A stretch of 64,000 nt of DNA from Thalassolituus oleivorans MIL-1 (GTDB taxonomy: Bacteria; Pseudomonadota; Gammaproteobacteria; Pseudomonadales; Oceanobacteraceae): NCBI RefSeq assembly GCF_000355675.1, contig NC_020888.1, forward strand, positions 2,374,883 to 2,438,882, given 5' to 3'. Positions within the stretch are counted from its first letter, which is position 1, and each line of letters begins with the position of its first letter. Of the stretch, positions 1 through 64,000 are shown one piece after another. Under the pieces are notes generated by a model that was not told where the DNA came from, made no database searches, and was given only the letters and a program-made list of their open reading frames with translations. A program made the translations under genes and the position numbers.

Positions 1-1971
1 GTTCAGATGAGCTACGACCAACAGACAAAACAGAGCAATCCGGCTTACGGTTTATCTGGCGGAGACACCTTCATATTTGGTGATAATCGTCGTTTAGGTG
101 TAGCGGCAGCCGTCAGCTTTGATGATCGTAAATTCGGCTCAGACAACGTTGAAACTGGCGGTGCTTGGGATTTCGAAAATGGTGCGAAGCTTGAAGAAGT
201 GGAAATGCGTGAATACAGTATAGAGCGTCAACGCCTAGGTGCTGCACTTAATTTCGATTATGAGCACGATTTAAATAACACCTACTTTTTACATAATTTA
301 TACAGCACATTTAGTGATAACGAACAAAGACAAGCTGCGAGTATAGAATTCTCAGACCCTATCGCTGCTGGCGAAATGGCCGATGCAGAAGTTGTACGCG
401 AGCTTAAAGATCGTAAAGAAACACAAGAAATTATGTCGTCAACATTTGGCGCTACTCACTATATCGACGCTTGGACGGTTGAATACAAACTGGCTTACAG
501 CAAAGCTTCGGAAGATGAACCCGATACGATTGCAGGTGCTGCCTTTGAAGGACTCGATGATTTTAACGATTTAACTTTTAGTAACACTCGCCATCCTAAA
601 ATCTATGTCCCATCGAACCTCTATGACGCTAGTCAATATGAATTGACCGAGATCGAACGCACTAAAAGTTATACCGAAGATAAGCAAACCATGGCGCAAT
701 TAGATATCACTAAAGATTTTAATCTTAGTGATACAGCTGCGTTCGTTAAATTCGGTATAAAAACCAAAATACGAGAAAAAAGCCAAGACTCAGATACTTG
801 GGTATATAAAGATTTATCCGAAGATAGCAGCCTATCAATGAGCGACTTCGCCAGTGGCGAGCCTGATTACAGTTTAGGTCGCTTTGGCCCCGGTGTATCG
901 AAAGACAAAGTACGCGCGTATATGAACACTTTGGATCGCGACAGTGCTTTTGATGAAGAGGATTCGACACTAGAAGACTATGCCGTAGATGAAGACATCA
1001 ATGCTGGGTATATCATGGGTCGCCTTGATGCTAATCGCTTGCGCCTCGTAGCTGGTGTACGTTACGAACAAACCAAACTGAGCTCGAAAGGTAACGCTCT
1101 CAATAGCGCAGACGAACTCATTACTGTTCAACGAAACAATGAATACAGCCATATTCTTCCGTCTGCGCAATTACGCTATCAACTGGGGGACAGCACCCTA
1201 GCTCGTGCAGCATGGACCAATGCGGTTGTGCGTCCAACGTTTGAGGAAATTCGTCCAAACTTCACTGACGATGGCACAGAAGCAGAATTCGGTAACCCAG
1301 ACTTAAAAGCTCTGGAAGCTCAGAATTTCGATTTAGGTATTGAGCACTACATGGATAGTAGCAGCCTTTCAGCCTACCTATTTTATAAAGAAATTGATAA
1401 TTTCATTTATCAAACGGATGTGGCGGGGTCTCCTGCTTACTCGGCCTACGATGAAGTGATTACCTTTCGAAATGGTGATAAAGCTAACTTGATCGGTATC
1501 GAACTTGCTGCATCCCATAAGTTTGAAAGCCTACCCGCTCCATTCAATGGATTACTGATTGCCGCCAACGCTGCAGTAAGCGAATCTGATGCTGAAATAT
1601 CCTCTTATGTCGATGGCGATATTGTAAAACGTGATATTCAGCTGCCCAATCAATCAGACGTCACTGGTAACTTTATTCTCGGCTACGAAAACGAAAAGCT
1701 AAGTATGCGAATAGCCGCAAACTATAAATCGGAATATTTATTAGAGGTTGGAAATATATCGAACAAAACGGCTGACATTTATCAAAGCAGCCAAACTCAG
1801 ATCGATTTCAATGCGACCTATGAACTACTGAATAATCTAAAAGTTAACTTCGAAGTAGCCAATATCACCGACGAACCCTATTACGCTTACGTCAATAAAG
1901 AGCAGTACAACGCTCAGTATGAAGACTATGACCCTACCTACCGACTAGGATTTACATACAGCAGCTTTTAA
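1..1971 (+). CDS. TonB-dependent outer-membrane receptor, C-terminal part (cut by window edge)
   Basis: The reading frame is open from base 1, so the gene starts outside the window; the first ATG at base 7 is most likely internal. The 656 visible codons look like the beta-barrel of a TonB-dependent transporter: alternating aromatic strands, many Asp/Asn-rich loops, a late VANITDEPYY-like motif, and a terminal strand ending RLGFTYSSF with the C-terminal Phe typical of outer-membrane barrels. The plug domain and TonB box are not in view. It resembles the Xanthomonas/Caulobacter-type receptor group (from memory of the family). It would import a bulky ligand using the proton-motive force. The phytase gene starts about 95 bp downstream on the same strand, so an inositol-phosphate or phytate-chelated metal ligand is a reasonable guess, not shown by the sequence. 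Confidence 0.88.
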   Translation, partial: VQMSYDQQTKQSNPAYGLSGGDTFIFGDNRRLGVAAAVSFDDRKFGSDNVETGGAWDFENGAKLEEVEMREYSIERQRLGAALNFDYEHDLNNTYFLHNLYSTFSDNEQRQAASIEFSDPIAAGEMADAEVVRELKDRKETQEIMSSTFGATHYIDAWTVEYKLAYSKASEDEPDTIAGAAFEGLDDFNDLTFSNTRHPKIYVPSNLYDASQYELTEIERTKSYTEDKQTMAQLDITKDFNLSDTAAFVKFGIKTKIREKSQDSDTWVYKDLSEDSSLSMSDFASGEPDYSLGRFGPGVSKDKVRAYMNTLDRDSAFDEEDSTLEDYAVDEDINAGYIMGRLDANRLRLVAGVRYEQTKLSSKGNALNSADELITVQRNNEYSHILPSAQLRYQLGDSTLARAAWTNAVVRPTFEEIRPNFTDDGTEAEFGNPDLKALEAQNFDLGIEHYMDSSSLSAYLFYKEIDNFIYQTDVAGSPAYSAYDEVITFRNGDKANLIGIELAASHKFESLPAPFNGLLIAANAAVSESDAEISSYVDGDIVKRDIQLPNQSDVTGNFILGYENEKLSMRIAANYKSEYLLEVGNISNKTADIYQSSQTQIDFNATYELLNNLKVNFEVANITDEPYYAYVNKEQYNAQYEDYDPTYRLGFTYSSF

Positions 1972-2065
1972 TGGCTCGAATATCGGGCATCTAATGCCCG
2001 ACTAAATTGCTCCTAAGCCTCAGCTTAATATTGATCTAGAAAACACTATTTACAAGATGATAACT

Positions 2066-3973
2066 ATGAAACTGCGTGTATTATTAACATCTATTTTTAG
2101 CATTGCGGCGGTTGGCTGCCAAGCACCGGAAGCGATGAACGGCGCCGTAAGCGAATCCGGTAAGATGCTGACACTCAAGACTACACCCTTGATGTTAACA
2201 GGTGAAACAGCATCACAAACAGCAAATGGATATTGGCTGAGCGTACAAGACGAAGGCGATATTAAAATATCCAATCAGTCTGAACAGACTATAGATGCAC
2301 GAGGAATTTCAGCGGAATTTATTTCCAGCCGAACAGATGAAGAAGGCGAGTTTTTCGTCAGTTTAGATAGCAACAAAAATCGGCTGATAACTTACCGAGT
2401 AAAAAACAATACCATTGCAGATATCCGTTATGGCGAACCCCTTACGTATTCGGTGGAAGGCTTATGCTTGTATCAACCAAGCCAGCAAGAACTCAATGTA
2501 TTTTTACTGGCGGAAGATCAAATAGCGCACCAATTGTTGCTTAGCGATAAGAGTAAAAATGGCATTTCACAGCAAGAAATTCGTCACTTTCCACTACCAC
2601 CAAAAGCAGAATATTGTGTTGTAGATGATGTCACCGATCAATTATTTGTGAGCGAGGAAACCGTAGGAGTATGGGCATACAATGCCAGATCAGAAAGCCA
2701 AATCACACGCATAGCAGTCGATTTAGTTACACCATGGGGTAACTTAGTAAAAAGCAGCGGCCCTCTTGCAATTAGCCAAGGTTCGCTATTTATCGCCGAA
2801 AAAGATGGGCCTTATTTGCATTCTTATAGCATTGATAACATAGGTGCGCATTCTAATCAGCAATGGCAGTTTAGTTCCCCTCTATATAGTGACACCTTTA
2901 CGATCAGCGACAAGCAAGGGATATCTTTATTAACCTTATCAGATGATATTAGTAAAAATTTATTTACCGCAGAGCTAATGCTAACTCCAAGAAGTAATCA
3001 GGGTAATGCGATTATGCAAGTAGCGGCTAACGCAGAAACGGATCCTATGGATGACAATGGCGATGCCGCGGATGATCCTGCCATATGGGTGAATCTTCGA
3101 AATCCGGAACAAAGCCGAATTTTAGGCACTAATAAGAAATTTGGTTTATACAGCTACGATTTACAAGGCAAAAAGTTACAAGAACTGATCGTTGGTCGTG
3201 TGAATAATGTCGATGTTCGCCAAGGGTTTACGTTCAAAGGTGAAGCAGCCGACATTGCGGCTGCAAGCCAGCGCGACCGGAACACCATTGCCCTGTTCCG
3301 CATCAACCCGAACAGCGGTGAGATGGTCACAACCAATGAAATCGATACTAATCTCGATGAAATATATGGCTTGTGTATGTATAAAAATCTGAATAATGAG
3401 TTTTATATTTTCATCAATGATCAAGATGGTCGATTTGAACAATACTCTGTGACAGATGACCCTTCTGGCTGGCAAGCGCAAAGAGTAAGAACATTTTCGG
3501 TTAACTCTCAGCCGGAAGGTTGTGCAGCGGACGATGCTAAACAACGCCTTTTTGTCGGCGAAGAGGATGTCGCCGTTTGGACATTGGATGCAGAACCAAA
3601 CGCCAGCTCACAACTTGAGCTCGTTGCAGCGGTATCCGAAAAATTGGTCGCGGACATAGAAGGAATGGATATTTACCGTAGTGCGAATGCCGTTTATTTA
3701 ATTGTTTCCAGTCAGGGCAATGATAGCTATGTTGTGTTTGATGCCGAGGCTCCGTACGAATATAAGGGACGTTTTCGAGTCGGAATGAACAGCGCTAAGA
3801 ATATTGATGGAGCTTCGGAAACAGATGGTCTTGCGGTAACGTCAATTCCATTGAATAAGGACTATCCACAAGGGTTACTCGTAGTGCAAGACGGACGCAA
3901 TTTACTGCCTAATGAGAAGCAAAATTTTAAATACGTCAGTTGGCAAGAGATTCAATCGAGCCTTAACATGTAA
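2066..3973 (+). CDS. Beta-propeller phytase, two-domain lipoprotein
   Basis: Predicted Ca2+-dependent 3-phytase releasing phosphate from phytate. The C-terminal half carries the family signature DAADDPAIW near residue 335 and a later EAADIAAASQRDRNTIALF stretch. The N-terminal half (about residues 30–300) looks like a second, degenerate propeller, giving the dual-domain layout known in some marine phytases. The N-terminus (MKLRVLLTSIFSIAAVGC) is a lipoprotein-type signal with Cys 18, so the protein is probably anchored in the outer membrane or faces the periplasm. I chose the ATG at 2066, because a Lys directly after Met fits the signal peptide; an in-frame ATG lies 9 bp upstream at 2057. It follows the TonB receptor and is probably co-transcribed with it. 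A strong hairpin ends the unit. Confidence 0.88.
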   Translation: MKLRVLLTSIFSIAAVGCQAPEAMNGAVSESGKMLTLKTTPLMLTGETASQTANGYWLSVQDEGDIKISNQSEQTIDARGISAEFISSRTDEEGEFFVSLDSNKNRLITYRVKNNTIADIRYGEPLTYSVEGLCLYQPSQQELNVFLLAEDQIAHQLLLSDKSKNGISQQEIRHFPLPPKAEYCVVDDVTDQLFVSEETVGVWAYNARSESQITRIAVDLVTPWGNLVKSSGPLAISQGSLFIAEKDGPYLHSYSIDNIGAHSNQQWQFSSPLYSDTFTISDKQGISLLTLSDDISKNLFTAELMLTPRSNQGNAIMQVAANAETDPMDDNGDAADDPAIWVNLRNPEQSRILGTNKKFGLYSYDLQGKKLQELIVGRVNNVDVRQGFTFKGEAADIAAASQRDRNTIALFRINPNSGEMVTTNEIDTNLDEIYGLCMYKNLNNEFYIFINDQDGRFEQYSVTDDPSGWQAQRVRTFSVNSQPEGCAADDAKQRLFVGEEDVAVWTLDAEPNASSQLELVAAVSEKLVADIEGMDIYRSANAVYLIVSSQGNDSYVVFDAEAPYEYKGRFRVGMNSAKNIDGASETDGLAVTSIPLNKDYPQGLLVVQDGRNLLPNEKQNFKYVSWQEIQSSLNM

Positions 3974-3982
3974 TCAATAATT

Positions 3983-4024
3983 AAGCAGTATGTCGACAGG
4001 TAGTCGACATACTGCTTATTGTTT
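3983..4024. terminator. Bidirectional terminator between phytase and uvrB
   Basis: A perfect 15-bp stem (3983–3997 with 4003–4017) around a 5-nt loop, followed by ATTGTTT on the plus strand and AATTATT-like sequence on the minus strand. It lies between the convergent phytase and uvrB stop codons and could serve both, though the U-tracts are imperfect. Confidence 0.7.
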
Positions 4025-4045
4025 GATCGCCACTTTCTAAACGAT

Positions 4046-6082
4046 TTAGCTGTTCGCAATCATTTGCTCTTTCATACGGTGCAGCAGATCTCGCAAGCGC
4101 GCAGCCTCTTCAAAATTAAGGTCTTTTGCAGCTTTAAACATTTGATCTTCCACTTCACTCACTCGTGCGCCGAGCTTATGAGCTGGTAAATGTTGCCAGT
4201 CATTTGCATTGTAGTCGGCTGCGTTTTCGGCCACTTTCTGTTTACTGCGACCATTGCGGTTATGGGTCTTTTTACCCGGTGCTGGCGTAGCTTCAAGAAT
4301 ATCTTCCACTGACTTCATGACGCCTTTCGGTGTGATGCCGTGTTTGGTGTTGAATTCCACTTGTTTTTCACGACGGCGATCGGTTTCGTCGATGGCTTTT
4401 TGCATCGAGTCGGTAATACGATCCGCGTATAAAATCGCTTTACCGTTAAGGTTACGGGCGGCACGACCAATGGTCTGGATTAAGGAGCGCTCAGAACGCA
4501 AGAAGCCTTCTTTATCAGCATCGAAAATAGCAACTAAAGAGACTTCGGGAATATCCAAACCTTCTCGCAATAGGTTAATACCCACCAACACATCAAATTC
4601 GCCGAGGCGCAAATCACGAATAATTTCCACACGTTCGACGGTATCAATATCTGAATGCAAATACCGCACGCGCACATGTTGCTCTTGCAAGAAGTCGGTG
4701 AGATCTTCCGCCATGCGTTTGGTTAATACGGTTATAAGAACCCGCTCACCTTTTGCGGTACGCTCATTTAGCTCATGCAGTACGTCGTCAACCTGACCTG
4801 TCGCTGGACGAATTTCAATCACAGGATCAATCAAGCCGGTTGGGCGAACGACCTGTTCAACGACGTTATCTTGGTGTTCTTTTTCGTAGTTACCAGGCGT
4901 TGCAGAAACAAAAATGCACTGCGGCACAATCGCTTCCCATTCTTCAAAGCGCATCGGGCGGTTATCTAACGCTGACGGCAAGCGGAAACCAAATTGTACA
5001 AGGGTCTCTTTACGCGAGCGGTCACCGCGATACATGCCGCCAATTTGTGGAATGGTCACGTGCGATTCGTCGACAAAGACAAGCGCGTCTTTGGGAATGT
5101 AATCAAATAAGGTCGGCGGCGGTGCGCCCTCTTCGCGACCTGACAAGTAACGCGAGTAGTTTTCAATACCCGAGCAGTAACCCAGCTCTTGCATCATTTC
5201 GATGTCGTAACGGGTGCGCTGTTCTAAACGCTGAGCCTCGACTAATAGATTTTCTTTGCGGTAGTAATCTAGGCGCTCATCCAGCTCAACTTTAATGCCG
5301 TCGATGGCGTCGAGAATTTTCTGACGCGGTGTTACATAGTGAGTTTTAGGGTATATCGTGGCACGAGCCAAACGATTGCGTATAGCACCCGTTAGAGGAT
5401 CGAAGGTGCTGAGCTGCTCTACTTCGTCGTCGAATAATTCAATGCGTATGGCTTCGTCGTCGCTTTCCGCTGGGAATACATCAATCACTTCACCACGTAC
5501 TCGGTAGGTGCCTCGATGGAAATCCATATCGTTGCGACTGTATTGCAGTTCTGCCAAACGACGTAAGATCGTACGTTGATCAACACGATCACCACGTACC
5601 ATGTGCAGCATCATTTTCAAATACGAGTCAGGATCACCCAAACCGTAAATTGCGGACACGGTAGCCACGATAATGGCGTCGCGCCGTTCCAATAAGGCTT
5701 TGGTGGCCGACAAACGCATCTGTTCTATGTGTTCGTTTACTGAGGCGTCTTTATCGATAAAGGTATCTGACGACGGCACATAGGCTTCAGGCTGGTAGTA
5801 GTCGTAATAAGAAACGAAGTACTCAACCGCGTTATTGGGGAAGAATTCTTTAAACTCGCCATACAGCTGTGCCGCCAATGTTTTATTGTGCGCCATGATA
5901 ATGGCTGGCCGTTGGCACTCAGCAATAACATTCGCCATGGTAAATGTCTTGCCGGAGCCCGTGACCCCTAGCAATGTCTGTTTTAACAGACCTGCGTTTA
6001 TGCCCCCTACCAACTGTTTGATGGCGTTTGGTTGATCACCAGCGGGAGAATATTTGGATTTCAGCTCAAATGCCTTGCTCAT
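4046..6082 (-). CDS. uvrB: UvrABC excinuclease subunit B
   Basis: Damage-verifying helicase-like subunit of nucleotide excision repair; it takes over DNA from UvrA and recruits UvrC. The 678-residue length is close to E. coli UvrB (673). Visible marks: Walker A GVTGSGKT at residues 39–46, the Tyr-rich beta-hairpin ([12 protein letters not shown]) near residue 92, helicase motifs including DESH and QTIGRAARN, and a C-terminal UVR motif (about 630–670) for UvrC contact. Transcribed alone on the minus strand, with a TATAAT-like -10 at 6115–6120. I saw no clear LexA-type CTGT-N8-ACAG box in the 170 bp upstream, although uvrB is SOS-regulated in E. coli; a divergent box could be missed by eye. Confidence 0.98.
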
Positions 6083-6114
6083 CAGGATTCCAGTTAACGG
6101 CTAAATCTTGTAGC

Positions 6115-6120
6115 ATTATA
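6115..6120 (-). promoter_or_regulatory. Putative -10 element of uvrB
   Basis: The minus strand reads TATAAT here, 33 bp before the uvrB ATG. No good -35 is visible at 16–18 bp spacing, so this is only a partial promoter match. Confidence 0.4.
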
Positions 6121-6252
6121 CGGTTTTTTGCATGGCAGAACCGAAGTTCCGCTATGGCTAGGACTGTAACTGATTCAATTCGGTTCAACTAGGCCAAAGT
6201 CATACTCCTGCCGCGCAAGTCCCGACCACTGTCGTTTTTGAGGATACACATT

Positions 6253-7434
6253 TTGGACCTGCAACTGTCTGATCGCGTACAACAGATCAAGCCTTCTCCT
6301 ACTCTGGCGGTAACCAACCGCGCTGCAGAACTCAAGGCAGCTGGCAAAGACATTATTGGCTTGGGTGCAGGTGAACCGGATTTTGATACCCCGGATCACA
6401 TCAAACAGGCGGCAATAAAAGCCATTGAGAGCGGTTTTACGAAGTACACTGCGGTTGACGGAACGCCGGGACTAAAAAAAGCCATTATTGAGAAACTGAA
6501 GAACGACAATAATTTGAGCTACGAGGCGAACCAGATTTTGGTGTCTTGTGGTGGTAAACAAAGCTTCTTTAATCTTGCGCTGGCCTACATCAACAAAGGC
6601 GATGAGGTGGTTATCCCTGCGCCGTATTGGGTGTCGTATCCTGATATGGTGATCATTGCTGAAGGTGTGCCGGTTTGTATCGAAACCGATGAAAGCACGC
6701 GCTTCAAGATCACCCCAGAGCAACTAGAAGCAGCGATTACCGACAAAACGCGTTTGGTGGTATTGAACAGTCCATCAAATCCTTCTGGCGTTGCTTACAC
6801 CAAAGAAGAACTGCAAGCGTTAGGTGCGGTGCTGCGCAAGTATCCGAATGTGTTGATCGCCACTGATGATATGTATGAGTACATCTGGTGGGCCGATTTC
6901 GCCTTTGAAAACATCGTGACGGCGTGCCCTGATTTATACGACCGCACCATCGTTCTTAACGGTGTCTCAAAAGCCTATAGCATGACTGGCTGGCGTATTG
7001 GCTATGCGGCTGGCCCTGCCAAGCTGATTGGTGCGATGAAAAAAGTTCAATCGCAAAGCACGTCGAATCCGACGTCTATTTCTCAGGTAGCAGCTGAAGC
7101 AGCGCTGAATGGCGGTCGTGATTGCGTTCTGCCTATGGTGAAAGCCTTTAAAGAACGTCACGATTACTTAATTGCGGCGCTGAATACCATTCCGGGTTTT
7201 AGCTGCATTGAAGGCGACGGTGCATTTTATGCCTACCCAAGCGTGAAAGAAGCGATGAAAACCGCTGGCATTGAAAGTGACGTTGAATTCGCTGAGAAGC
7301 TATTGCTTGAGGCGGGTGTTGCTTTGGTTCCGGGTTCTGCGTTTGGTACGCCGGGCTATATGCGCTTGTCATTCGCGACCAGCATGGATGTGCTGAAAGA
7401 CGCGGTTGCACGCATTAAGAAAGTTCTGAGCTGA
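6253..7434 (+). CDS. aspC: Aspartate aminotransferase (class I, PLP-dependent)
   Basis: Transfers the amino group between aspartate and 2-oxoglutarate. The start is taken as TTG at 6253, preceded by GAGGA at 6240–6244; this gives the N-terminus MDLQLSDRVQQIKPSPTLAV, which matches the usual start of the Pseudomonas-type enzyme. An earlier in-frame TTG at 6238 would overlap the ribosome-binding site. The PLP lysine is in NGVSKAYSMTGWRIGY (Lys 240), with the GLGAGEPDFDTP and NSPSNPSG motifs intact. Length 393 residues fits the I-gamma aspartate aminotransferase/prephenate aminotransferase group, so some activity on prephenate is possible. It follows uvrB divergently, as in P. aeruginosa (uvrB PA3138, aspC PA3139, from memory). 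Confidence 0.93.
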   Translation: MDLQLSDRVQQIKPSPTLAVTNRAAELKAAGKDIIGLGAGEPDFDTPDHIKQAAIKAIESGFTKYTAVDGTPGLKKAIIEKLKNDNNLSYEANQILVSCGGKQSFFNLALAYINKGDEVVIPAPYWVSYPDMVIIAEGVPVCIETDESTRFKITPEQLEAAITDKTRLVVLNSPSNPSGVAYTKEELQALGAVLRKYPNVLIATDDMYEYIWWADFAFENIVTACPDLYDRTIVLNGVSKAYSMTGWRIGYAAGPAKLIGAMKKVQSQSTSNPTSISQVAAEAALNGGRDCVLPMVKAFKERHDYLIAALNTIPGFSCIEGDGAFYAYPSVKEAMKTAGIESDVEFAEKLLLEAGVALVPGSAFGTPGYMRLSFATSMDVLKDAVARIKKVLS

Positions 7435-7454
7435 GATCATCTGGCTTTGAATTT

Positions 7455-7487
7455 AAAAACGCGGCTTATTAGCCGCGTTTTTTGTTT
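7455..7487 (+). terminator. Rho-independent terminator after aspC
   Basis: Stem AACGCGGCT / AGCCGCGTT with a 4-nt TATT loop at about 7459–7479, followed by a T-rich run (TTTTTTGTTT). Lies about 20 bp after the aspC stop codon. Confidence 0.85.
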
Positions 7488-7845
7488 CTGAGGTTTTTAG
7501 CGGCTGACGCCGCGGTTTTCCCTTTTCGAGGATCTTATCCCCGCCCCCCTGCTTTGTGCTTTCTGGCCTGTATTTCCTCATCATTTTTCACCGATTACGA
7601 TCACGGCCAGACTCGGCAGGCCAAGAGGCACGAAACGATATGCTTGAAATCGGATGGATCGTAGGAGCGAAACTTTTTCGCGAAAGCATTGAAAGTTAAT
7701 TCGGCTCTTTATTTTGTAAAGCTTTCGCGAAAAAGTTTCGCTCCTACAAAAGATGTGCTGCTTTTTTAATCCGGCGTTGCGGATATCGTTGGCGGTGTTC
7801 GTTTTCTGCTTGAAGATAAGGCGGTAAAGCGAGCCGCTTCCATCC
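7488..7845. other. Gene-free gap containing a REP pair
   Basis: About 358 bp between the aspC terminator and the hda stop codon. Apart from the inverted REP pair at 7661–7747 I see nothing in it: a short open frame at 7482–7664 lacks a convincing ribosome-binding site and runs into the repeat. Confidence 0.6.
7661..7747. repeat. REP-like inverted pair (BIME-type element)
   Basis: Two perfect 27-nt inverted arms, 7661–7687 and 7721–7747, separated by 33 nt. Each arm begins with the GTAGGAG head and holds its own small hairpin (GCGAAA-CTT-TTTCGC). This is very like the GTAGGAGCGA... REP sequences abundant in Pseudomonas and relatives, which are moved by RAYT-type transposases (established for those genera). 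No RAYT gene and no further copy was seen in this window. Confidence 0.8.
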
Positions 7846-8541
7846 TCACCACCCCATCTCGGCCTTAATAAACGGGATCGTCAATTTCCGTTGTGCGGTT
7901 AACGACGCCTGATCTAAACGTTCGAGCAAATCAAACAGGGCTTGGCTATCGCGCGGCCCACGGGTAAGGATGTAACGCGCTACATCATCGGTTAGGTTTA
8001 AACCCCGACGATGTGCCCTTAGTAGTAGAGCCAGTACCTTTTCTTCATCAGCCAATGCCCCTACCTGATATACCATGCCCCAGCTCAAACGCGAGGTCAG
8101 ATCTGGAAGCCGAATTCCAAGTTGTTGCGGGTTGGCGTTCGCGGCAATCAACAAATGGCTTTGTCGATCACGAATTCGATTAAACAGATGAAAGATGGCT
8201 TCTTCCCATTCTTCATTGCCAGCAATTACTTGCAGATTATCTAAGGCAACAAGCGGCAATTGCTCCATCGACTCCAGTACGCCGGGGCCCATTTCGACCA
8301 ACTCGTCTAACGGTAGATAGACGCTGTGATGACCTAGGCCTTCGGCATAATGGCAAGCAGCCTGCAATAAATGACTGCACCCTACGCCTGATGCGCCCCA
8401 TAAATAAATGAAGGGCTCACCGCGGGTAGTCCACTGCTGTTGCAGTGATTGAACGATTTGTTCGTTAGGGCCCGCGTGGTAATTAGCAAAACGGGCATCG
8501 TCGCGAATAACAACCGGAAGCGTTAACTGTTGATGTTCCAT
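7846..8541 (-). CDS. hda: DnaA regulatory inactivator Hda
   Basis: AAA+ protein that, with the beta clamp, stimulates hydrolysis of ATP bound to DnaA and so prevents re-initiation of replication. 231 residues, DnaA-like domain III architecture throughout. The N-terminus MEHQQLTLPV contains a QLTLP-type clamp-binding motif. The Walker A region reads WGASGVGCSHLLQA, without the usual Lys, as is common in this family. The gene starts 9 bp after the DUF2066 gene ends and is probably co-transcribed with it, the same order as near purM in Pseudomonas. Confidence 0.93.
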   Translation of the reverse strand: MEHQQLTLPVVIRDDARFANYHAGPNEQIVQSLQQQWTTRGEPFIYLWGASGVGCSHLLQAACHYAEGLGHHSVYLPLDELVEMGPGVLESMEQLPLVALDNLQVIAGNEEWEEAIFHLFNRIRDRQSHLLIAANANPQQLGIRLPDLTSRLSWGMVYQVGALADEEKVLALLLRAHRRGLNLTDDVARYILTRGPRDSQALFDLLERLDQASLTAQRKLTIPFIKAEMGW

Positions 8542-8550
8542 AACTGAATC

Positions 8551-9561
8551 TTAAGGCTGCCACTGCAAAGTATTAGGCTGATCGGTTTCTTTTAGACGTT
8601 TATCCAAAGCCAATACATCCCATGTCTGAGGCCAGCTGGTTGCTAACGTCAAACTGAGGGTGATTTCATCTTGGTTAACGCTGAGCACTCGGGTATTCGA
8701 TATAGCTATGTGGGCATTAAGGTAGTTCAACAAACGCTGGTAATCGCTGAAGTTCGCCACATGATTCACTCGAATAACATAACCATCTGAGCTTTGTTCT
8801 GCATTTTCGGTCACGGCGTAACGGCTTGCTAAGGTATCGGCTAATTTGTCGGCAACTTGCAGAGCAAGAACCTCCGGTGACTCAGCTTGCACACTGAATT
8901 GGGTAGTATCGGCACCGTAACTGAATTGACCCGCAAAGTACCAAGACGATGCACTAGGAATAATGCGGCCTGCTAAATAGCCGTCCACTGGATAGCGTTC
9001 ACTTGCAAGGGCGATATCCTGACTGAACAAGCCCCACAAACGCTCGACTGGCAAAGCAAGTTCGTCATCTAAGTCGTTGGAAGGAAATAGCACTGGGATG
9101 CCACGCTCTTCCATCGCATTTTGAATGGCGCTGCGCACAATAAGATCTTCTTGAGTCACCATGCGCTGCTGACCGTCAGTTTCTTGCGCCAACCATACTA
9201 AGGTTAGAGGTCGACTGCTGCCCCAGACCGGTTCGCCTGCCCGCTTCAACAGGGCTTGAATTTGACTAGCTGAGAAACTCACTTGCAGGAATAACTGGCT
9301 CTGCTCGCCTCGAACGTAGCGAATCTGGCTCACCATAGACTCAGCGTTGCTCTGCTCTTTTTGTAACAGAGGATTCTGCAAGGTGGCTGCGTGGCCCGAT
9401 ACTTTGACTAATACTTGCTGATAAGCCTGTTCAATACCGGCACGACGATTCGCCGCCGACTGATCAGTCACCACGACGCGCACGTCGTGCAATCCAGAAA
9501 CGACGACGGCATGTGTGGTAAAGCTTAAAAAGCCCAACAAAATAAGCGCTGCAATCCGCAC
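8551..9561 (-). CDS. DUF2066 domain protein, probably exported
   Basis: 336 residues with an N-terminal signal peptide (MRIAALILLGFLSFTTHAVV). The rest resembles the DUF2066 family, whose members lie beside purM and hda in many gammaproteobacteria; its function is unknown to me. Start is GTG at 9561, preceded by AAGGAAG at good spacing. It is transcribed away from purM and upstream of hda. No catalytic motif is obvious. Likely periplasmic. Confidence 0.85.
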   Translation of the reverse strand: MRIAALILLGFLSFTTHAVVVSGLHDVRVVVTDQSAANRRAGIEQAYQQVLVKVSGHAATLQNPLLQKEQSNAESMVSQIRYVRGEQSQLFLQVSFSASQIQALLKRAGEPVWGSSRPLTLVWLAQETDGQQRMVTQEDLIVRSAIQNAMEERGIPVLFPSNDLDDELALPVERLWGLFSQDIALASERYPVDGYLAGRIIPSASSWYFAGQFSYGADTTQFSVQAESPEVLALQVADKLADTLASRYAVTENAEQSSDGYVIRVNHVANFSDYQRLLNYLNAHIAISNTRVLSVNQDEITLSLTLATSWPQTWDVLALDKRLKETDQPNTLQWQP

Positions 9562-9726
9562 TTTTACTTCCTTAGATTGTTATCAGACGCGGTATTGTGC
9601 CATGAGCAACGAATATAACCAGTGAAGATAAGTGTTCTTTTACGCTTTTCGGCATTTCCATGATGCAGGATGCAACACAAATCGTTAGAATACGCGCCTT
9701 TCCATTGGCCACCCAGTGACAACGGC

Positions 9727-10776
9727 ATGAGCGAATCAAAATCCCTGAGTTATAAAGACGCGGGCGTCGACATCGACGCTGGTAATGCATTAGTAGAACG
9801 GATCAAAGGCGTTGCAAAACGTACCCGTCGCCCTGAAGTCCTAGCCGGACTGGGAGGCTTTGGCGCACTGTTCGAACTTCCTCAGGGTTATAAACAACCT
9901 GTGTTGGTTTCGGGCACCGATGGCGTGGGCACAAAATTGCGCCTCGCTATGGACCTAAATAAACACGACACCATTGGTATCGACTTAGTCGCTATGTGCG
10001 TCAACGACTTAGTTGTTGCCGGTGCTGAGCCACTATTCTTCCTCGATTATTACGCGACCGGTAAGTTGAACGTTGACGTTGCCGCTGCGGTTGTTGAGGG
10101 TATCGGTGAAGGTTGCTTCCAAGCAGGTGCTTCTCTGGTCGGTGGTGAAACTGCCGAAATGCCAGGTATGTACGAAGGCGAAGACTACGATTTAGCGGGT
10201 TTCTGTGTCGGCATCGCCGAAAAAGATCAGCTGATTGATGGTTCTCGTGTTGCGGCTGGCGATAAGTTAATTGCCTTGGCTTCTAGCGGCCCTCATTCGA
10301 ACGGTTACTCCTTGATTCGCAAGATCATCGAAGTATCGAAGGCTGATTTGTCTGCTGATCTTGATGGTCAATCCATTGCCGATGCCTTAATGGCACCAAC
10401 CAAAATCTATGTGAAGTCGGTATTGAAGCTAATCAATGCGTCTGACATTCACGCGCTGTCTCACATCACAGGTGGTGGTTTCCAAGAAAACATCCCACGT
10501 GTTTTGCCAGACGACTGCAAAGCCGTGATTGATACCAACAGCTGGCAGTGGCCAGATGTGTTCAAGTGGCTGCAGGAAAACGGCAACGTGAAAACATCTG
10601 AAATGTTCCGCACCTTTAACTGTGGCGTTGGCATGATCATCGCGCTACCAGAAGACAAAGCAGATTCTGCCATCGCTCTTCTAAATGCCGAAGGCGAGCA
10701 GTCATGGCTTATTGGTGAAGTACAAGCACGCGCTGAAAATGAAGATCGCGTTGAGTTTCTTGGAAACCGCGCATGA
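9727..10776 (+). CDS. purM: Phosphoribosylformylglycinamidine cyclo-ligase (AIR synthetase)
   Basis: ATP-dependent fifth step of de novo purine synthesis, FGAM to AIR. The start is placed at ATG 9727 ([20 protein letters not shown]), giving 349 residues, close to E. coli PurM (345); the open frame extends 19 codons further up without similarity. Visible motifs: [10 protein letters not shown] at the N-terminus, [30 protein letters not shown] and the [11 protein letters not shown] loop. purN overlaps its stop by 4 nt (ATGA), so the two are translationally coupled. I saw no obvious PurR operator in the 165-bp divergent gap with the DUF2066 gene. Confidence 0.97.
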
Positions 10777-11459
10777 GTGAAGGAGTCACATCGCTTTATG
10801 GCGCAACCGAGCCAGATACTCCTCGCGTTGTGATTCTGATTTCCGGTGGTGGCAGCAATATGACTGCCATTGCCGATCAGGTCAGTGCTGGAATGATAGA
10901 TGCGGAAGTTGCTGCGGTTATTTGTAACAACCCTGAAGCTGCCGGCCTACAGAAAGCACGTGACCGCAATATTCCTACCGACGTTGTTGATCATCGTCAG
11001 TTTGCCAGCCGTGAAGACTTTGACCGTGCTTTAATGGCCAGCATTGATAGCTTCGAACCTGATTTGGTTGTGCTTGCCGGCTTTATGCGTATTTTGACGG
11101 CTGAATTTGTTAACCGCTACGAAGGGCATATGATCAATATTCACCCTTCTCTGCTACCGAAATATCAAGGCCTACACACGCATCAGCGTGCCATCGACGC
11201 CTGCGATACTCAGCACGGTGTAACGGTTCATTTTGTGACCGAAGTTTTGGATGACGGCCCGAATATTATTCAGGCCGTTGTTCCTATATTTGACGGTGAC
11301 GATGCTGCGACACTGCAAAAGCGTGTGCAACAGCAAGAACACGTGATTTTCCCGATTGCCGTTAAATGGTTTGTGGAAGGTCGTTTACGCATGGTGAAGA
11401 ACGCTGCTGAATTGGATGGCAATAAACTTCCGAGCACAGGTTTGCAACTGCAAGGTTAA
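10773..11459 (+). CDS. purN: Phosphoribosylglycinamide formyltransferase (GART, folate-dependent)
   Basis: Transfers formyl from 10-formyl-tetrahydrofolate to GAR in purine synthesis. 228 residues; the family core begins at about residue 18 ([16 protein letters not shown]) after a short N-terminal extension. Diagnostic motifs are GGGSNM for phosphate binding, [24 protein letters not shown] with the catalytic His, and HGVTVHFV...DDGPNI with the catalytic Asp. Overlaps purM by 4 nt. The C-terminal tail after the fold (about 25 residues) is common in Pseudomonas-type PurN. Confidence 0.97.
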
Positions 11460-11498
11460 TCAACTGTCTTACACATCATCGATCAGGGAATGCTTACT

Positions 11499-12260
11499 AT
11501 GATGTTTCGTTCAATTTTGTTGATGTGTGGCTTTGGGCTCTTAGCTGTTATGCCACTGACATTCGCAGACGATACACCGACAAAAACTTCAGAAACAAAC
11601 GTCGCGACAACACCAACACCGGTAAGCCAAACTCTCACGCCGTTCAAAATTAGCTATCGCAGTGAATGGCACGTCGGTTGGTTTTCGTTTGATATCGATG
11701 CCTCTCGCACCCTGAAAAAATTAGACAACGGTGAGTGGGAATTAGTATTCGACGCTGAAGCGAGCGTTGCGAGCTTACGCGAAACCTCTCAATTCACGTT
11801 CGTAGATGGCCGTATCCTGCCGAACGCCTACAAATACCGAGCTTCTGGGCTAATCGATGAAGATGACCGCACGCTGACGTTTAAGGCTAACGATCAGACC
11901 GTTTTTAGTGATGAGAAAAACAAGCTTTATACCGACCAATGGCAAGACGACATACAAGACAACATTACTTATATGTTGCAAGCAAGTGTTGATCTGGCGA
12001 GCGGCCAAACCGAGTTTGAATACCCAGTATTCGAAAAGAAGAACTCTAAGCCCTTTCGCTTTAAAGTCGTGGGCGAAGAAGTACTCAAAACCCCTGCCGG
12101 TAAGTTCCGCGCGGTAAAAGTTGAACAATTACGCTCAGATAAACGTCGTCAGATATTTGCTTGGTTTGCAATTGATCAACACTATGCGTTAATTCGCATG
12201 ACAGATAAAAAAGATGGCAAAACTCGCTATCAGATAGATGCAACCAAGCTTGAGTTTTAA
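11499..12260 (+). CDS. DUF3108 domain protein, exported
   Basis: About 253 residues with a signal peptide (MMFRSILLMCGFGLLAVMPL, cleavage probably after FADD's Ala). The mature part has a Thr/Pro linker and then the DUF3108 beta-rich fold: KISYRSEWHVGWFSFDID, later LRSDKRRQIFAWFA. Family members follow purN in many gammaproteobacteria; the function is not known to me, and it is likely periplasmic or a lipid-interacting beta structure. I chose ATG 11499 because AGGGA at 11485–11489 is correctly spaced there, while the ATG at 11490 directly abuts it. Confidence 0.83.
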   Translation: MMFRSILLMCGFGLLAVMPLTFADDTPTKTSETNVATTPTPVSQTLTPFKISYRSEWHVGWFSFDIDASRTLKKLDNGEWELVFDAEASVASLRETSQFTFVDGRILPNAYKYRASGLIDEDDRTLTFKANDQTVFSDEKNKLYTDQWQDDIQDNITYMLQASVDLASGQTEFEYPVFEKKNSKPFRFKVVGEEVLKTPAGKFRAVKVEQLRSDKRRQIFAWFAIDQHYALIRMTDKKDGKTRYQIDATKLEF

Positions 12261-12302
12261 CCCGCTTGGCACCGCTAACAACGACATTTTTTGGAATACG
12301 AC

Positions 12303-12884
12303 ATGCGACTGAGTGATGGCGATATCGAACAACGAATAGCCGAAGGCCAAATCATTATCGAGCCTAAGCCGCCTGCGGATGCCATTGCAGGAATCAGTGT
12401 CGACTTACGCCTTGATCATCGCTTCCGGGTGTTCAGCAACAACTCGGTAACTCACTTAGACTTGTCTGGTGATCGCGCTCAGCTTGAACGCGATATCGAC
12501 CGCATCATGAGCAAAGAAATCGAAGTGTCTGATGAGCGCGCGCTATTTATTCATCCCGGCGAACTTATTCTTGGTGCAACCATGGAATCGGTTACGATTC
12601 CAAATGACTTAGTCGGCTGGCTGGATGGCCGTAGCTCATTAGCGCGATTGGGCTTAATGGTACACGTAACGGCTGGACGCATTGATCCCGGCTGGCATGG
12701 GCAGATTGTTTTAGAATTTTACAACAACGGCAAACTGCCACTAGCGTTGAAGCCTGGCATGGTGATCTGTGCTATGTCGTTTGAGATGCTGAGTAGCCCT
12801 GCTCTACGTCCGTACAATACCCGCGCAAACGCAAAATACCGCGACCAAACTGGCGCGACTGGCAGCCGGATTTCCAAAGATTAA
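12303..12884 (+). CDS. dcd: dCTP deaminase
   Basis: Deaminates dCTP to dUTP, the main source of dUMP for thymidylate in Gram-negative bacteria. From ATG 12303 the protein is 193 residues, the same length as E. coli Dcd. It shows MRLSDGDIE at the start, GISVDLRLD, the [14 protein letters not shown] strand, and the catalytic [20 protein letters not shown] segment with the nucleophile-activating Glu in [12 protein letters not shown] 12 bp upstream (12291) is a weaker start. Stands between the DUF3108 gene and galE, all on the plus strand. Confidence 0.97.
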
Positions 12885-12910
12885 GACGACAAATTGAGGA
12901 TAGAGACACG

Positions 12911-13957
12911 ATGATGGCAACGATTTTAGTTACCGGTGGTGCAGGATATATCGGTTCCCACACTTGTATTGAACTTCTCGAAGCTGGTTATGACGTTGTT
13001 GTTGTCGATAACCTGAGTAACAGCAGCCCAGAATCGTTAGCTCGTGTCGAAAAAATCACCGGCAAAACAGTGACCTTTATCGAAGGTGATGTCCGTGATC
13101 GCAAACTATTAGGCCGCGTATTCACCGGTAATCAGATTCATGCAGCCATTCATTTTGCCGGGCTAAAAGCCGTTGGTGAGTCGTGCCAAATGCCGTTGGC
13201 CTATTACGATAACAACCTGAATAGCACACTCGGACTAGCACAAGTGATGGAAGAGTTTGGCGTTAAGAACTTAGTCTTCAGCTCATCAGCCACTGTGTAT
13301 GGCGACCCTGAACAACTGCCGCTAACAGAAACCATGCCGTTATCAGCAACCAATCCTTATGGTCGTTCTAAGCTCATTATTGAAGAAATGCTGCGCGATC
13401 TGCCGGAAGCTGACAAGCTCAGTAACGCCACAACGCCATGGGCAGTGATTTTATTACGCTATTTCAATCCTGTTGGTTCACATAAGTCGGGCTTGATTGG
13501 TGAAGATCCCAAAGGCATTCCAAACAATTTAATGCCGTATATTTCCCAAGTAGCCGTAGGTCGTCGTGATCAACTCTCGGTATTTGGGGGCGACTATAAT
13601 ACCGTCGATGGCACTGGTGTACGTGATTACATCCACGTAGTCGACCTCGCCAAAGGCCACGTAAAAGCCGTGGATAACCTCCTAGGAGCGACCCCGGTCA
13701 GTGGCGTCGAAGCATTCAACTTAGGAACCGGTGACGGCGTTAGCGTACTGCAACTCGTTAACGCATTCGCAGAAGGCAACTCTGTACCTGTGCCCTACAC
13801 CATTGTCGACCGCCGACCCGGTGACGTCGCCGCCTGCTACGCCAACGCCGAAAAGGCTCTGGACATATTAGGCTGGAAAACCGAGCTGTCGTTAACCGAC
13901 ATGGTCGTTGATACGTGGAACTGGCAGAAGCAGAATCCAAACGGCTACAGCCTGTAA
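12911..13957 (+). CDS. galE: UDP-glucose 4-epimerase
   Basis: Interconverts UDP-glucose and UDP-galactose (or the N-acetyl forms) with bound NAD. 348 residues, short-chain dehydrogenase fold: VTGGAGYIGSHTCIELLEAG at the N-terminus, FAGLKAVGES, FSSSATVYGDP with the catalytic Ser, and YGRSKLIIE with the Tyr/Lys pair. GAGGA at 12896–12900 precedes tandem ATG codons at 12911 and 12914. It may supply a sugar to the polysaccharide locus beyond the tRNA, but galE also serves general metabolism. A weak hairpin with arms TTGTTAG/CTAACAA follows the stop (13963–13988). Confidence 0.95.
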   Translation: MMATILVTGGAGYIGSHTCIELLEAGYDVVVVDNLSNSSPESLARVEKITGKTVTFIEGDVRDRKLLGRVFTGNQIHAAIHFAGLKAVGESCQMPLAYYDNNLNSTLGLAQVMEEFGVKNLVFSSSATVYGDPEQLPLTETMPLSATNPYGRSKLIIEEMLRDLPEADKLSNATTPWAVILLRYFNPVGSHKSGLIGEDPKGIPNNLMPYISQVAVGRRDQLSVFGGDYNTVDGTGVRDYIHVVDLAKGHVKAVDNLLGATPVSGVEAFNLGTGDGVSVLQLVNAFAEGNSVPVPYTIVDRRPGDVAACYANAEKALDILGWKTELSLTDMVVDTWNWQKQNPNGYSL

Positions 13958-14015
13958 ATTAATTGTTAGCTTTGAAAATAACTAACAAAATCAAACACTT
14001 TTAAGCAAAGTGCTG

Positions 14016-14043
14016 TTGACAGCAAGAAAACCGCTGGCATAAT
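14016..14043 (+). promoter_or_regulatory. Promoter of tRNA-Asn
   Basis: Perfect -35 TTGACA at 14016–14021 and a near-perfect -10 CATAAT at 14038–14043, 16 bp apart, ending 19 bp before the tRNA. Strong sigma-70 type match. Confidence 0.8.
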
Positions 14044-14062
14044 ACGCAGCACTTACTGATGT

Positions 14063-14138
14063 TCCCCGATAGCTCAGTCGGTAGAGCAGTAGACTGTTAA
14101 TCTATTGGTCGTTGGTTCAAGTCCAACTCGGGGAGCCA
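14063..14138 (+). tRNA. tRNA-Asn (GTT)
   Basis: 76-nt cloverleaf. Acceptor stem TCCCCGA/TCGGGGA, D arm with AGCTCAGTCGGTAGAGC, anticodon loop CTGTTAA with anticodon GTT at 14096–14098, T arm GTTGG-TTCAAGT-CCAAC, discriminator G, and encoded CCA at 14136–14138. It marks the left edge of the polysaccharide locus, as a tRNA-Asn does beside wbpM in P. aeruginosa (from memory). I found no copy of its 3' end elsewhere in the window, so there is no sign of an integrase-type island. Confidence 0.97.
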
Positions 14139-14144
14139 CTCCTT

Positions 14145-14164
14145 TTATCCGTTCGGATAATTTT
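14145..14164 (+). terminator. Terminator of tRNA-Asn
   Basis: Stem TTATCCG/CGGATAA (14145–14151 with 14154–14160) followed by TTTT. It is short and the loop is tight, but it lies 6 nt after the tRNA. Confidence 0.6.
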
Positions 14165-14291
14165 CGTTTAAACGAAACCTAAAAGACTTAATTTCGTCAT
14201 ATTTATCAATGACTTTACTTAGTATTTAAGGCAAATTTCTGATTATTTGCTAAACTTCGTGTATCTTAATTCACGATGAATACAGGAACGT

Positions 14292-16184
14292 ATGATTCGC
14301 TATCTACTTGATATGTCTCGCTCAAGAAAGCGTCTAGTTTCCCTTGCCTATGATTTTGTAGCCATACCTTTGGCGATATACATGGCCATGGCTTTACGCT
14401 ACGGCACAATGAACTTAAACATAACTGAAAATCTAGTTTACACTGCGGCCATTACCGCTTTAGTAACTTCCGCGGCTTTTATAAGACTAGGACTCTATCG
14501 CGCTGTAGTGCGGTTCATGACGGAGAGAGCTTTCACCTCTCTGATGTTAGGCATTGCAATATCGGCATTAACCTTAGCTACGAGTGCATTCTTACTTCAA
14601 GCAGCTGTGCCACGCTCAAGCATCATTATATATACTTTTACAGCGTATATGTTTTTAGGTGTACCGAGATTATTTGTGCGGGGTATGGTTGCACAACTAA
14701 TTAAATCCAATGCCGAGCCGGTTATAATCTACGGAGCAGGTAAACAAGGCATGTCACTAGTTCATGCTCTTTCTTCAAGCGAATTCTATCGTCCTGTTGC
14801 CTTTGTTGACGACTCAAGAAAAAAACAAAAAACATCAATTCAAGGCTTAAAAGTATGGCCGAGCAAACAACTAGATGACCTCTGTGACACTTACGGTGTA
14901 AAAAAAATACTGCTAGCCGTTGGCAAAACTAACATGCAGACGAGAAAACATTTAATTGAAGAACTTGCTGAGCGAAAATTAGAGATACTGATCACTCCTT
15001 CTTTTGGCGATATTATTAGTGGCCGCGCAAAAATTGAGGAGGTTCGAGAAGTTGATATAGAAGACCTCTTGGGCAGAGACTGCGTTGCACCAAACAGCAC
15101 CCTACTGGAAACTAGCGTTAGAGACAAAGTTGTTCTCATTACCGGTGCCGGTGGTTCTATTGGTTCTGAACTATGTCGCCAAGTTCTGATGAAAAAACCG
15201 ACAAAACTGGTTCTATTGGAACTTAACGAATTTAGTCTTTATAGCATTGAACAAGAACTACAAGCGACAAATGAAGAACTAAAACTTTCAGTGCCTATAG
15301 TTTCAATTTTAGGTTCGGTCCAAAAGCAAAATCGCCTAGAAACTATCTTTAAAACATTTAACGTCCAAACCATATATCACGCGGCAGCATACAAACACGT
15401 CCCGATGGTCGAATGCAATGTTGTCGAGGGCGTGAGAAATAATGTATTTGGTTCATGGTATTGCGCTGAAGCAGCCATTACATCGGGTGTGGAGCGTTTC
15501 ATCTTAATATCTACTGACAAAGCGGTTCGTCCAACCAACGTAATGGGCGCATCAAAACGTATGGCAGAACTCGTCCTGCAAGCTCTGTCAACTCGCCAAA
15601 CAGACACCCTATTTTCCATGGTGCGATTCGGTAATGTACTCGATTCATCAGGCTCCGTGGTGCCACGATTTCGTAAACAAATAAAAGAAGGGGGGCCTAT
15701 AACTGTAACCCACCCAGATATTATTCGTTATTTTATGACGATTCCCGAAGCGTCACAGCTAGTAATTCAAGCCAGCGCCATGGCTAAAGGCGGCGACGTA
15801 TTCGTATTAGATATGGGCGAACCTGTCAAAATCGTTAGTCTTGCAAAAAAGATGATTCACCTCTCTGGTTTAACAGAGAGGACCGATATAAATCCTAACG
15901 GTGACATAGAAATTCAATTCACGGGACTTCGTCCTGGAGAAAAATTATTTGAAGAACTGTTAATCAGCGAAGATGTTGAGGGTACCGAACATCCGCGTAT
16001 AATGACCGCAAGCGAAGTACATCTTAACTGGCCAGAAACACATAATCTTTTAAATCGTTTAGATAAAGCTTGTCATAACTTTCAGGTAGACAAAGTAATA
16101 AGCCTATTGCAAGAAGCGCCAGCGGCTTACGACAAGCAAAATGACTGTACTGACTGGGTATTAAACGAACCAAATAGTCTTTGA
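14292..16184 (+). CDS. wbpM: Membrane-bound UDP-GlcNAc C6-dehydratase, WbpM/PglF/CapD family
   Basis: Converts UDP-GlcNAc to UDP-4-keto-6-deoxy-GlcNAc, precursor of UDP-QuiNAc/FucNAc. 630 residues: four N-terminal membrane segments (about 15–125), a Rossmann-like CoA-binding-type domain (VIIYGAGKQGMSLVHAL, about 147), then the catalytic short-chain dehydrogenase domain from about 278 (VLITGAGGSIGSELCRQVL), with ISTDKAVRPTNVMGASKR carrying the family's modified catalytic residues. AGGA at 14284–14287 precedes the ATG. It is the first gene after tRNA-Asn and converges with the reductase/transferase pair at 16219–17723, which would use its product. WbpM is the family-level assignment; orthology to the P. 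aeruginosa gene is supported by position too. Confidence 0.92.
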   Translation: MIRYLLDMSRSRKRLVSLAYDFVAIPLAIYMAMALRYGTMNLNITENLVYTAAITALVTSAAFIRLGLYRAVVRFMTERAFTSLMLGIAISALTLATSAFLLQAAVPRSSIIIYTFTAYMFLGVPRLFVRGMVAQLIKSNAEPVIIYGAGKQGMSLVHALSSSEFYRPVAFVDDSRKKQKTSIQGLKVWPSKQLDDLCDTYGVKKILLAVGKTNMQTRKHLIEELAERKLEILITPSFGDIISGRAKIEEVREVDIEDLLGRDCVAPNSTLLETSVRDKVVLITGAGGSIGSELCRQVLMKKPTKLVLLELNEFSLYSIEQELQATNEELKLSVPIVSILGSVQKQNRLETIFKTFNVQTIYHAAAYKHVPMVECNVVEGVRNNVFGSWYCAEAAITSGVERFILISTDKAVRPTNVMGASKRMAELVLQALSTRQTDTLFSMVRFGNVLDSSGSVVPRFRKQIKEGGPITVTHPDIIRYFMTIPEASQLVIQASAMAKGGDVFVLDMGEPVKIVSLAKKMIHLSGLTERTDINPNGDIEIQFTGLRPGEKLFEELLISEDVEGTEHPRIMTASEVHLNWPETHNLLNRLDKACHNFQVDKVISLLQEAPAAYDKQNDCTDWVLNEPNSL

Positions 16185-16218
16185 TTATCTTCTAGATCTA
16201 TGGGAGATCTTTCAGCTA

Positions 16219-16770
16219 CTAATTGCGAATTCGATCTCCTGTACCTCCACCACCAAGAGTTTTAAAAATCATAGAAAAATAACTTTTAAGGGACATTTCT
16301 TTAATCATCTTTGCGTCTATATTAGCTAAATCCCTTGGTGTAGACATATCAATTCCACTTAATTGAGCGAGACCTGTTATTCCTGGACGCACAGCGTATA
16401 CATCTAAAGCGCTTCTCTCAATTATTAGCTCTGTCTGATTTAATAAATTGGGACGAGGACCAACTAAACTCATATCACCTTTTAGGACATTCCAAAGTTG
16501 GGGTAACTCATCCAATTTAGTTTTTCGTAAGAATGATCCTAACTTAGTTACCGATGTAGCTGACGCGAGATGAGTTGCTACTGATTCAGTATCAACTTTC
16601 ATCGTACGAAATTTAACGAGCATAAATGGACTTCTATCTCTTCCTATCCTCTGCTGCCGAAACAACGGTGATCTCGAATCACTTAGTGCGAGTATATAAA
16701 TAAGCACTAACAATGGGAAACCCAACACCAATCCCAGCAGGGAAAACAAAATATCAAAAAAACGTATCAA
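16219..16770 (-). CDS. Small phosphoglycosyl transferase (initiating sugar transferase, PglC type)
   Basis: Probably transfers a sugar-1-phosphate from a UDP-sugar to undecaprenyl phosphate, the committed step of glycan assembly. 183 residues, the minimal monotopic form: an N-terminal re-entrant hydrophobic helix ([21 protein letters not shown]), [20 protein letters not shown], the core [20 protein letters not shown] with the catalytic Asp-Glu pair, then GPRP and RPGITGLAQ. Its start overlaps the end of the upstream reductase gene by 4 nt. Together with the WbpM-type dehydratase this suggests UDP-QuiNAc or UDP-FucNAc as donor (inference). Confidence 0.92.
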
Positions 16771-17723
16771 CGGCGATCACCTTGGATAAAAGCATCAACA
16801 GTTACTTTAATACCCTGTTCAACTGAAAACGGCGGACTCCAATTTAAAAGTTTCATGGCATAACTGGAATCAACTTCTAAATTACCTACTAACCTATCTA
16901 CAATCTTTGACTTCCCTAAAATAACGCCGAATAAACGAAATAAAAAACTAGGTAGTGGCCATAACTGGGTTTTTCGCCCCATGCTCGTTCTGATTAATGT
17001 CATCAATTCTGCCAGCGACAACGATTTCTGATCAGCAACTAAAAACGTTTGTGACGTTGCCTTCGGATGAGTGCAACAAAGTATGATAAAATCTACTAAA
17101 TTCTCAACGTATATCATAGACCTCACATTACTAACCAAAGAGAATGGCAAAGGAATACGACTATCGGCAAGCTTTAACAAACTTAGAAAATTAGCCCTAA
17201 CGCCTGCCCCGTAAACCAAAGGAGGACGAATAATCACAACTTCAAGTCCCGTCGATGTTGCTAACTCGCGAAGCCCAATTTCCGCTTCAAGTTTAGAAAT
17301 TCCATAGGCATCTAAAGGATTTGGAGCATCGTATTCGGTAAAAGGAGGACGTCCATTAGTATTTTCTCCATTTACCTTAATCGAACTGACGAATACAAAC
17401 CTTCTAACGCCAGCTGCTGCCGCCTGGCGAGCAAGATTGAGAGTACCTTCTACATTAACACAGCGCACATCTCGTAGAGCTGCAGCGTCAGACCCTCGTA
17501 CTACGCAAGTACGGGCCGCCAAATGTATAACTACATCTATATCTAAAAGTATTTGAGACCAGTTAGTATTTTCATCGATACGATCAACTGCTACTAAATT
17601 AGAATCTCTATCAAAATCATCTGGCAACACTCTAATTGCACCAACAAAATCAATATGCGCAGCCAACAAACCTGCTGTTAAATGCCGGCCTAAAAAACCA
17701 TTAGCTCCAGTAACTAAATACAT
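16767..17723 (-). CDS. NAD-dependent sugar epimerase/reductase, WbpV/WbpK type
   Basis: Predicted to reduce the 4-keto group of UDP-4-keto-6-deoxy-GlcNAc, giving UDP-D-QuiNAc or UDP-D-FucNAc. 318 residues, extended short-chain dehydrogenase: VTGANGFLGRHL near residue 4, VIHLAAR, FVSSIKVNGE, and catalytic YGISK at about residue 140. The stretch FTEYDAPNPLDAYGISKLEA and the following RPPLVYG, ANFL, IPLPF and YVENLVD segments match the WbpV/WbpK group as I know it. Which C4 epimer is made cannot be told by eye. It precedes and overlaps the transferase gene. Its upstream side faces the IS3 remnant, so its native promoter may have been displaced. Confidence 0.85.
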   Translation of the reverse strand: MYLVTGANGFLGRHLTAGLLAAHIDFVGAIRVLPDDFDRDSNLVAVDRIDENTNWSQILLDIDVVIHLAARTCVVRGSDAAALRDVRCVNVEGTLNLARQAAAAGVRRFVFVSSIKVNGENTNGRPPFTEYDAPNPLDAYGISKLEAEIGLRELATSTGLEVVIIRPPLVYGAGVRANFLSLLKLADSRIPLPFSLVSNVRSMIYVENLVDFIILCCTHPKATSQTFLVADQKSLSLAELMTLIRTSMGRKTQLWPLPSFLFRLFGVILGKSKIVDRLVGNLEVDSSYAMKLLNWSPPFSVEQGIKVTVDAFIQGDRR

Positions 17724-17770
17724 CCCACTCCCTCGATTATGGTGTTAACCATAAAAATCAGACACTCTGA

Positions 17771-18093
17771 CTATACAACTATTGCCGCCTCTTCCTCAAA
17801 CGCGATTGGACTCATATCGTCGTTTGCTGAATGCCTTCCTTTAAGGTTATAAAATATTTCGATATACTTGAAGATACCTGATTTCCAAACTTCGATCGAA
17901 CTATAATTTTTCGCGCATACAAGCTCCACTTTTAATCGACTGAAGAATGATTCCATAAGTGCGTTACCCCAACAGTTTCCTTTAGGACTCATACTCAAAC
18001 GGCAACCATTTAATCGCAGATAATCAAGGTAACCTTGAGCACGACACTGCGCCCCACGATCTGAATGGACGATTAAGCAAGGTGTCGTTTTTC
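17771..18093 (-). pseudogene. IS3-family transposase OrfB remnant (C-terminal integrase core)
   Basis: About 107 codons resembling the end of an IS3-type DDE transposase: the HSDRGAQC segment (second catalytic Asp), then MSPKGNCWGNALMESFFSRL (catalytic Glu), then a KVELV...YIEIFYN tail. The first catalytic Asp, the DNA-binding N-terminus and OrfA are absent, because the left end of the IS66 element cuts the frame at 18093/18094; the open frame only continues into the IS66 end by chance. The missing 5' part is not found beyond the other end of IS66, so it was deleted. Not functional. Confidence 0.88.
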
Positions 18094-18122
18094 GTAAGCG
18101 CTCAAACAACCCCATCTGCCAA

Positions 18123-19754
18123 TTAAATAACCGCCAGTTCTATATTTTCCGGCAGCAGTTTTTCAATATCGTCCACCGTTTCACAGTGCGGTAATCGCGT
18201 CAGTACCGTACGTAAATACGCGTAAGGCTCTAGGTCGTTCGCTTTGGCGGTTTCTATTATGCTGTACAGCATGGCGCTGGCTTTTGCGCCACGTTGGCTA
18301 TCGCTAAATAACCAGTTCTTGCGTCCAATCGCAAACGGCCGGATAGTATTTTCGACGGGATTATTATCTATATGGAGTCGGCCATCGCTGATGTATACCG
18401 TGAGCTTATCCCAGTTTTTATCGAGGTATGCTAAGGCTTCGCCCGTTTTTCCTTTCGGCAGGGTTTGTTGCAGCGCTTTATCCAACCAGGCTCTGAGTTT
18501 ATTAAGCTGAGGCCGACTTTTTTCTTGTCGGATTTTGTGTTTTTGATCGGCCGGTTGGTCTTTGATGCTAGCTTCGATGGCGTAAAGCCCTTTGATCATG
18601 GTGATCGCCATATCGGCTTTGCTGACTTTCCCTTTGGGACTAGGGCTGACTTTTTGAGCGTCGATAAATTTACGACGAGCATGAGCCATGCAGCCCAGCG
18701 CGACGATACCTTCTTGCTGCCCAATGCGGTGATAACCCGCGTAATCATCAGTTTGCAGGTAGCCTTGATAGTCACCTAATAGTGAGGCTGCAACGTCGGT
18801 ACGTCGACTACTAGCGTAATCAAATAAGATGATGGGATGTTCTCGATCACCGGTTTTTCGGACCCACATGTAGCTGAGGCTTTCGGCCGTTTTGTCCGGT
18901 TCTTTTAATACCTGTACCCGAGTTTCATCCATGTGGATGTAGCCACTATCCAGAAGTTGATCATTGAGTAGGTTGTAAAGCGGTTGCAGACATTCACTAC
19001 TTTTAATCATCCAGTTGGCTAAGGTGTTACGCGGTAAATGAATGCCCATTCGTTTAAAAATGGTTTCCATCCGGTAAAGAGGTAAACCGTCTTGATATTT
19101 GGCAACCGCAATGTGGGCGAGTAAGCCTGGGCTAGCATTGCTCTTAGGAAGCGGTTGTTTCGGAAGTTCAGCAATGTGCACGCCGGTTTCGCAGGCCTTA
19201 CACGTGTATTTTTTGCGAGCATGAACGAGTACCTGAACCACGGCAGGAATAATATCCAGTTGTTCGCTGGTGTCTTCACCGATACAGGTTTTTACACAGC
19301 CACATGCACAACGTTTATCGGCTTCAGCAAGGTCGTGTTCGATACGTACTCGCGGTAATACCGCAGGCAGAGGTTTACGTCCGGAGGCTTTTTTAGGCGT
19401 AGACGATACAGCATCAGAGGCCAACTCTGCGGTGCTTACTTCGGCATCGATGGACTCTGCGATTTCAGGGGCGAAGGCATCGTCCTCACGTTCGACTTCA
19501 TCAAACAATTCGGCTTGCTGATCACTCTTCTCGCTGCTTTTACCAAACTGACGCTGTTTAAACAGAATGATCTGCTCTTCCAAAAACTGGATACGTGATT
19601 GTTTCTTATTTAACAGTACTTGATGGTGATGAATTAATTGTTCTTTTTTTTTCAACTGATTCTGTTGCGATTGCAATAACTGGTGCTGCGCTAAAAGCTG
19701 TTGTTTTAGCGCAACAATATCGTCAGGTAAGTGATCAGTCGGTGGTGTTTTCAT
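18123..19754 (-). CDS. tnpC: IS66 family transposase TnpC
   Basis: DDE transposase of the IS66 element, 543 residues, full family length. An N-terminal coiled-coil/leucine-rich stretch (HQLLQSQQNQLKKKEQLIHH), a zinc-finger-like Cys region (CACGCVK, then CKAC), the catalytic core beginning near YIHMDETRVQVL, and the conserved C-terminal IDNNPVENTIRPFAIGRKNW with the catalytic Glu. It appears intact. Lies 23 bp downstream of tnpB. Confidence 0.96.
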   Translation of the reverse strand: MKTPPTDHLPDDIVALKQQLLAQHQLLQSQQNQLKKKEQLIHHHQVLLNKKQSRIQFLEEQIILFKQRQFGKSSEKSDQQAELFDEVEREDDAFAPEIAESIDAEVSTAELASDAVSSTPKKASGRKPLPAVLPRVRIEHDLAEADKRCACGCVKTCIGEDTSEQLDIIPAVVQVLVHARKKYTCKACETGVHIAELPKQPLPKSNASPGLLAHIAVAKYQDGLPLYRMETIFKRMGIHLPRNTLANWMIKSSECLQPLYNLLNDQLLDSGYIHMDETRVQVLKEPDKTAESLSYMWVRKTGDREHPIILFDYASSRRTDVAASLLGDYQGYLQTDDYAGYHRIGQQEGIVALGCMAHARRKFIDAQKVSPSPKGKVSKADMAITMIKGLYAIEASIKDQPADQKHKIRQEKSRPQLNKLRAWLDKALQQTLPKGKTGEALAYLDKNWDKLTVYISDGRLHIDNNPVENTIRPFAIGRKNWLFSDSQRGAKASAMLYSIIETAKANDLEPYAYLRTVLTRLPHCETVDDIEKLLPENIELAVI

Positions 19755-19777
19755 GGGGTTGGATTATACCAAACCCG

Positions 19778-20134
19778 TTAATTTATAGCAGAGTAAAATA
19801 GCGTTTCATGCGGTTTATTATTAAAAATATCCAGCCCATCCAATAATAAGTTCAGCTGGTAACCGTCGATGCAGAGAGATGCAGTGTCGGTCGGCTTTAG
19901 CCATTTAAAGCGATGCTTTTCCAACCGTTTGTACCACAGCACAAAGCCATTGCGCTCCCAGTACAGTAGCTTAACTTTATCGCGGTTACGATTACAAAAG
20001 ACGAACAGCGCATTGATCATGGGGTTGAGTTCTAACTCCTGCTCAATCAGAGCGGACAAGCCATTAATCGACTTGCGCATATCCACCGCGCCTGCGTATA
20101 AATACACCTGAACCGATGCGCTAGGCCGAAGCAT
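19778..20134 (-). CDS. tnpB: IS66 family accessory protein TnpB
   Basis: About 118 residues from ATG 20134 (MLRPSASVQVYLYAGAVDMR). It carries the family-typical DMRKSINGLSALIEQEL, NALFVFCNRNRDKVKLLYW and GFVLWYKRLEKHRFKW segments. It is required with TnpA for efficient IS66 transposition in the family; its biochemical role is unclear. An upstream in-frame ATG at 20152 exists, but MLRP is the more typical start. It overlaps the 3' end of tnpA by 14 nt, suggesting translational coupling. Confidence 0.93.
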   Translation of the reverse strand: MLRPSASVQVYLYAGAVDMRKSINGLSALIEQELELNPMINALFVFCNRNRDKVKLLYWERNGFVLWYKRLEKHRFKWLKPTDTASLCIDGYQLNLLLDGLDIFNNKPHETLFYSAIN

Positions 20135-20420
20135 ACAAAAGTCCTCGGTCATTGAGAGCCAGCAATAGATCGGGTAAGGCCTCGGCTGACAGTTCAATCA
20201 ACACCTGCGAGCCTAATCGTAGTCGTGCAGGAGCCGAAGACGTTAGAGTGATAGGGATCAGAGCCTTGGTTTTCGTTAACTGGGTCTTGGGCGACAAACG
20301 TTTACGCCAATACTGAAAATTATGAACGGCTATGTTGTGCTGCTGGCAAAAGGCGACTTGCGATAATCCACTGGCGTGCCAGAGATTAAGGTGTTGTTGC
20401 CATTGTTCCGATTTGGTCAT
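20121..20420 (-). CDS. tnpA: IS66 family accessory protein TnpA
   Basis: 99 residues with an N-terminal helix-turn-helix (WQQHLNLWHASGLSQVAFCQ, then HNFQYWRKRL), as usual in IS66 OrfA proteins. The first codons and the upstream terminal repeat are duplicated at 20501–20599; the second copy contains only the first few codons and is not a gene. Confidence 0.92.
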   Translation of the reverse strand: MTKSEQWQQHLNLWHASGLSQVAFCQQHNIAVHNFQYWRKRLSPKTQLTKTKALIPITLTSSAPARLRLGSQVLIELSAEALPDLLLALNDRGLLYASA

Positions 20421-20599
20421 GAGCTGTCTCGTTAAATAATTTGAAGACAGCTTAAATGGATTTTGGCGTGGGTTTTAGATGGGGTTGTTTGAGCGCTTAC
20501 ATTGTTCCGATTTGGTCATGAGCTGTCTCGCTAAATAATTTGAAGACAGCTTAAATGGATTTTGACGTGGGTTTTAGATGGGGTTGTTTGAGCGCTTAC
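20402..20599. repeat. 99-bp tandem duplication of the IS66 right end
   Basis: Copy 1 is 20402–20500 and copy 2 is 20501–20599, head to tail, differing at two positions (GTTAAAT/GCTAAAT and TTTGGCG/TTTGACG). Each copy holds the tnpA start region and a full 24-bp terminal repeat. The two substitutions mean the duplication is not brand new, or that the outer copy is a relic of another IS66 copy. Confidence 0.93.
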
Positions 20600-20617
20600 G
20601 AAATACTACTAGATGCC

Positions 20618-21772
20618 TTATGTAAAACTTTCAACTTTCAATAAAAGTCTTTGGTATAGTTTATTTGTTTTTTCAAAAACCAACTCCTGAGAGAACTGAA
20701 GAACTACTTTGTCACGGCCACACCGCCCCATCTTAAGGTAGTTTTCATCCTCAAAAATATCTAATAATCTTTTCTCTAGCATCGCAGGCTTATTAGGATC
20801 GACTAGATAACCGTTAAAACCATTCTCGACGATAGCATTACACCCTGAGACATTAGTCGCTAGAAGAGCCCTGCCACATGCAGCGGCTTCAATTAAGATA
20901 CGAGGAACTCCTTCACCATAAACTGTGGGTAAACATACCAAGTCGACCGAATGCAACAAGGAAACCATATCCGAAACATTTCCTAGCCAGACAATATCTC
21001 CTGCACTATGCATTCTCTCAACATCTGTAATAGGTATGGCTTCATTTACATCATCATCTACGATACCAGCAACTAATAAAGTGAGCTGTGCACCCTCACA
21101 ATTGAGCTTCTTGACCGCTCGAGCGATGTTATAAAATCCTTTAGACTTTAAAAGCCTTGCAGCGAACAAAATATATCTATTACCAGGCGGGACTTTATAA
21201 AAATATTTTTCAGTATCTACTCCCGCCCCATAAATCACTTCCCCCCGGTTCTCTTTGACGATCTTGTACCGGGTGAACTTTTCAAAGTCATCACTATTTT
21301 CAAAAACGAAGTATGAGTACTTACTCTGCGCGACTTTGTATAATAAACTTACGAAATGCCTTACAAAGCAAAATAGAATAGATTTTGAGCTGTACACTAA
21401 GCCAAGTCCAGTAACAGCAACAACCTGAGGCTTTTTTAGAAATACCTTAACCAAAATCCCTGTATAAATATTAGGTTTTATTGTAACAGAATGGATAATC
21501 TCTGGACCTATACTTTTAAGTAAGAACCCAAGCGAAATCAGCGTTCTAGCTTCAGAAATCGGATTTAAACCTTTCCGAGATAAATCTATATCGTAGCAAT
21601 GTATACCCAAACCGCACATACGACTTCGGATATTTTCACTAGAAAATCGAGTAATCAAGAAAACATCAAATCCAACTGATTTAAAAAATAAAGCACGATC
21701 CAACCAATGAAGATCAAAATACCAGTCGACATTAACAACAAAAACTAGCCTCTTTCTATCTTTAGTCATCAT
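20618..21772 (-). CDS. Glycosyltransferase, GT-B fold, family 4-like
   Basis: 384 residues. N-terminal acceptor half (KRLVFVVNVDWYFDLHWLDR), with HSVTIKPNIYTG and VTGLGLVYSS resembling WbpY/WbnE-like O-antigen enzymes. C-terminal donor half with ILFAARLLKSKGFYN and the retaining-enzyme EX7E motif in YGEGVPRILIEAA. Likely adds a sugar from a nucleotide donor at the inner membrane; donor and linkage cannot be read from sequence. Last gene of the eight-gene operon; overlaps the preceding gene by 11 nt. It ends with a natural TAA only 18 bp from the IS66 end, so genes that once followed it may have been lost. Confidence 0.88.
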   Translation of the reverse strand: MMTKDRKRLVFVVNVDWYFDLHWLDRALFFKSVGFDVFLITRFSSENIRSRMCGLGIHCYDIDLSRKGLNPISEARTLISLGFLLKSIGPEIIHSVTIKPNIYTGILVKVFLKKPQVVAVTGLGLVYSSKSILFCFVRHFVSLLYKVAQSKYSYFVFENSDDFEKFTRYKIVKENRGEVIYGAGVDTEKYFYKVPPGNRYILFAARLLKSKGFYNIARAVKKLNCEGAQLTLLVAGIVDDDVNEAIPITDVERMHSAGDIVWLGNVSDMVSLLHSVDLVCLPTVYGEGVPRILIEAAACGRALLATNVSGCNAIVENGFNGYLVDPNKPAMLEKRLLDIFEDENYLKMGRCGRDKVVLQFSQELVFEKTNKLYQRLLLKVESFT

Positions 21773-22535
21773 AGCCTCTCTTGGAATAAGTCAAAGCAAA
21801 AGCTCTAAAAAATAAAAATAAAGTAAGCAACGAGAAATAAGTGAAACTGGTTTCAAAACCCAAGAAATATAATACCGAAAAAATGAGGATTAAAACCAGA
21901 TAGTAATATACACGACCTGTCGTGGCATTAAATAGAGAAAAATTACGAATTACAGAAGAAAACTGAAACTTATCCTCCCTAACTCTCTCAATACTATTAT
22001 GCAACGGAAAAATAAGAATCATATACAACATTACTTCAGATGAAAAACCAAAGACTAAAAGAAGTGGAATATAATAACGAGAAGTAACCATTAAAAAGTG
22101 AAGCAACAACCTAAAGCGTATAGGCACAGAATTATATATAATATGAAGTAAATAAATTATAAAAAAAACAAGGATAACCCATGGCATTTCTAATACGAAA
22201 AATGATATTAGAATTGAAGTGAAGAATCTAAAAAGAAATATAACCCTAATATTACGCTCTATAAATTTCCTTTCCGTTAGCCCCAACCTTTCCGTTTTAT
22301 TAGTTTCATACTTACTACCAAAACAGTCATTAATCATATAGCCAATTTCATAGGGTATATATACCAACATAGAACAGAAAAAAACTCTAACTAAATCATA
22401 CAGATCGGCTTCGTAATAAAAATAAGAGAAGTAAATTAAAGTGAAAAAATATATAAACAAAAAAGATAACTTTCTCGACCATCCTTTAGTTCTAGTTTTG
22501 AAAAAATATAAAAATGGAACAAAACTCCAAATCAC
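21762..22535 (-). CDS. Polytopic membrane protein, UbiA-superfamily-like
   Basis: 257 residues with about seven to eight hydrophobic segments rich in Phe, Tyr and Ile. Between the second and third segments lies YMINDCFGSKYETNKTERLG (residues 66–85): the ND pair followed by an acidic residue and a Lys/Arg pair resembles the first Asp-rich loop of UbiA-type prenyltransferases, and YNSVPIRFR recalls the second loop. The usual NDxxDxxxD is degenerate. In the UbiA family the nearest analogue in glycan synthesis is decaprenyl-phosphate phosphoribosyltransferase, which makes a lipid-linked pentose donor; that role here is inference. Overlaps its neighbours by 4 and 11 nt within the operon. Otherwise it could be an unrelated membrane protein of the locus. 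Confidence 0.5.
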   Translation of the reverse strand: MIWSFVPFLYFFKTRTKGWSRKLSFLFIYFFTLIYFSYFYYEADLYDLVRVFFCSMLVYIPYEIGYMINDCFGSKYETNKTERLGLTERKFIERNIRVIFLFRFFTSILISFFVLEMPWVILVFFIIYLLHIIYNSVPIRFRLLLHFLMVTSRYYIPLLLVFGFSSEVMLYMILIFPLHNSIERVREDKFQFSSVIRNFSLFNATTGRVYYYLVLILIFSVLYFLGFETSFTYFSLLTLFLFFRAFALTYSKRGYDD

Positions 22536-24412
22536 CGGATCAACCTCTTAACTAACTTACGGGTTCTATCGTTATCAAGAAAACTACCCAATCTAACGAT
22601 TGGAAGCATAAAACCATATCCAGAATTCACTAACGAGCCTTCTAACCATATACTCCTCATTAGATCAGACAAAAAACTTCTATTAAAACCAACTTTAGAT
22701 ACCAGCTTTCGGCTACCACCCGTATCAAAATCACTCACAAGCTTAGTAAACTCAAAAGGGGGGGTTGTTGCGAAATTCAAAAATAATTTTTGAGAAATGA
22801 TTTTAACATCAAAATCGGTGTAAACAGTTGATCTCCTAAAGTCAATGTAAGCATTCACAATATTACTAAAATCAAGATCCTTCACAGGAAAGGCAGGGGT
22901 ATCGTAGAGCTTTGAAAGAACAGGAACAATACGCTTCGATTCACAATCTTCTAAATAAGTCAACGTTGTGCCATATGAGGCAGGACTCAAAATAGCCTCA
23001 AAAGCTCCAAAACCTCTATAAACAGAAGGTATCAAAGCTTGATCAGCCTTAGCAAAAACAACGCCATCACCGTGAGGATTATAGTACCTCTTGTCTACAC
23101 CAAAATATCTCGCAGATAGCGGTGTATTTAAGATCGAGTTTATAGACTTTTCGATAGTACCTCCCCATCCGACATCAGCTAGCAGAACATTATTGAAATC
23201 ATACTGTTCCAAGTATCTTTTCAAATTCAAATCATGAATCTGCTTAAGCTCTGGTAATGAACAGTCTTTATGAGCGTTAAAGATTTCTTTAGCATACGCC
23301 TGACTATCAGAAACTGTTTGATCAATATCGAACACGCCACGACTAAGAAAAATAACGTCTGAAGATATAGATAGGCCTTTGAGTTGACAATAATTGTTAA
23401 AAATCTGATGCAAAAAAATCCCTTCCCTTGCCACAAAGAGAACAGATTTATTTAGTTTTATAGCTTCATTGGCTAATTTTTCAATATAAAAAAAACATGG
23501 AAAATAGATATTAACGGCTACATAATCATTAATAAACGACTCATTCCTATATGGAATATTCGACAAATAAATATCATATAAATCCTCTAAAGCAAGCTTA
23601 TACAAACTATCTTTAGTTAAGGATTTGACTTTCGACCTCTTCACAAGTATCGGCGAAATACCGGAGGCCTTTGCCCCTTTGATATCTGAGAATATATTAT
23701 CGCCGATATGAACACAACGATCAGCAGTTAAGGAGTTTTCAATAAGATACTTCTCAAAGAGCCTACCTGTACTTTTTAACTTTCCAGAGTCGGACGAAAC
23801 ATATACGTTCTCGAACACATCAACAAATCCAAGAGAGTTCAAGATAAACCTGATAGAATGTATGTCCAAATACATATCTGAAATTGCGAACAACCTCTTT
23901 CCTTTTCTAGTAAGTATATTCACGAAATTTAGTACACCAGGCTTAACAGTTAAAGCTGTCAGCTCCAAATTCAACTCAATATCGAGAAGACATTTAAATA
24001 TTTCTTCATGGTTTCTATCACAGATCGTATTTACTAGGGTATCAATTAGATCTCTAATATTTACCTCTCCATCACCTCCTTCCTTAAGATTTCTTTCTCG
24101 TAACTCCTTTCCCACTCGAGCCCTGGCAATAAATAGGTCATCTGCACTTACAGCATATCCTAGGTTATTTAGGCACTCGGCCCATAAATCTACTATTCTA
24201 CGCTGCCAATCCTCGGGCCGAAAATTCTTACGTTCAATCAAAGTATCAAAAATATCAAAACTAAACGCCTCATACTTATCCAGAATTACTTTTTTATCTA
24301 ATAAGGACTCTAAATCAGATGTAGTCGAACCAAAAATATAGAACAACTTATAAAAAAGATTAGAAGCTATATTAAGTAAATCAGTACTTATATATGGCAT
24401 CTTCGGGATCAT
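22532..24412 (-). CDS. Two-domain HAD hydrolase / putative glycan-modifying transferase (COG5610-like)
   Basis: 626 residues. N-terminal HAD phosphatase domain: FDIFDTL at 52–58 (both catalytic Asp present), ISDM at 177–180, Lys in the KLKSTG region about 211, and HIGDN at 235–239 with a further Asp at 243. C-terminal half (about 290–600): a conserved-looking LFVAREG at 325–331 and LLADVGWGGT at 410–419, a strand–Asp–Gly-rich loop arrangement that recalls the PRPP loop of phosphoribosyltransferases. The protein is a paralogue of the one at 26847–29219. A hydrolase acting on a phosphorylated sugar during glycan assembly is likely. A combined phosphoribosyl transfer plus dephosphorylation role is my inference. 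Confidence 0.72.
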   Translation of the reverse strand: MIPKMPYISTDLLNIASNLFYKLFYIFGSTTSDLESLLDKKVILDKYEAFSFDIFDTLIERKNFRPEDWQRRIVDLWAECLNNLGYAVSADDLFIARARVGKELRERNLKEGGDGEVNIRDLIDTLVNTICDRNHEEIFKCLLDIELNLELTALTVKPGVLNFVNILTRKGKRLFAISDMYLDIHSIRFILNSLGFVDVFENVYVSSDSGKLKSTGRLFEKYLIENSLTADRCVHIGDNIFSDIKGAKASGISPILVKRSKVKSLTKDSLYKLALEDLYDIYLSNIPYRNESFINDYVAVNIYFPCFFYIEKLANEAIKLNKSVLFVAREGIFLHQIFNNYCQLKGLSISSDVIFLSRGVFDIDQTVSDSQAYAKEIFNAHKDCSLPELKQIHDLNLKRYLEQYDFNNVLLADVGWGGTIEKSINSILNTPLSARYFGVDKRYYNPHGDGVVFAKADQALIPSVYRGFGAFEAILSPASYGTTLTYLEDCESKRIVPVLSKLYDTPAFPVKDLDFSNIVNAYIDFRRSTVYTDFDVKIISQKLFLNFATTPPFEFTKLVSDFDTGGSRKLVSKVGFNRSFLSDLMRSIWLEGSLVNSGYGFMLPIVRLGSFLDNDRTRKLVKRLIR

Positions 24413-25557
24413 CTAATAATCCTTAACAATAGCCTACCCAGAAAACTACTTTTAATCCTATCAATCTGAGAAACGAGAGATCCATTAATCTCTGTTAAGT
24501 TCAAAATTTCCATGTTTTTCAATGAATCATCTTCTATTAACTCGTCAATCCTTTTACTCCTAAACTTACTTTCTTCTAATAACCTATTAATCTCATTATC
24601 ATTTTTCAGCTGCCTAGCGCTTAATTCTTCCAATATTGAAGTTTCAGCATTCGAAATAAGAAGTTTCTCTCGCACCAAGCGATCTTCTTCTTCTTTTTTC
24701 TTTATTTGCTTTTCTAGCTCGTTAACTTTAAAGATGTTTTTAGTCAAATCAATTTGGTGTTCATGTAAACCCTGAATTAATCTCAATCGATTTGCTTCAA
24801 GTATGCCAAGCATCGGGCCTAAAATCATAATATTATTAAGGAACTGATTTAGCTCTTCGGTAATAAGGTTTTCTGATATCAATATACCTAGCCCATATAA
24901 AGAGGGGAACTTATAGTATTTTAATCCACTATTACTCTTTAAAAAATCATCAATAGCTGTCTGAACACCATTACATGCTCCTCCATATTCATCAGCCATA
25001 GCATACGTTGTACCATTTGGAAATCCGCGATCACTAAAACCATTTGTTTCTAAATGAAGACTCTTATTGTATGAATAATCTCTAATATAATTTTCATTAG
25101 GATTATAATATATATCCCTACGAGCCCAAGGCCAGCCTACATCATGCAAAAGACAAACCATTCCATCTAGACCATTCGCAAATTTTATACTATCAAGTTC
25201 CATCTTAACCGTAGAATAATTGTGATCACCATCTAGAATATATATATCAGCTTTGCCACCATCGGAAAAAAAATCTAAAGATGTCTTTTCATGAAGCTGA
25301 GCATATTCAAGCTCCTTAACAGGCTCTGACAACAGAGGGTCTACGATAACTAACGTCCGCTCATTGTCGACACAATACTCTTCAAGGAGTTTACTTGTAT
25401 ATCCTAAATTAGCACCTACCTCACAAATTATTTGGTGGGGAACTTGCTTAAATACCTGTACAAATATCGGCCAAAATGTAACCATTTCGGTTAAATTATA
25501 GGTATCTATAAAATACTTAGGTAAACCTAATTCTTCTATAACTTCATTTGATAACAT
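24409..25557 (-). CDS. SAM-dependent methyltransferase with long C-terminal coiled coil
   Basis: 382 residues. Residues 40–200 form a class I methyltransferase (Methyltransf_24-like): ICEVGANLGYTSKLLE at 44–59, LVIVDPLL, then YILDGDHNYSTV at 106–117 and LLHDVGW. From about residue 258 to 370 the sequence is a charged heptad-like coiled coil (VNELEKQIKKKEEEDRL, ILEELSARQLKNDNEINRLL), and it ends in a basic amphipathic tail, SSFLGRLLLRIIR. This layout recalls WbdD-type chain terminators of ABC-exported O antigens, in which a capping methyltransferase carries a coiled-coil ruler. It lies directly after the Wzt gene, overlapping it by 14 nt, which supports a capping role. Substrate unknown. Confidence 0.8.
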   Translation of the reverse strand: MLSNEVIEELGLPKYFIDTYNLTEMVTFWPIFVQVFKQVPHQIICEVGANLGYTSKLLEEYCVDNERTLVIVDPLLSEPVKELEYAQLHEKTSLDFFSDGGKADIYILDGDHNYSTVKMELDSIKFANGLDGMVCLLHDVGWPWARRDIYYNPNENYIRDYSYNKSLHLETNGFSDRGFPNGTTYAMADEYGGACNGVQTAIDDFLKSNSGLKYYKFPSLYGLGILISENLITEELNQFLNNIMILGPMLGILEANRLRLIQGLHEHQIDLTKNIFKVNELEKQIKKKEEEDRLVREKLLISNAETSILEELSARQLKNDNEINRLLEESKFRSKRIDELIEDDSLKNMEILNLTEINGSLVSQIDRIKSSFLGRLLLRIIR

Positions 25558-26830
25558 AATCGTTTACCTTAAAATCATTGAAGGGTACTGAAAAAATACC
25601 ATGTTCAATATGAGGAGTAACACAGTGCAATATTTCGAAATCATTTACCCAGCACTGAACATCATGAACGACTTCATTACTTTGATCGACAAAGCCCAAA
25701 CCAAGAGTGAGCGTATATTCGCCTGTTTGTAGATTAGGCCAATTGAATTCAAACTCTATCTTCGTAAAATTTTCAACTGAAAATTCTTCACGTAAAGAAA
25801 GACTATTCTGGCCGAATATCTTTTGACCAAATTTATCTCTAAAGAAAAAACCTACGACAGGTTTTCCTGTCAAACGTTTAGCAATATTAGATTTAACCAA
25901 TAATGATATGGTTATAACATCCCCATGATTGACAATACTTGTCTTACTATCATTTACAACCAAAGAGTACTTACTGATTTCATAATCCCTTAATCCACTG
26001 AGAGCATTTGAGTCCACATCTTTGAAATCATTAATGGCATTATTTAAAGAACTTAAATTATCGGGAAGTAAAGTATCACCTGATTCGATATTTTGGACTT
26101 GGGACTTAGAATGAATAATTTCATTATAATATTTTATTGCTTGCTTTGTTGGTCCATCAAAAATAATTAGACCTTCACTTAAAACAATACATCTATTCGC
26201 AACTAAAGATAATGTTGCGAAATCATGAGTAACGAATAGCTTAGTTTTGTTTTTTAAAGTTCCGCTTAGATGTGCAAAACATTTTTGCTGAAACAACACA
26301 TCACCTACAGAAAGCGCCTCATCAACAATTAGGATATCTGGTTGTAAGTGCGCTGATACTGCAAATGCAAGTCTTACAAACATCCCGCTAGAGTAAGTTT
26401 TAACAGGTTGATAAACGTGATCACCTATATCTGCGAAGTCTATTATTTTTTGTAACTTTTCTTGAGTTTCTAAACGAGATAATCCGAATATCGATGCGTT
26501 AAGAAATACGTTCTCAATACCTGTGTATTCAGGATTGAACCCTGCTCCCAATTCTAAAAGTGCAGCGATTCGACCATCCACATGACAACTACCATGTGTA
26601 GGATTCAACGTACCCACTATCATTTGCAAAAGAGTGGATTTACCTGCTCCATTAAGGCCTATAATTCCTACAGATTCACCTTTCTTTACTTCAAAAGAAA
26701 TACCCTTAATAGCCCAAAATTCTTTACCAATTTTCTTATTAAATATAATTTCCTTAAGCTTATCAGAGGGCTTATCATAGACAAGATAACGCTTTTTCAA
26801 GTCTTTTACTGATATAGCAATTTCATTCAT
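25544..26830 (-). CDS. wzt: ABC polysaccharide exporter ATPase with C-terminal substrate-binding domain (Wzt)
   Basis: Nucleotide-binding subunit of an O-antigen/teichoic-acid-type exporter. 428 residues: Walker A GLNGAGKST at 58–66, Q-loop, signature YSSGMFVRLAF near 145, Walker B ILIVDEALSVGD near 170, and H-loop THDF. After about residue 245 comes an extra beta-rich domain of about 180 residues (for example GDVITISLLVKSN, FNWPNLQTGEYTLTLGLG), typical of Wzt_C carbohydrate-binding domains that recognise a terminal cap on the glycan. It partners Wzm (30433–31221) but is separated from it by two genes, which is unusual. The methyltransferase gene that follows overlaps it. Confidence 0.94.
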   Translation of the reverse strand: MNEIAISVKDLKKRYLVYDKPSDKLKEIIFNKKIGKEFWAIKGISFEVKKGESVGIIGLNGAGKSTLLQMIVGTLNPTHGSCHVDGRIAALLELGAGFNPEYTGIENVFLNASIFGLSRLETQEKLQKIIDFADIGDHVYQPVKTYSSGMFVRLAFAVSAHLQPDILIVDEALSVGDVLFQQKCFAHLSGTLKNKTKLFVTHDFATLSLVANRCIVLSEGLIIFDGPTKQAIKYYNEIIHSKSQVQNIESGDTLLPDNLSSLNNAINDFKDVDSNALSGLRDYEISKYSLVVNDSKTSIVNHGDVITISLLVKSNIAKRLTGKPVVGFFFRDKFGQKIFGQNSLSLREEFSVENFTKIEFEFNWPNLQTGEYTLTLGLGFVDQSNEVVHDVQCWVNDFEILHCVTPHIEHGIFSVPFNDFKVNDYVIK

Positions 26831-26846
26831 ATTACAACACCGGGTT

Positions 26847-29219
26847 TCAACTAATATTTTTTGAGTTTTTCTGTTTTAACATAACTTTAAATCTGTAAGT
26901 ATCATTATAATATCTTTGCTTTCGCCTAAGGTTACATAAGAAATTTGTCAACTTAAAAGAAAAATATGACAATACAGTAGATGATGGATTATAAGATTCA
27001 GATAGTGATATGCAATCCTTAGCACTATCATTTATAAGTGACAGTAATTGGAAGTACTCTTCATTTACTAAGAATTTTTCATTAGTAACAATATTCGATA
27101 ATTTAGCTGGGCTCTTATCTTTAGGTATTATATAGCCAAAATTATTAGTCGAAGGCATACGAGGAATCGGAATGTTTCTATCAGCACATCTATATGCCTT
27201 TAGTGCAACATACGTAAGTTGAACCCATTTATTAAAATTTGAGGTTTTTGCGTATGGCCATAGTGTAAATTTATGACTACGTATAAATGATAAAAACCCT
27301 TCATTTCCGCCTGACAAATTAATAACTTCATTCGATCCTAAATCAGACACATTATCAATTTTCCCTATCTTGCTGGAGAAATCTATCGATGGAAATCTAA
27401 TCATCTGGTCCAAGCATATTTTGGCAAACGACATAGGCGCACTAGAAGTTAAATTATAAAACTTACAGAAACTGACATAATTCTCGGAATATTTAATTGC
27501 ATTTCGCTGATAACTCGCTATTAATGAATCGCTCTCAATTTCTATTTTTCTAGAGTTTTCTTGTTCCGATTTAAATGCTGGTACTACTTTCCCATGCTCT
27601 TTATTATATCCTACCACCGTGGCATGTGGTGCTCTCGTTAAAGTTTCCATAATAAAAACCGACCGGATCGTAGAATATCCAAACCATCCCATATGTGACT
27701 CATCACTCATAGTCCAATAATATTTGGATTTTGAAGCCTGCCGTTCATGCGCTGCCACCTTACATCCTAAATATATCCCGTGGATCTCTGGGCAGTCACC
27801 ATGAAATCTAATCGACTGATAAATATTATCTTGTATTTGTCCGCTCCAGCCGACATCGACCATAGCAATTTTTTTATCTTTAAAGAAATTTAAATCTTCT
27901 AAATATTCAATAAATAACTCGTGCTGATCTATTCCTGTTTTAGTTACAAGTTTATTAATTTCAATATCATCTATCAAATTCAGGAACGGATCCCAAGTTT
28001 CAAAATTCGGAGGAAGCGGAGAATTAATTGAAGGGATCCCATATTCGCGGCAGCATCTATTTAAGATATCTTTATGAATTCTAAAAGGAGCAAGAATCTT
28101 ATCAACAGTGTAAGTTCCAGTATTTTTTATACAATTTTGAAGTAGCTTTAAGGTAATACCATTTCGGAAATTAGGAGTAATACTTGCTAAACGAGATGTG
28201 TAAAAATATCTACTCTCAATTTTAGAATTTGGATGGAGCCCTTTAACCAAGTTATCAAATATAACCTTAAGAACCGCTCCTTCTCGAGAAAGAAAGTATA
28301 TTTTTTTAATATCATGCTCTAAGCAATGCTCCACACACTTATGTAGATGCGAGGTCAACACAGGACCAAGAAGGCTTGCAGGCTCTCCAAGGTCATTAAT
28401 CATTTTTCTATTTGAATATTTATAACCATTCAAACCCAAGAAATTTGGGTCATAATTATTCATATCGACATCTTTTTGTGCATCTCTAATATATTCAAAC
28501 TCTTCTTTATCTTGAACTATATTTGAGTTCCAACCAACTGTTTTAGCACTCATTCCATCGGCTTCTTCATTGTCACCGAAATGAAAAATATAATTACCAG
28601 AAAAATCAATATCTTTTTCAATGAATTTAAATAAGTTGCCCGTTCGCTTTAGATATCCCGAATCACTAGAAACATAGATTTTCTCAAACCAAGATAAATC
28701 ATACCCAGCACACTTAAGAATATTTTCTACATGAGACGTCGATAAATACATATCTGAAACCAAAATTATTTTCTGGCCATAGTCTTTAATCTTATTAAAG
28801 AATTCCAAAGCATGCTTATTTGGATATATAACAGAAAGCTCTAGATCAAGTTCTGTTGCCTGCAGTTCGGAAGCCAAATGTTCGGAATAACTAGAACCAA
28901 AGCAAATTTCTATCCATTTTCTACAAAATTCAATATAATCTACCTCAAAATCCAACCCTTTAGATTCTCTTCCCGCTGAAATTTCGACATACGCTTGATG
29001 CCTTGCTTCCCATGGGTCGGCTAATAAGGCAATACTTCTATCATTTGCTACTTTTTTCAGCCAATTACAAAGGCCATCAATAACAATTTTGGGTGACACA
29101 TAACGGTGCACAAGCGTATCAAATATATCAAATGACAAAACCACACTATCTGCCACTAACAATTCGGCATATTCAAAGGCTGATTTACTTGACTTAAAGT
29201 GCTTCATATTAAAACTCAA
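26847..29219 (-). CDS. Two-domain HAD hydrolase / putative glycan-modifying transferase (COG5610-like), longer paralogue
   Basis: 790 residues, paralogous in layout to the protein at 22532–24412. N-terminal HAD domain: LSFDIFDTL at 28–36, VSDMYLS at 154–160, YLKRTG near 189, and FHFGDNEEADG at 212–222. C-terminal part: IYFLSREGAVL at 307–317 and MVDVGWSGQIQDNIYQSI at 453–470, then about 300 further residues without a motif I recognise. The same pair of motifs (REG and D-V-G-W-x-G) in both proteins suggests a shared second catalytic domain. It begins within the stop of the upstream glycosyltransferase (4-nt overlap). Function in the polysaccharide pathway is inferred from context only. Confidence 0.72.
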   Translation of the reverse strand: MSFNMKHFKSSKSAFEYAELLVADSVVLSFDIFDTLVHRYVSPKIVIDGLCNWLKKVANDRSIALLADPWEARHQAYVEISAGRESKGLDFEVDYIEFCRKWIEICFGSSYSEHLASELQATELDLELSVIYPNKHALEFFNKIKDYGQKIILVSDMYLSTSHVENILKCAGYDLSWFEKIYVSSDSGYLKRTGNLFKFIEKDIDFSGNYIFHFGDNEEADGMSAKTVGWNSNIVQDKEEFEYIRDAQKDVDMNNYDPNFLGLNGYKYSNRKMINDLGEPASLLGPVLTSHLHKCVEHCLEHDIKKIYFLSREGAVLKVIFDNLVKGLHPNSKIESRYFYTSRLASITPNFRNGITLKLLQNCIKNTGTYTVDKILAPFRIHKDILNRCCREYGIPSINSPLPPNFETWDPFLNLIDDIEINKLVTKTGIDQHELFIEYLEDLNFFKDKKIAMVDVGWSGQIQDNIYQSIRFHGDCPEIHGIYLGCKVAAHERQASKSKYYWTMSDESHMGWFGYSTIRSVFIMETLTRAPHATVVGYNKEHGKVVPAFKSEQENSRKIEIESDSLIASYQRNAIKYSENYVSFCKFYNLTSSAPMSFAKICLDQMIRFPSIDFSSKIGKIDNVSDLGSNEVINLSGGNEGFLSFIRSHKFTLWPYAKTSNFNKWVQLTYVALKAYRCADRNIPIPRMPSTNNFGYIIPKDKSPAKLSNIVTNEKFLVNEEYFQLLSLINDSAKDCISLSESYNPSSTVLSYFSFKLTNFLCNLRRKQRYYNDTYRFKVMLKQKNSKNIS

Positions 29220-30433
29220 CCCATTATTTCTTTATATAAATTCATATGATTTTGAATGAGACTTCCTTGAGTGTAACTTCGCTCCACAGCCAATCTCGAC
29301 TCTACACTCCAAGATTCAAGAATATCACAGTTCATCGCTAACTTTAGCCCATCAACCAATCCTTCGATATCTCCTTGATCGACTAAATATCCATTTTTCA
29401 AATGCTTTACCATGTCAACAACGCCACCTGTTTTATATCCAACAATAGGAGTTCCACAACTTAACGATTCTAGTACTGACAACGGCATATTGTCCGCCAG
29501 AGAACTAAATAGAAAGATATCTGCCGCAGAAAAGTATGCAGCCAATGTCACCGGTTCGGATATATAGCCAGTGAATACTCGATTAAAACCTTTAAGCCTT
29601 GAATTTATCTCTTCGCTATAACTACCAACTAAAATAATTAATGGATTATATTCTTCGAGTAATTGTACTGCTTCTATTGCTTGCGCTATGCCCTTTCTAT
29701 AATCATTAAGGTCACCGGCAGAAATAATAACTTTTAATCCGTCATAATCTAAAATCCCCTTATCCGGAACATCATGCTTTCTCGCCGGATTATAAATAAT
29801 TTCATCGACAGCGTTTGGTATGACAAATGGCCTATTCTTTATCATCTTGCTGTTATATGCCATATCAGCCATCCAATTGGATGGTGAAATCAAGGTGATA
29901 TTAGATTTAGAGTGAACGTATTTTTTTAATCTCAAACCTATACTAGTTGTATCAACAACTGAATCTATAGGCCAATTTCCAGATTGCGGACAAGAACCGC
30001 ACTTCTGCTTATATTTCTCACAACTTAAAGGATACAAGCAACCTCCAGTAAATGGAGAACAGTCATGCAAAGTCCATACAACATTGAAACTTTCCGCCAA
30101 TAGACTTAATGTCAATGGGGATATCGCGGAGGATAAATCGTGAAAATGTATTACATCGGGGTTGAATTCTTTCACCTTCGAGAGTAACGATGGATATTCA
30201 TAAGGTATATACTCAGGAAAACCAATTTTCTTAGTATAGTAATGCAACCTCCTTATACTTTGTTCATTTCGACCATAAAGCGACTTACGCGTGGAATTAT
30301 AACCATATCCAGACCAACTAGCTAAGTGCTCTACTTGATGATTCAGATTATTCATTAAATCCGTTAGCTGTGAAGCGACCTTGCTAGCACCACCGCCGAA
30401 TGAATCTGACTTACTTACCTGTAGTATTTTCAT
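29216..30433 (-). CDS. Glycosyltransferase, GT-B fold, WcaC-like family 4
   Basis: 405 residues. N-terminus MKILQVSKSDSFGGGASKVA, then WTLHDCSPFTGGCLYPLSC and a Cys-rich KCGSCPQ stretch, features of the WcaC-like group. C-terminal donor domain with VIISAGDLNDYRKGIAQA and DNMPLSVLESLSCGTPIVG, where Asp replaces the first Glu of the EX7E motif, as is usual in this group. Probably transfers a hexose or deoxyhexose to the growing glycan at the cytoplasmic face; donor unknown. It starts on the last base of the wzm stop codon and overlaps the next gene by 4 nt. Confidence 0.9.
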   Translation of the reverse strand: MKILQVSKSDSFGGGASKVASQLTDLMNNLNHQVEHLASWSGYGYNSTRKSLYGRNEQSIRRLHYYTKKIGFPEYIPYEYPSLLSKVKEFNPDVIHFHDLSSAISPLTLSLLAESFNVVWTLHDCSPFTGGCLYPLSCEKYKQKCGSCPQSGNWPIDSVVDTTSIGLRLKKYVHSKSNITLISPSNWMADMAYNSKMIKNRPFVIPNAVDEIIYNPARKHDVPDKGILDYDGLKVIISAGDLNDYRKGIAQAIEAVQLLEEYNPLIILVGSYSEEINSRLKGFNRVFTGYISEPVTLAAYFSAADIFLFSSLADNMPLSVLESLSCGTPIVGYKTGGVVDMVKHLKNGYLVDQGDIEGLVDGLKLAMNCDILESWSVESRLAVERSYTQGSLIQNHMNLYKEIMG

Positions 30434-31221
30434 TAAATGACGTCCGAAAAATGCTTACTAACTCGATTAAACCACTTATAACCTAGAGAGAATATCAACA
30501 ACGAGATGGAGATGTTACGAAGATAGTCGACAGAGTCTAGAATTTCACCGTGAAACAAAACGGCTCTAAAGCCTTCGATATAATAAACGAGGGGATTTAA
30601 ATAGATCAGCTCTCTCATTGATTCTGGAACCATAGTTATGGAATAGAATACTGGACTCATAAACATCATCATCGTGAGTAGAGTTCCAATTAAATGTTGA
30701 AGATCCGAAAAAAAGACACCAAGACTCGAAATGACCCAAGACAAGCCAGCCACAGTAAGAAGTAAAGACAAAAGCAAAAAAATCAACTGAAATATTGCTA
30801 GACTAGGGAGACCCAGAACAACAAAGTATCCGATAAGAAAAACTCCAAAAGCTATTATGGCATTAAATAGTGCAGAAAACACAACCACAAGTGGCAATAT
30901 ATTTAGTGGGAAGACGATCTTTTTGACATAGGAAGTATTACCTCTTATGACCGTACTACTTCTTCCGATAGATTCAGAAAAAAAACTATAGATAATCATA
31001 CCTACCATTATATTAAGAGCGAAAAATCCTAGCCCTTCATCACCTCTACCCCACCTCATCTTGAAGACAAAACTAAATACATAGGTGTATATTAACAAAG
31101 TAACTATAGGTGTTAATATCAGCCACAACCTGCCGAATATACTTCCTTTGAATTTTGATGAGATATCTCGTGAGGTAAGTTGAAATATCAACTCCAACCT
31201 TCTTAATAAAAATTCTATCAC
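30433..31221 (-). CDS. wzm: ABC polysaccharide exporter permease (Wzm)
   Basis: ABC-2 type membrane subunit that forms the channel for lipid-linked glycan. 262 residues with six predicted membrane segments. N-terminal amphipathic interface helix region (LTSRDISSKFKGSIFGRLW), FSESIGRSSTVIRGNTSYVKKIVFPL, and the C-terminal MFMSPVFYSITMVPE...LNPLVYYIEGFR signature of the O-antigen/teichoic acid permeases. Start is GTG at 31221, with AGGA about 8 nt upstream. First gene of the minus-strand operon; a run of 8-bp repeats lies 28 bp before it. Confidence 0.94.
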   Translation of the reverse strand: MIEFLLRRLELIFQLTSRDISSKFKGSIFGRLWLILTPIVTLLIYTYVFSFVFKMRWGRGDEGLGFFALNIMVGMIIYSFFSESIGRSSTVIRGNTSYVKKIVFPLNILPLVVVFSALFNAIIAFGVFLIGYFVVLGLPSLAIFQLIFLLLSLLLTVAGLSWVISSLGVFFSDLQHLIGTLLTMMMFMSPVFYSITMVPESMRELIYLNPLVYYIEGFRAVLFHGEILDSVDYLRNISISLLIFSLGYKWFNRVSKHFSDVI

Positions 31222-31248
31222 TATCGAGGTCCTGTTAATTAAAATTCA

Positions 31249-31288
31249 ACTATAAAACTATAAAACTATAAAACTATAAAACTATAAT
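31249..31288. repeat. Five-copy 8-bp tandem repeat upstream of the O-antigen operon
   Basis: Unit ACTATAAA, four perfect copies and a fifth with one change. On the minus strand each unit contains TATAGT, close to a -10 hexamer. It lies in the 290-bp gap between wzm (starts 31221) and the pyrF stop (31512), where I see no gene. Copy-number change would alter the promoter or leader of the operon. Confidence 0.9.
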
Positions 31289-31511
31289 CCCAACGACATT
31301 ACCTGCTGAACTCCATCAGCCCATTAGTTTCATAAATTCCAATGCTCCGTCATATATTTCTTTAAACTACCTCAGCTTGCATTAATATAGTTTTATGCTG
31401 AGATAATACTCAGACACATTTAAGTCATTAATTGTAATATGTAAAGATTTAAAAAATACCAACAATTGTTCACTTGTTTGTAAAAAATCCCGAATATGTA
31501 TAGGGCTAATA

Positions 31512-32237
31512 TTAATTTCGCATAAACTCAATCGATTGAATGGTCAGGAGGCACACTCCTGACGGATCATAATTCTGAGTAATTGGCCTACCAATCACCA
31601 TATAATCCACCCCCGCTTCCTTCGCCTGACGCGGCGTCATCACCCGCTTTTGATCACCAATATCGGAACCCTCTGGACGAATCCCGGGCGTTACAGTTAA
31701 AAATTCTTTCCCGCAGATATCACGGATCAATTTCACTTCTTGGGCGGAGCATACAACACCATCTAATCCTGATTTCTCGGTTAAGCGCGCTAAACGCTCT
31801 ACTTGCTGAATAGGATCGATGTCTAAGCCAATGCCTGCAAGATCGCTGCGTTCCATTGAAGTTAAAACGGTAACGCCAATTAATAGTGGCTTGTGGCTTT
31901 TCTTTTCTAATTCTTCACGCGCAGCAACCATCATGCGTTCGCCGCCGGATGCGTGTACGTTGACCATCCACACACCAAGGTCGGCAGCAACGCCTACCGC
32001 TTTTGCGCAGGTATTAGGAATATCGTGGAATTTTAAATCGAGAAACACTTCGAAACCGCGTTTATGCAGCTGTTCCAAAATCATCGGGCCAGTGGCCGTG
32101 TAGAGTTCTTTACCGACTTTCATCCGACACAAGGTCGGGTCTAGTTGGTCTGCCATTGCCAACGCTTGTTCAGCGGTTGGAAAATCGAGTGCGACAACAA
32201 TTGGCGATTTAATTGTTGTTGAAGATGATGTCGTCAT
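31512..32237 (-). CDS. pyrF: Orotidine 5'-phosphate decarboxylase
   Basis: Last step of UMP synthesis. 241 residues, the class I enzyme: [13 protein letters not shown] at the N-terminus, the catalytic [15 protein letters not shown] block with the Asp-Lys-Asp set, [14 protein letters not shown] and TPGIRPEG, and a closing MVIGRPIT. It overlaps lapB by 4 nt, as in other gammaproteobacteria. Backbone gene on the right side of the polysaccharide operon. No convincing terminator is visible after it. Confidence 0.97.
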
Positions 32238-33412
32238 AGGTCCAATTTTGCCATTGGTGGCGCGGGAACAAATGCAGTGACAGTCGACCAGTTTTTACAA
32301 CTCGGGCAGCGCCAATGGGGTTCCTTCGCCTTGAATCCGCAGTTAGTACAAACAAACTTAGGTTCGCTTGCAACAATTCGCCGCAGGATATCATAGACCA
32401 CTAGTAACTGCGACTTGTCGAGCTGCTGACGGTGCTGCACGACAAGCTCAACTAAGGCGAAAAAGCCCTGATTTGATGGATGATTTTTCAGTTCTGCTAA
32501 CAATTGAGGAATGGCCTGATTTGGGCCTTCTTCGCTAGCCAGCGATTCCATTGTTGCGATTAACGCGGGTACGTAATGGGTTAAATTCCAGTGCCGTTGT
32601 AGGTGCTCTTTCAAGCCCTTGCTATCATCTACAGCCTTAAATGCCAGCACCAAGCGGTCAAGTATTCGCACTAACGCTTGGTCATCTAAATCAACAGCTT
32701 TTAAATAACAACGAATGGCTTCCCGATATTCACCTTGGTGGTACGCCATATCCGCCAACACAACAAATGCGCGTGCGCAACGAGAATCAATTTTTAACGC
32801 TTGCCGACAAAGGTTCTGTGTTTCTAAATAGTTGCCACGGGCTACCGCTCGCTCGGCAAGTTCGCAAACAGCATGAGAAATACGGCGATCCAACAGATCT
32901 AAAGAGGCGAATTTACGCTGTTTGTGAAGATCAAATATACGTTGCCACTCACCTTCTTCCTCTAATAACTCAACAAGATAACGAGAGGCTTGTTCGTGCA
33001 CTCGCCCCTTGCTTTCCAACAATTCAACGTACAGTTTCTCCGCGCGATCCAATAATCCAGCACACGAATAATCCAGTGCCAATTCAAGTTCAAGTAGATG
33101 CAGTGTACTGCGAGGCAAATCAGCGCGTGCAAACAGTGCTTGATGAAGATGAATAGCGCGATCAGCCTCGCCCTTTTCTCGTAAGCTACGTCCTAGCTTT
33201 AAAAAAAGATCGATGGCATCGTCATCAATTTGATCAACATTAAGAAGTTTTGCTAACGAGGCATCGTTAGATTCTGCGAGGAGGTATTCAATGCTTGGAA
33301 TCCAGTCTGGCTTTTCCGATTTTTTTCCTTGCTGCGCAAAGCGATAACCAAACGTCCAGCCTAGTGCGACTCCAGTGAGCAATAAGATATAAACCAGCGC
33401 CGAATCCATCAT
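32234..33412 (-). CDS. lapB: LPS assembly regulator LapB (YciM)
   Basis: Inner-membrane TPR protein that adjusts LpxC proteolysis by FtsH and so balances LPS against phospholipid synthesis (established for E. coli). 392 residues: one N-terminal membrane helix (about 5–22), tetratricopeptide repeats over most of the length (for example [29 protein letters not shown]), and a C-terminal rubredoxin-like metal site with Cys 355, 358, 369 and 372. Overlaps pyrF by 4 nt. The usual upstream partner lapA is missing: only about 160 bp separate it from ihfB. Confidence 0.95.
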
Positions 33413-33570
33413 AAGCCGTCAGGCATTCCTATTGTCGCACCAAAATAAAACAAGACATCACATATCGCTGGCCACTATACCAACGCTCAATTGAGAAGAC
33501 TAAATCTAGACCCGCTAAATCGACGAATGATCCGTACTAGATCAACAAATCTGAGATTAAATCTTAAATC

Positions 33571-33870
33571 TCAGTCATCCTCAGGATCCAACCCGTCGTT
33601 AACTTGATCGCGCAGTTCCTTACCCGGCTTGAAATGAGGAACAAACTTACCCGTCAGATCGACCGTCTCACCGGTTTTCGGATTGCGACCCGTACGAGGC
33701 GCGCGATAGTGCAGCGAAAAACTGCCGAAGCCGCGAATTTCGATGCGCTCGCCAGACGATAACGTCAGCGACATGTGATCAAGCAAGGTTTTAACAGCCA
33801 GCTCAACATCTTTCGATGAAAGCTGAGGTTGTCTTCCAACAATACGTTCTATTAACTCAGATTTTGTCAC
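33571..33870 (-). CDS. ihfB: Integration host factor subunit beta
   Basis: DNA-bending nucleoid protein that works as a heterodimer with IhfA. 99 residues: [23 protein letters not shown] at the N-terminus, the DNA-intercalating arm [17 protein letters not shown], and an acidic tail. GTG start at 33870, with a strong AAGGAGG ribosome-binding site. Downstream of rpsA, the normal gammaproteobacterial order, but separated from it by a terminator, so it probably has its own promoter in the 229-bp gap. Confidence 0.97.
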
Positions 33871-34049
33871 CGCCTATCCCTCCTTGAGAACAAAGCTTCA
33901 CAATAAATCTAGCTAAATCATGCAGTTAGCTCAACCCTTTTGCAAGCAAGCAATGCACACTGTGATCAGAAAATATGCAAATTGTCCACTCCGTACGTCA
34001 CTATCAGCACCATAAAAGCCATAAAGGTCAAAATGATTTTCTTCGGGCA

Positions 34050-34075
34050 TAAAAAAACCCGCCGAAGCGGGTTTC
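34050..34075 (-). terminator. Terminator of rpsA
   Basis: On the minus strand, stem AAACCCGC-TTCG-GCGGGTTT (34055–34074) followed by TTTTTAT, 25 bp after the rpsA stop. The UUCG tetraloop makes it strong. Confidence 0.9.
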
Positions 34076-34099
34076 TTTAAACGGTTAACTCAACAAGAC

Positions 34100-35788
34100 T
34101 TAGTCTTTTTGGTTTAACTGTTCTTTGATCAGGTCACCAATAGTGGTAGGACCAGTGATCTCAGCGTCTGCTTTCGCACGCTGTTCTTTCAATGCTGCTT
34201 TATCGTCTACGCTGTCTTTCGCTTTGATAGACAGAGCGATAGTACGATTCTTACGATCAACGACAGTGATAACGGCTTCAACCATGTCACCTTCGTTCAG
34301 AACGTTACGAGCATCTTCTACTTTATCGCGGCTGATTTCAGACGCTTTCAAAGTTGCTTCAACACCTGGCAATATCTCGATAGTTGCAGATTTTGCTTCA
34401 ACAGCGATTACTTTACCGTTGATGATAGTGCCTTTGTCATTCTCAGAAACGTATTCAGAGAATGGATCGCTTTCTAGCTGCTTAACACCTAGAGAAATGC
34501 GCTCGCGCTCTGGATCGATAGAAAGAATAACCGTTTCTAGCTCATCGCCTTTCTTGTATGCACGAACGGCTTCTTCGCCAGTATCGTTCCAAGAAATATC
34601 AGACAAGTGAACCAAACCGTCGATGCCGCCATCTAGACCGATGAAGATACCGAAATCAGTGATTGACTTGATCTTACCAGAGATCTTGTCGCCTTTATTG
34701 CACTTAGTGCCAAACTCTTCCCATGGGTTCATGGTGCATTGTTTGATACCAAGAGAGATACGACGACGTTCTTCGTCGATATCCAAAACCATTACATTCA
34801 CTTCGTCGCCCACTTGAACAACTTTGCTTGGGTGAATGTTTTTGTTAGTCCAATCCATTTCAGAAACGTGAACCAGACCTTCAACACCTTCTTCCAACTC
34901 AGCAAAACAGCCGTAATCAGTCAGGTTAGTAACGCGTGCAGTAACACGAGCGTTTTCTGGGTAACGATCATTGATGTTAACCCATGGATCATCGCCCAAC
35001 TGCTTCAGACCTAGAGAAACGCGGTTACGCTCACGGTCGAATTTCAATACTTTAACGTCGATTTCATCGCCAACAGCAACGATTTCGCTTGGGTGCTTAA
35101 TACGCTTCCACGCCATGTCAGTGATGTGTAGCAAGCCGTCAACACCGCCCAGATCTACGAATGCACCGTAGTCGGTCAGGTTCTTAACGATACCCTTAAC
35201 AGACTGACCTTCTTGCAGGTTAGCCAGTAATTCTTCGCGTTCTTGGCTGTTAGCAGCTTCAAGAACCGCACGGCGAGATACAACAACGTTGTTACGCTTA
35301 GCATCTAGCTTGATAACTTTGAATTCTAATTCTTTGCCTTCAAGGTGAGCAGTATCGCGAACAGGGCGAACGTCTACCAATGAACCAGGCAAGAATGCAC
35401 GGATGTTTTTAAGGTCAACTGTGAAGCCGCCTTTAACTTTACCGTTGATAACACCGATAACCATTTCGTCAGCTTCGAAAGCTTTCTCAAGCTCTTTCCA
35501 GCTTTCAGCGCGCTTGGCTTTTTCACGAGATAGTTTAGTTTCGCCGAAACCATCTTCAACCGCTTCTAGAGAAACGTAAGTTTCATCACCGATCGCAACT
35601 TCTAGTTCGCCTTTGTCGTTCAGGAACTGGCTACGTGGGATAACGGCTTCAGACTTTAGACCTGAGTTAACAGTTACCCAGTCGCTATCGATATCAACAA
35701 TAGTACCGATAACAATTGAACCTGGTTTCATGTCCAGATCTTTTAAGGATTCTTCAAATAAATCTGCAAAGCTTTCGCTCATGCTCAT
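34100..35788 (-). CDS. rpsA: 30S ribosomal protein S1
   Basis: Largest small-subunit protein, brings mRNA to the ribosome. 562 residues with six S1 (OB-fold) repeats; recurrent motifs are [30 protein letters not shown] and [10 protein letters not shown]. Length agrees with E. coli S1 (557). Start ATG at 35788, or the next Met two codons on. The roughly 150-bp leader before it may hold the autoregulatory region known in E. coli, but I did not identify its hairpins. Confidence 0.98.
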
Positions 35789-35935
35789 GAGTATCTACCT
35801 ATCTCGTTAGTGCGCGTTTCCGGTGTGAATAATGGAAAGCTGCGCTATCCAAATGGCCAGTCACTTGGTGTTAGTCAATATAAAAATTCCTTTGCTTCTT
35901 CTCTGTTGAGAGCTGGCTAGCAAAAGAGTTTCATC

Positions 35936-36616
35936 TCAGATCAGTCCTAAATTACGGACCTGATTCATTACCAATTCACAGACTTCATCAATAGATCTTG
36001 ATGTACTATCAATCAGTAAAGCGTCTTCCGCAGGGCGTAGAGGTGCAACAGCACGAGTGCTATCACGCTCGTCACGAGCCCGGATGTCTTCGATAAGGGC
36101 GGGTAAACTAGCATTAAATCCCTTTTGACGCAACTGTTCATAACGTCTACGGCCACGTTCTTCGGCACTCGCAGTGAGAAAAATCTTAACCGTCGCATCG
36201 GTAAAAACAACCGTTCCCATATCTCGGCCATCAGCGATAACACCGGGTGCTTCACGGAAATCACGTTGGCGCTGCAGCAGCGCTGCGCGAACTGCCGGAA
36301 GAGCGGCAACCTGCGATGCTAAACTGCCGACTTCTTCTGTGCGAATGGTGTCAGTAACATCATCGCCCTCAAGAATGACACGCACGCCGACTGGTGTTGG
36401 TTCAAACATGACATCTAAATTTGCCGCAATCGATGCAACGGATTCTTCATCTTCCAGATCAACATTGCGTCGCTGCGCGGCCAAGCCAGTAATGCGATAC
36501 AGCGCACCGCTATCAAGCAAACGCCAACCCAGTACTTCCGCTAACTTAGCGCAAACAGTGCCTTTACCGGCACCGGAAGGTCCGTCGATGGTGATTACTG
36601 GTGCAATATCAGGCAT
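35936..36616 (-). CDS. cmk: Cytidylate kinase
   Basis: Phosphorylates CMP and dCMP. P-loop in [20 protein letters not shown], then [19 protein letters not shown] and [10 protein letters not shown]. The start is placed at ATG 36616 ([12 protein letters not shown]; 226 residues, E. coli 227), with GAGGA 8 nt upstream. An upstream in-frame ATG at 36631 exists but would place that ribosome site inside the gene. Overlaps the end of the tyrA-aroA gene by 8 nt. Confidence 0.96.
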
Positions 36617-38852
36617 CCACAGATTCCTCATTAACTTTGAGGGCTAAACCGGCTGCATTAGCCAATTCAACAAACCCCGGGAATGAGGTCGCGACGTTTG
36701 CGCAATCACGCACAATAATAGGGTCGCTACCGCGTAGAGAAGCCATGGCAAAGCTCATGGCAATACGATGATCGTGCTGACTTTCAATCTCACCGCCGCC
36801 AAAGCTTCCGGCAGCACCAAAACCTTGAATAATAGCGCCATCGTGTGTGCCTTTCGCATCAACACCTAGCGTGACTAAACCATCAACCATGGCTTGAATA
36901 CGATCACTTTCTTTAACGCGCAGTTCTTCTGCACCTGTTAATACGGTTTCGCCTTCGGCACAAGCAGCCGCGATAAAGATGGCTGGAAATTCATCAATGG
37001 CCAAAGGGACTTGATCTTCAGGGATATGAATACCCTTTAACTGGGCGCTTCGAATTCGAATGTCAGCAACCGGTTCACCGCCCACTTCACGTTCATTCAA
37101 CACCTCAATATTACCGCCCATGGCGCGTAAAATATTAATCACACCAATACGCGTCGGATTAATACCCACATGCTGCAGGGTAATGTCGGAACCCGGCATA
37201 ATGCTGGCGCCAACCATATAAAAGGCGGCAGAAGAAATATCCGCAGGAACATCAATGCTTGTGGCCGTTAATTCACCACCAGATTTCAACGTCACTTTAT
37301 TGCCATCAACCTGCACATCGTAACCAAAACCTTTAAGCATGCGCTCGGTATGGTCACGCGTTGGGGCTGGCTCAGTAACTGAGGTTTCACCTTCGGCATA
37401 AAGACCAGCAAGCAAAACGCAACTCTTTACCTGTGCACTGGCCATCGGTAAATCGTAATGAATGCCTTTTAATTTACTACCACCCATCACCTTAATAGGA
37501 GGACGTCCCGCTTCCGCCGTTTCGACAGCTGCGCCCATTAATCGCAATGGGTCAGCAACACGCCCCATCGGACGCTTAGATAAGGATTCATCACCACTCA
37601 TCTCAACATCAAACACCTGTCCAGCCATTAAGCCAGCCAATAAACGCATAGAAGTACCTGAGTTACCTAAGTACAAAGCATTTGGCGGTGTCTGTAAGCC
37701 ATGCAAACCAACACCATGAATGGTTACGCGACCTCGATGCGGCCCTTCAATCACAACACCCATATCGCGAAATGCTTGCAGCGTGGCGAGGCTATCTTCA
37801 CCTTCCAAAAAGCCGCTTACTTCAGTTGTGCCGTTGGCCAATGACCCCAGCATAATGGATCGATGAGAAATCGATTTGTCGCCGGGTACACGGAAGCTGC
37901 CAGACAGCGCCTGACCTGGAGTCGCAATATAAGTAACAGATGCAGTTTTCATAGGATCCACATAGGCCCGTCGGGCGAGTATTTTAGAAAAATGGTCACG
38001 CGCCACCTTGGCTCGGGTTAATACGCCCATAACGGTAGTCGTATCTCCCAGCTCAATCGCAGCGCGCAGAAATTTAAGATCGTGCTCGAACAAATCTAAG
38101 GTCTTTAGTATTTGCTCGCGGTTGGCAGAAAATATATCTCGCCACATAACAGGGCTACTGGCAGCAATTCGGGTGAAATCACGAAAACCGCCCGCAGCGT
38201 AGTTAAAAATTTCTTTATTTTCATGGCTATTGGCTAGGGTATCTACCAAAGAATAAGCCAATAAATGCGGTAAATGGCTGGTTGCTGCCAAGACCTCATC
38301 GTGGTGCTCTACCGCCATATCTTCAATATCTGCGCCCACTGCGCGCCAAGCTTGACGCACCAGTTTTAAGGCTTTGCTATCGGTATGAGCTTCGGGGGTA
38401 ATAATGACCTTATGATGAACATATAGATTTTCATCCGCAGCCAAAACACCACTGCGTTCAGACCCCGCAATAGGATGACCTAACACAAAACGTGTAAAAC
38501 CATCGCCAAACACAGCCTTTACATCAGCCGCTACCGAACCTTTAACAGATCCAACATCCGTGAGCACAGCAGTGGACGAAATCGAAGCAAGTATACTTTC
38601 CAGCACGCCGCGGACAGCCATAATCGGCACCGAAATAATAATTAAATCGGCATCAGCAACGACGTCCGTAATATCCTCACTGAAAAAATCAATTAACCCA
38701 GCCTCTTGGGCTAGCGTCATTGACTCTAGATTTCGATCGTATCCACTAACAAAACCAACGTGCCCACGAGCACGCAAGCCTTTAACCCAAGAACAGCCAA
38801 TCAAACCTAAACCGATAACGGCAATTCGCTCAATTCGAAACTCGGAACTCAA
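36609..38852 (-). CDS. tyrA-aroA: Fused prephenate/cyclohexadienyl dehydrogenase and EPSP synthase
   Basis: 747 residues carrying two enzymes. The N-terminal part (about 1–300) is a TyrA-type dehydrogenase with a Rossmann motif [15 protein letters not shown] and [12 protein letters not shown], on the tyrosine branch. The C-terminal part (about 310–747) is Aro[43 protein letters not shown] and [11 protein letters not shown], making 5-enolpyruvylshikimate 3-phosphate. The same fusion is known in Pseudomonas. It overlaps hisC by 4 nt upstream and cmk downstream, so the aromatic genes form one transcription unit. Confidence 0.97.
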
Positions 38853-39967
38853 GACAGCACCGCAGTTAAAGCAGCCACAAAAACCTCATTCTCGGCTGAT
38901 GTACCAATCGATACTCGCAAGTATTCAGGCATTTCATAGTTGGCAACAGGCCGAACAATAACACCACGTTGCAATAAACCCTGATAAACATCCATCGCAT
39001 TAACGCCAGTAGGTACTTTGAAGCAGACAAAGTTACCAACCGAAGGAATATGACTTAAATTCAAGGCATGAAATGCCTCTACCAAGCGTTTCATGCCGGC
39101 ATTATTCTCAGCAACACTGCGTGAGACATAATCGGTATCTGTCAAAGTTGCTTTAGCAGCAGCCAACGCGAACGAATCGACATTAAAAGGTGGGCGCACG
39201 CGATTTAATAAATCGGCAATCTCAGGACTCGATACACCGTACCCTACGCGTAATGAGGCCAAGCCATACGCTTTAGAAAAAGTACGAGTAACCACCAAGT
39301 TAGGATACTGCTCTAATAAGCGCAGACCATTGGGATACTCGGCTTCATCAACATATTCAAAATACGCCTCATCTAGCAGCACCAAAACACGCTGAGGCAC
39401 TTGGTCCATAAAGCGCACTAACTCGGTTTTAGTTAGCCAAGTACCGGTTGGATTATTAGGGTTAGTAATAAATACGATGCGTGTTTTTTCTGTAACAGCC
39501 GACGCCATAGCCTCTAAATCATGGCCGAAGTTCCTCGCCGGAACTTCGATAGTATTGGCACCCACCATTTTGGCAACTAAGCCATAAATAGCAAAAGCAT
39601 GCTGCGATACCACAATTTCATCGCCATCATTAACAAAAACACGGGTGATAAAATCGAGAATATCGCTAGATCCGTTACCCAGCGTAATTTGTTCTGGACG
39701 AATATCGAGTGCTTCGCACAAGGCTTTTTTTAATTCAAAACCGGCACCATCAGGATAGCGAGTTAAATCAGCAAGTTCATTGCGAATAGCGTCAAGCGCC
39801 TTTGGACTCGGGCCTAATGGATTTTCATTACTAGCCAATTTAACGATATCGGCTTCGTTCAAACCCAGTTCGCGCGCTAATTCATCAATCGGTTTGCCAG
39901 GCTGATAAGGTCGTAACCCACGCACACCCTCAACCGCTAATTCAGTAAAATCTACTGCCCCAGTCAT
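38849..39967 (-). CDS. hisC: Histidinol-phosphate/aromatic aminotransferase
   Basis: PLP aminotransferase of 372 residues. PLP lysine in TRTFSKAYGLASLRVGYG, SNENPLGPSPKAL and FITNPNNPTGTWL at the expected places. By position inside the pheA–tyrA block it corresponds to the Pseudomonas hisC2 copy, so it may act on phenylpyruvate and 4-hydroxyphenylpyruvate as well as imidazole-acetol phosphate (inference). Overlaps tyrA-aroA by 4 nt and lies 12 bp after pheA. Confidence 0.95.
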   Translation of the reverse strand: MTGAVDFTELAVEGVRGLRPYQPGKPIDELARELGLNEADIVKLASNENPLGPSPKALDAIRNELADLTRYPDGAGFELKKALCEALDIRPEQITLGNGSSDILDFITRVFVNDGDEIVVSQHAFAIYGLVAKMVGANTIEVPARNFGHDLEAMASAVTEKTRIVFITNPNNPTGTWLTKTELVRFMDQVPQRVLVLLDEAYFEYVDEAEYPNGLRLLEQYPNLVVTRTFSKAYGLASLRVGYGVSSPEIADLLNRVRPPFNVDSFALAAAKATLTDTDYVSRSVAENNAGMKRLVEAFHALNLSHIPSVGNFVCFKVPTGVNAMDVYQGLLQRGVIVRPVANYEMPEYLRVSIGTSAENEVFVAALTAVLS

Positions 39968-39979
39968 TATAAAGTCACC

Positions 39980-41071
39980 TCAAAGAACGGCTTTAGGATA
40001 TGAACCTAACCACTTAAAATCGACCGCCACATCACGTAAACGCTGCATTAATGGCGAAATACGTTGATCATTTTTATGGCCTTCAAAATCAATAAAGAAC
40101 AAATAATTCCACGTACCAGAATGATCTGGACGGGTTTCAATACGGGTCAAACTGACTCCAGCTTCATGAAATGGGGCTAATACATTGTACAAGGCACCCG
40201 GCTGGTTACGGCTAGAAACCATAATCGACGTTTTATCATCACCGCTTGGAATGGTCTCTTGCTTACCAATAATCAAAAAGCGTGTGGTGTTATCAGGACG
40301 ATCTTCAATGTTCGCATTACGCACTTCTAGCTCATAGAGCTCTGCCGCTGCTTCGCCAGCAATTGCAGCCGCGCCAACTTCGGAAGATGCTCGACGCGCC
40401 GCTTCGGCGTTCGAACTTACTGCTATGCGCTCCACATTAGGGAAGTTTTGATCCAGCCATAAACGGCACTGACCTAACGACTGCGCATGCGAGTATATGC
40501 GCTGCACATTATCCGTTAATGATTTTACTAACATGTGGTGATGAATACGCAGAGTCACTTCACCACAGATATACAGATTCGAATCATAAAAGCTATCTAA
40601 CGTATGAGTAACAACACCTTCAGTCGAGTTCTCCACCGGCACAACACCGTACTGTGCAGAACCACTTTCCACTTCACGGAAGACATCCGCAATAGATACC
40701 TGACCAGCACAGGTCACCGCATGGCCAAAATGCTTCACCGCAGCCTGCTGAGTAAACGTACCGTGCGGACCTAGATAAGCGATCGTTAATGGCTCTTCGA
40801 GTGCCAAGCATTGCGACATAATTTCACGAAAAACGCGCGCAATGGACTCATTCGGTAATGGTCCTTCATTGCGCGCCATGACATTCAGCAATACTTGCGC
40901 TTCTCGTTCTGGACGATAGAAAGTAACAAGGCTGCCAGGCTCCGCATACTTATACTTCACCTCAGCAACCTGCTGAGCACATTTAGCCCGCTCATTAATC
41001 AATAATTGAATCTGTTGATCCAAAGCATCAATTTGCTGGCGTAATTGATCGAGTTCCTGTGCTTCGCTCAT
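39980..41071 (-). CDS. pheA: Chorismate mutase / prephenate dehydratase (P-protein)
   Basis: Bifunctional enzyme of phenylalanine synthesis. I start it at ATG 41071 (MSEAQELDQLRQQIDALDQQ), 363 residues; the frame is open 22 codons further into serC without family similarity. Chorismate mutase helices at about 5–90, dehydratase from about 95 (IAYLGPHGTFTQQAA, VPVENSTEGVV, DNTTRFLIIG) and an ACT regulatory domain at about 275–360 (SRNQPGALYNVLAPF, LTRIETRP) for Phe feedback inhibition. Confidence 0.97.
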   Translation of the reverse strand: MSEAQELDQLRQQIDALDQQIQLLINERAKCAQQVAEVKYKYAEPGSLVTFYRPEREAQVLLNVMARNEGPLPNESIARVFREIMSQCLALEEPLTIAYLGPHGTFTQQAAVKHFGHAVTCAGQVSIADVFREVESGSAQYGVVPVENSTEGVVTHTLDSFYDSNLYICGEVTLRIHHHMLVKSLTDNVQRIYSHAQSLGQCRLWLDQNFPNVERIAVSSNAEAARRASSEVGAAAIAGEAAAELYELEVRNANIEDRPDNTTRFLIIGKQETIPSGDDKTSIMVSSRNQPGALYNVLAPFHEAGVSLTRIETRPDHSGTWNYLFFIDFEGHKNDQRISPLMQRLRDVAVDFKWLGSYPKAVL

Positions 41072-41099
41072 GAATATTCCGATGGTCAGACAGTATGAA

Positions 41100-42182
41100 T
41101 TAGCTATTACGCTGCGCAAAATCCGCCATAAATGCAATCAATGCATCTACTGCTTCTTCTGAAACGGCGTTATAAATACTTGCGCGCATGCCACCAACGC
41201 TGCGATGGCCCGCTAGGTTTAATAAACCCGCAGCTTCGCTTTCTGCTAAGAAAGATTTTTCTAACGAAGCATCCGCCAAAGTAAATGGCACGTTCATAAT
41301 GGAGCGATTCGCTATGGCTACTGGATTGGCATAAAACGGATTCGTATCGATAAAGCCATAAAGCTTCTCTGCTTTACGACGATTGACCTTCGCAATGGCT
41401 TCCAAGCCACCTTGCTCTTTCAGCCACTCGAACACTAAGCCCGCTAAATACCAGCTGTAAGTCGGCGGTGTGTTGTACATAGACGCGTTATCAGCACAAA
41501 CCTTGTAGTCAAACATGGTCGGTGTTCCAGCAATGGTGTCGCCAAGCAAGTCTTCACGTACGATAACAACACACAATCCCGCTGGGCCAATATTCTTCTG
41601 CGCTCCAGCGTAAATCAAACCAAACTTGGTCACATCCAGTGGCTCAGACAAAATGCAAGATGAGAAATCCGCGACAAGAACTTTGTCACCAACATCTGGA
41701 ATATAGTCAAACGCGACACCGCCAATGGTTTCATTCGGGCAATAATGAACATAAGCCGCATCGGCACTTAAATTAAGTTCATCCTGAGAAGGTGCCGAGG
41801 TAAATGCATTGCCTTCGGTGGTCGCAGCAACATTGACTTCACAGTAACGCTTAGCTTCGGCAATCGCCTTGATAGACCACTGCCCAGTATTGATGTAGTC
41901 GGCTTTATTACCACCACGCAATAAGTTCATAGGAACCATAGTGAACTGACTACTCGCACCACCCTGCATAAACAAGACTTTATAATTGTCTGGGATGTTC
42001 ATTAGGTCGCGTAAATCTTGCTCGGCTTTTTCCGCGACGCCAACGTAGTCCTTACTGCGGTGGCTCATCTCCATGATGGATAAGCCCTTTTCATGCCAGT
42101 TAGCTAGTTCTTTTCCAGCGCGCTCAAGCACAGTTTCTGGTAACGCTGCAGGACCGGGACAAAAATTAAATACTCGACTCAT
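41100..42182 (-). CDS. serC: Phosphoserine aminotransferase
   Basis: Makes phosphoserine (and 4-phosphohydroxythreonine for pyridoxal synthesis). 360 residues, fold type [17 protein letters not shown], the [15 protein letters not shown] phosphate-binding region, and the PLP lysine in [12 protein letters not shown]. Followed closely by pheA. Between it and gyrA lies a wzz gene, which is not part of the usual gyrA–serC order. Confidence 0.97.
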
Positions 42183-42267
42183 GGTGTTTTTACACTCGTT
42201 CTCAAAGTCACTTACATTTAAACAAGCAAGCGCACTTTAGTGTGCGCATTACTCAATCAATTTTTAC

Positions 42268-43419
42268 TTAAGCTGCCCAATGAGGAGGGCGCTTTGCCTT
42301 TCTTTTCGCTGATTGTTGTTCTTTACGACGCACATTAGCAGCAGCTAATAAAGCGAACATAATACCAGCCATAAAACCGGCAACTCCGCCTAAAGCTACC
42401 ACTAATATTTTACGAGGTTTAATTGGCCGAAGCGGTAAAATAGCACCTTGGTCTAATTGGACGTATCGAACAGCATCCCAATCAATACTTAGGGTCTCAA
42501 GCAGAGAGATATTCCACAGCAACTCAGGCAAACCTTTGATATAAATATCTTCACCACCTTCAATGGAACGATTCTTTAGCTGCTCGACTTCAGAAAGAAG
42601 TGCTTTTCTTCCCATCATGTATAACGGTGGTTCACTACTGACAACCACGTCATTAGAACTGTAGAAAGGACGCTCCTGACCAATACTTTCGGCTATTTTT
42701 GCCGCCTCTGATAATTCAGCAATTCGTAACTGCTTTGCAGCCAAGTAGCCAGTACGCATATTAGCCGCCCAAACTTTATATTGATTCAACTGACTAGTAA
42801 CCGCTAAATCCATCTGGTTTTTAATACGCGCGTCATAGCTCTCTATAATGAATTCACCATATTGATTTAAAATACTAGTCGCTAATTGCGGATCGGATAA
42901 GTCGAAGGTGATTTTCAAAAACAAATCCCCCCCATCTTTTGCACCCGGATCCAGATACTCAAAACGTTCAGAAAACAGACTAAAGTTCTGCTCATCTGTT
43001 AATTTTTCATCATGAATTAGAGCTAAGAGAGCTGGATTTTGCTCACTAAGAAGCTTCTGATAGAACGCTCGCTTTACTGTACCCGACTTAGCCATCCCTC
43101 GAAGTTCTGAAAAGGCACGCCCAGTCCCTAGTGAAAAAATGACTTCGTCTTTTCTTCGCTCTACTTTCCCACCAGACGTTACTTCGAACGTTTCTTTTAA
43201 TCGCGGTTGATTCAATTGACTTAAACCCGCTGACGCTATCTCTTTATAAACTAGCTCTGTACGGTACGTGGGTGTTGCCAGCAGCGCATAAAGCACTGCG
43301 ACAACAACACCCACAAAAGCAGTACCAACCAACCAGTACCACTTTGATTTAATATCGTCGATCAAATCAAACAAATCGATTTCGTCTTCGGCCTTATATC
43401 CAGACTCTAGATTACTCAT
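42268..43419 (-). CDS. wzz: Wzz-type chain-length determinant protein
   Basis: Inner-membrane polysaccharide co-polymerase, 383 residues. Layout: cytoplasmic N-terminus, membrane helix at about 32–52 ([20 protein letters not shown]) followed by the Wzz [10 protein letters not shown] motif, a periplasmic helical region, then a Pro/Gly-rich second helix ([26 protein letters not shown], starting about residue 325) and a basic tail. Its ATG overlaps the gyrA stop by 4 nt. Wzz normally sets chain length for Wzy-made O antigen, yet the locus here has an ABC exporter and no visible Wzy, so it may serve a second glycan encoded elsewhere. Confidence 0.9.
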
Positions 43420-46091
43420 TCCGCGTCGCCCTCTTCATCACCTTCAGAGTCAGAAGCATCATCATCCATTACTGAATCATCTGCATTGTCGACCAAACCA
43501 GTTTCCATCTCACTAGCTTCGCCATCAAGGACAACACCATCAATAACCAGCTCGTCTTCATCAGGATCACAAATACGTTCAACGCCAACGAGTTTTTCTT
43601 TATCCGCGATACGAATCAGAGTAACACCTTGAGTATTACGGCCTAACAAAGACACTTCACTAGTACGAGTACGAACAAGCGTACCCTGATCACTCACCAG
43701 CATTACTTCATCGCCTTCGAATACCTGTACAGCGCCAACTAAAGCACCGTTACGCTCACTGGTGACCATAGCGATAACGCCTTGAGTACCACGGCCTTTG
43801 GTTGGGAATTCCGTTACCAGTGTACGCTTACCATAACCACGCTCAGAAGCGGTTAAGATCGCGCCATTTTCTTCAGGAATAATTAACGAGATAACGCGCT
43901 GACCTTCACCTAAGCGAATACCACGCACACCGCGGGCTGTTCGACCCATAGCGCGCACGTCGGTTTCTTTAAAGCGTACCGCTTTACCGGCGTTGCTCAG
44001 CATCAAGATTTCTTGTGTACCATCGGTAATAGCAACACCAACCAAGTGATCGCCTTCATCCAATTCACAGGCGATTAGGCCCGAAGAACGTGGACGAGAG
44101 AATTGATCCAATGTGGTTTTCTTCACCGTACCGCGTGCTGTCACCATAAACACATAACGTTCTGCGCTGTATTCTGGTACTGGCAGAATTGCAGTAATGC
44201 GCTCGCCTTCTTCCGAAAGATTCAATACGTTAACGATCGGACGGCCTTTCGCATTACGACTCGCTTGCGGAATATCATAAACCGTTAGCCAATACACCTT
44301 GCCGGCATCGGTAAAACATAGAACCGTGTCATGGCTGTTAACCACTAACAGGTGTTCGATAAAGTCTTCATCCTTAACCGAAGCCGCTGACTTACCTTTA
44401 CCACCACGTTTCTGCGCTTGGTAGGCATCCATCGGTTGCGTCTTGGCATAACCACCATGGGAAAGGGTTAAGACCAGGGTTTCTTCAGGAATTAAATCAC
44501 GAGTCGTCAAGTCACGCTTAACGGCCATAATTTCAGTTTTACGTTCATCGCCGTACTCTTCGCGAATGGCCACTAGCTCTTCACGAATCACTTCCATCAA
44601 ACGCTCGCCACTACCAAGAATTTCTAAATACTCAGCAATTTCAGCTAATTTAATTTGGTATTCTTCGATCAGTTTTTCGTGCTCTAAGCCTGTCAGTTTT
44701 TGCAAGCGTAAATCGAGAATGGCTTGAGCTTGAGCAGGTGACAAATGGTAAAGACCATCGCGGAAACCGTATTCTTCTGGCAGATCATCAGGGCGACAGG
44801 CATCTTCACCAGCACGCTCTAACATATCCAGCACATCGCCCGGCTGCCACGCAGCAGCAATCAAAGCTTCTTTCGCTTCTGAAGCCGTTGGCGACTGTTT
44901 GATCAGCGCAATAACAGGGTCGATATTGGCTAACGCTAACGCTAAGCCTTCTAACAAATGACCACGCTCACGCGCTTTGCGCAGATTATAAATAGTGCGG
45001 CGCGTAACGACTTCACGGCGATGTTTAATAAAGGCATCAAGCAATTGGCGCAAATTCAAAATGCGCGGCTGACCGTCAACCAAGGCTACGGTGTTAATAC
45101 CAAACACACCTTGCAGCTGGGTTTGCGCAAACAGGTTGTTTAATACGACTTCTGGCATTTCGCCACGACGCAGTTCAATCACGATACGCATGCCGTCTTT
45201 ATCAGACTCGTCGCGCAGCTCCGTGATGCCTTCTAATTTCTTCTCTTTTACCAGCTCCGCAATTTTTTCAATCAAGCGTGCTTTGTTTACCTGATAAGGA
45301 ATCTCGGTAAAGATAATACTGATCTTGCCGTTACGTTCGTCTTCTTCAAAATGATGACGTGCACGCAAGTAAATACGGCCACGGCCCGTGCGGTATGCTT
45401 CAACAATACCATCGCGACCATTGATAAAGGCGCCAGTAGGGAAATCGGGGCCAGGAATATATTCCATCAAATCGTCGATGGTGAGATCGGGATTGTCGAT
45501 CAAGGCCAAACAACCATTCAACACTTCAGTGAGGTTATGCGGCGGAATATTCGTCGCCATACCAACCGCGATACCCGAAGAGCCATTAACCAATAGATTC
45601 GGTACACGAGTCGGCATTACTGCAGGAATGAGTTCCGTACCGTCATAGTTAGGCACCCAATCAACGGTTTCTTTGTCGATGTCGGCCAAAATATCGTGTG
45701 CGATTTTTTGCATACGAATTTCGGTGTAACGCATCGCCGCAGCGGAATCACCATCAACAGAACCGAAGTTACCTTGACCATCCACCAGCGTGTAACGCAT
45801 AGAGAAGTCTTGCGCCATACGAACGATGGTATCGTAAACCGCAGAGTCACCGTGTGGATGGTATTTACCGATTACGTCACCAACAACACGAGCGGATTTT
45901 TTATAGGGTTTATTCCAATCGTTTCCAAGAACATTCATCGCATGCAGAACGCGTCGATGAACGGGTTTTAAACCATCCCGCACGTCTGGCAGAGCACGTC
46001 CTACAATTACACTCATCGCGTAATCTAGATACGACTGCTGCAGCTCATCCTCAATGTTAATCGGAAGAACTTCTTTGGCTAACTCACCCAT
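43416..46091 (-). CDS. gyrA: DNA gyrase subunit A
   Basis: DNA-cleaving subunit of gyrase. 891 residues, near E. coli length (875). Active-site Tyr 122 in AAMRYTE. The quinolone-resistance region keeps Ser 83 and Asp 87 ([12 protein letters not shown]), the susceptible-type residues. The C-terminal part shows the six-bladed DNA-wrapping repeats, including the GyrA-box-like [11 protein letters not shown], and a long acidic tail. ATG overlap with the downstream wzz gene suggests co-transcription. Confidence 0.98.
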
Positions 46092-46431
46092 AAATTTCTG
46101 GCCCGTTTAGTTCGGCTCACTCACATCGTAAATTCGATATGAATGATGCTGTCCTTGTTATTTGGATGACAGGCTCAAGCCCGTCAATAAAGCGCTGAAT
46201 GATACCACAAAACAACGAGATACCTAATGAGAGCGCCTGTACGGCGATTTCAGCCGTTTTTGCTCTAAACCGCCAGCTTCCCATTGATCAAAATAAGTAC
46301 AATCACTCTCCTTTTTACGTTCATTTAGTTAATTACACCCGCTTTTTACCAAGTTAACGCCCTTAGCAGTCGCACCGCCCCAAACCGATTAGGTATACTC
46401 GCTACTATTTATAGTAATAAGGCAATCAGGA
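46092..46431. other. Gene-free divergent spacer between gyrA and the deaminase gene
   Basis: 340 bp with no supported gene. It must hold the promoters for gyrA (minus) and the deaminase gene (plus). A TATACT hexamer at about 46393–46398 could be the plus-strand -10. I see no repeat or RNA gene in it. Confidence 0.5.
46199..46207 (-). promoter_or_regulatory. Putative extended -10 of gyrA
   Basis: The minus strand reads TGGTATCAT, an extended -10 type sequence, 107 bp before the gyrA start. There is no good -35, so support is limited. Confidence 0.35.
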
Positions 46432-47751
46432 ATGCAGGCTAACCAACACGCCGATCTGCGACTCAATGCCCGCTGGTTAATCACCATGGACGGCCAAGCT
46501 GAGGTTGAAAACAACAAAGCTGTGTTCATCAAAGAGGGTCGAATAGTTGCCATAGAGGACTCGGCCAACGCGACTTGGACAGCCGACGAGACCATTGCAC
46601 TCGATGAGCACGCTCTTTTACCTGGCTATATTAATGCTCATGGTCACGCTGCTATGTCGCTGTTTCGCGGCTTGGCCGACGATCTACCCTTGATGACTTG
46701 GCTGCAAGAACACATCTGGCCCGCAGAAGGCCAATGGGTAAACAGCGAATTTGTTTATCAAGGCACCCAGCTAGCCATTGCAGAAATGCTGAAATGCGGC
46801 ACTACGACCTTTGCAGATATGTATTTCTTTCCGGAAGACAGTGTACAAGCGTCGATTGATGCGGGAATCCGCAGTGTTGCTTTCACACCGATTCTCGATT
46901 TTCCAACTAACTTCGCACAGAACGCCGACGAGTACATTCGCAAAGCTCTGGCGGCACACGAACGCTTTCGTCATGAGGCATTAGTAACACTCGGTCTTGG
47001 CCCCCATGCGCCCTATACCGTATCCGACGAACCGCTCAAAGAGATCACAATGCTCGCTGACCAACTCGATATGCCCGTGCAAATTCACCTGCATGAAACC
47101 GCTTTTGAAGTTGAGCAAAGCTTGGAACTATACGGCGTACGCCCGACGCAACGCTTAGCTGATTTAGGTTTTCTTACAGAGCGTGTCAGCTGCGTGCACA
47201 TGACGCAAATCAACGACAGCGATATTCAATTGTTGCAGCATGCTGGGGCTTCGATCGTTCATTGTCCTGAGTCGAATTTAAAACTGGCCAGCGGCTTTAG
47301 TCCAACCCAGAAATTCTTAAATGCGGGAATTACCGTAGCATTAGGAACGGATGGCGCTGCCAGTAATAACGATTTAAACATCCAAGGTGAATTGAAAACC
47401 GCCGCAATGCTAGCCAAAGCGGTTGCCATGGATGCCGGAGCTTTTCCTGCGGGCCAAGCCCTATATGCTGCGACAATGGGTGGCGCTAAAGCGCTTGGAA
47501 TCGACGAGCAGACGGGCTCTATTAGCCTTGGCAAATGGGCCGATTTACAAGCCGTGAAACTCACCGGTTTGGCACAGCAGCCCATGTATGATCCAATTTC
47601 ACAGCTGGTCTACACGGATAGCAGCCGTGCTACAGAATATGTATGGGTGGCTGGTAAAGCCTTGCTCGATAGCGGCGAGTTAACCACCTTAAACGAAAAT
47701 ACTTTACGTCAGCAGACTCAGTACTGGCAGCAACAGATAGCCAACGCTTAA
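46432..47751 (+). CDS. mtaD: 5-methylthioadenosine/S-adenosylhomocysteine deaminase (amidohydrolase)
   Basis: Metal-dependent amidohydrolase, 439 residues. Metal-binding motif [20 protein letters not shown], then [25 protein letters not shown] and the catalytic [11 protein letters not shown]. The group is annotated as TRZ/ATZ-family hydrolase in Pseudomonas, where the equivalent gene deaminates MTA or SAH. AAGG at about 46420 precedes the ATG at good spacing. First gene of a likely operon with ubiG, mupP and yciK. The mtnA gene that often neighbours it in Pseudomonas is not here. Confidence 0.88.
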
Positions 47752-47764
47752 TAGGATTTTTAAT

Positions 47765-48505
47765 ATGACCGAAGTTACCACGAGCGCCGCCATCAAAAGC
47801 AATGTCGATCACGCCGAAATCGCTAAGTTTGAAGCCCTAGCGTCACGTTGGTGGGATATGGATAGCGAATTCAAGCCGCTGCACGACATCAATCCATTAC
47901 GAACCAACTACATTGATCGTCATGCAAGCTTAGCCGGAAAGCGCGTATTAGATGTGGGTTGCGGCGGCGGTATTCTCAGCGAAGCGATGGCGCAACGTGG
48001 TGCCGACGTTATGGGTATCGATTTAGGTGCCGCACCATTGAACGTCGCCAAACTTCACGCACTGGAATCCGGTGTGAGCGTTCAATATCGTCAGGTTGCC
48101 GTAGAGGAACTGGCGGCTGAAATGCCTGAGAGCTTCGACGTCGTTACGTGTCTAGAAATGCTAGAGCATGTGCCAGATCCAGCCTCGATCATTAAAGCCT
48201 GTCAAACCCTAGTAAAACCGGGCGGCCACGTATTCTTCTCAACGCTTAATCGCAATCCCAAAGCTTATGCAATGGCGATTATTGGTGCCGAATATCTGTT
48301 ACGCATGCTGCCAGCCGGCACCCATGACTACAGTAAATTCATTAAACCGAGTGAACTCACACGCTGGTGTCGTGCCGCTGAATTATCGGTGACCCATATG
48401 ACGGGGATGGTCTACAACCCAATTACCAAAGACTACAGCCTGAAAGACCTCGATGTGGCCGTAAACTATTTGGTCGCTACTCGTAAAGATGATGCCGAGG
48501 CATGA
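47765..48505 (+). CDS. ubiG: Ubiquinone biosynthesis O-methyltransferase
   Basis: SAM-dependent methyltransferase for both O-methylations in ubiquinone synthesis. 246 residues: [20 protein letters not shown] at the N-terminus, SAM motif [16 protein letters not shown], then [12 protein letters not shown] and [16 protein letters not shown], all diagnostic of UbiG. Starts 13 bp after the deaminase gene and overlaps mupP by 4 nt. Confidence 0.97.
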
Positions 48506-49170
48506 AGCTAACGCCACCTAAGGCCATACTATTTGATCTTGATGGCACTCTCGTTGATACCGCACCGGATTTTTACGATGTAGTTAATAGCTTACGTGCC
48601 GACGAAGGTTTGCCAGCACTTGATCACGAGCGCATTCGTGAACAAGTGAGTAATGGTGGCATTGCTCTCGCCTGCCTGACCTTCGAGATCACAGCAGACC
48701 ACAATGATATTCAGGCTTATCGCATGCGCGTACTCGACCGCTATAGCACCTGTATTGGTAGCCTAAGCGGTTATTTTCCGGGCTTTGATGAAACCATCAA
48801 AGGTATCGAAGCAGCAGGAATCCGCTGGGGTATTGCTACCAATAAGCCTCGTGCCTACACCGACCCATTACTCGCTAATTTGGGCATTCACTGTGATAGC
48901 GTGATTTGCCCAGAAGATGTTAGCCAATCAAAACCCGCTCCAGATGCACTGCTTCTTGGCGCACAGCAGCTGAACGTCAACGCCAGCGAATGTTGGTATG
49001 TCGGTGATCATTTGCGCGATATGGAAGCAGCCAAAGCCGCAGGCATGCTGGCCATTGCTGCCCGATTTGGTTATCTCGAGGCCAGCGACAATGGCAGTTT
49101 ATGGCCAGTCGATCTTTGGATTGAACAACCGACCGACTTATTAACGCTTATCGCAGCACACCAAGCTTGA
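48502..49170 (+). CDS. mupP: HAD phosphatase MupP (N-acetylmuramate 6-phosphate phosphatase)
   Basis: 222 residues with HAD motifs: [14 protein letters not shown] (catalytic Asp pair), [15 protein letters not shown], and [17 protein letters not shown]. In Pseudomonas the gene in this exact position (ubiG–mupP–yciK) acts in cell-wall MurNAc recycling with the AnmK/AmgK/MurU route; position is the main reason for choosing MupP over the related phosphoglycolate phosphatase Gph. Overlaps ubiG by 4 nt. Confidence 0.88.
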
Positions 49171-49269
49171 GACGTTATTGATATTCCACCAGCATGGCGG
49201 CAAACTTCCACCGGCAGTTTGCCCGACACCCTTGCCGCTATTGCCGCTACCACCTATTGAGACCGAACA

Positions 49270-50013
49270 ATGAATGAACAAAACGATCAAATTTTAGCAG
49301 GCCGTGTCATTTTAGTGACAGGAGCAGGCTATGGTATTGGCCGCGAAGCTGCCCTAACCTACGCCCGTGCTGGTGCGACAGTTTTGTTGCTTGGCCGTAC
49401 CCAAGAGGCACTGAACGACACCTACGATTTGATTGAAGCCGAGAATCTGCCACAAGCCGCGGTACTGCCTTTTGATCTTGAGCAAAAAGACGAAGATCCT
49501 TTCCGTCAACTGGCTGCTCTCATTAACGAAAACTTCGACCATCTTGACGGCGTCCTGCTGAATGCCTCGGTTCTAGGACAGCGTACTACACTTGAAAACT
49601 ATGATTTCAATACATGGCAGAAAGTGATGCAAATTAACGTCAACGGCCAATTTGCTTTGATGAAACACTTACTGCCACTGTTGCGATCTGCACCCGCAGA
49701 CGCATCGGTTATTTTCACCACCAGCAGTGTTGGCCGCGAAGGTCGTGCCTATTGGGGCGCTTATTCGGTATCGAAATTCGCCACCGAAGGGCTAATGCAA
49801 GTCATGGCGCAAGAACTGGAAAATACCAGTCAGGTTCGAGTGAACAGTATTAATCCCGGTGCAACTCGTACTACCATGCGAGCGGCAGCGTATCCGGCAG
49901 AAGATCCAGCAACAGTGACAGAAGCTGCCGCTATCATGCCGCTTTATCTACACTTAATGAGCCCAGCGTCCATTGGCACGCACTGCCAAAGCCTTGATGC
50001 ACAGCCTAAGTAG
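49270..50013 (+). CDS. yciK: YciK-family short-chain dehydrogenase
   Basis: 247 residues, classical SDR: VTGAGYGIGREAALTYARAG for the cofactor, LNASVLGQRT, and catalytic Ser plus YSVSK near residue 163. The physiological substrate is unknown. About 100 bp separate it from mupP; conserved company with ubiG suggests one transcript. A terminator follows. Confidence 0.93.
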   Translation: MNEQNDQILAGRVILVTGAGYGIGREAALTYARAGATVLLLGRTQEALNDTYDLIEAENLPQAAVLPFDLEQKDEDPFRQLAALINENFDHLDGVLLNASVLGQRTTLENYDFNTWQKVMQINVNGQFALMKHLLPLLRSAPADASVIFTTSSVGREGRAYWGAYSVSKFATEGLMQVMAQELENTSQVRVNSINPGATRTTMRAAAYPAEDPATVTEAAAIMPLYLHLMSPASIGTHCQSLDAQPK

Positions 50014-50042
50014 CCTGATAGGCCACGGCGTTCGCTAAACGC

Positions 50043-50072
50043 AAAAAAGCGGCGATTAATCGCCGCTTTTTC
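50043..50072 (+). terminator. Terminator after yciK
   Basis: Stem AAAGCGGCGA-TTAA-TCGCCGCTTT followed by TTT, with an A-run before it, 30 bp after the yciK stop. Could also work from the minus strand. Confidence 0.88.
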
Positions 50073-50262
50073 ATTACTGAACAGTCATTTTTTTGGCTGA
50101 CACATCTCGCCTCATGGCGTCAATTTGCCAACCCCTTGCCACTCCCCTACCTGCCATACTTCATAACTATTTGTTTTTATTACGTTTTATTTAATTTTCA
50201 ATAATGGCATAGAAATCGCTTATCACCTCTACAGATGCAATCACCATTTAATGAGGTAGCTC

Positions 50263-51240
50263 ATGGTCAGTCCGTTACATAGCAACGGTAGAGCAGAACT
50301 CCGCGATGAAAAAGTCGTCATGCCATTTGGCGACTTAGCGCCACGGCCGGACATCCGTCCGGAAGTACTGCTCAAATTATCCGGCAAACTGCAAACCACA
50401 CTGGAACTCAGCCAGCTGATTGAGATCTTTTTTACCGAGATCCAGCAAGCAGTTTTAATTGATGGCCTGACATTTAATCATGCGCCTAACAATATTTTGT
50501 TAAGTCAGGGCAAAGCCAGCGTTCATAGCGCCAGTTATCGCCTGCAGACCCAACAAGATTATATGGGTGATTTGATGTTCCATCGCTCAACCCGATTCCG
50601 TGAGCACGAACTTGCGAATATCGAAGGGCTACTGTCCACCTTAGTGTATCCACTGCGTAACGCCTTACGTTACCACGAGGCACTCGCCGCAGCCTTCCGT
50701 GATCCTCTTACTGGTGCAGGCAATCGTGTAGCCTTAGATAAGACCTTGTCGCGTGAAATTGAGCTCGCGAAACGTCATGGTCAAGACCTATCCATACTGA
50801 TGCTCGACCTCGATCACTTTAAACGAGTGAACGACGAGTTCGGCCACGGTATGGGCGATAGAGTACTAAAAGAAGCGGTACTTTCGATGACTGATTGCAT
50901 TCGCCAAACGGATATGTGCTTTCGTTATGGCGGTGAAGAATTTCTAATCATGCTCAGCAGCGCAGAAGAGGCGGGAGCCCTGCGTATTGCCGAACGTATT
51001 CGCATGAGCATCAATGAATTACGATTCACTGGCGACAAAGGCACGCTGCAAGTTAGCGCTAGTATCGGCTGCTCGAGTTTAAAAGGCGATGACTCTATGG
51101 AATCTCTCATTACTCGCGCCGATGAGGCACTCTATGTGGCCAAAAAGCATGGCCGAAACTGCGTTATCAGTGATTGCGATATGGCGATACCCGAACCGCT
51201 CGACAAGCAAACTGTGCCAACGCCAAACCCAAATCGTTAG
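50263..51240 (+). CDS. GGDEF diguanylate cyclase
   Basis: 325 residues. The C-terminal catalytic domain begins at about 145 (AFRDPLTGAGNRVALDKTL), with LDLDHFKRVND, an intact active site GGEEF at 223–227 and an inhibitory-site RQTD at 214–217, five residues before it. It should make c-di-GMP with product feedback. The first 140 residues have no membrane segment; they look like a small sensory domain I cannot name. GAGGT precedes the ATG. It stands alone between two terminators, about 250 bp after yciK. Confidence 0.92.
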   Translation: MVSPLHSNGRAELRDEKVVMPFGDLAPRPDIRPEVLLKLSGKLQTTLELSQLIEIFFTEIQQAVLIDGLTFNHAPNNILLSQGKASVHSASYRLQTQQDYMGDLMFHRSTRFREHELANIEGLLSTLVYPLRNALRYHEALAAAFRDPLTGAGNRVALDKTLSREIELAKRHGQDLSILMLDLDHFKRVNDEFGHGMGDRVLKEAVLSMTDCIRQTDMCFRYGGEEFLIMLSSAEEAGALRIAERIRMSINELRFTGDKGTLQVSASIGCSSLKGDDSMESLITRADEALYVAKKHGRNCVISDCDMAIPEPLDKQTVPTPNPNR

Positions 51241-51259
51241 TCCGACTTGGCTAAACCAA

Positions 51260-51295
51260 AAAAGGGGATTCATGCAAAACATGAATCCCCTTTTC
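51260..51295. terminator. Bidirectional terminator between the cyclase gene and rluB
   Basis: Perfect 14-bp stem (AAGGGGATTCATG arm) with a short CAAAA loop, flanked by A-run and T-run, between convergent genes. Confidence 0.92.
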
Positions 51296-51344
51296 TATTC
51301 CATCTAGCAGGCCAATAAATTGTCCCACCGAACCAGTGCCAAAT

Positions 51345-52196
51345 TTACTCTGGTGCTTTCGGTGGCTTAGGTTTTGAACCCACCTGCTGACGAATTTTCT
51401 GACGTTTCGCCTGCCGATCAAACTGCTCTTTCTCGCGACCAACCATACGCTTAGTGCGCTTATGATTAATACCGACTAAATCTGCAAGATCGTTCACTTC
51501 TCGCTGGCCTAGCTCGACCCAAGTACCAACAGGTACGTTGGCCGGCATAAAAATACAGCCGTAACGCACCCGTTTCAGACGGCTAACGGTAATACCTTGG
51601 CTTTCCCAGAGGCGACGTACTTCGCGGTTACGACCTTCCATAACCACGACGTGATACCACTTATTCTGGCCATCGCCATCAAAGAATTTCACATCGGTAA
51701 AACGAGCAACGCCGTCTTCTAACAACACGCCTTCTTTAAGACGCTCGATCATCTCATCGTCAACCTCGCCACGCACACGCACAGCGTATTCACGGTCGAC
51801 ACCGGTCGATGGATGCATCAACTTGTTGGCCAAATCACCGTCGGTGGTAAACAGCAACAAGCCACTGGTATTGATATCCAAACGGCCAACGTTAATCCAA
51901 CGTTCGCCTTTGGTTTTTGGTAAGTGATCGAAAACGGTAGGACGACCATCAGGATCGTTACGCGTACACACTTCACCAATCGGCTTGTTGTAAGCCAATA
52001 CTCGACGTGAGCGGCCTGCTTCTTCCACTTCCATTTTACGGCCATCAACGCGGATATCATCGTGACGTCCAGCGCGGTCGCCCAATTGAGCCGTTACGCC
52101 GTTAACCGTGACACGGCCTTCGGCAATCCAGCGCTCAACTTCGCGACGAGAAGCAACACCAGCAATTGCCAGCAGTTTTTGAATTCGTTCATTCAT
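51345..52196 (-). CDS. rluB: 23S rRNA pseudouridine 2605 synthase
   Basis: 283 residues: an N-terminal S4 RNA-binding domain (RIQKLLAIAGVASRREVERW), the RsuA-type catalytic domain with GRLDINTSGLLLFTTDGDLA (catalytic Asp) and GRNREVRRLWESQG, and a basic C-terminal tail. RluB rather than RluE/RsuA is chosen because of the tail and the scpA–scpB neighbourhood. Overlaps scpB by 8 nt. Confidence 0.94.
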   Translation of the reverse strand: MNERIQKLLAIAGVASRREVERWIAEGRVTVNGVTAQLGDRAGRHDDIRVDGRKMEVEEAGRSRRVLAYNKPIGEVCTRNDPDGRPTVFDHLPKTKGERWINVGRLDINTSGLLLFTTDGDLANKLMHPSTGVDREYAVRVRGEVDDEMIERLKEGVLLEDGVARFTDVKFFDGDGQNKWYHVVVMEGRNREVRRLWESQGITVSRLKRVRYGCIFMPANVPVGTWVELGQREVNDLADLVGINHKRTKRMVGREKEQFDRQAKRQKIRQQVGSKPKPPKAPE

Positions 52197-53151
52197 GGGG
52201 TTTTTTATCTTCTTCGATTACACGATCAGTCACGTCACCCGACGATACTGCGTGTTCATTAACTTGCGCTTCATCCATTGAAACGCGCTCTTGAGTGTCA
52301 TCACTCGTTGATTCTTCTTCACTCAGGTCAGCATCCTGAGCTTCTTGCTCGCGTTTGGCTTTTTCCGACGCCTCTAAGCGCTCTAGCAACTGGCCAAGAT
52401 CACGTACTTTACGCCCACCACCGTTCTCTTCGCTGGCTTCTTCAAACACGTTATCTTCTACTTGCGCCAGTAACGCGGCGGCTTTGGCTAAATCTTCATC
52501 AGTAGCAGCCAATACACTGGCGCTGCGTTCCGCTGCTTCTTCGTCGGTAGTAAAACGATAGTCGGCAGCTGGCGCTTGCCGCGCCTCGGCATCATCACCT
52601 AACTCCAACTTACGATTAGCATCGTCCAACTCACGAATTTCCATCAGTGATGGTAAATCTTCCAGCGACTTAAGACCGAAATAGTCGAGGAATTCGCGCG
52701 TAGTCGCGTACATGGCTGGCCGCCCCGGCACATCACGATGGCCGACGATTCTGACCCACTCACGCTCCAAAAGAGTTTTCATTGTACCAGAGCTAACGAC
52801 AACTCCGCGCACATCTTCGATATCACCGCGGGTTACTGGTTGGCGATAAGCAATCAGGGCTAAGGTTTCAAGCAAGGCACGCGAATAACGTTGTGGTTTT
52901 TCTTCCCATAAACGCGCGACCCAACCCGCCACACTGGCTCTAACTTGCAGCCGATAACCTGACGCCACTTCAGCAATCTCAATACCGCGCCCTAAAAGAT
53001 CGTTTTTCAACTCAGTTAAGGCTTGTTGAATTTCACTCGGACTGGGCTGTTGATCTTCATCAAACAGAGTTTGAATGCGCTCTACCGATAACGGCGAACC
53101 CGCTGCCATCAAAGCCGCTTCGATAATAATTTTTAAGGCCGGTTGACTCAT
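52189..53151 (-). CDS. scpB: Segregation and condensation protein B
   Basis: Non-SMC subunit that pairs with ScpA on an SMC-type condensin. 320 residues; winged-helix core in the first 190 residues (LETLALIAYRQPVTRGDIED, VGHRDVPGRPAMYATT), then a long acidic, low-complexity tail of about 130 residues ending in EEDKKPHE, as in Pseudomonas-type ScpB. Overlaps scpA by 4 nt. Confidence 0.95.
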   Translation of the reverse strand: MSQPALKIIIEAALMAAGSPLSVERIQTLFDEDQQPSPSEIQQALTELKNDLLGRGIEIAEVASGYRLQVRASVAGWVARLWEEKPQRYSRALLETLALIAYRQPVTRGDIEDVRGVVVSSGTMKTLLEREWVRIVGHRDVPGRPAMYATTREFLDYFGLKSLEDLPSLMEIRELDDANRKLELGDDAEARQAPAADYRFTTDEEAAERSASVLAATDEDLAKAAALLAQVEDNVFEEASEENGGGRKVRDLGQLLERLEASEKAKREQEAQDADLSEEESTSDDTQERVSMDEAQVNEHAVSSGDVTDRVIEEDKKPHE

Positions 53152-53990
53152 GCCACCCTCAATTTCAAATGGATCACGCCAAACAATTCATGCTGGACGA
53201 TATCAATCGTCGACTCTTTAATTAGCTCAAGAATGGCTAAAAATGTAACGACAACTCCGAGCTTTCCTTCTTCTGGCGAAAATAAATTGCGGAAGGGAAC
53301 AAAATGCCCGCCTTTCAACGCTTCGAGTACGTCGCTCATGCGCTCACGTGTGGATAACTGCTCGCGCTGAATTTCATGGTGTTCAAAACGCTCTGCACGT
53401 CGCATGACTGAAGCCAAAGCCAACATCATTTCACGCATGTCCACTTCTGGGTGAACGCGTTCCTGAATGCGATCAGGAGCATCAATAATGGCGGTAAATA
53501 CATCACGCTCTAGTCGTGGCAATTCATCTATTTGCTCTGCCGCATCTTTAAAGCGTTCATATTCTTGCAAACGGCGTAGCAACTCGGCACGCGGATCTTC
53601 TTCTTCGCCGTCTTCGGCATCTTGATTACGCGGCAGTAATACACGGCTTTTGATTTCGGCCAGCATAGCCGCCATAACCAAATACTCACCCGCTAGCTCA
53701 AGCTGCATGGCTTGCATCATTTCGATGTACTGCAGGTACTGATCTACGATGTCAGAAACGTTAACCTCTAAAATATCGAGGTTTTGCTTGCGAATAAGGT
53801 ACAGGAGTAAATCAAGTGGACCTTCAAACTGCTCAAGAATGACTTCTAGTGCATCAGGCGGAATGTATAAATCCAACGGCAACTGCGTCATCGGCTGCCC
53901 TTGTACTAAGGCAAACGGCATTTCGCCCTGACGCGCTTGTCTACCGACACGGCCGGTATACAAAGGGTTAGTGATTTCGACTTCGCTCAT
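53148..53990 (-). CDS. scpA: Segregation and condensation protein A
   Basis: Kleisin subunit bridging the SMC heads. 280 residues: the ScpA signature FEGPLDLLLYLIRKQNLDIL near residue 54, YLVMAAMLAEIKSRVLLP, and a C-terminal winged helix (VVTFLAILELIKESTI). An N-terminal extension of about 45 residues precedes the fold. Start of the scpA–scpB–rluB run, 63 bp downstream of trpS. Confidence 0.95.
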   Translation of the reverse strand: MSEVEITNPLYTGRVGRQARQGEMPFALVQGQPMTQLPLDLYIPPDALEVILEQFEGPLDLLLYLIRKQNLDILEVNVSDIVDQYLQYIEMMQAMQLELAGEYLVMAAMLAEIKSRVLLPRNQDAEDGEEEDPRAELLRRLQEYERFKDAAEQIDELPRLERDVFTAIIDAPDRIQERVHPEVDMREMMLALASVMRRAERFEHHEIQREQLSTRERMSDVLEALKGGHFVPFRNLFSPEEGKLGVVVTFLAILELIKESTIDIVQHELFGVIHLKLRVA

Positions 53991-54053
53991 TCAGGCCTCA
54001 CGGACTTAACGCACATTAATTACGACGATACGGAAAATTAACAATACTGGGCT

Positions 54054-55268
54054 TTAGCGATAAGCGAGCCCCATGGCATCGCGTACTTCTTCCAATGTTG
54101 CTCGAGCAGCATCACGTGCTCGCTCAGTTCCCTCGGCAATGATACTGTGAACCAGATCAGTATTCTCTTCATATTGCTTGCCGCGCTCACGAATCGGCGC
54201 TTGCTCTGCCACAATGGCGTCAATCACCAACTGTTTGCATTCTAAACAACCCCAAGCAGCATTGGTGCAATTCTTTTGTACGGTCGCGCGTATTTTCTCA
54301 TCAGAATACACTTCATGAAATTGCCACACAGGACAGCGCGTCGGTTCACCCGGATCGGTTAAACGAATCCGCGCCGGATCCGTCGGCATATTGCGAATTT
54401 TCTTTTCGATTTTATCCGGCGAAGCCCGCAAAGAAATCGTATTGCCGTTTGATTTCGACATTTTCGCACCATCAAGCCCTGGCATTTTGGCCGCATCACT
54501 GAGAATAATTTGCGGCTCAGGCAAGATACTTTTTCCCATGCCAACGATATATCCCATCAAGCGTTCTTTGTCGCCCAGAGTGATATTGCTTTGCTCTTTT
54601 ATCAACGCTTGTGCAGTCAATAAGGCATTGGCATCGCCATGACTGGTATACGCTTGACGCAACTCGCTGTACAAACGCCCCGCCTTTTTACCTAACTTGC
54701 GAATTGCCATTTCAGCATTGGCTTCGAAATCCGTCTCGCTGCCGTATAAATGATTAAATCGGCGCGCCACATCTCGCGCGATTTCGATGTGCGCAACCTG
54801 ATCAGCACCAACAGGCACCAGCCCGCCTCGATAGGCCAAAATGTCGGCAGCTTGCAGTAACGGATAGCCAAGGAAACCGTAGGTCGCGAGGTCTTTCTCT
54901 TTCAATTCCGCTTGGTGATCTTTATAAGCAGGAACACGCTCCAGCCAACTCAACGGTGTAATCATAGACAAGAGCATGTGCAGCTCAGCTTGCTCTGGCA
55001 CTCGACTTTGAATAAACAGATTAGCAGAACCAGGGTTGACACCCGTTGCCAACCAATCCACCACCATGTCCCATGTCGCCTTAGCGATATGATCTGACTT
55101 ACCATAGTCGGTCGTCAGTGCATGCCAGTCGGCAACAAAGAAGAAACATTCATATTCATGCTGAAGACGCACCCAGTTTTTCAGGACGCCGTGATAATGC
55201 CCAAGATGAAGACGCCCCGTAGGACGCATACCCGATACCACCCGCCTCTGCGGATCAACAGAACTCAA
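54054..55268 (-). CDS. trpS: Tryptophanyl-tRNA synthetase (longer paralogue)
   Basis: Class Ic aminoacyl-tRNA synthetase. 404 residues: HIGH-type motif GRLHLGHYHGVLKNW near residue 20, ADWHALTTDY, LGYPLLQAADILAYRG, PVGADQVAHIEIARDVARR, and KMSKS in DGAKMSKSNGNTISL. The C-terminal part with CLECKQLV is longer than in E. coli TrpRS (334). All catalytic motifs are present, so it looks active. A second trpS lies 81 bp upstream on the same strand; the two are far from identical. Confidence 0.95.
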   Translation of the reverse strand: MSSVDPQRRVVSGMRPTGRLHLGHYHGVLKNWVRLQHEYECFFFVADWHALTTDYGKSDHIAKATWDMVVDWLATGVNPGSANLFIQSRVPEQAELHMLLSMITPLSWLERVPAYKDHQAELKEKDLATYGFLGYPLLQAADILAYRGGLVPVGADQVAHIEIARDVARRFNHLYGSETDFEANAEMAIRKLGKKAGRLYSELRQAYTSHGDANALLTAQALIKEQSNITLGDKERLMGYIVGMGKSILPEPQIILSDAAKMPGLDGAKMSKSNGNTISLRASPDKIEKKIRNMPTDPARIRLTDPGEPTRCPVWQFHEVYSDEKIRATVQKNCTNAAWGCLECKQLVIDAIVAEQAPIRERGKQYEENTDLVHSIIAEGTERARDAARATLEEVRDAMGLAYR

Positions 55269-55349
55269 TTTAATTCCTCTTTCCTATTAAATTCGAACGC
55301 CTCGTAATCCTCACGAGGCTGACTAGATACCCTAGCATTGCTGTTGGCT

Positions 55350-56366
55350 TCACGCCAAACCGAAAATACCGACCGACGCACGGATCTTCTCTAACAAAGG
55401 CGCGGCGACGGCGCGGGCTTTGATCGCACCTTTTTGTAACTCGGCTTCTATATCCGCAGGACGTGCCATCAAGTCTTCATAGCGCTCACGGGCTTCAGCT
55501 ACTTCAGCGTTAACAAGTGCAAACAACTGAGCTTTAGCATCCCCCCAGCCAATGCCATCGGCAAAGGCTTGGCGCATTTCTGCTGTTTGCTCTGGTGTAG
55601 CAAAAGCTTGCCAAATTTGGAAAACCGTTGAAGTGTCGGGGTCTTTCGCTTCACCCGGCTCAAGCAAATTAGTTTTGATTTTGTTGATGTGCTTTTTCAG
55701 CTGTTTTTCGCCTAGAAATAGCGGGATGGTATTGCCGTAGCTCTTACTCATCTTGCGACCGTCTAAACCCTGTAAAACTGCAACATTGTCATCAACTTGG
55801 AAGTTGGGTAGCGTCAACAAAGGTTCTTTTTTGCAGTAAATGTGGTTGAAACGCTGAGCCATATCGCGCGCCATTTCAACGTGCTGAATTTGGTCTTTGC
55901 CAACAGGTACTTTATGCGCACCAAACATTAAAATGTCAGCAGCCATCAGCACAGGATAGCTAAACAGGCCCATCGTAATGGCTTTATCAGCATCTTCGCC
56001 TTCAGCGATATTGACGTCGACAGCGCCTTTGTAGGCATGGGCACGATTCATCAAACCCTTGGCACAAATACAATTCAGCATCCATGTCAGTTCTGGTATT
56101 TCGCGAATATCTGATTGGCGATAGAACACGGCATTATCTGTATCTAAGCCCAACGCTAGCCACGTAGCAGCAATCTCTTTGGTCGATTGATGCACCGCCG
56201 CAGGGTCCTGACACTTAATCAGGGCGTGGTAATCCGCCAAAAAATAAAACGATTCATTGTTAGTATCGCGGCTGGCTTCAATCGCAGGACGGATAGCCCC
56301 AACATAGTTACCTAAGTGCGGCGTACCCGTGGTGGTGATACCGGTTAATACACGCTGTTTGCTCAT
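55350..56366 (-). CDS. trpS: Tryptophanyl-tRNA synthetase (shorter paralogue)
   Basis: 338 residues, usual bacterial length. HIGH-type motif [15 protein letters not shown] near residue 14, [50 protein letters not shown] and [15 protein letters not shown]. It belongs to the form starting [16 protein letters not shown] seen in several gammaproteobacteria. Complete in all motifs. Its relation to the longer paralogue (redundancy, stress or inhibitor tolerance) cannot be told from sequence. Confidence 0.95.
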
Positions 56367-56429
56367 GTGGCTTACTCGTTGACTCTGCCAATAATAAAGC
56401 GCGCCATCATACCGGTTTTAAGACGAGGT

Positions 56430-57050
56430 TTACAGGAATGCGGAAGCATCTCCAACACCCTGACGCAGAAGCTCTGGTGCGTCTTCCGTCATATCAATGA
56501 CTGTGGTGGCCTCAATGCCACAATAACCGCCGTCAACAACGAGATCTAACTGATGTTCTAGCATTTGACGAATATCGTAAGGGTCTGACAAAGGCATGAT
56601 CTCGCCCGGCATAATCAAAGACGTCGTCATTAAGGGTTCGTTCATTTCTTCTAGTAATGCCATCGCAATCGCATTGGCCGGCACTCGAATACCAATGGTG
56701 CGTTTTTTCGGATGCATCAGCAGCCTTGGAACTTCACGCGTACCCGGCAAAATAAAGGTAAAAGCTCCCGGCGTATGGGCCTTTAACAAGCGATACTGGC
56801 TGTTATCGACCTTTGCGAATAACGATAGCTCGGACAAATCACGGCACAGTAAGGTGAAATTATGCTTAGGACCCAGCTGACGCAGACGATGCAGGCGCTC
56901 AGTCGCATTTTTATCACCTAAACGACACGCTAAGGCATAGGCGCAATCGGTAGGAATGACGGCTAAACCGCCGCCGCGAATAATCTCAGCCGCTTGTTTG
57001 ATTAAACGTTGCTGGGGATTTTCTGGGTGTATTTGGAAAAACTGACTCAC
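56430..57050 (-). CDS. yciO: Sua5/YciO/YrdC-family protein
   Basis: 206 residues with the YrdC-type fold: AAEIIRGGGLAVIPTDCAYAL, RLRQLGPKHNFTLLCRDLSE, TRPEVP-like RVPANAIAMALL and the SLIMPGE loop. Related to threonylcarbamoyl-AMP synthases, but the YciO branch is distinct and has weak or uncertain TsaC activity. Position beside the PHP-domain RNase gene and trpS matches E. coli and Pseudomonas yciO. Confidence 0.9.
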   Translation of the reverse strand: MSQFFQIHPENPQQRLIKQAAEIIRGGGLAVIPTDCAYALACRLGDKNATERLHRLRQLGPKHNFTLLCRDLSELSLFAKVDNSQYRLLKAHTPGAFTFILPGTREVPRLLMHPKKRTIGIRVPANAIAMALLEEMNEPLMTTSLIMPGEIMPLSDPYDIRQMLEHQLDLVVDGGYCGIEATTVIDMTEDAPELLRQGVGDASAFL

Positions 57051-57068
57051 ACTCTAACCTCTAAAAAA

Positions 57069-57905
57069 TTAAGACCATGAAGCCCATACTGGCGTCACGT
57101 CCTTCGGAAATGCAGGCATTACCCCCAAATCCAAACCAAATCGATTAGGACCATGAAAATCACTTCCGCAAGAACCTAATAAATCCATTTCTCGTGCCAA
57201 CGCCGACATTTGTCCGAGCTGGTTGGCATCCATATTACCGTAAGCTACTTCTAACCCTTGGCCGCCTGCATCTTTAAAATCCTGCAAACACGCTTTCAGT
57301 TTAGTACGCGTCATCTTGTATAAATGAGCATGGGCCATGACGGCCGTGCCGCCAGCCGCAACGATCCACTCAGTTACTTGGGCGAGTTCTGGCCAACTCG
57401 CTTTCACATCGCCCGGCTTGCCTGCCCCCAGATACTTATTAAAGGCCGCTGCCATATTCGGCACCCAACCTTGATCAATCATGTATTGAGCAAAATGTGG
57501 CCGCCCAATAGCCTCGCCACCGGCATACTCGCGCACGGCATCCAGATCGACGGTTTGCTTAATGCGCTTACCGACGCGTTCAGCAATCAACAGCGAGCGT
57601 GATTCCCGCGCGGCGGTTTGCGCCGCTTCAGCTGCCCGCATCACGTCGGATTCTGGGTCGAAATTCAAACCAACAATATGCACTGTGATCCCACCCCAGA
57701 CACATGACAGCTCTATGCCAGAAATCAATTTAATTCCAACTTCGGCCGCTTTTTCGCGCCCCAGACGGAACCCCTCGACAGTATCGTGGTCTGTAATCGC
57801 CAAGATCTTCACCCCGCGCTCAGCTGCCCGACTGACAACATCGGGTGCAGATAATTTGCCGTCTGAGGCGGTACTGTGGCAATGCAGATCAATTTCGGAG
57901 TTCAC
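57069..57905 (-). CDS. rnm: PHP-domain 5'-3' exoribonuclease (RNase AM, YciV/TrpH)
   Basis: 278 residues. PHP metal-binding motifs DLHCHSTASDGKLS at the start, AITDHDTVEGF, GIELSC, and a final GSDFHGPNR. In E. coli this protein trims 5' ends of 23S and 5S rRNA and degrades short oligonucleotides. 18 bp upstream of the yciO gene and divergent from yciB. Confidence 0.9.
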   Translation of the reverse strand: MNSEIDLHCHSTASDGKLSAPDVVSRAAERGVKILAITDHDTVEGFRLGREKAAEVGIKLISGIELSCVWGGITVHIVGLNFDPESDVMRAAEAAQTAARESRSLLIAERVGKRIKQTVDLDAVREYAGGEAIGRPHFAQYMIDQGWVPNMAAAFNKYLGAGKPGDVKASWPELAQVTEWIVAAGGTAVMAHAHLYKMTRTKLKACLQDFKDAGGQGLEVAYGNMDANQLGQMSALAREMDLLGSCGSDFHGPNRFGLDLGVMPAFPKDVTPVWASWS

Positions 57906-57971
57906 ATGGACGCTCGTGGTGGGTTAATACATAATGCCCTTCATTGTAAATGCACAGAAGCCAACTAGCGA

Positions 57972-58577
57972 ATGAAGTTACTAATCGATTTTTTGCCCAT
58001 CGTCATCTTTTTCTTGGTCTACAAATTTGCCCCAGAAACAGTTGAACTCGTAACGCCGTTTATCGGTTCAGAAAATGCCGACATATTAGGATCTCTCGAC
58101 CCCATTATTTTAGCCACTGCGGTGCTAATTCCCGCCACAATTATGCAAATTGCTTATACGGTGTACAAAACCGGACATGTTGAAAAAATGCAATTAGTAA
58201 CCCTCGCATTGGTGATCGTGTTAGGTGGCTTGACCGTGGCGTTTAAAAATAAAGAATTTATCCAATGGAAGCCCACCATCGTTAACTGGTTATTTGCCGC
58301 AGCATTTTTGTTCAGCCAGTTGTTTACAGAAAAATCCATTCTCGAACGCATGATGGGCGGCAATATGTCGTTACCCCCCGAATTATGGGTACGTTTAAAC
58401 TATGCATGGGTGCTCTTCTTCTTCTTCAGTGGAGCCGCCAATTTGTATGTAGCGGCCCATTTTTCCGAAGATACTTGGGTTAACTTTAAGTTATTCGGTT
58501 TGCTTGGCCTGACCATCCTGTTTATTGTAGGCCAGTCGCTGTTTTTGTACCGTTACATAAACCACGAGGACGAATAA
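57972..58577 (+). CDS. yciB: Inner-membrane septation protein A (YciB)
   Basis: 201 residues, five to six membrane segments: [16 protein letters not shown] at the start, [80 protein letters not shown]. Intracellular septation/envelope-stability protein of the IspZ family. Followed 2 bp later by yciI. Confidence 0.95.
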
Positions 58578-58579
58578 GT

Positions 58580-58879
58580 ATGTGGTATGCCATTATTAGC
58601 CAAGATGTCAGTAATAGCTTAGACAAGCGCCTTGCAGCTCGTCCTGCACATTTATTGCGCTTGCAAGAACTGACCGCAGAAGGTCGATTGCTGGTTGCCG
58701 GACCTCACCCAGCCATTGATAGCGAAAATCCTGGTGATGCAGGATTTACCGGTAGCTTAGTTATCGCCGAATTTGCCAGTTTGAACGATGCCCAAGAGTG
58801 GGCTGATGCAGATCCTTATGTAAGTGCTGGTGTATACGAACGGGTAGTCGTTAAGCCATTTAAGCGTGTACTTCCCTAA
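58580..58879 (+). CDS. yciI: YciI-family protein
   Basis: 99 residues of the ferredoxin-like YCII fold: [30 protein letters not shown] with the conserved His, and [20 protein letters not shown] with the conserved Asp. Small cytoplasmic protein of unknown role; some YCII members have been reported as hydrolases. Nearly abuts yciB, and GAGGA sits at the end of yciB. Confidence 0.93.
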
Positions 58880-58909
58880 ATTTTTACAACAACAATAAAG
58901 GTATCGATT

Positions 58910-59575
58910 GTGAAACGTGTCGTCCTGTTATTCGCTGGCCTATTGCTAGCTATCTCGGCCTCTGCCGTTGAGAAGCGCTATGTCTCCGACAAACTCTATA
59001 TTCAACTGCGCTCGGGTCCTAGTCAGGAATACCGGATTCTAAAAGTGATTCAAAGTGGTGAGCACTTAATCGTATTAGAAGAAAACGAAACCGAAGGTTA
59101 CACCAAGGTAAAAACCGACAAGGGGGTTGAAGGTTGGGTACTGACCCGCTTCCTTGAAAATGAGCCTATTGCGAAAGAGAAGCTGATTCTAGCCAATCGT
59201 GAACTAGAACAATTACGTGCAGAAAAATCCACGACGCAAAGTCAGAGTAGTGAATTGCAAGCCGAACTGGAAACAGTAAAGAGCGAACGTTCTACTTTAG
59301 CTCGCGACAACGCTAAATTAGAAAAAGAATTAGAGCGTATTATGAGCATCTCCGACAACGCATTGGCATTGGACGAGAAAACCAAAAAGCTCACGCTACG
59401 CAATCAAGAGCTGGAAATTCAAGTTGAAACCATGACTAATGAAAACGCTCAGTTGCGCGACGACAGCCGCCAGACCTTTTTACTCTATGGTGGCGGCTTA
59501 GTATTTATCGGCATCTTTGCCGGGCTGGTATTACCTGGATTACGCGGCAAGCGCAATAACAGTGGCTGGAGCTGA
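58910..59575 (+). CDS. SH3-domain exported membrane protein (YgiM/TIGR04211-like)
   Basis: 221 residues. Signal peptide (MKRVVLLFAGLLLAISASAV), a bacterial SH3 domain at about 22–90 (KLYIQLRSGPSQEYRILKVI, GVEGWVLTRFL), a coiled coil at about 98–180, and a C-terminal membrane helix (FLLYGGGLVFIGIFAGLVLP) with a short basic tail. Probably anchored in the inner membrane, with the SH3 domain in the periplasm. GTG start at 58910, with AAAGG 8 nt upstream. Confidence 0.88.
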   Translation: MKRVVLLFAGLLLAISASAVEKRYVSDKLYIQLRSGPSQEYRILKVIQSGEHLIVLEENETEGYTKVKTDKGVEGWVLTRFLENEPIAKEKLILANRELEQLRAEKSTTQSQSSELQAELETVKSERSTLARDNAKLEKELERIMSISDNALALDEKTKKLTLRNQELEIQVETMTNENAQLRDDSRQTFLLYGGGLVFIGIFAGLVLPGLRGKRNNSGWS

Positions 59576-59576
59576 G

Positions 59577-59894
59577 TTAGCTCTGGTCAGCACCGGCGTT
59601 ATCTGTGATCTGTCTTTCAGGCAGATCGCAGTGACCCAAAGACATTTCCGCCGATATCGCGTCACGCAAACGTCGTTTTAAATCGGCCGCTTCTGGAAAG
59701 CCCTCATCTTTTCTTCGATCCCATAAGCAAATATCGTCTACCCACACCTGAAAGTCGCCCGACTCTCCCACTTCCATAAAAATACCCGCTAATTGGCCAT
59801 TAAATGTACTAAATAGCTCTTGTGCGTACCAACCTGCACGTAAACCCCATTTACAGCCTTCACAAAAGCGTATTCTTACCGTAGGTTTAGACAT
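59577..59894 (-). CDS. SelT/SelW/SelH family redox-like protein
   Basis: 105 residues. N-terminal [20 protein letters not shown] with a CxxC motif in the thioredoxin-like SelW/Rdx fold, then GEFQVWVDD-like strands ([20 protein letters not shown]). Cys stands where selenocysteine occurs in some homologues. Role unknown. Divergent from the cyclophilin gene, and its stop is next to the stop of the SH3-domain gene. Confidence 0.88.
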
Positions 59895-59918
59895 TCAAAT
59901 TATCTCTGGAGATTAACC

Positions 59919-60503
59919 ATGCGTTTGATGATGACACTGTGCGCTCTACTGTTCAGTATTTCTAGCTTTGCGGCCGACAGCAAAGCTGCCGCCCCCGACG
60001 AGGTTGTTCTGGTCGGAATGAACACTAGCGTTGGTTATATTGAATTAGAACTGAATAAAACCAAAGCGCCGATCAGCGTTGCCAACTTTTTATCCTACGT
60101 GAACTCTGGTCATTATAACGGCACTGTGTTTCACCGCGTTATCAAAGACTTCATGGTACAAGGCGGCGGGTTTGGCGCTGACATGCGTCAAAAAGCCACA
60201 CAACCGCCCATTAAAAACGAGGCTGATAATGGCTTAAAAAATAATCGTGGCACCATTGCTATGGCACGTACTGCATCTGTTGATAGCGCTACTAGCCAGT
60301 TTTTTATCAACGTAAAAGACAATACCTTTTTAAACAATGGCGTGCGTGATTTTGGTTATGCCGTATTCGGTAAAGTGGTGACTGGAATGGCCGTGGTGGA
60401 TGCGATAGCAAACAGCCAGACCGGTGCTCGCGATGTACCGGTACAGCCGATTGTTCTGCACGATGTGCGTATTATCGACGATGCACCAAAAGCATCAGAG
60501 TAA
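59919..60503 (+). CDS. Peptidylprolyl isomerase, cyclophilin type, exported
   Basis: 194 residues. Signal peptide ([20 protein letters not shown]), so periplasmic, like PpiA. Cyclophilin marks: [30 protein letters not shown], and [13 protein letters not shown]. Catalytic Arg in FHRV and the FFIN motif are present. Its last 9 bp overlap the convergent transporter gene. Confidence 0.95.
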
Positions 60504-61388
60504 CCACCAAAGCAGCAGCGGTAAGGTCACGAACGACAACAAGGTCGAAGTGACCACCAGCCCGGCAATAGCTTCGGGCTGGCGCTGGTAGCGCACGGCA
60601 AATAGGTAATTGAATACGGCTACGGGCATTGATGCCTGCAATAACACCACGCCCCGTACAATCCCCTCTAGCTCCAATAACCATACCACCAGCAAACCTG
60701 CCAACAAGCCTCCAGCCACTCGACAAACGCTGTAGAACAAGGCTTTACGCCACGCGGTAATCTGTAAGCGCACCAACGACACGCCAAGGGTAATGAGCAT
60801 CAAAGGTATGGTCATTCCGCCAATCAGCACGATGGGGTTCTGCAGCAATTCGGGTAACCGCACATCTAACCAAAGCAACAACAGCGATAACGCTATGGCA
60901 TATAAAATCGGCATTTTAAACAAGCCACGCCAACCCCCTGCTTGACTTCCACCAGCGGCTAAAATACCCACGGGAAAGTGCGCTACAGACAGCATCATAA
61001 AGAAAGCTAAAGCTAGCGCCAGGCCTTCGTCACCAAATGCGAATAGGCAAACGGGAAGACCCATATTGCCCACGTTAGGAAAAACAAACGACGGAAAGTA
61101 AGTGCGAACATCATCGCCGCAGGCTTTGGGAATGAGCCAACCAGCTAACGACATCAGTGAGGCGATTAAAATACACGCCAGAGCGGTTTGATTGAACGCA
61201 ACAAGGTCTATTTCAACACCGCCAAGAACCGACAGCATTAAACACGGAGCACCCACATTCAGCACCAAGCGCGAGATAAAATCGGTGTCGAAATTCGTGC
61301 CCGAACGTGCCCATAATGCACCGATTAGAGCACATACCAGCACTGGAAATAGAACAGTTAGGATGTCCATCACAGCCCTAATCTCCAA
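60495..61388 (-). CDS. AEC-family transporter (auxin efflux carrier-like)
   Basis: 297 residues with about nine to ten membrane helices: [20 protein letters not shown] at residues 9–28, [37 protein letters not shown] (the conserved N-x-G-N-x-G/P region), [17 protein letters not shown], and [17 protein letters not shown]. Exports or imports a small organic acid in the family; substrate unknown. Start may be the ATG at 61388 or an internal ATG at codon 8. Confidence 0.9.
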
Positions 61389-61477
61389 AACAGGCAGCTA
61401 AACAAGGCCGCGAGTGTACGCCAGCACCGACAGCACGGTAAACTACCGGCTCTATTCTCTAACTCATAGCGCCGCCA

Positions 61478-63532
61478 GTGTCAGAAGAAAACCAAATATC
61501 TGAAATATGCCAAGCTTTTGAAGCTAGCGTCAGTACTGCAAATCTTGCCTTAAAATGGAGCGAAGCTGGATTACCAGTGTCGACTCAATTTAACGACCCT
61601 TATTTTTCGTTAAAAAATGGCTTAGCAGAAACCGACTATGTGTTTATCCAACACAACCAATTACGCGAACGCTGGGCGACATGGCAAGGCCCCTTTTGCG
61701 TTATCGAAACCGGTTTTGGCACGGGGCTGAATTTTTTAGCAACGTGGCGTGCTTTTCAACAAAGTAATAAACAGCGCAGTCAACAAGAGTCAGCCGAAGA
61801 AAACGATCTTTGGCTGCACTTCACCAGTATCGAAAAATATCCGCTTAGCAAAGAACAATTAGCCCAAGCATTGGCACTTTGGCCTGAACTTGCTGATCTT
61901 ACACAAGCATTATTAGAGCAATACCCGCACTTAACCTCAGGTTTTCACCACCTACGTTGGCCCGAGCAACGCATCAGTTTGACCTTGATTTTTGCCGACG
62001 TTCACGATGCCCTAAAAGAATTAACAGGCCCAGTCCACGCATGGTATTTGGATGGATTTTCACCTGCTAAAAACCCAGAAATGTGGACCGATGAATTGTA
62101 TGAACGGATGCGTCACTTAAGCCGCAACCCACAACCAGGTAAGGAAGCGAGTGTCGCCACATTTACCGCCGCCAGCCAAGTTCGTCGAGGGCTACAAGGT
62201 GCCGGTTTTAAAGTACATAATCCCGAGGGTTTCGGCGGCAAACGTCATATGCTGGCAGGTATTTATCATGCTCAGTGCGGGCCGGAACAACCACCATACT
62301 TTCAACAAGAGCCATGGCTAATAGCCCCAAACCCGAGGGGTAATCGAGAAGTCACTATTATCGGTGCCGGACTTGCGGGCTGTCACAGCGCTCGTTCGCT
62401 GGCAGAGGCCGGTTTTAAGGTTACTCTGATAGACGCCCTAGGCATTGCTCAATGCGCCTCAGGTAATCCACAAGGCGGCTTATACGTAAAACTGGCTGCC
62501 GATGACAAAGCCACTCATACCGACTTCTATCTAGAGGCTTACGAACTCGCCCTGCGCTCCGTGAAAGCACAGTTAGGCGACGGCGATGAGCATAATCGTG
62601 GCTGGCAATCTTGTGGGGTAATGCAGCTTGCAAGCAGCGAAAAAGAAGCGGCTCGCCAAGCGCAATTTATCGCTATCCGCCAACCACCATCAGCTTTAAT
62701 TGAAGTCCGCGATAACGGTTTATTTTATCCGCAAGCAGGATGGGTGGCGCCCGCTCGGTTGTGCGAAGCCTTAGTGCGCCATCCCAACATTCGCTTTGAA
62801 CAGGCTGAATTAACCGGTCTAACCCCCACTGATCGAGATGATGCCCTATGGCAGCTCAGCTTTGCCTCTGGCGAGCAACGCTCAGCATCGACTGTAGTGA
62901 TCGCCACCGCATGGCAAGCGAAAGAATTACTCACGGATGCTTATTTGCCGGTTAAGAATATTCGAGGCCAGCTAACGTATTTAGACGCAACATCCGCACC
63001 CGCTATGCCTCATGTACTGTGTGCTAACAGTTATATGGCACCACCACTTAGCGGCCAATTATGTTTGGGCGCTACTTATAATTTGAATGATCCCAGTACA
63101 GAACTGCGCGACAGTGATCATCAAACCAATCTTGATCACCTCAAAGAATTTGGTGATGAATGGCAGTCGATGGCGACACATAACAAGATTGTCGGTGGCC
63201 GTGTCGGCTTTCGCTGCACCACTCCCGATTATTTACCTATGGTCGGCCCACTTGCGGACACTCGTCCTTTTGCCAAAGCATTTAAGCAGTTAAGTAAAAA
63301 CACTAAGCAAATACCGCAGGTCGAGGCGCCGTTAATACCCGGACTTTTCGTGAATATTGGTCACGGTTCACGCGGACTGGTATCGGCACCCTTATGCGCA
63401 GAAATACTGACCGACCTTATAACCGGTCGCAGTTCTTGCGTCAGTCGCACAATTTTAGAAGCCGTATTACCAGTGCGTTTTTTGGTACGCGATATCGCGC
63501 GGAGAAAAGTGCCAAACGATCATTACGACTAG
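61478..63532 (+). CDS. mnmC: tRNA 5-methylaminomethyl-2-thiouridine synthesis bifunctional enzyme
   Basis: 684 residues, two enzymes for the wobble uridine mnm5s2U. The N-terminal methyltransferase has ETGFGTGLNFLATW and YLDGFSPAKNPEMW; the C-terminal FAD oxidase begins at about 288 (VTIIGAGLAGCHSARSLAEA) and carries GNPQGGLYVKL, VKNIRGQLTYL and GHGSRGL. E. coli MnmC is 668. The GTG start at 61478 lacks a clear ribosome site; a few codons either way are possible. Confidence 0.95.
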   Translation: MSEENQISEICQAFEASVSTANLALKWSEAGLPVSTQFNDPYFSLKNGLAETDYVFIQHNQLRERWATWQGPFCVIETGFGTGLNFLATWRAFQQSNKQRSQQESAEENDLWLHFTSIEKYPLSKEQLAQALALWPELADLTQALLEQYPHLTSGFHHLRWPEQRISLTLIFADVHDALKELTGPVHAWYLDGFSPAKNPEMWTDELYERMRHLSRNPQPGKEASVATFTAASQVRRGLQGAGFKVHNPEGFGGKRHMLAGIYHAQCGPEQPPYFQQEPWLIAPNPRGNREVTIIGAGLAGCHSARSLAEAGFKVTLIDALGIAQCASGNPQGGLYVKLAADDKATHTDFYLEAYELALRSVKAQLGDGDEHNRGWQSCGVMQLASSEKEAARQAQFIAIRQPPSALIEVRDNGLFYPQAGWVAPARLCEALVRHPNIRFEQAELTGLTPTDRDDALWQLSFASGEQRSASTVVIATAWQAKELLTDAYLPVKNIRGQLTYLDATSAPAMPHVLCANSYMAPPLSGQLCLGATYNLNDPSTELRDSDHQTNLDHLKEFGDEWQSMATHNKIVGGRVGFRCTTPDYLPMVGPLADTRPFAKAFKQLSKNTKQIPQVEAPLIPGLFVNIGHGSRGLVSAPLCAEILTDLITGRSSCVSRTILEAVLPVRFLVRDIARRKVPNDHYD

Positions 63533-63550
63533 CCTGACGGGTATTAAAGC

Positions 63551-63829
63551 CTATGGTTGCCAGCCAAACTGGCGCAGGGTTGCTGTAAGTTGAATATGAC
63601 AAGTCTGCTGCACAGGATCATAAAGCAAGGTAGCTTCACCACGGCGCAGCTGCTCAATTACTTGGGCTATTTTATCCTGCAAAGAATATTCAACATCGCC
63701 GTAGTCAGTGCCCTCTCGGGTGACAAAATCTTCGGCGATAGCATCAAGTGTGGCCTTATCAAGACGCTCGTAAGGAATCGCAATTACGCCTTCATCAGGC
63801 GCATCATCAATTTGCAAAAGAAGCCTCAC
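63551..63829 (-). CDS. YheU family (UPF0270) protein
   Basis: Up to 92 residues. The YheU core starts at about residue 15: VIAIPYERLDKATLDAIAED, then FVTREGTDYGDVEYSLQDKI and RRGEATLLYDP. The start is unsure: GTG at 63829 and TTG at 63817 are in frame, both inside the end of the upstream gene, and no ATG is available. Function unknown; YheU of E. coli is about 72 residues. Confidence 0.85.
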   Translation of the reverse strand: MRLLLQIDDAPDEGVIAIPYERLDKATLDAIAEDFVTREGTDYGDVEYSLQDKIAQVIEQLRRGEATLLYDPVQQTCHIQLTATLRQFGWQP

Positions 63830-64000
63830 GTTCCCATTCGCAGCTCATGCGAAGTTCGCCATCGGATGGTAAGTGGCCTTCATCAGCTTGCCAGCTAAAG
63901 GTGTGTTTACCCGACAATTCAGTTTCAAGATGCACTGTAGCAGACACCCAATACATACTTTTTAGCAAGGCTTCAAACTGGCGCAACCAGTTTTCCCACT
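63807..64000 (-). CDS. Hypothetical protein, C-terminal part (cut by window edge)
   Basis: A minus-strand frame open from the right window edge to a TGA at 63807–63809, about 63 codons. The visible protein includes WENWLRQFEALLKSMYWVSA, then GKHTFSWQADEGHLPSDGEL and ends CEWEREASFAN. It overlaps the start of the YheU gene by about 23 bp, a coupling typical of real genes, and the residue pattern (Trp, charged residues, no stops) looks coding. I do not recognise the family. Confidence 0.6.
   Translation of the reverse strand, partial: WENWLRQFEALLKSMYWVSATVHLETELSGKHTFSWQADEGHLPSDGELRMSCEWEREASFAN

Follow-up and report, generated by a model that had tools for sequence, protein, structure and literature searches.

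Two probable PRP-gPRT ribofuranosyltransferases in an ABC-transporter O-polysaccharide-type operon of Thalassolituus oleivorans MIL-1

The genome of Thalassolituus oleivorans MIL-1 contains two genes, located at 22532-24412 and 26847-29219 on the minus strand of the window (the whole stretch of 64,000 nt analysed here), whose products P0001 (626 aa) and P0002 (790 aa) are very probably bipartite PRP-gPRT ribofuranosyltransferases, in which an HAD phosphoribose phosphatase precedes a PRPP-dependent glycan phosphoribosyltransferase. We give this full two-step explanation a probability of about 0.88; sequence profiles, PRPP-site residues, the fold of the P0001 model and the operon context agree with it. 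Confidence was lowered slightly because the equivalents of R712 and S678 of Bcs3, the capsule polymerase of Haemophilus influenzae type b, are not kept in both proteins. An earlier note on this DNA had reported the two open reading frames, which are indeed present, and had proposed that the second domain is the PRPP-using transferase and the HAD domain its phosphatase, a proposal with which these lines of evidence agree. The PRP-gPRT family itself, its two-step reaction and its ABC-transporter O-antigen setting are already in print (PMC11127046, PMC10299916, PMC11231755, PMC12096443); P0001 and P0002 are two new, diverged members of it.

Organization of the operon

P0001 and P0002 belong to an operon of eight genes (20618-31221), all on the minus strand, in which genes overlap by 14 bases at most and the single gap is of 16 bases. 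The G+C content of these genes is 29-38%, versus 44.8% for the whole window. Based on Pfam, the operon codes for the ABC-2 membrane component Wzm (30433-31221; PF01061, E 2.3e-24), a GT4-type glycosyltransferase (29216-30433; PF00534, E 6.2e-25), P0002, the ABC transporter ATPase Wzt with a C-terminal Wzt_C domain (25544-26830; PF00005, E 5.2e-21, and PF14524, E 6.2e-19), a methyltransferase-like protein ending in a charged stretch (24409-25557; PF13578, E 7.7e-4, below the cut-off), P0001, a UbiA-like membrane protein of 257 aa (21762-22535) whose gene overlaps the end of P0001 by 4 bases, and a second GT4-type glycosyltransferase (20618-21772; PF00534, E 2.5e-24). An initiating sugar-phosphate transferase is encoded beyond an IS66 element (16219-16770, minus strand; PF02397, E 8.2e-53), and an NAD-dependent epimerase/dehydratase at 16767-17723 on the same strand (PF01370, E 2.1e-32). 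The operon is tight, A+T-rich and of the ABC-transporter O-polysaccharide type, resembling those of Klebsiella O4 and O7.

Family assignment and domain organization

In single-sequence comparisons, P0001 and P0002 matched 7shg, a ribofuranosyl transferase of Thermobacillus composti (E 2.4e-22 and 4.6e-28, respectively), and Bcs3 (E 1.5e-9 and 7e-19). The alignment of P0002 to these solved relatives extended to residue 585, and that of P0001 to 7shg was strong in the HAD half and where the second domain begins, and weak beyond this point (domain E 0.22). Four sequences, namely P0001, P0002 and two proteins from other genomes, were combined in a profile, which matched 7shg (E 3.8e-60) and Bcs3 (E 2e-37) along both domains. 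Related loci were the best 80 of 517 confirmed stretches, one of which (L037) yielded no ORF. Of the other 79 proteins, 26 were outside the range of 560-800 aa, and the remaining 53 were aligned together with P0001 and P0002 in 55 rows; a further alignment, A3, contained 51 of the 53 relatives plus P0001 and P0002. Within these best 80 of 517, top identity to the aligned relatives was low (25% for P0001 and 24% for P0002), and two or more PRP-gPRT genes were found in 4 of the 80 loci. With a threshold of E 1e-10, P0001 had relatives in three of 145 genomes searched within the order, T. oleivorans MIL-1 counted.

P0001 consists of an HAD (PRP) domain at about residues 40-265 (23618-24295), in which PF00702 covers residues 48-251 (E 1.6e-13) and Asp53 is the nucleophile, and a gPRT domain at about residues 266-520 (22853-23617; limits approximate). 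In P0002, which starts at a TTG codon or at an ATG at residue 5, the HAD (PRP) domain spans about residues 25-240 (28500-29147), with the alignment to 7shg and Bcs3 beginning at residue 28, and the gPRT domain about residues 250-590 (27450-28472; limits approximate), beyond which there is a C-terminal tail of residues 591-790 (26850-27449); all these segments are on the minus strand. The Pfam HAD match of P0002 was below the curated cut-off (E 0.0061, 17.4 bits), and no Pfam model covered the second domain of either protein; with the matches of both proteins to solved ribofuranosyltransferases, the resemblance nonetheless exceeds what chance would give. The REG motif (residues 329-331 in P0001 and 312-314 in P0002) and the D-V-G-W-x-G motif (DVGW at 413-416 and 455-458), which the earlier note had described as shared, occur once in each protein. 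HAD phosphatases mostly carry an Asp two residues past the nucleophile. The note had ascribed a HAD domain with all acidic motifs to both proteins: the HAD motifs are present, starting at residues 53 and 31 (DIFDT), 178 and 155 (SDMYL), and 237 and 215 (GDN) of P0001 and P0002, respectively, but motif I, which reads D-I-F-D-T in both, lacks that usual Asp. Alignments showed an identical DIFDT in 7shg and Bcs3, and all 55 aligned members (drawn from the best 80 of 517) carry both Asp residues of motif I, which makes this motif a family trait. The HAD positions Asp, Asp, Lys and Asp are likewise invariant in the same 55 members, P0001 and P0002 included.

The two proteins differ in the length of two regions, for which the values given here refer to the best 80 of 517. 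Active-site loops two and three are separated by an insert, the one that in Bcs3 makes up the bundle HB-2 surrounding the active site; it has 54 aa in P0001 (the third shortest of the 55 aligned members) and 111 in P0002, with a median of 105. Behind the last gPRT position there are 257 residues in P0002, compared with 145 in P0001 and a family median of 145, so that the excess of P0002 over P0001 is about 110 residues and not the approximately 300 that had been noted before. When residues 576-790 of P0002 were compared by phmmer with the ORFs of the best 80 of 517 loci and of the window, only the self-match was obtained.

PRPP site and predicted structure

Ten residues of Bcs3 have been described as belonging to the PRPP site or as proposed catalytic residues: S678, R679, D680, S707, R708, R712, E818, T825, E874, and S884 (PMC10299916). 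These were located in the alignment by their spacing within the Bcs3 sequence. Among the 55 aligned members (from the best 80 of 517), the positions corresponding to R679, R708 and E874 do not vary, that of D680 holds Asp in 42 and Glu in 13, and that of E818 holds Asp in 53; P0001 and P0002 each retain all five. A degenerate gPRT domain in P0001 was considered and rejected, these five conserved positions being kept despite the weak single-sequence alignment of its far half. Judged from their sequences, both proteins look intact. At the other positions, and with counts from the same 55 members of the best 80 of 517, both proteins have Ser at the S707 position (45/55); at that of S678, P0002 has Ser and P0001 has Ala, as in 38/55; T825 is kept in P0001 and replaced by Gln in P0002 (1/55); and the R712 position, an Arg in 10/55, holds Asp in P0001 and Ile in P0002. 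The equivalent of S884 is Thr in both P0001 and P0002.

Structure prediction, which the earlier note had suggested as a check, was carried out for P0001 with AlphaFold2 using 53 sequences (pLDDT 83.4, pTM 0.74). In a Foldseek comparison of this model with the PDB, both 7shg chains and six chains from Bcs3 entries took the top eight places, and the matches after them were mostly single HAD proteins (best 50 of 646). Whole-chain TM-scores versus 7shg and Bcs3 were 0.39-0.49, low values that may reflect differing domain angles and differing helical inserts. In the model, P0001 has a PRTase-like fold beside the HAD fold.

P0001 and P0002 resemble 7shg in their HAD-then-gPRT order, in the DIFDT sequence of motif I and in the conserved PRPP-site residues. 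They also resemble the CrpP-CriT part of Bcs3, which combines phosphatase and PRPP transferase in one chain with the same active-site pattern, whereas Bcs3 has two further parts, the ribitol-phosphate transferase CroT and SH3b, and neither P0001 nor P0002 showed a CroT-type match. From their literature descriptions, ORF5 of K. pneumoniae O4 and ORF7 of O7 are likewise located in ABC-transporter O-antigen loci. Cj1432 of Campylobacter jejuni HS:2, in which ribose is added by a HAD and a PRPP transferase module (PMC12096443), is also likened here by description; it differs from P0001 and P0002 in an extra N-terminal GlcA transferase. Compared with known PRP-gPRT enzymes, P0001 and P0002 are distinguished by the presence of two genes in one operon, the short insert of P0001 and the longer tail of P0002.

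The UbiA-like membrane protein

The UbiA-like protein encoded behind P0001 gave no match in Pfam at E 10, and no useful one in NCBIfam or the PDB, either with the protein or with its alignment; its single-sequence model was unusable (pLDDT 53). Relatives were sought in overlapping samples of 299, 369, 398, 99, 240, and 244 genomes. After dropping two rows (G188 of L005, by eye a large exporter frame, and G820 of L117, with five stop codons), five relatives outside the T. oleivorans MIL-1 genome were kept. In four of them (L004, L006, L115, and L154) the UbiA-like gene lies directly behind a small HAD gene, whose product was above the Pfam cut-off in all four, and in L116 the UbiA-like part is fused behind a HAD-like domain just under the cut-off. 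In the window, P0001 occupies this HAD position directly preceding the UbiA-like gene.

When the UbiA-like family was compared with PPPRS by hhalign, the probability was 8%, 44% and 21% for profiles of three, five and six members, respectively. The family gave less than 1% versus UbiA alone, and 81% and 79% versus PPPRS plus UbiA; the controls, reversed profiles and a Wzm profile, all remained below 1%. Of the UbiA loci, 16 of 30 passed the motif filter. The real score was beaten by none of 100 block-shuffled profiles in the five-member run and by one of 100 in the six-member run. The family ranked 19 PPPRS proteins above 114 unrelated polytopic ORFs with an AUC of 0.92, and 43 PPPRS plus UbiA proteins with an AUC of 0.77, the scored proteins being interrelated and non-independent in both rankings and the 114 ORFs including L092, a UbiA-family gene of this genome. 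In the NDxxDxxxD motif, the Asn is invariant in the UbiA-like family, the first Asp is present in four of the five aligned members and the last position is Glu or Asp; the second, Mg-binding Asp (D77 in Rv3806c) is absent in the aligned members (residue roles from PMC11127046 and PMC10994848). The partner HADs compared at 96% (E 1.5e-9) with the HAD part of PPPRS fusions and at 0.2% with the PRP-gPRT family, and four of the five have the motif DxCGTL in place of DxDGTL. From these comparisons, the UbiA-like protein is probably related, though remotely, to the lipid phosphoribosyltransferases of the UbiA type. Like ORF15 of Citrobacter youngae (a PPPRS-PRP fusion) and Rv3806c, it is polytopic and HAD-linked and keeps the motif Asn; unlike them, it lacks the second motif Asp, a Pfam UbiA match, and a flippase or GT-C gene in its operon.

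By Pfam, neither a MATE flippase nor a GT-C transferase was found among the eight operon genes (20618-31221), and no GT-C gene was seen close by in the polysaccharide loci of the UbiA-like relatives. Two PMT_2-type genes are located elsewhere in the genome. The 80 PRP-gPRT loci (best 80 of 517) contained no match to PPPRS, UbiA or the UbiA-like family at E 1e-3; the initial three-member UbiA-like profile had one weak match of 81 aa in L012 (E 0.0019). A canonical PPPRS elsewhere in the genome was considered and set aside: Pfam UbiA identified two other genes, the first of which gave the sole, weak match to NF008978 (DPPRS; E 1.8e-4, below the cut-off). Our literature search, mostly aimed at other topics, found no published description of the HAD-linked UbiA-like family. 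It is conceivable, if rather unlikely, that the UbiA-like proteins, together with the HADs linked to them, are a so far undescribed sister group of the lipid phosphoribosyltransferase/phosphatase module, and that the partner was replaced here by a full PRP-gPRT enzyme, one phosphatase serving both soluble and membrane transfer; a single glycan might then contain both alpha- and beta-ribofuranose. The family is a lead for the incorporation of pentofuranose (or another phosphosugar) in loci without known lipid-linked donor machinery, and its member beside P0001 points to a possible additional ribose route that is less well known.

Alternative explanations

That the second domain is an unrelated domain joined to a HAD phosphatase, and not a PRPP transferase, would fit the lack of a covering Pfam model; the profile through both domains, the conserved PRPP positions and the fold match make this extremely improbable. 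Less easily dismissed, although still doubtful, is that P0001 or P0002 acts outside the repeat unit, on the adaptor or at the chain end, and that the repeat contains a single Ribf. The adaptor and terminal residues of ABC-transporter O-antigens are made by separate enzymes, as described in PMC11127046, P0001 and P0002 differ in insert and tail, and just 4 of 80 related loci (best 80 of 517) have two or more such genes; on the other hand, sequence assigns neither enzyme to any position.

The neighborhood of P0001 allows another reading, in which P0001 works chiefly with the UbiA-like protein: the latter would transfer phosphoribosyl (or a similar group) at the membrane to a lipid or lipid-linked glycan, the HAD domain of P0001 would dephosphorylate the product in place of the small HAD, and only P0002 would build the backbone. 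This agrees with the HAD-then-UbiA-like order in the window and in five of five kept relatives (four with adjacent genes and one fusion), with the resemblance of the partner HADs to those of PPPRS fusions, with the remote similarity of the family to PPPRS/UbiA and with the window operon, in which Pfam identified no small HAD gene. Against it, P0001 retains the gPRT active-site positions, the partner HADs are unlike the PRP of its family, one Asp of the PPPRS motif is absent in the UbiA-like family, PPPRS and UbiA profiles miss the window protein at E 1e-3, and the operon contains no flippase or GT-C gene. A division of labor of this kind is quite unlikely. P0001 may be connected with a divergent membrane phosphoribosyltransferase, which is the lead to follow in this operon.

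Proposed biosynthesis

With P0001 and P0002 as PRP-gPRT enzymes, each gPRT domain would transfer 5-phosphoribose from PRPP, in the cytoplasm and with inversion, to a hydroxyl of the growing lipid-linked glycan, giving beta-Ribf-5-phosphate, and the HAD (PRP) domain would strip the 5-phosphate to allow attachment of the next sugar. From these assignments we infer PRPP as donor, the beta configuration, two additions and capping. All bipartite PRP-gPRT enzymes reported in PMC11127046 form beta-linkages, and such enzymes serve the K. pneumoniae O4 and O7 ABC-transporter O-antigens (PMC11231755). P0001 and P0002 likely carry out two separate beta-Ribf additions; the O-polysaccharide, assembled by them and the two GT4 enzymes, would contain beta-Ribf linkages of two kinds, and would be exported by Wzm and the Wzt_C-bearing Wzt. 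The PRP-gPRT pair predicts ribofuranose in the O-polysaccharide of T. oleivorans MIL-1 and offers two diverged PRPP-dependent transferases whose acceptor choice can be compared within one pathway.

The methyltransferase-like protein may cap the chain. A coiled-coil protein terminates the O-antigen chain and determines its length in K. pneumoniae O4 and O7 (PMC11231755), and by analogy the methyltransferase-like protein could be a chain terminator taking that part. Its C-terminal tail is 41% charged, with one Gly and no Pro in 106 residues. Residues 272-364 of the tail gave a weak heptad signal, with a value reached by 136 of 2000 shuffles; for three parts of this stretch, the value was reached by 137, 453, and 967 of 2000 shuffles.

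Motif I of the HAD Proteins Linked to UbiA-Like Genes

Four related loci contain a small HAD gene adjoining a gene for a UbiA-like membrane protein (2216-2842 in L004, 1995-2744 in L006, 2084-2752 in L115, and 865-1485 in L154), and in all of them motif I reads DxCGTL. The Cys of this motif occupies a position that is mostly Asp in the HAD domains fused to PPPRS, the UbiA-type lipid phosphoribosyltransferases, in which motif I was DxDGTL in 10 of 12, DLDNTL in one, and not found in one. In the HAD-UbiA-like fusion of L116, motif I is DFDYAL.

Other Features of the PRP-gPRT Proteins and of the Locus

The last 200 residues of the predicted ribofuranosyltransferase P0002 (26850-27449) had no Pfam match, and no match was obtained by phmmer among the related loci (best 80 of 517). 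In the PRP-gPRT proteins of L013 and L025, the inserts between active-site loops 2 and 3 are 33 and 38 aa, respectively, shorter still than the short insert of P0001.

An IS66 element (17771-20197), containing TnpB-type and transposase genes plus an rve-type integrase fragment, separates the GT4 gene (20618-21772, minus strand) from the epimerase and sugar-transferase genes (16219-17723) of the same locus. Facing this polysaccharide locus, a plus-strand gene (14292-16184) codes for a Polysacc_synt_2 protein (PF02719, E 3.2e-125), which we take to be WbpM/FlaA1-like.
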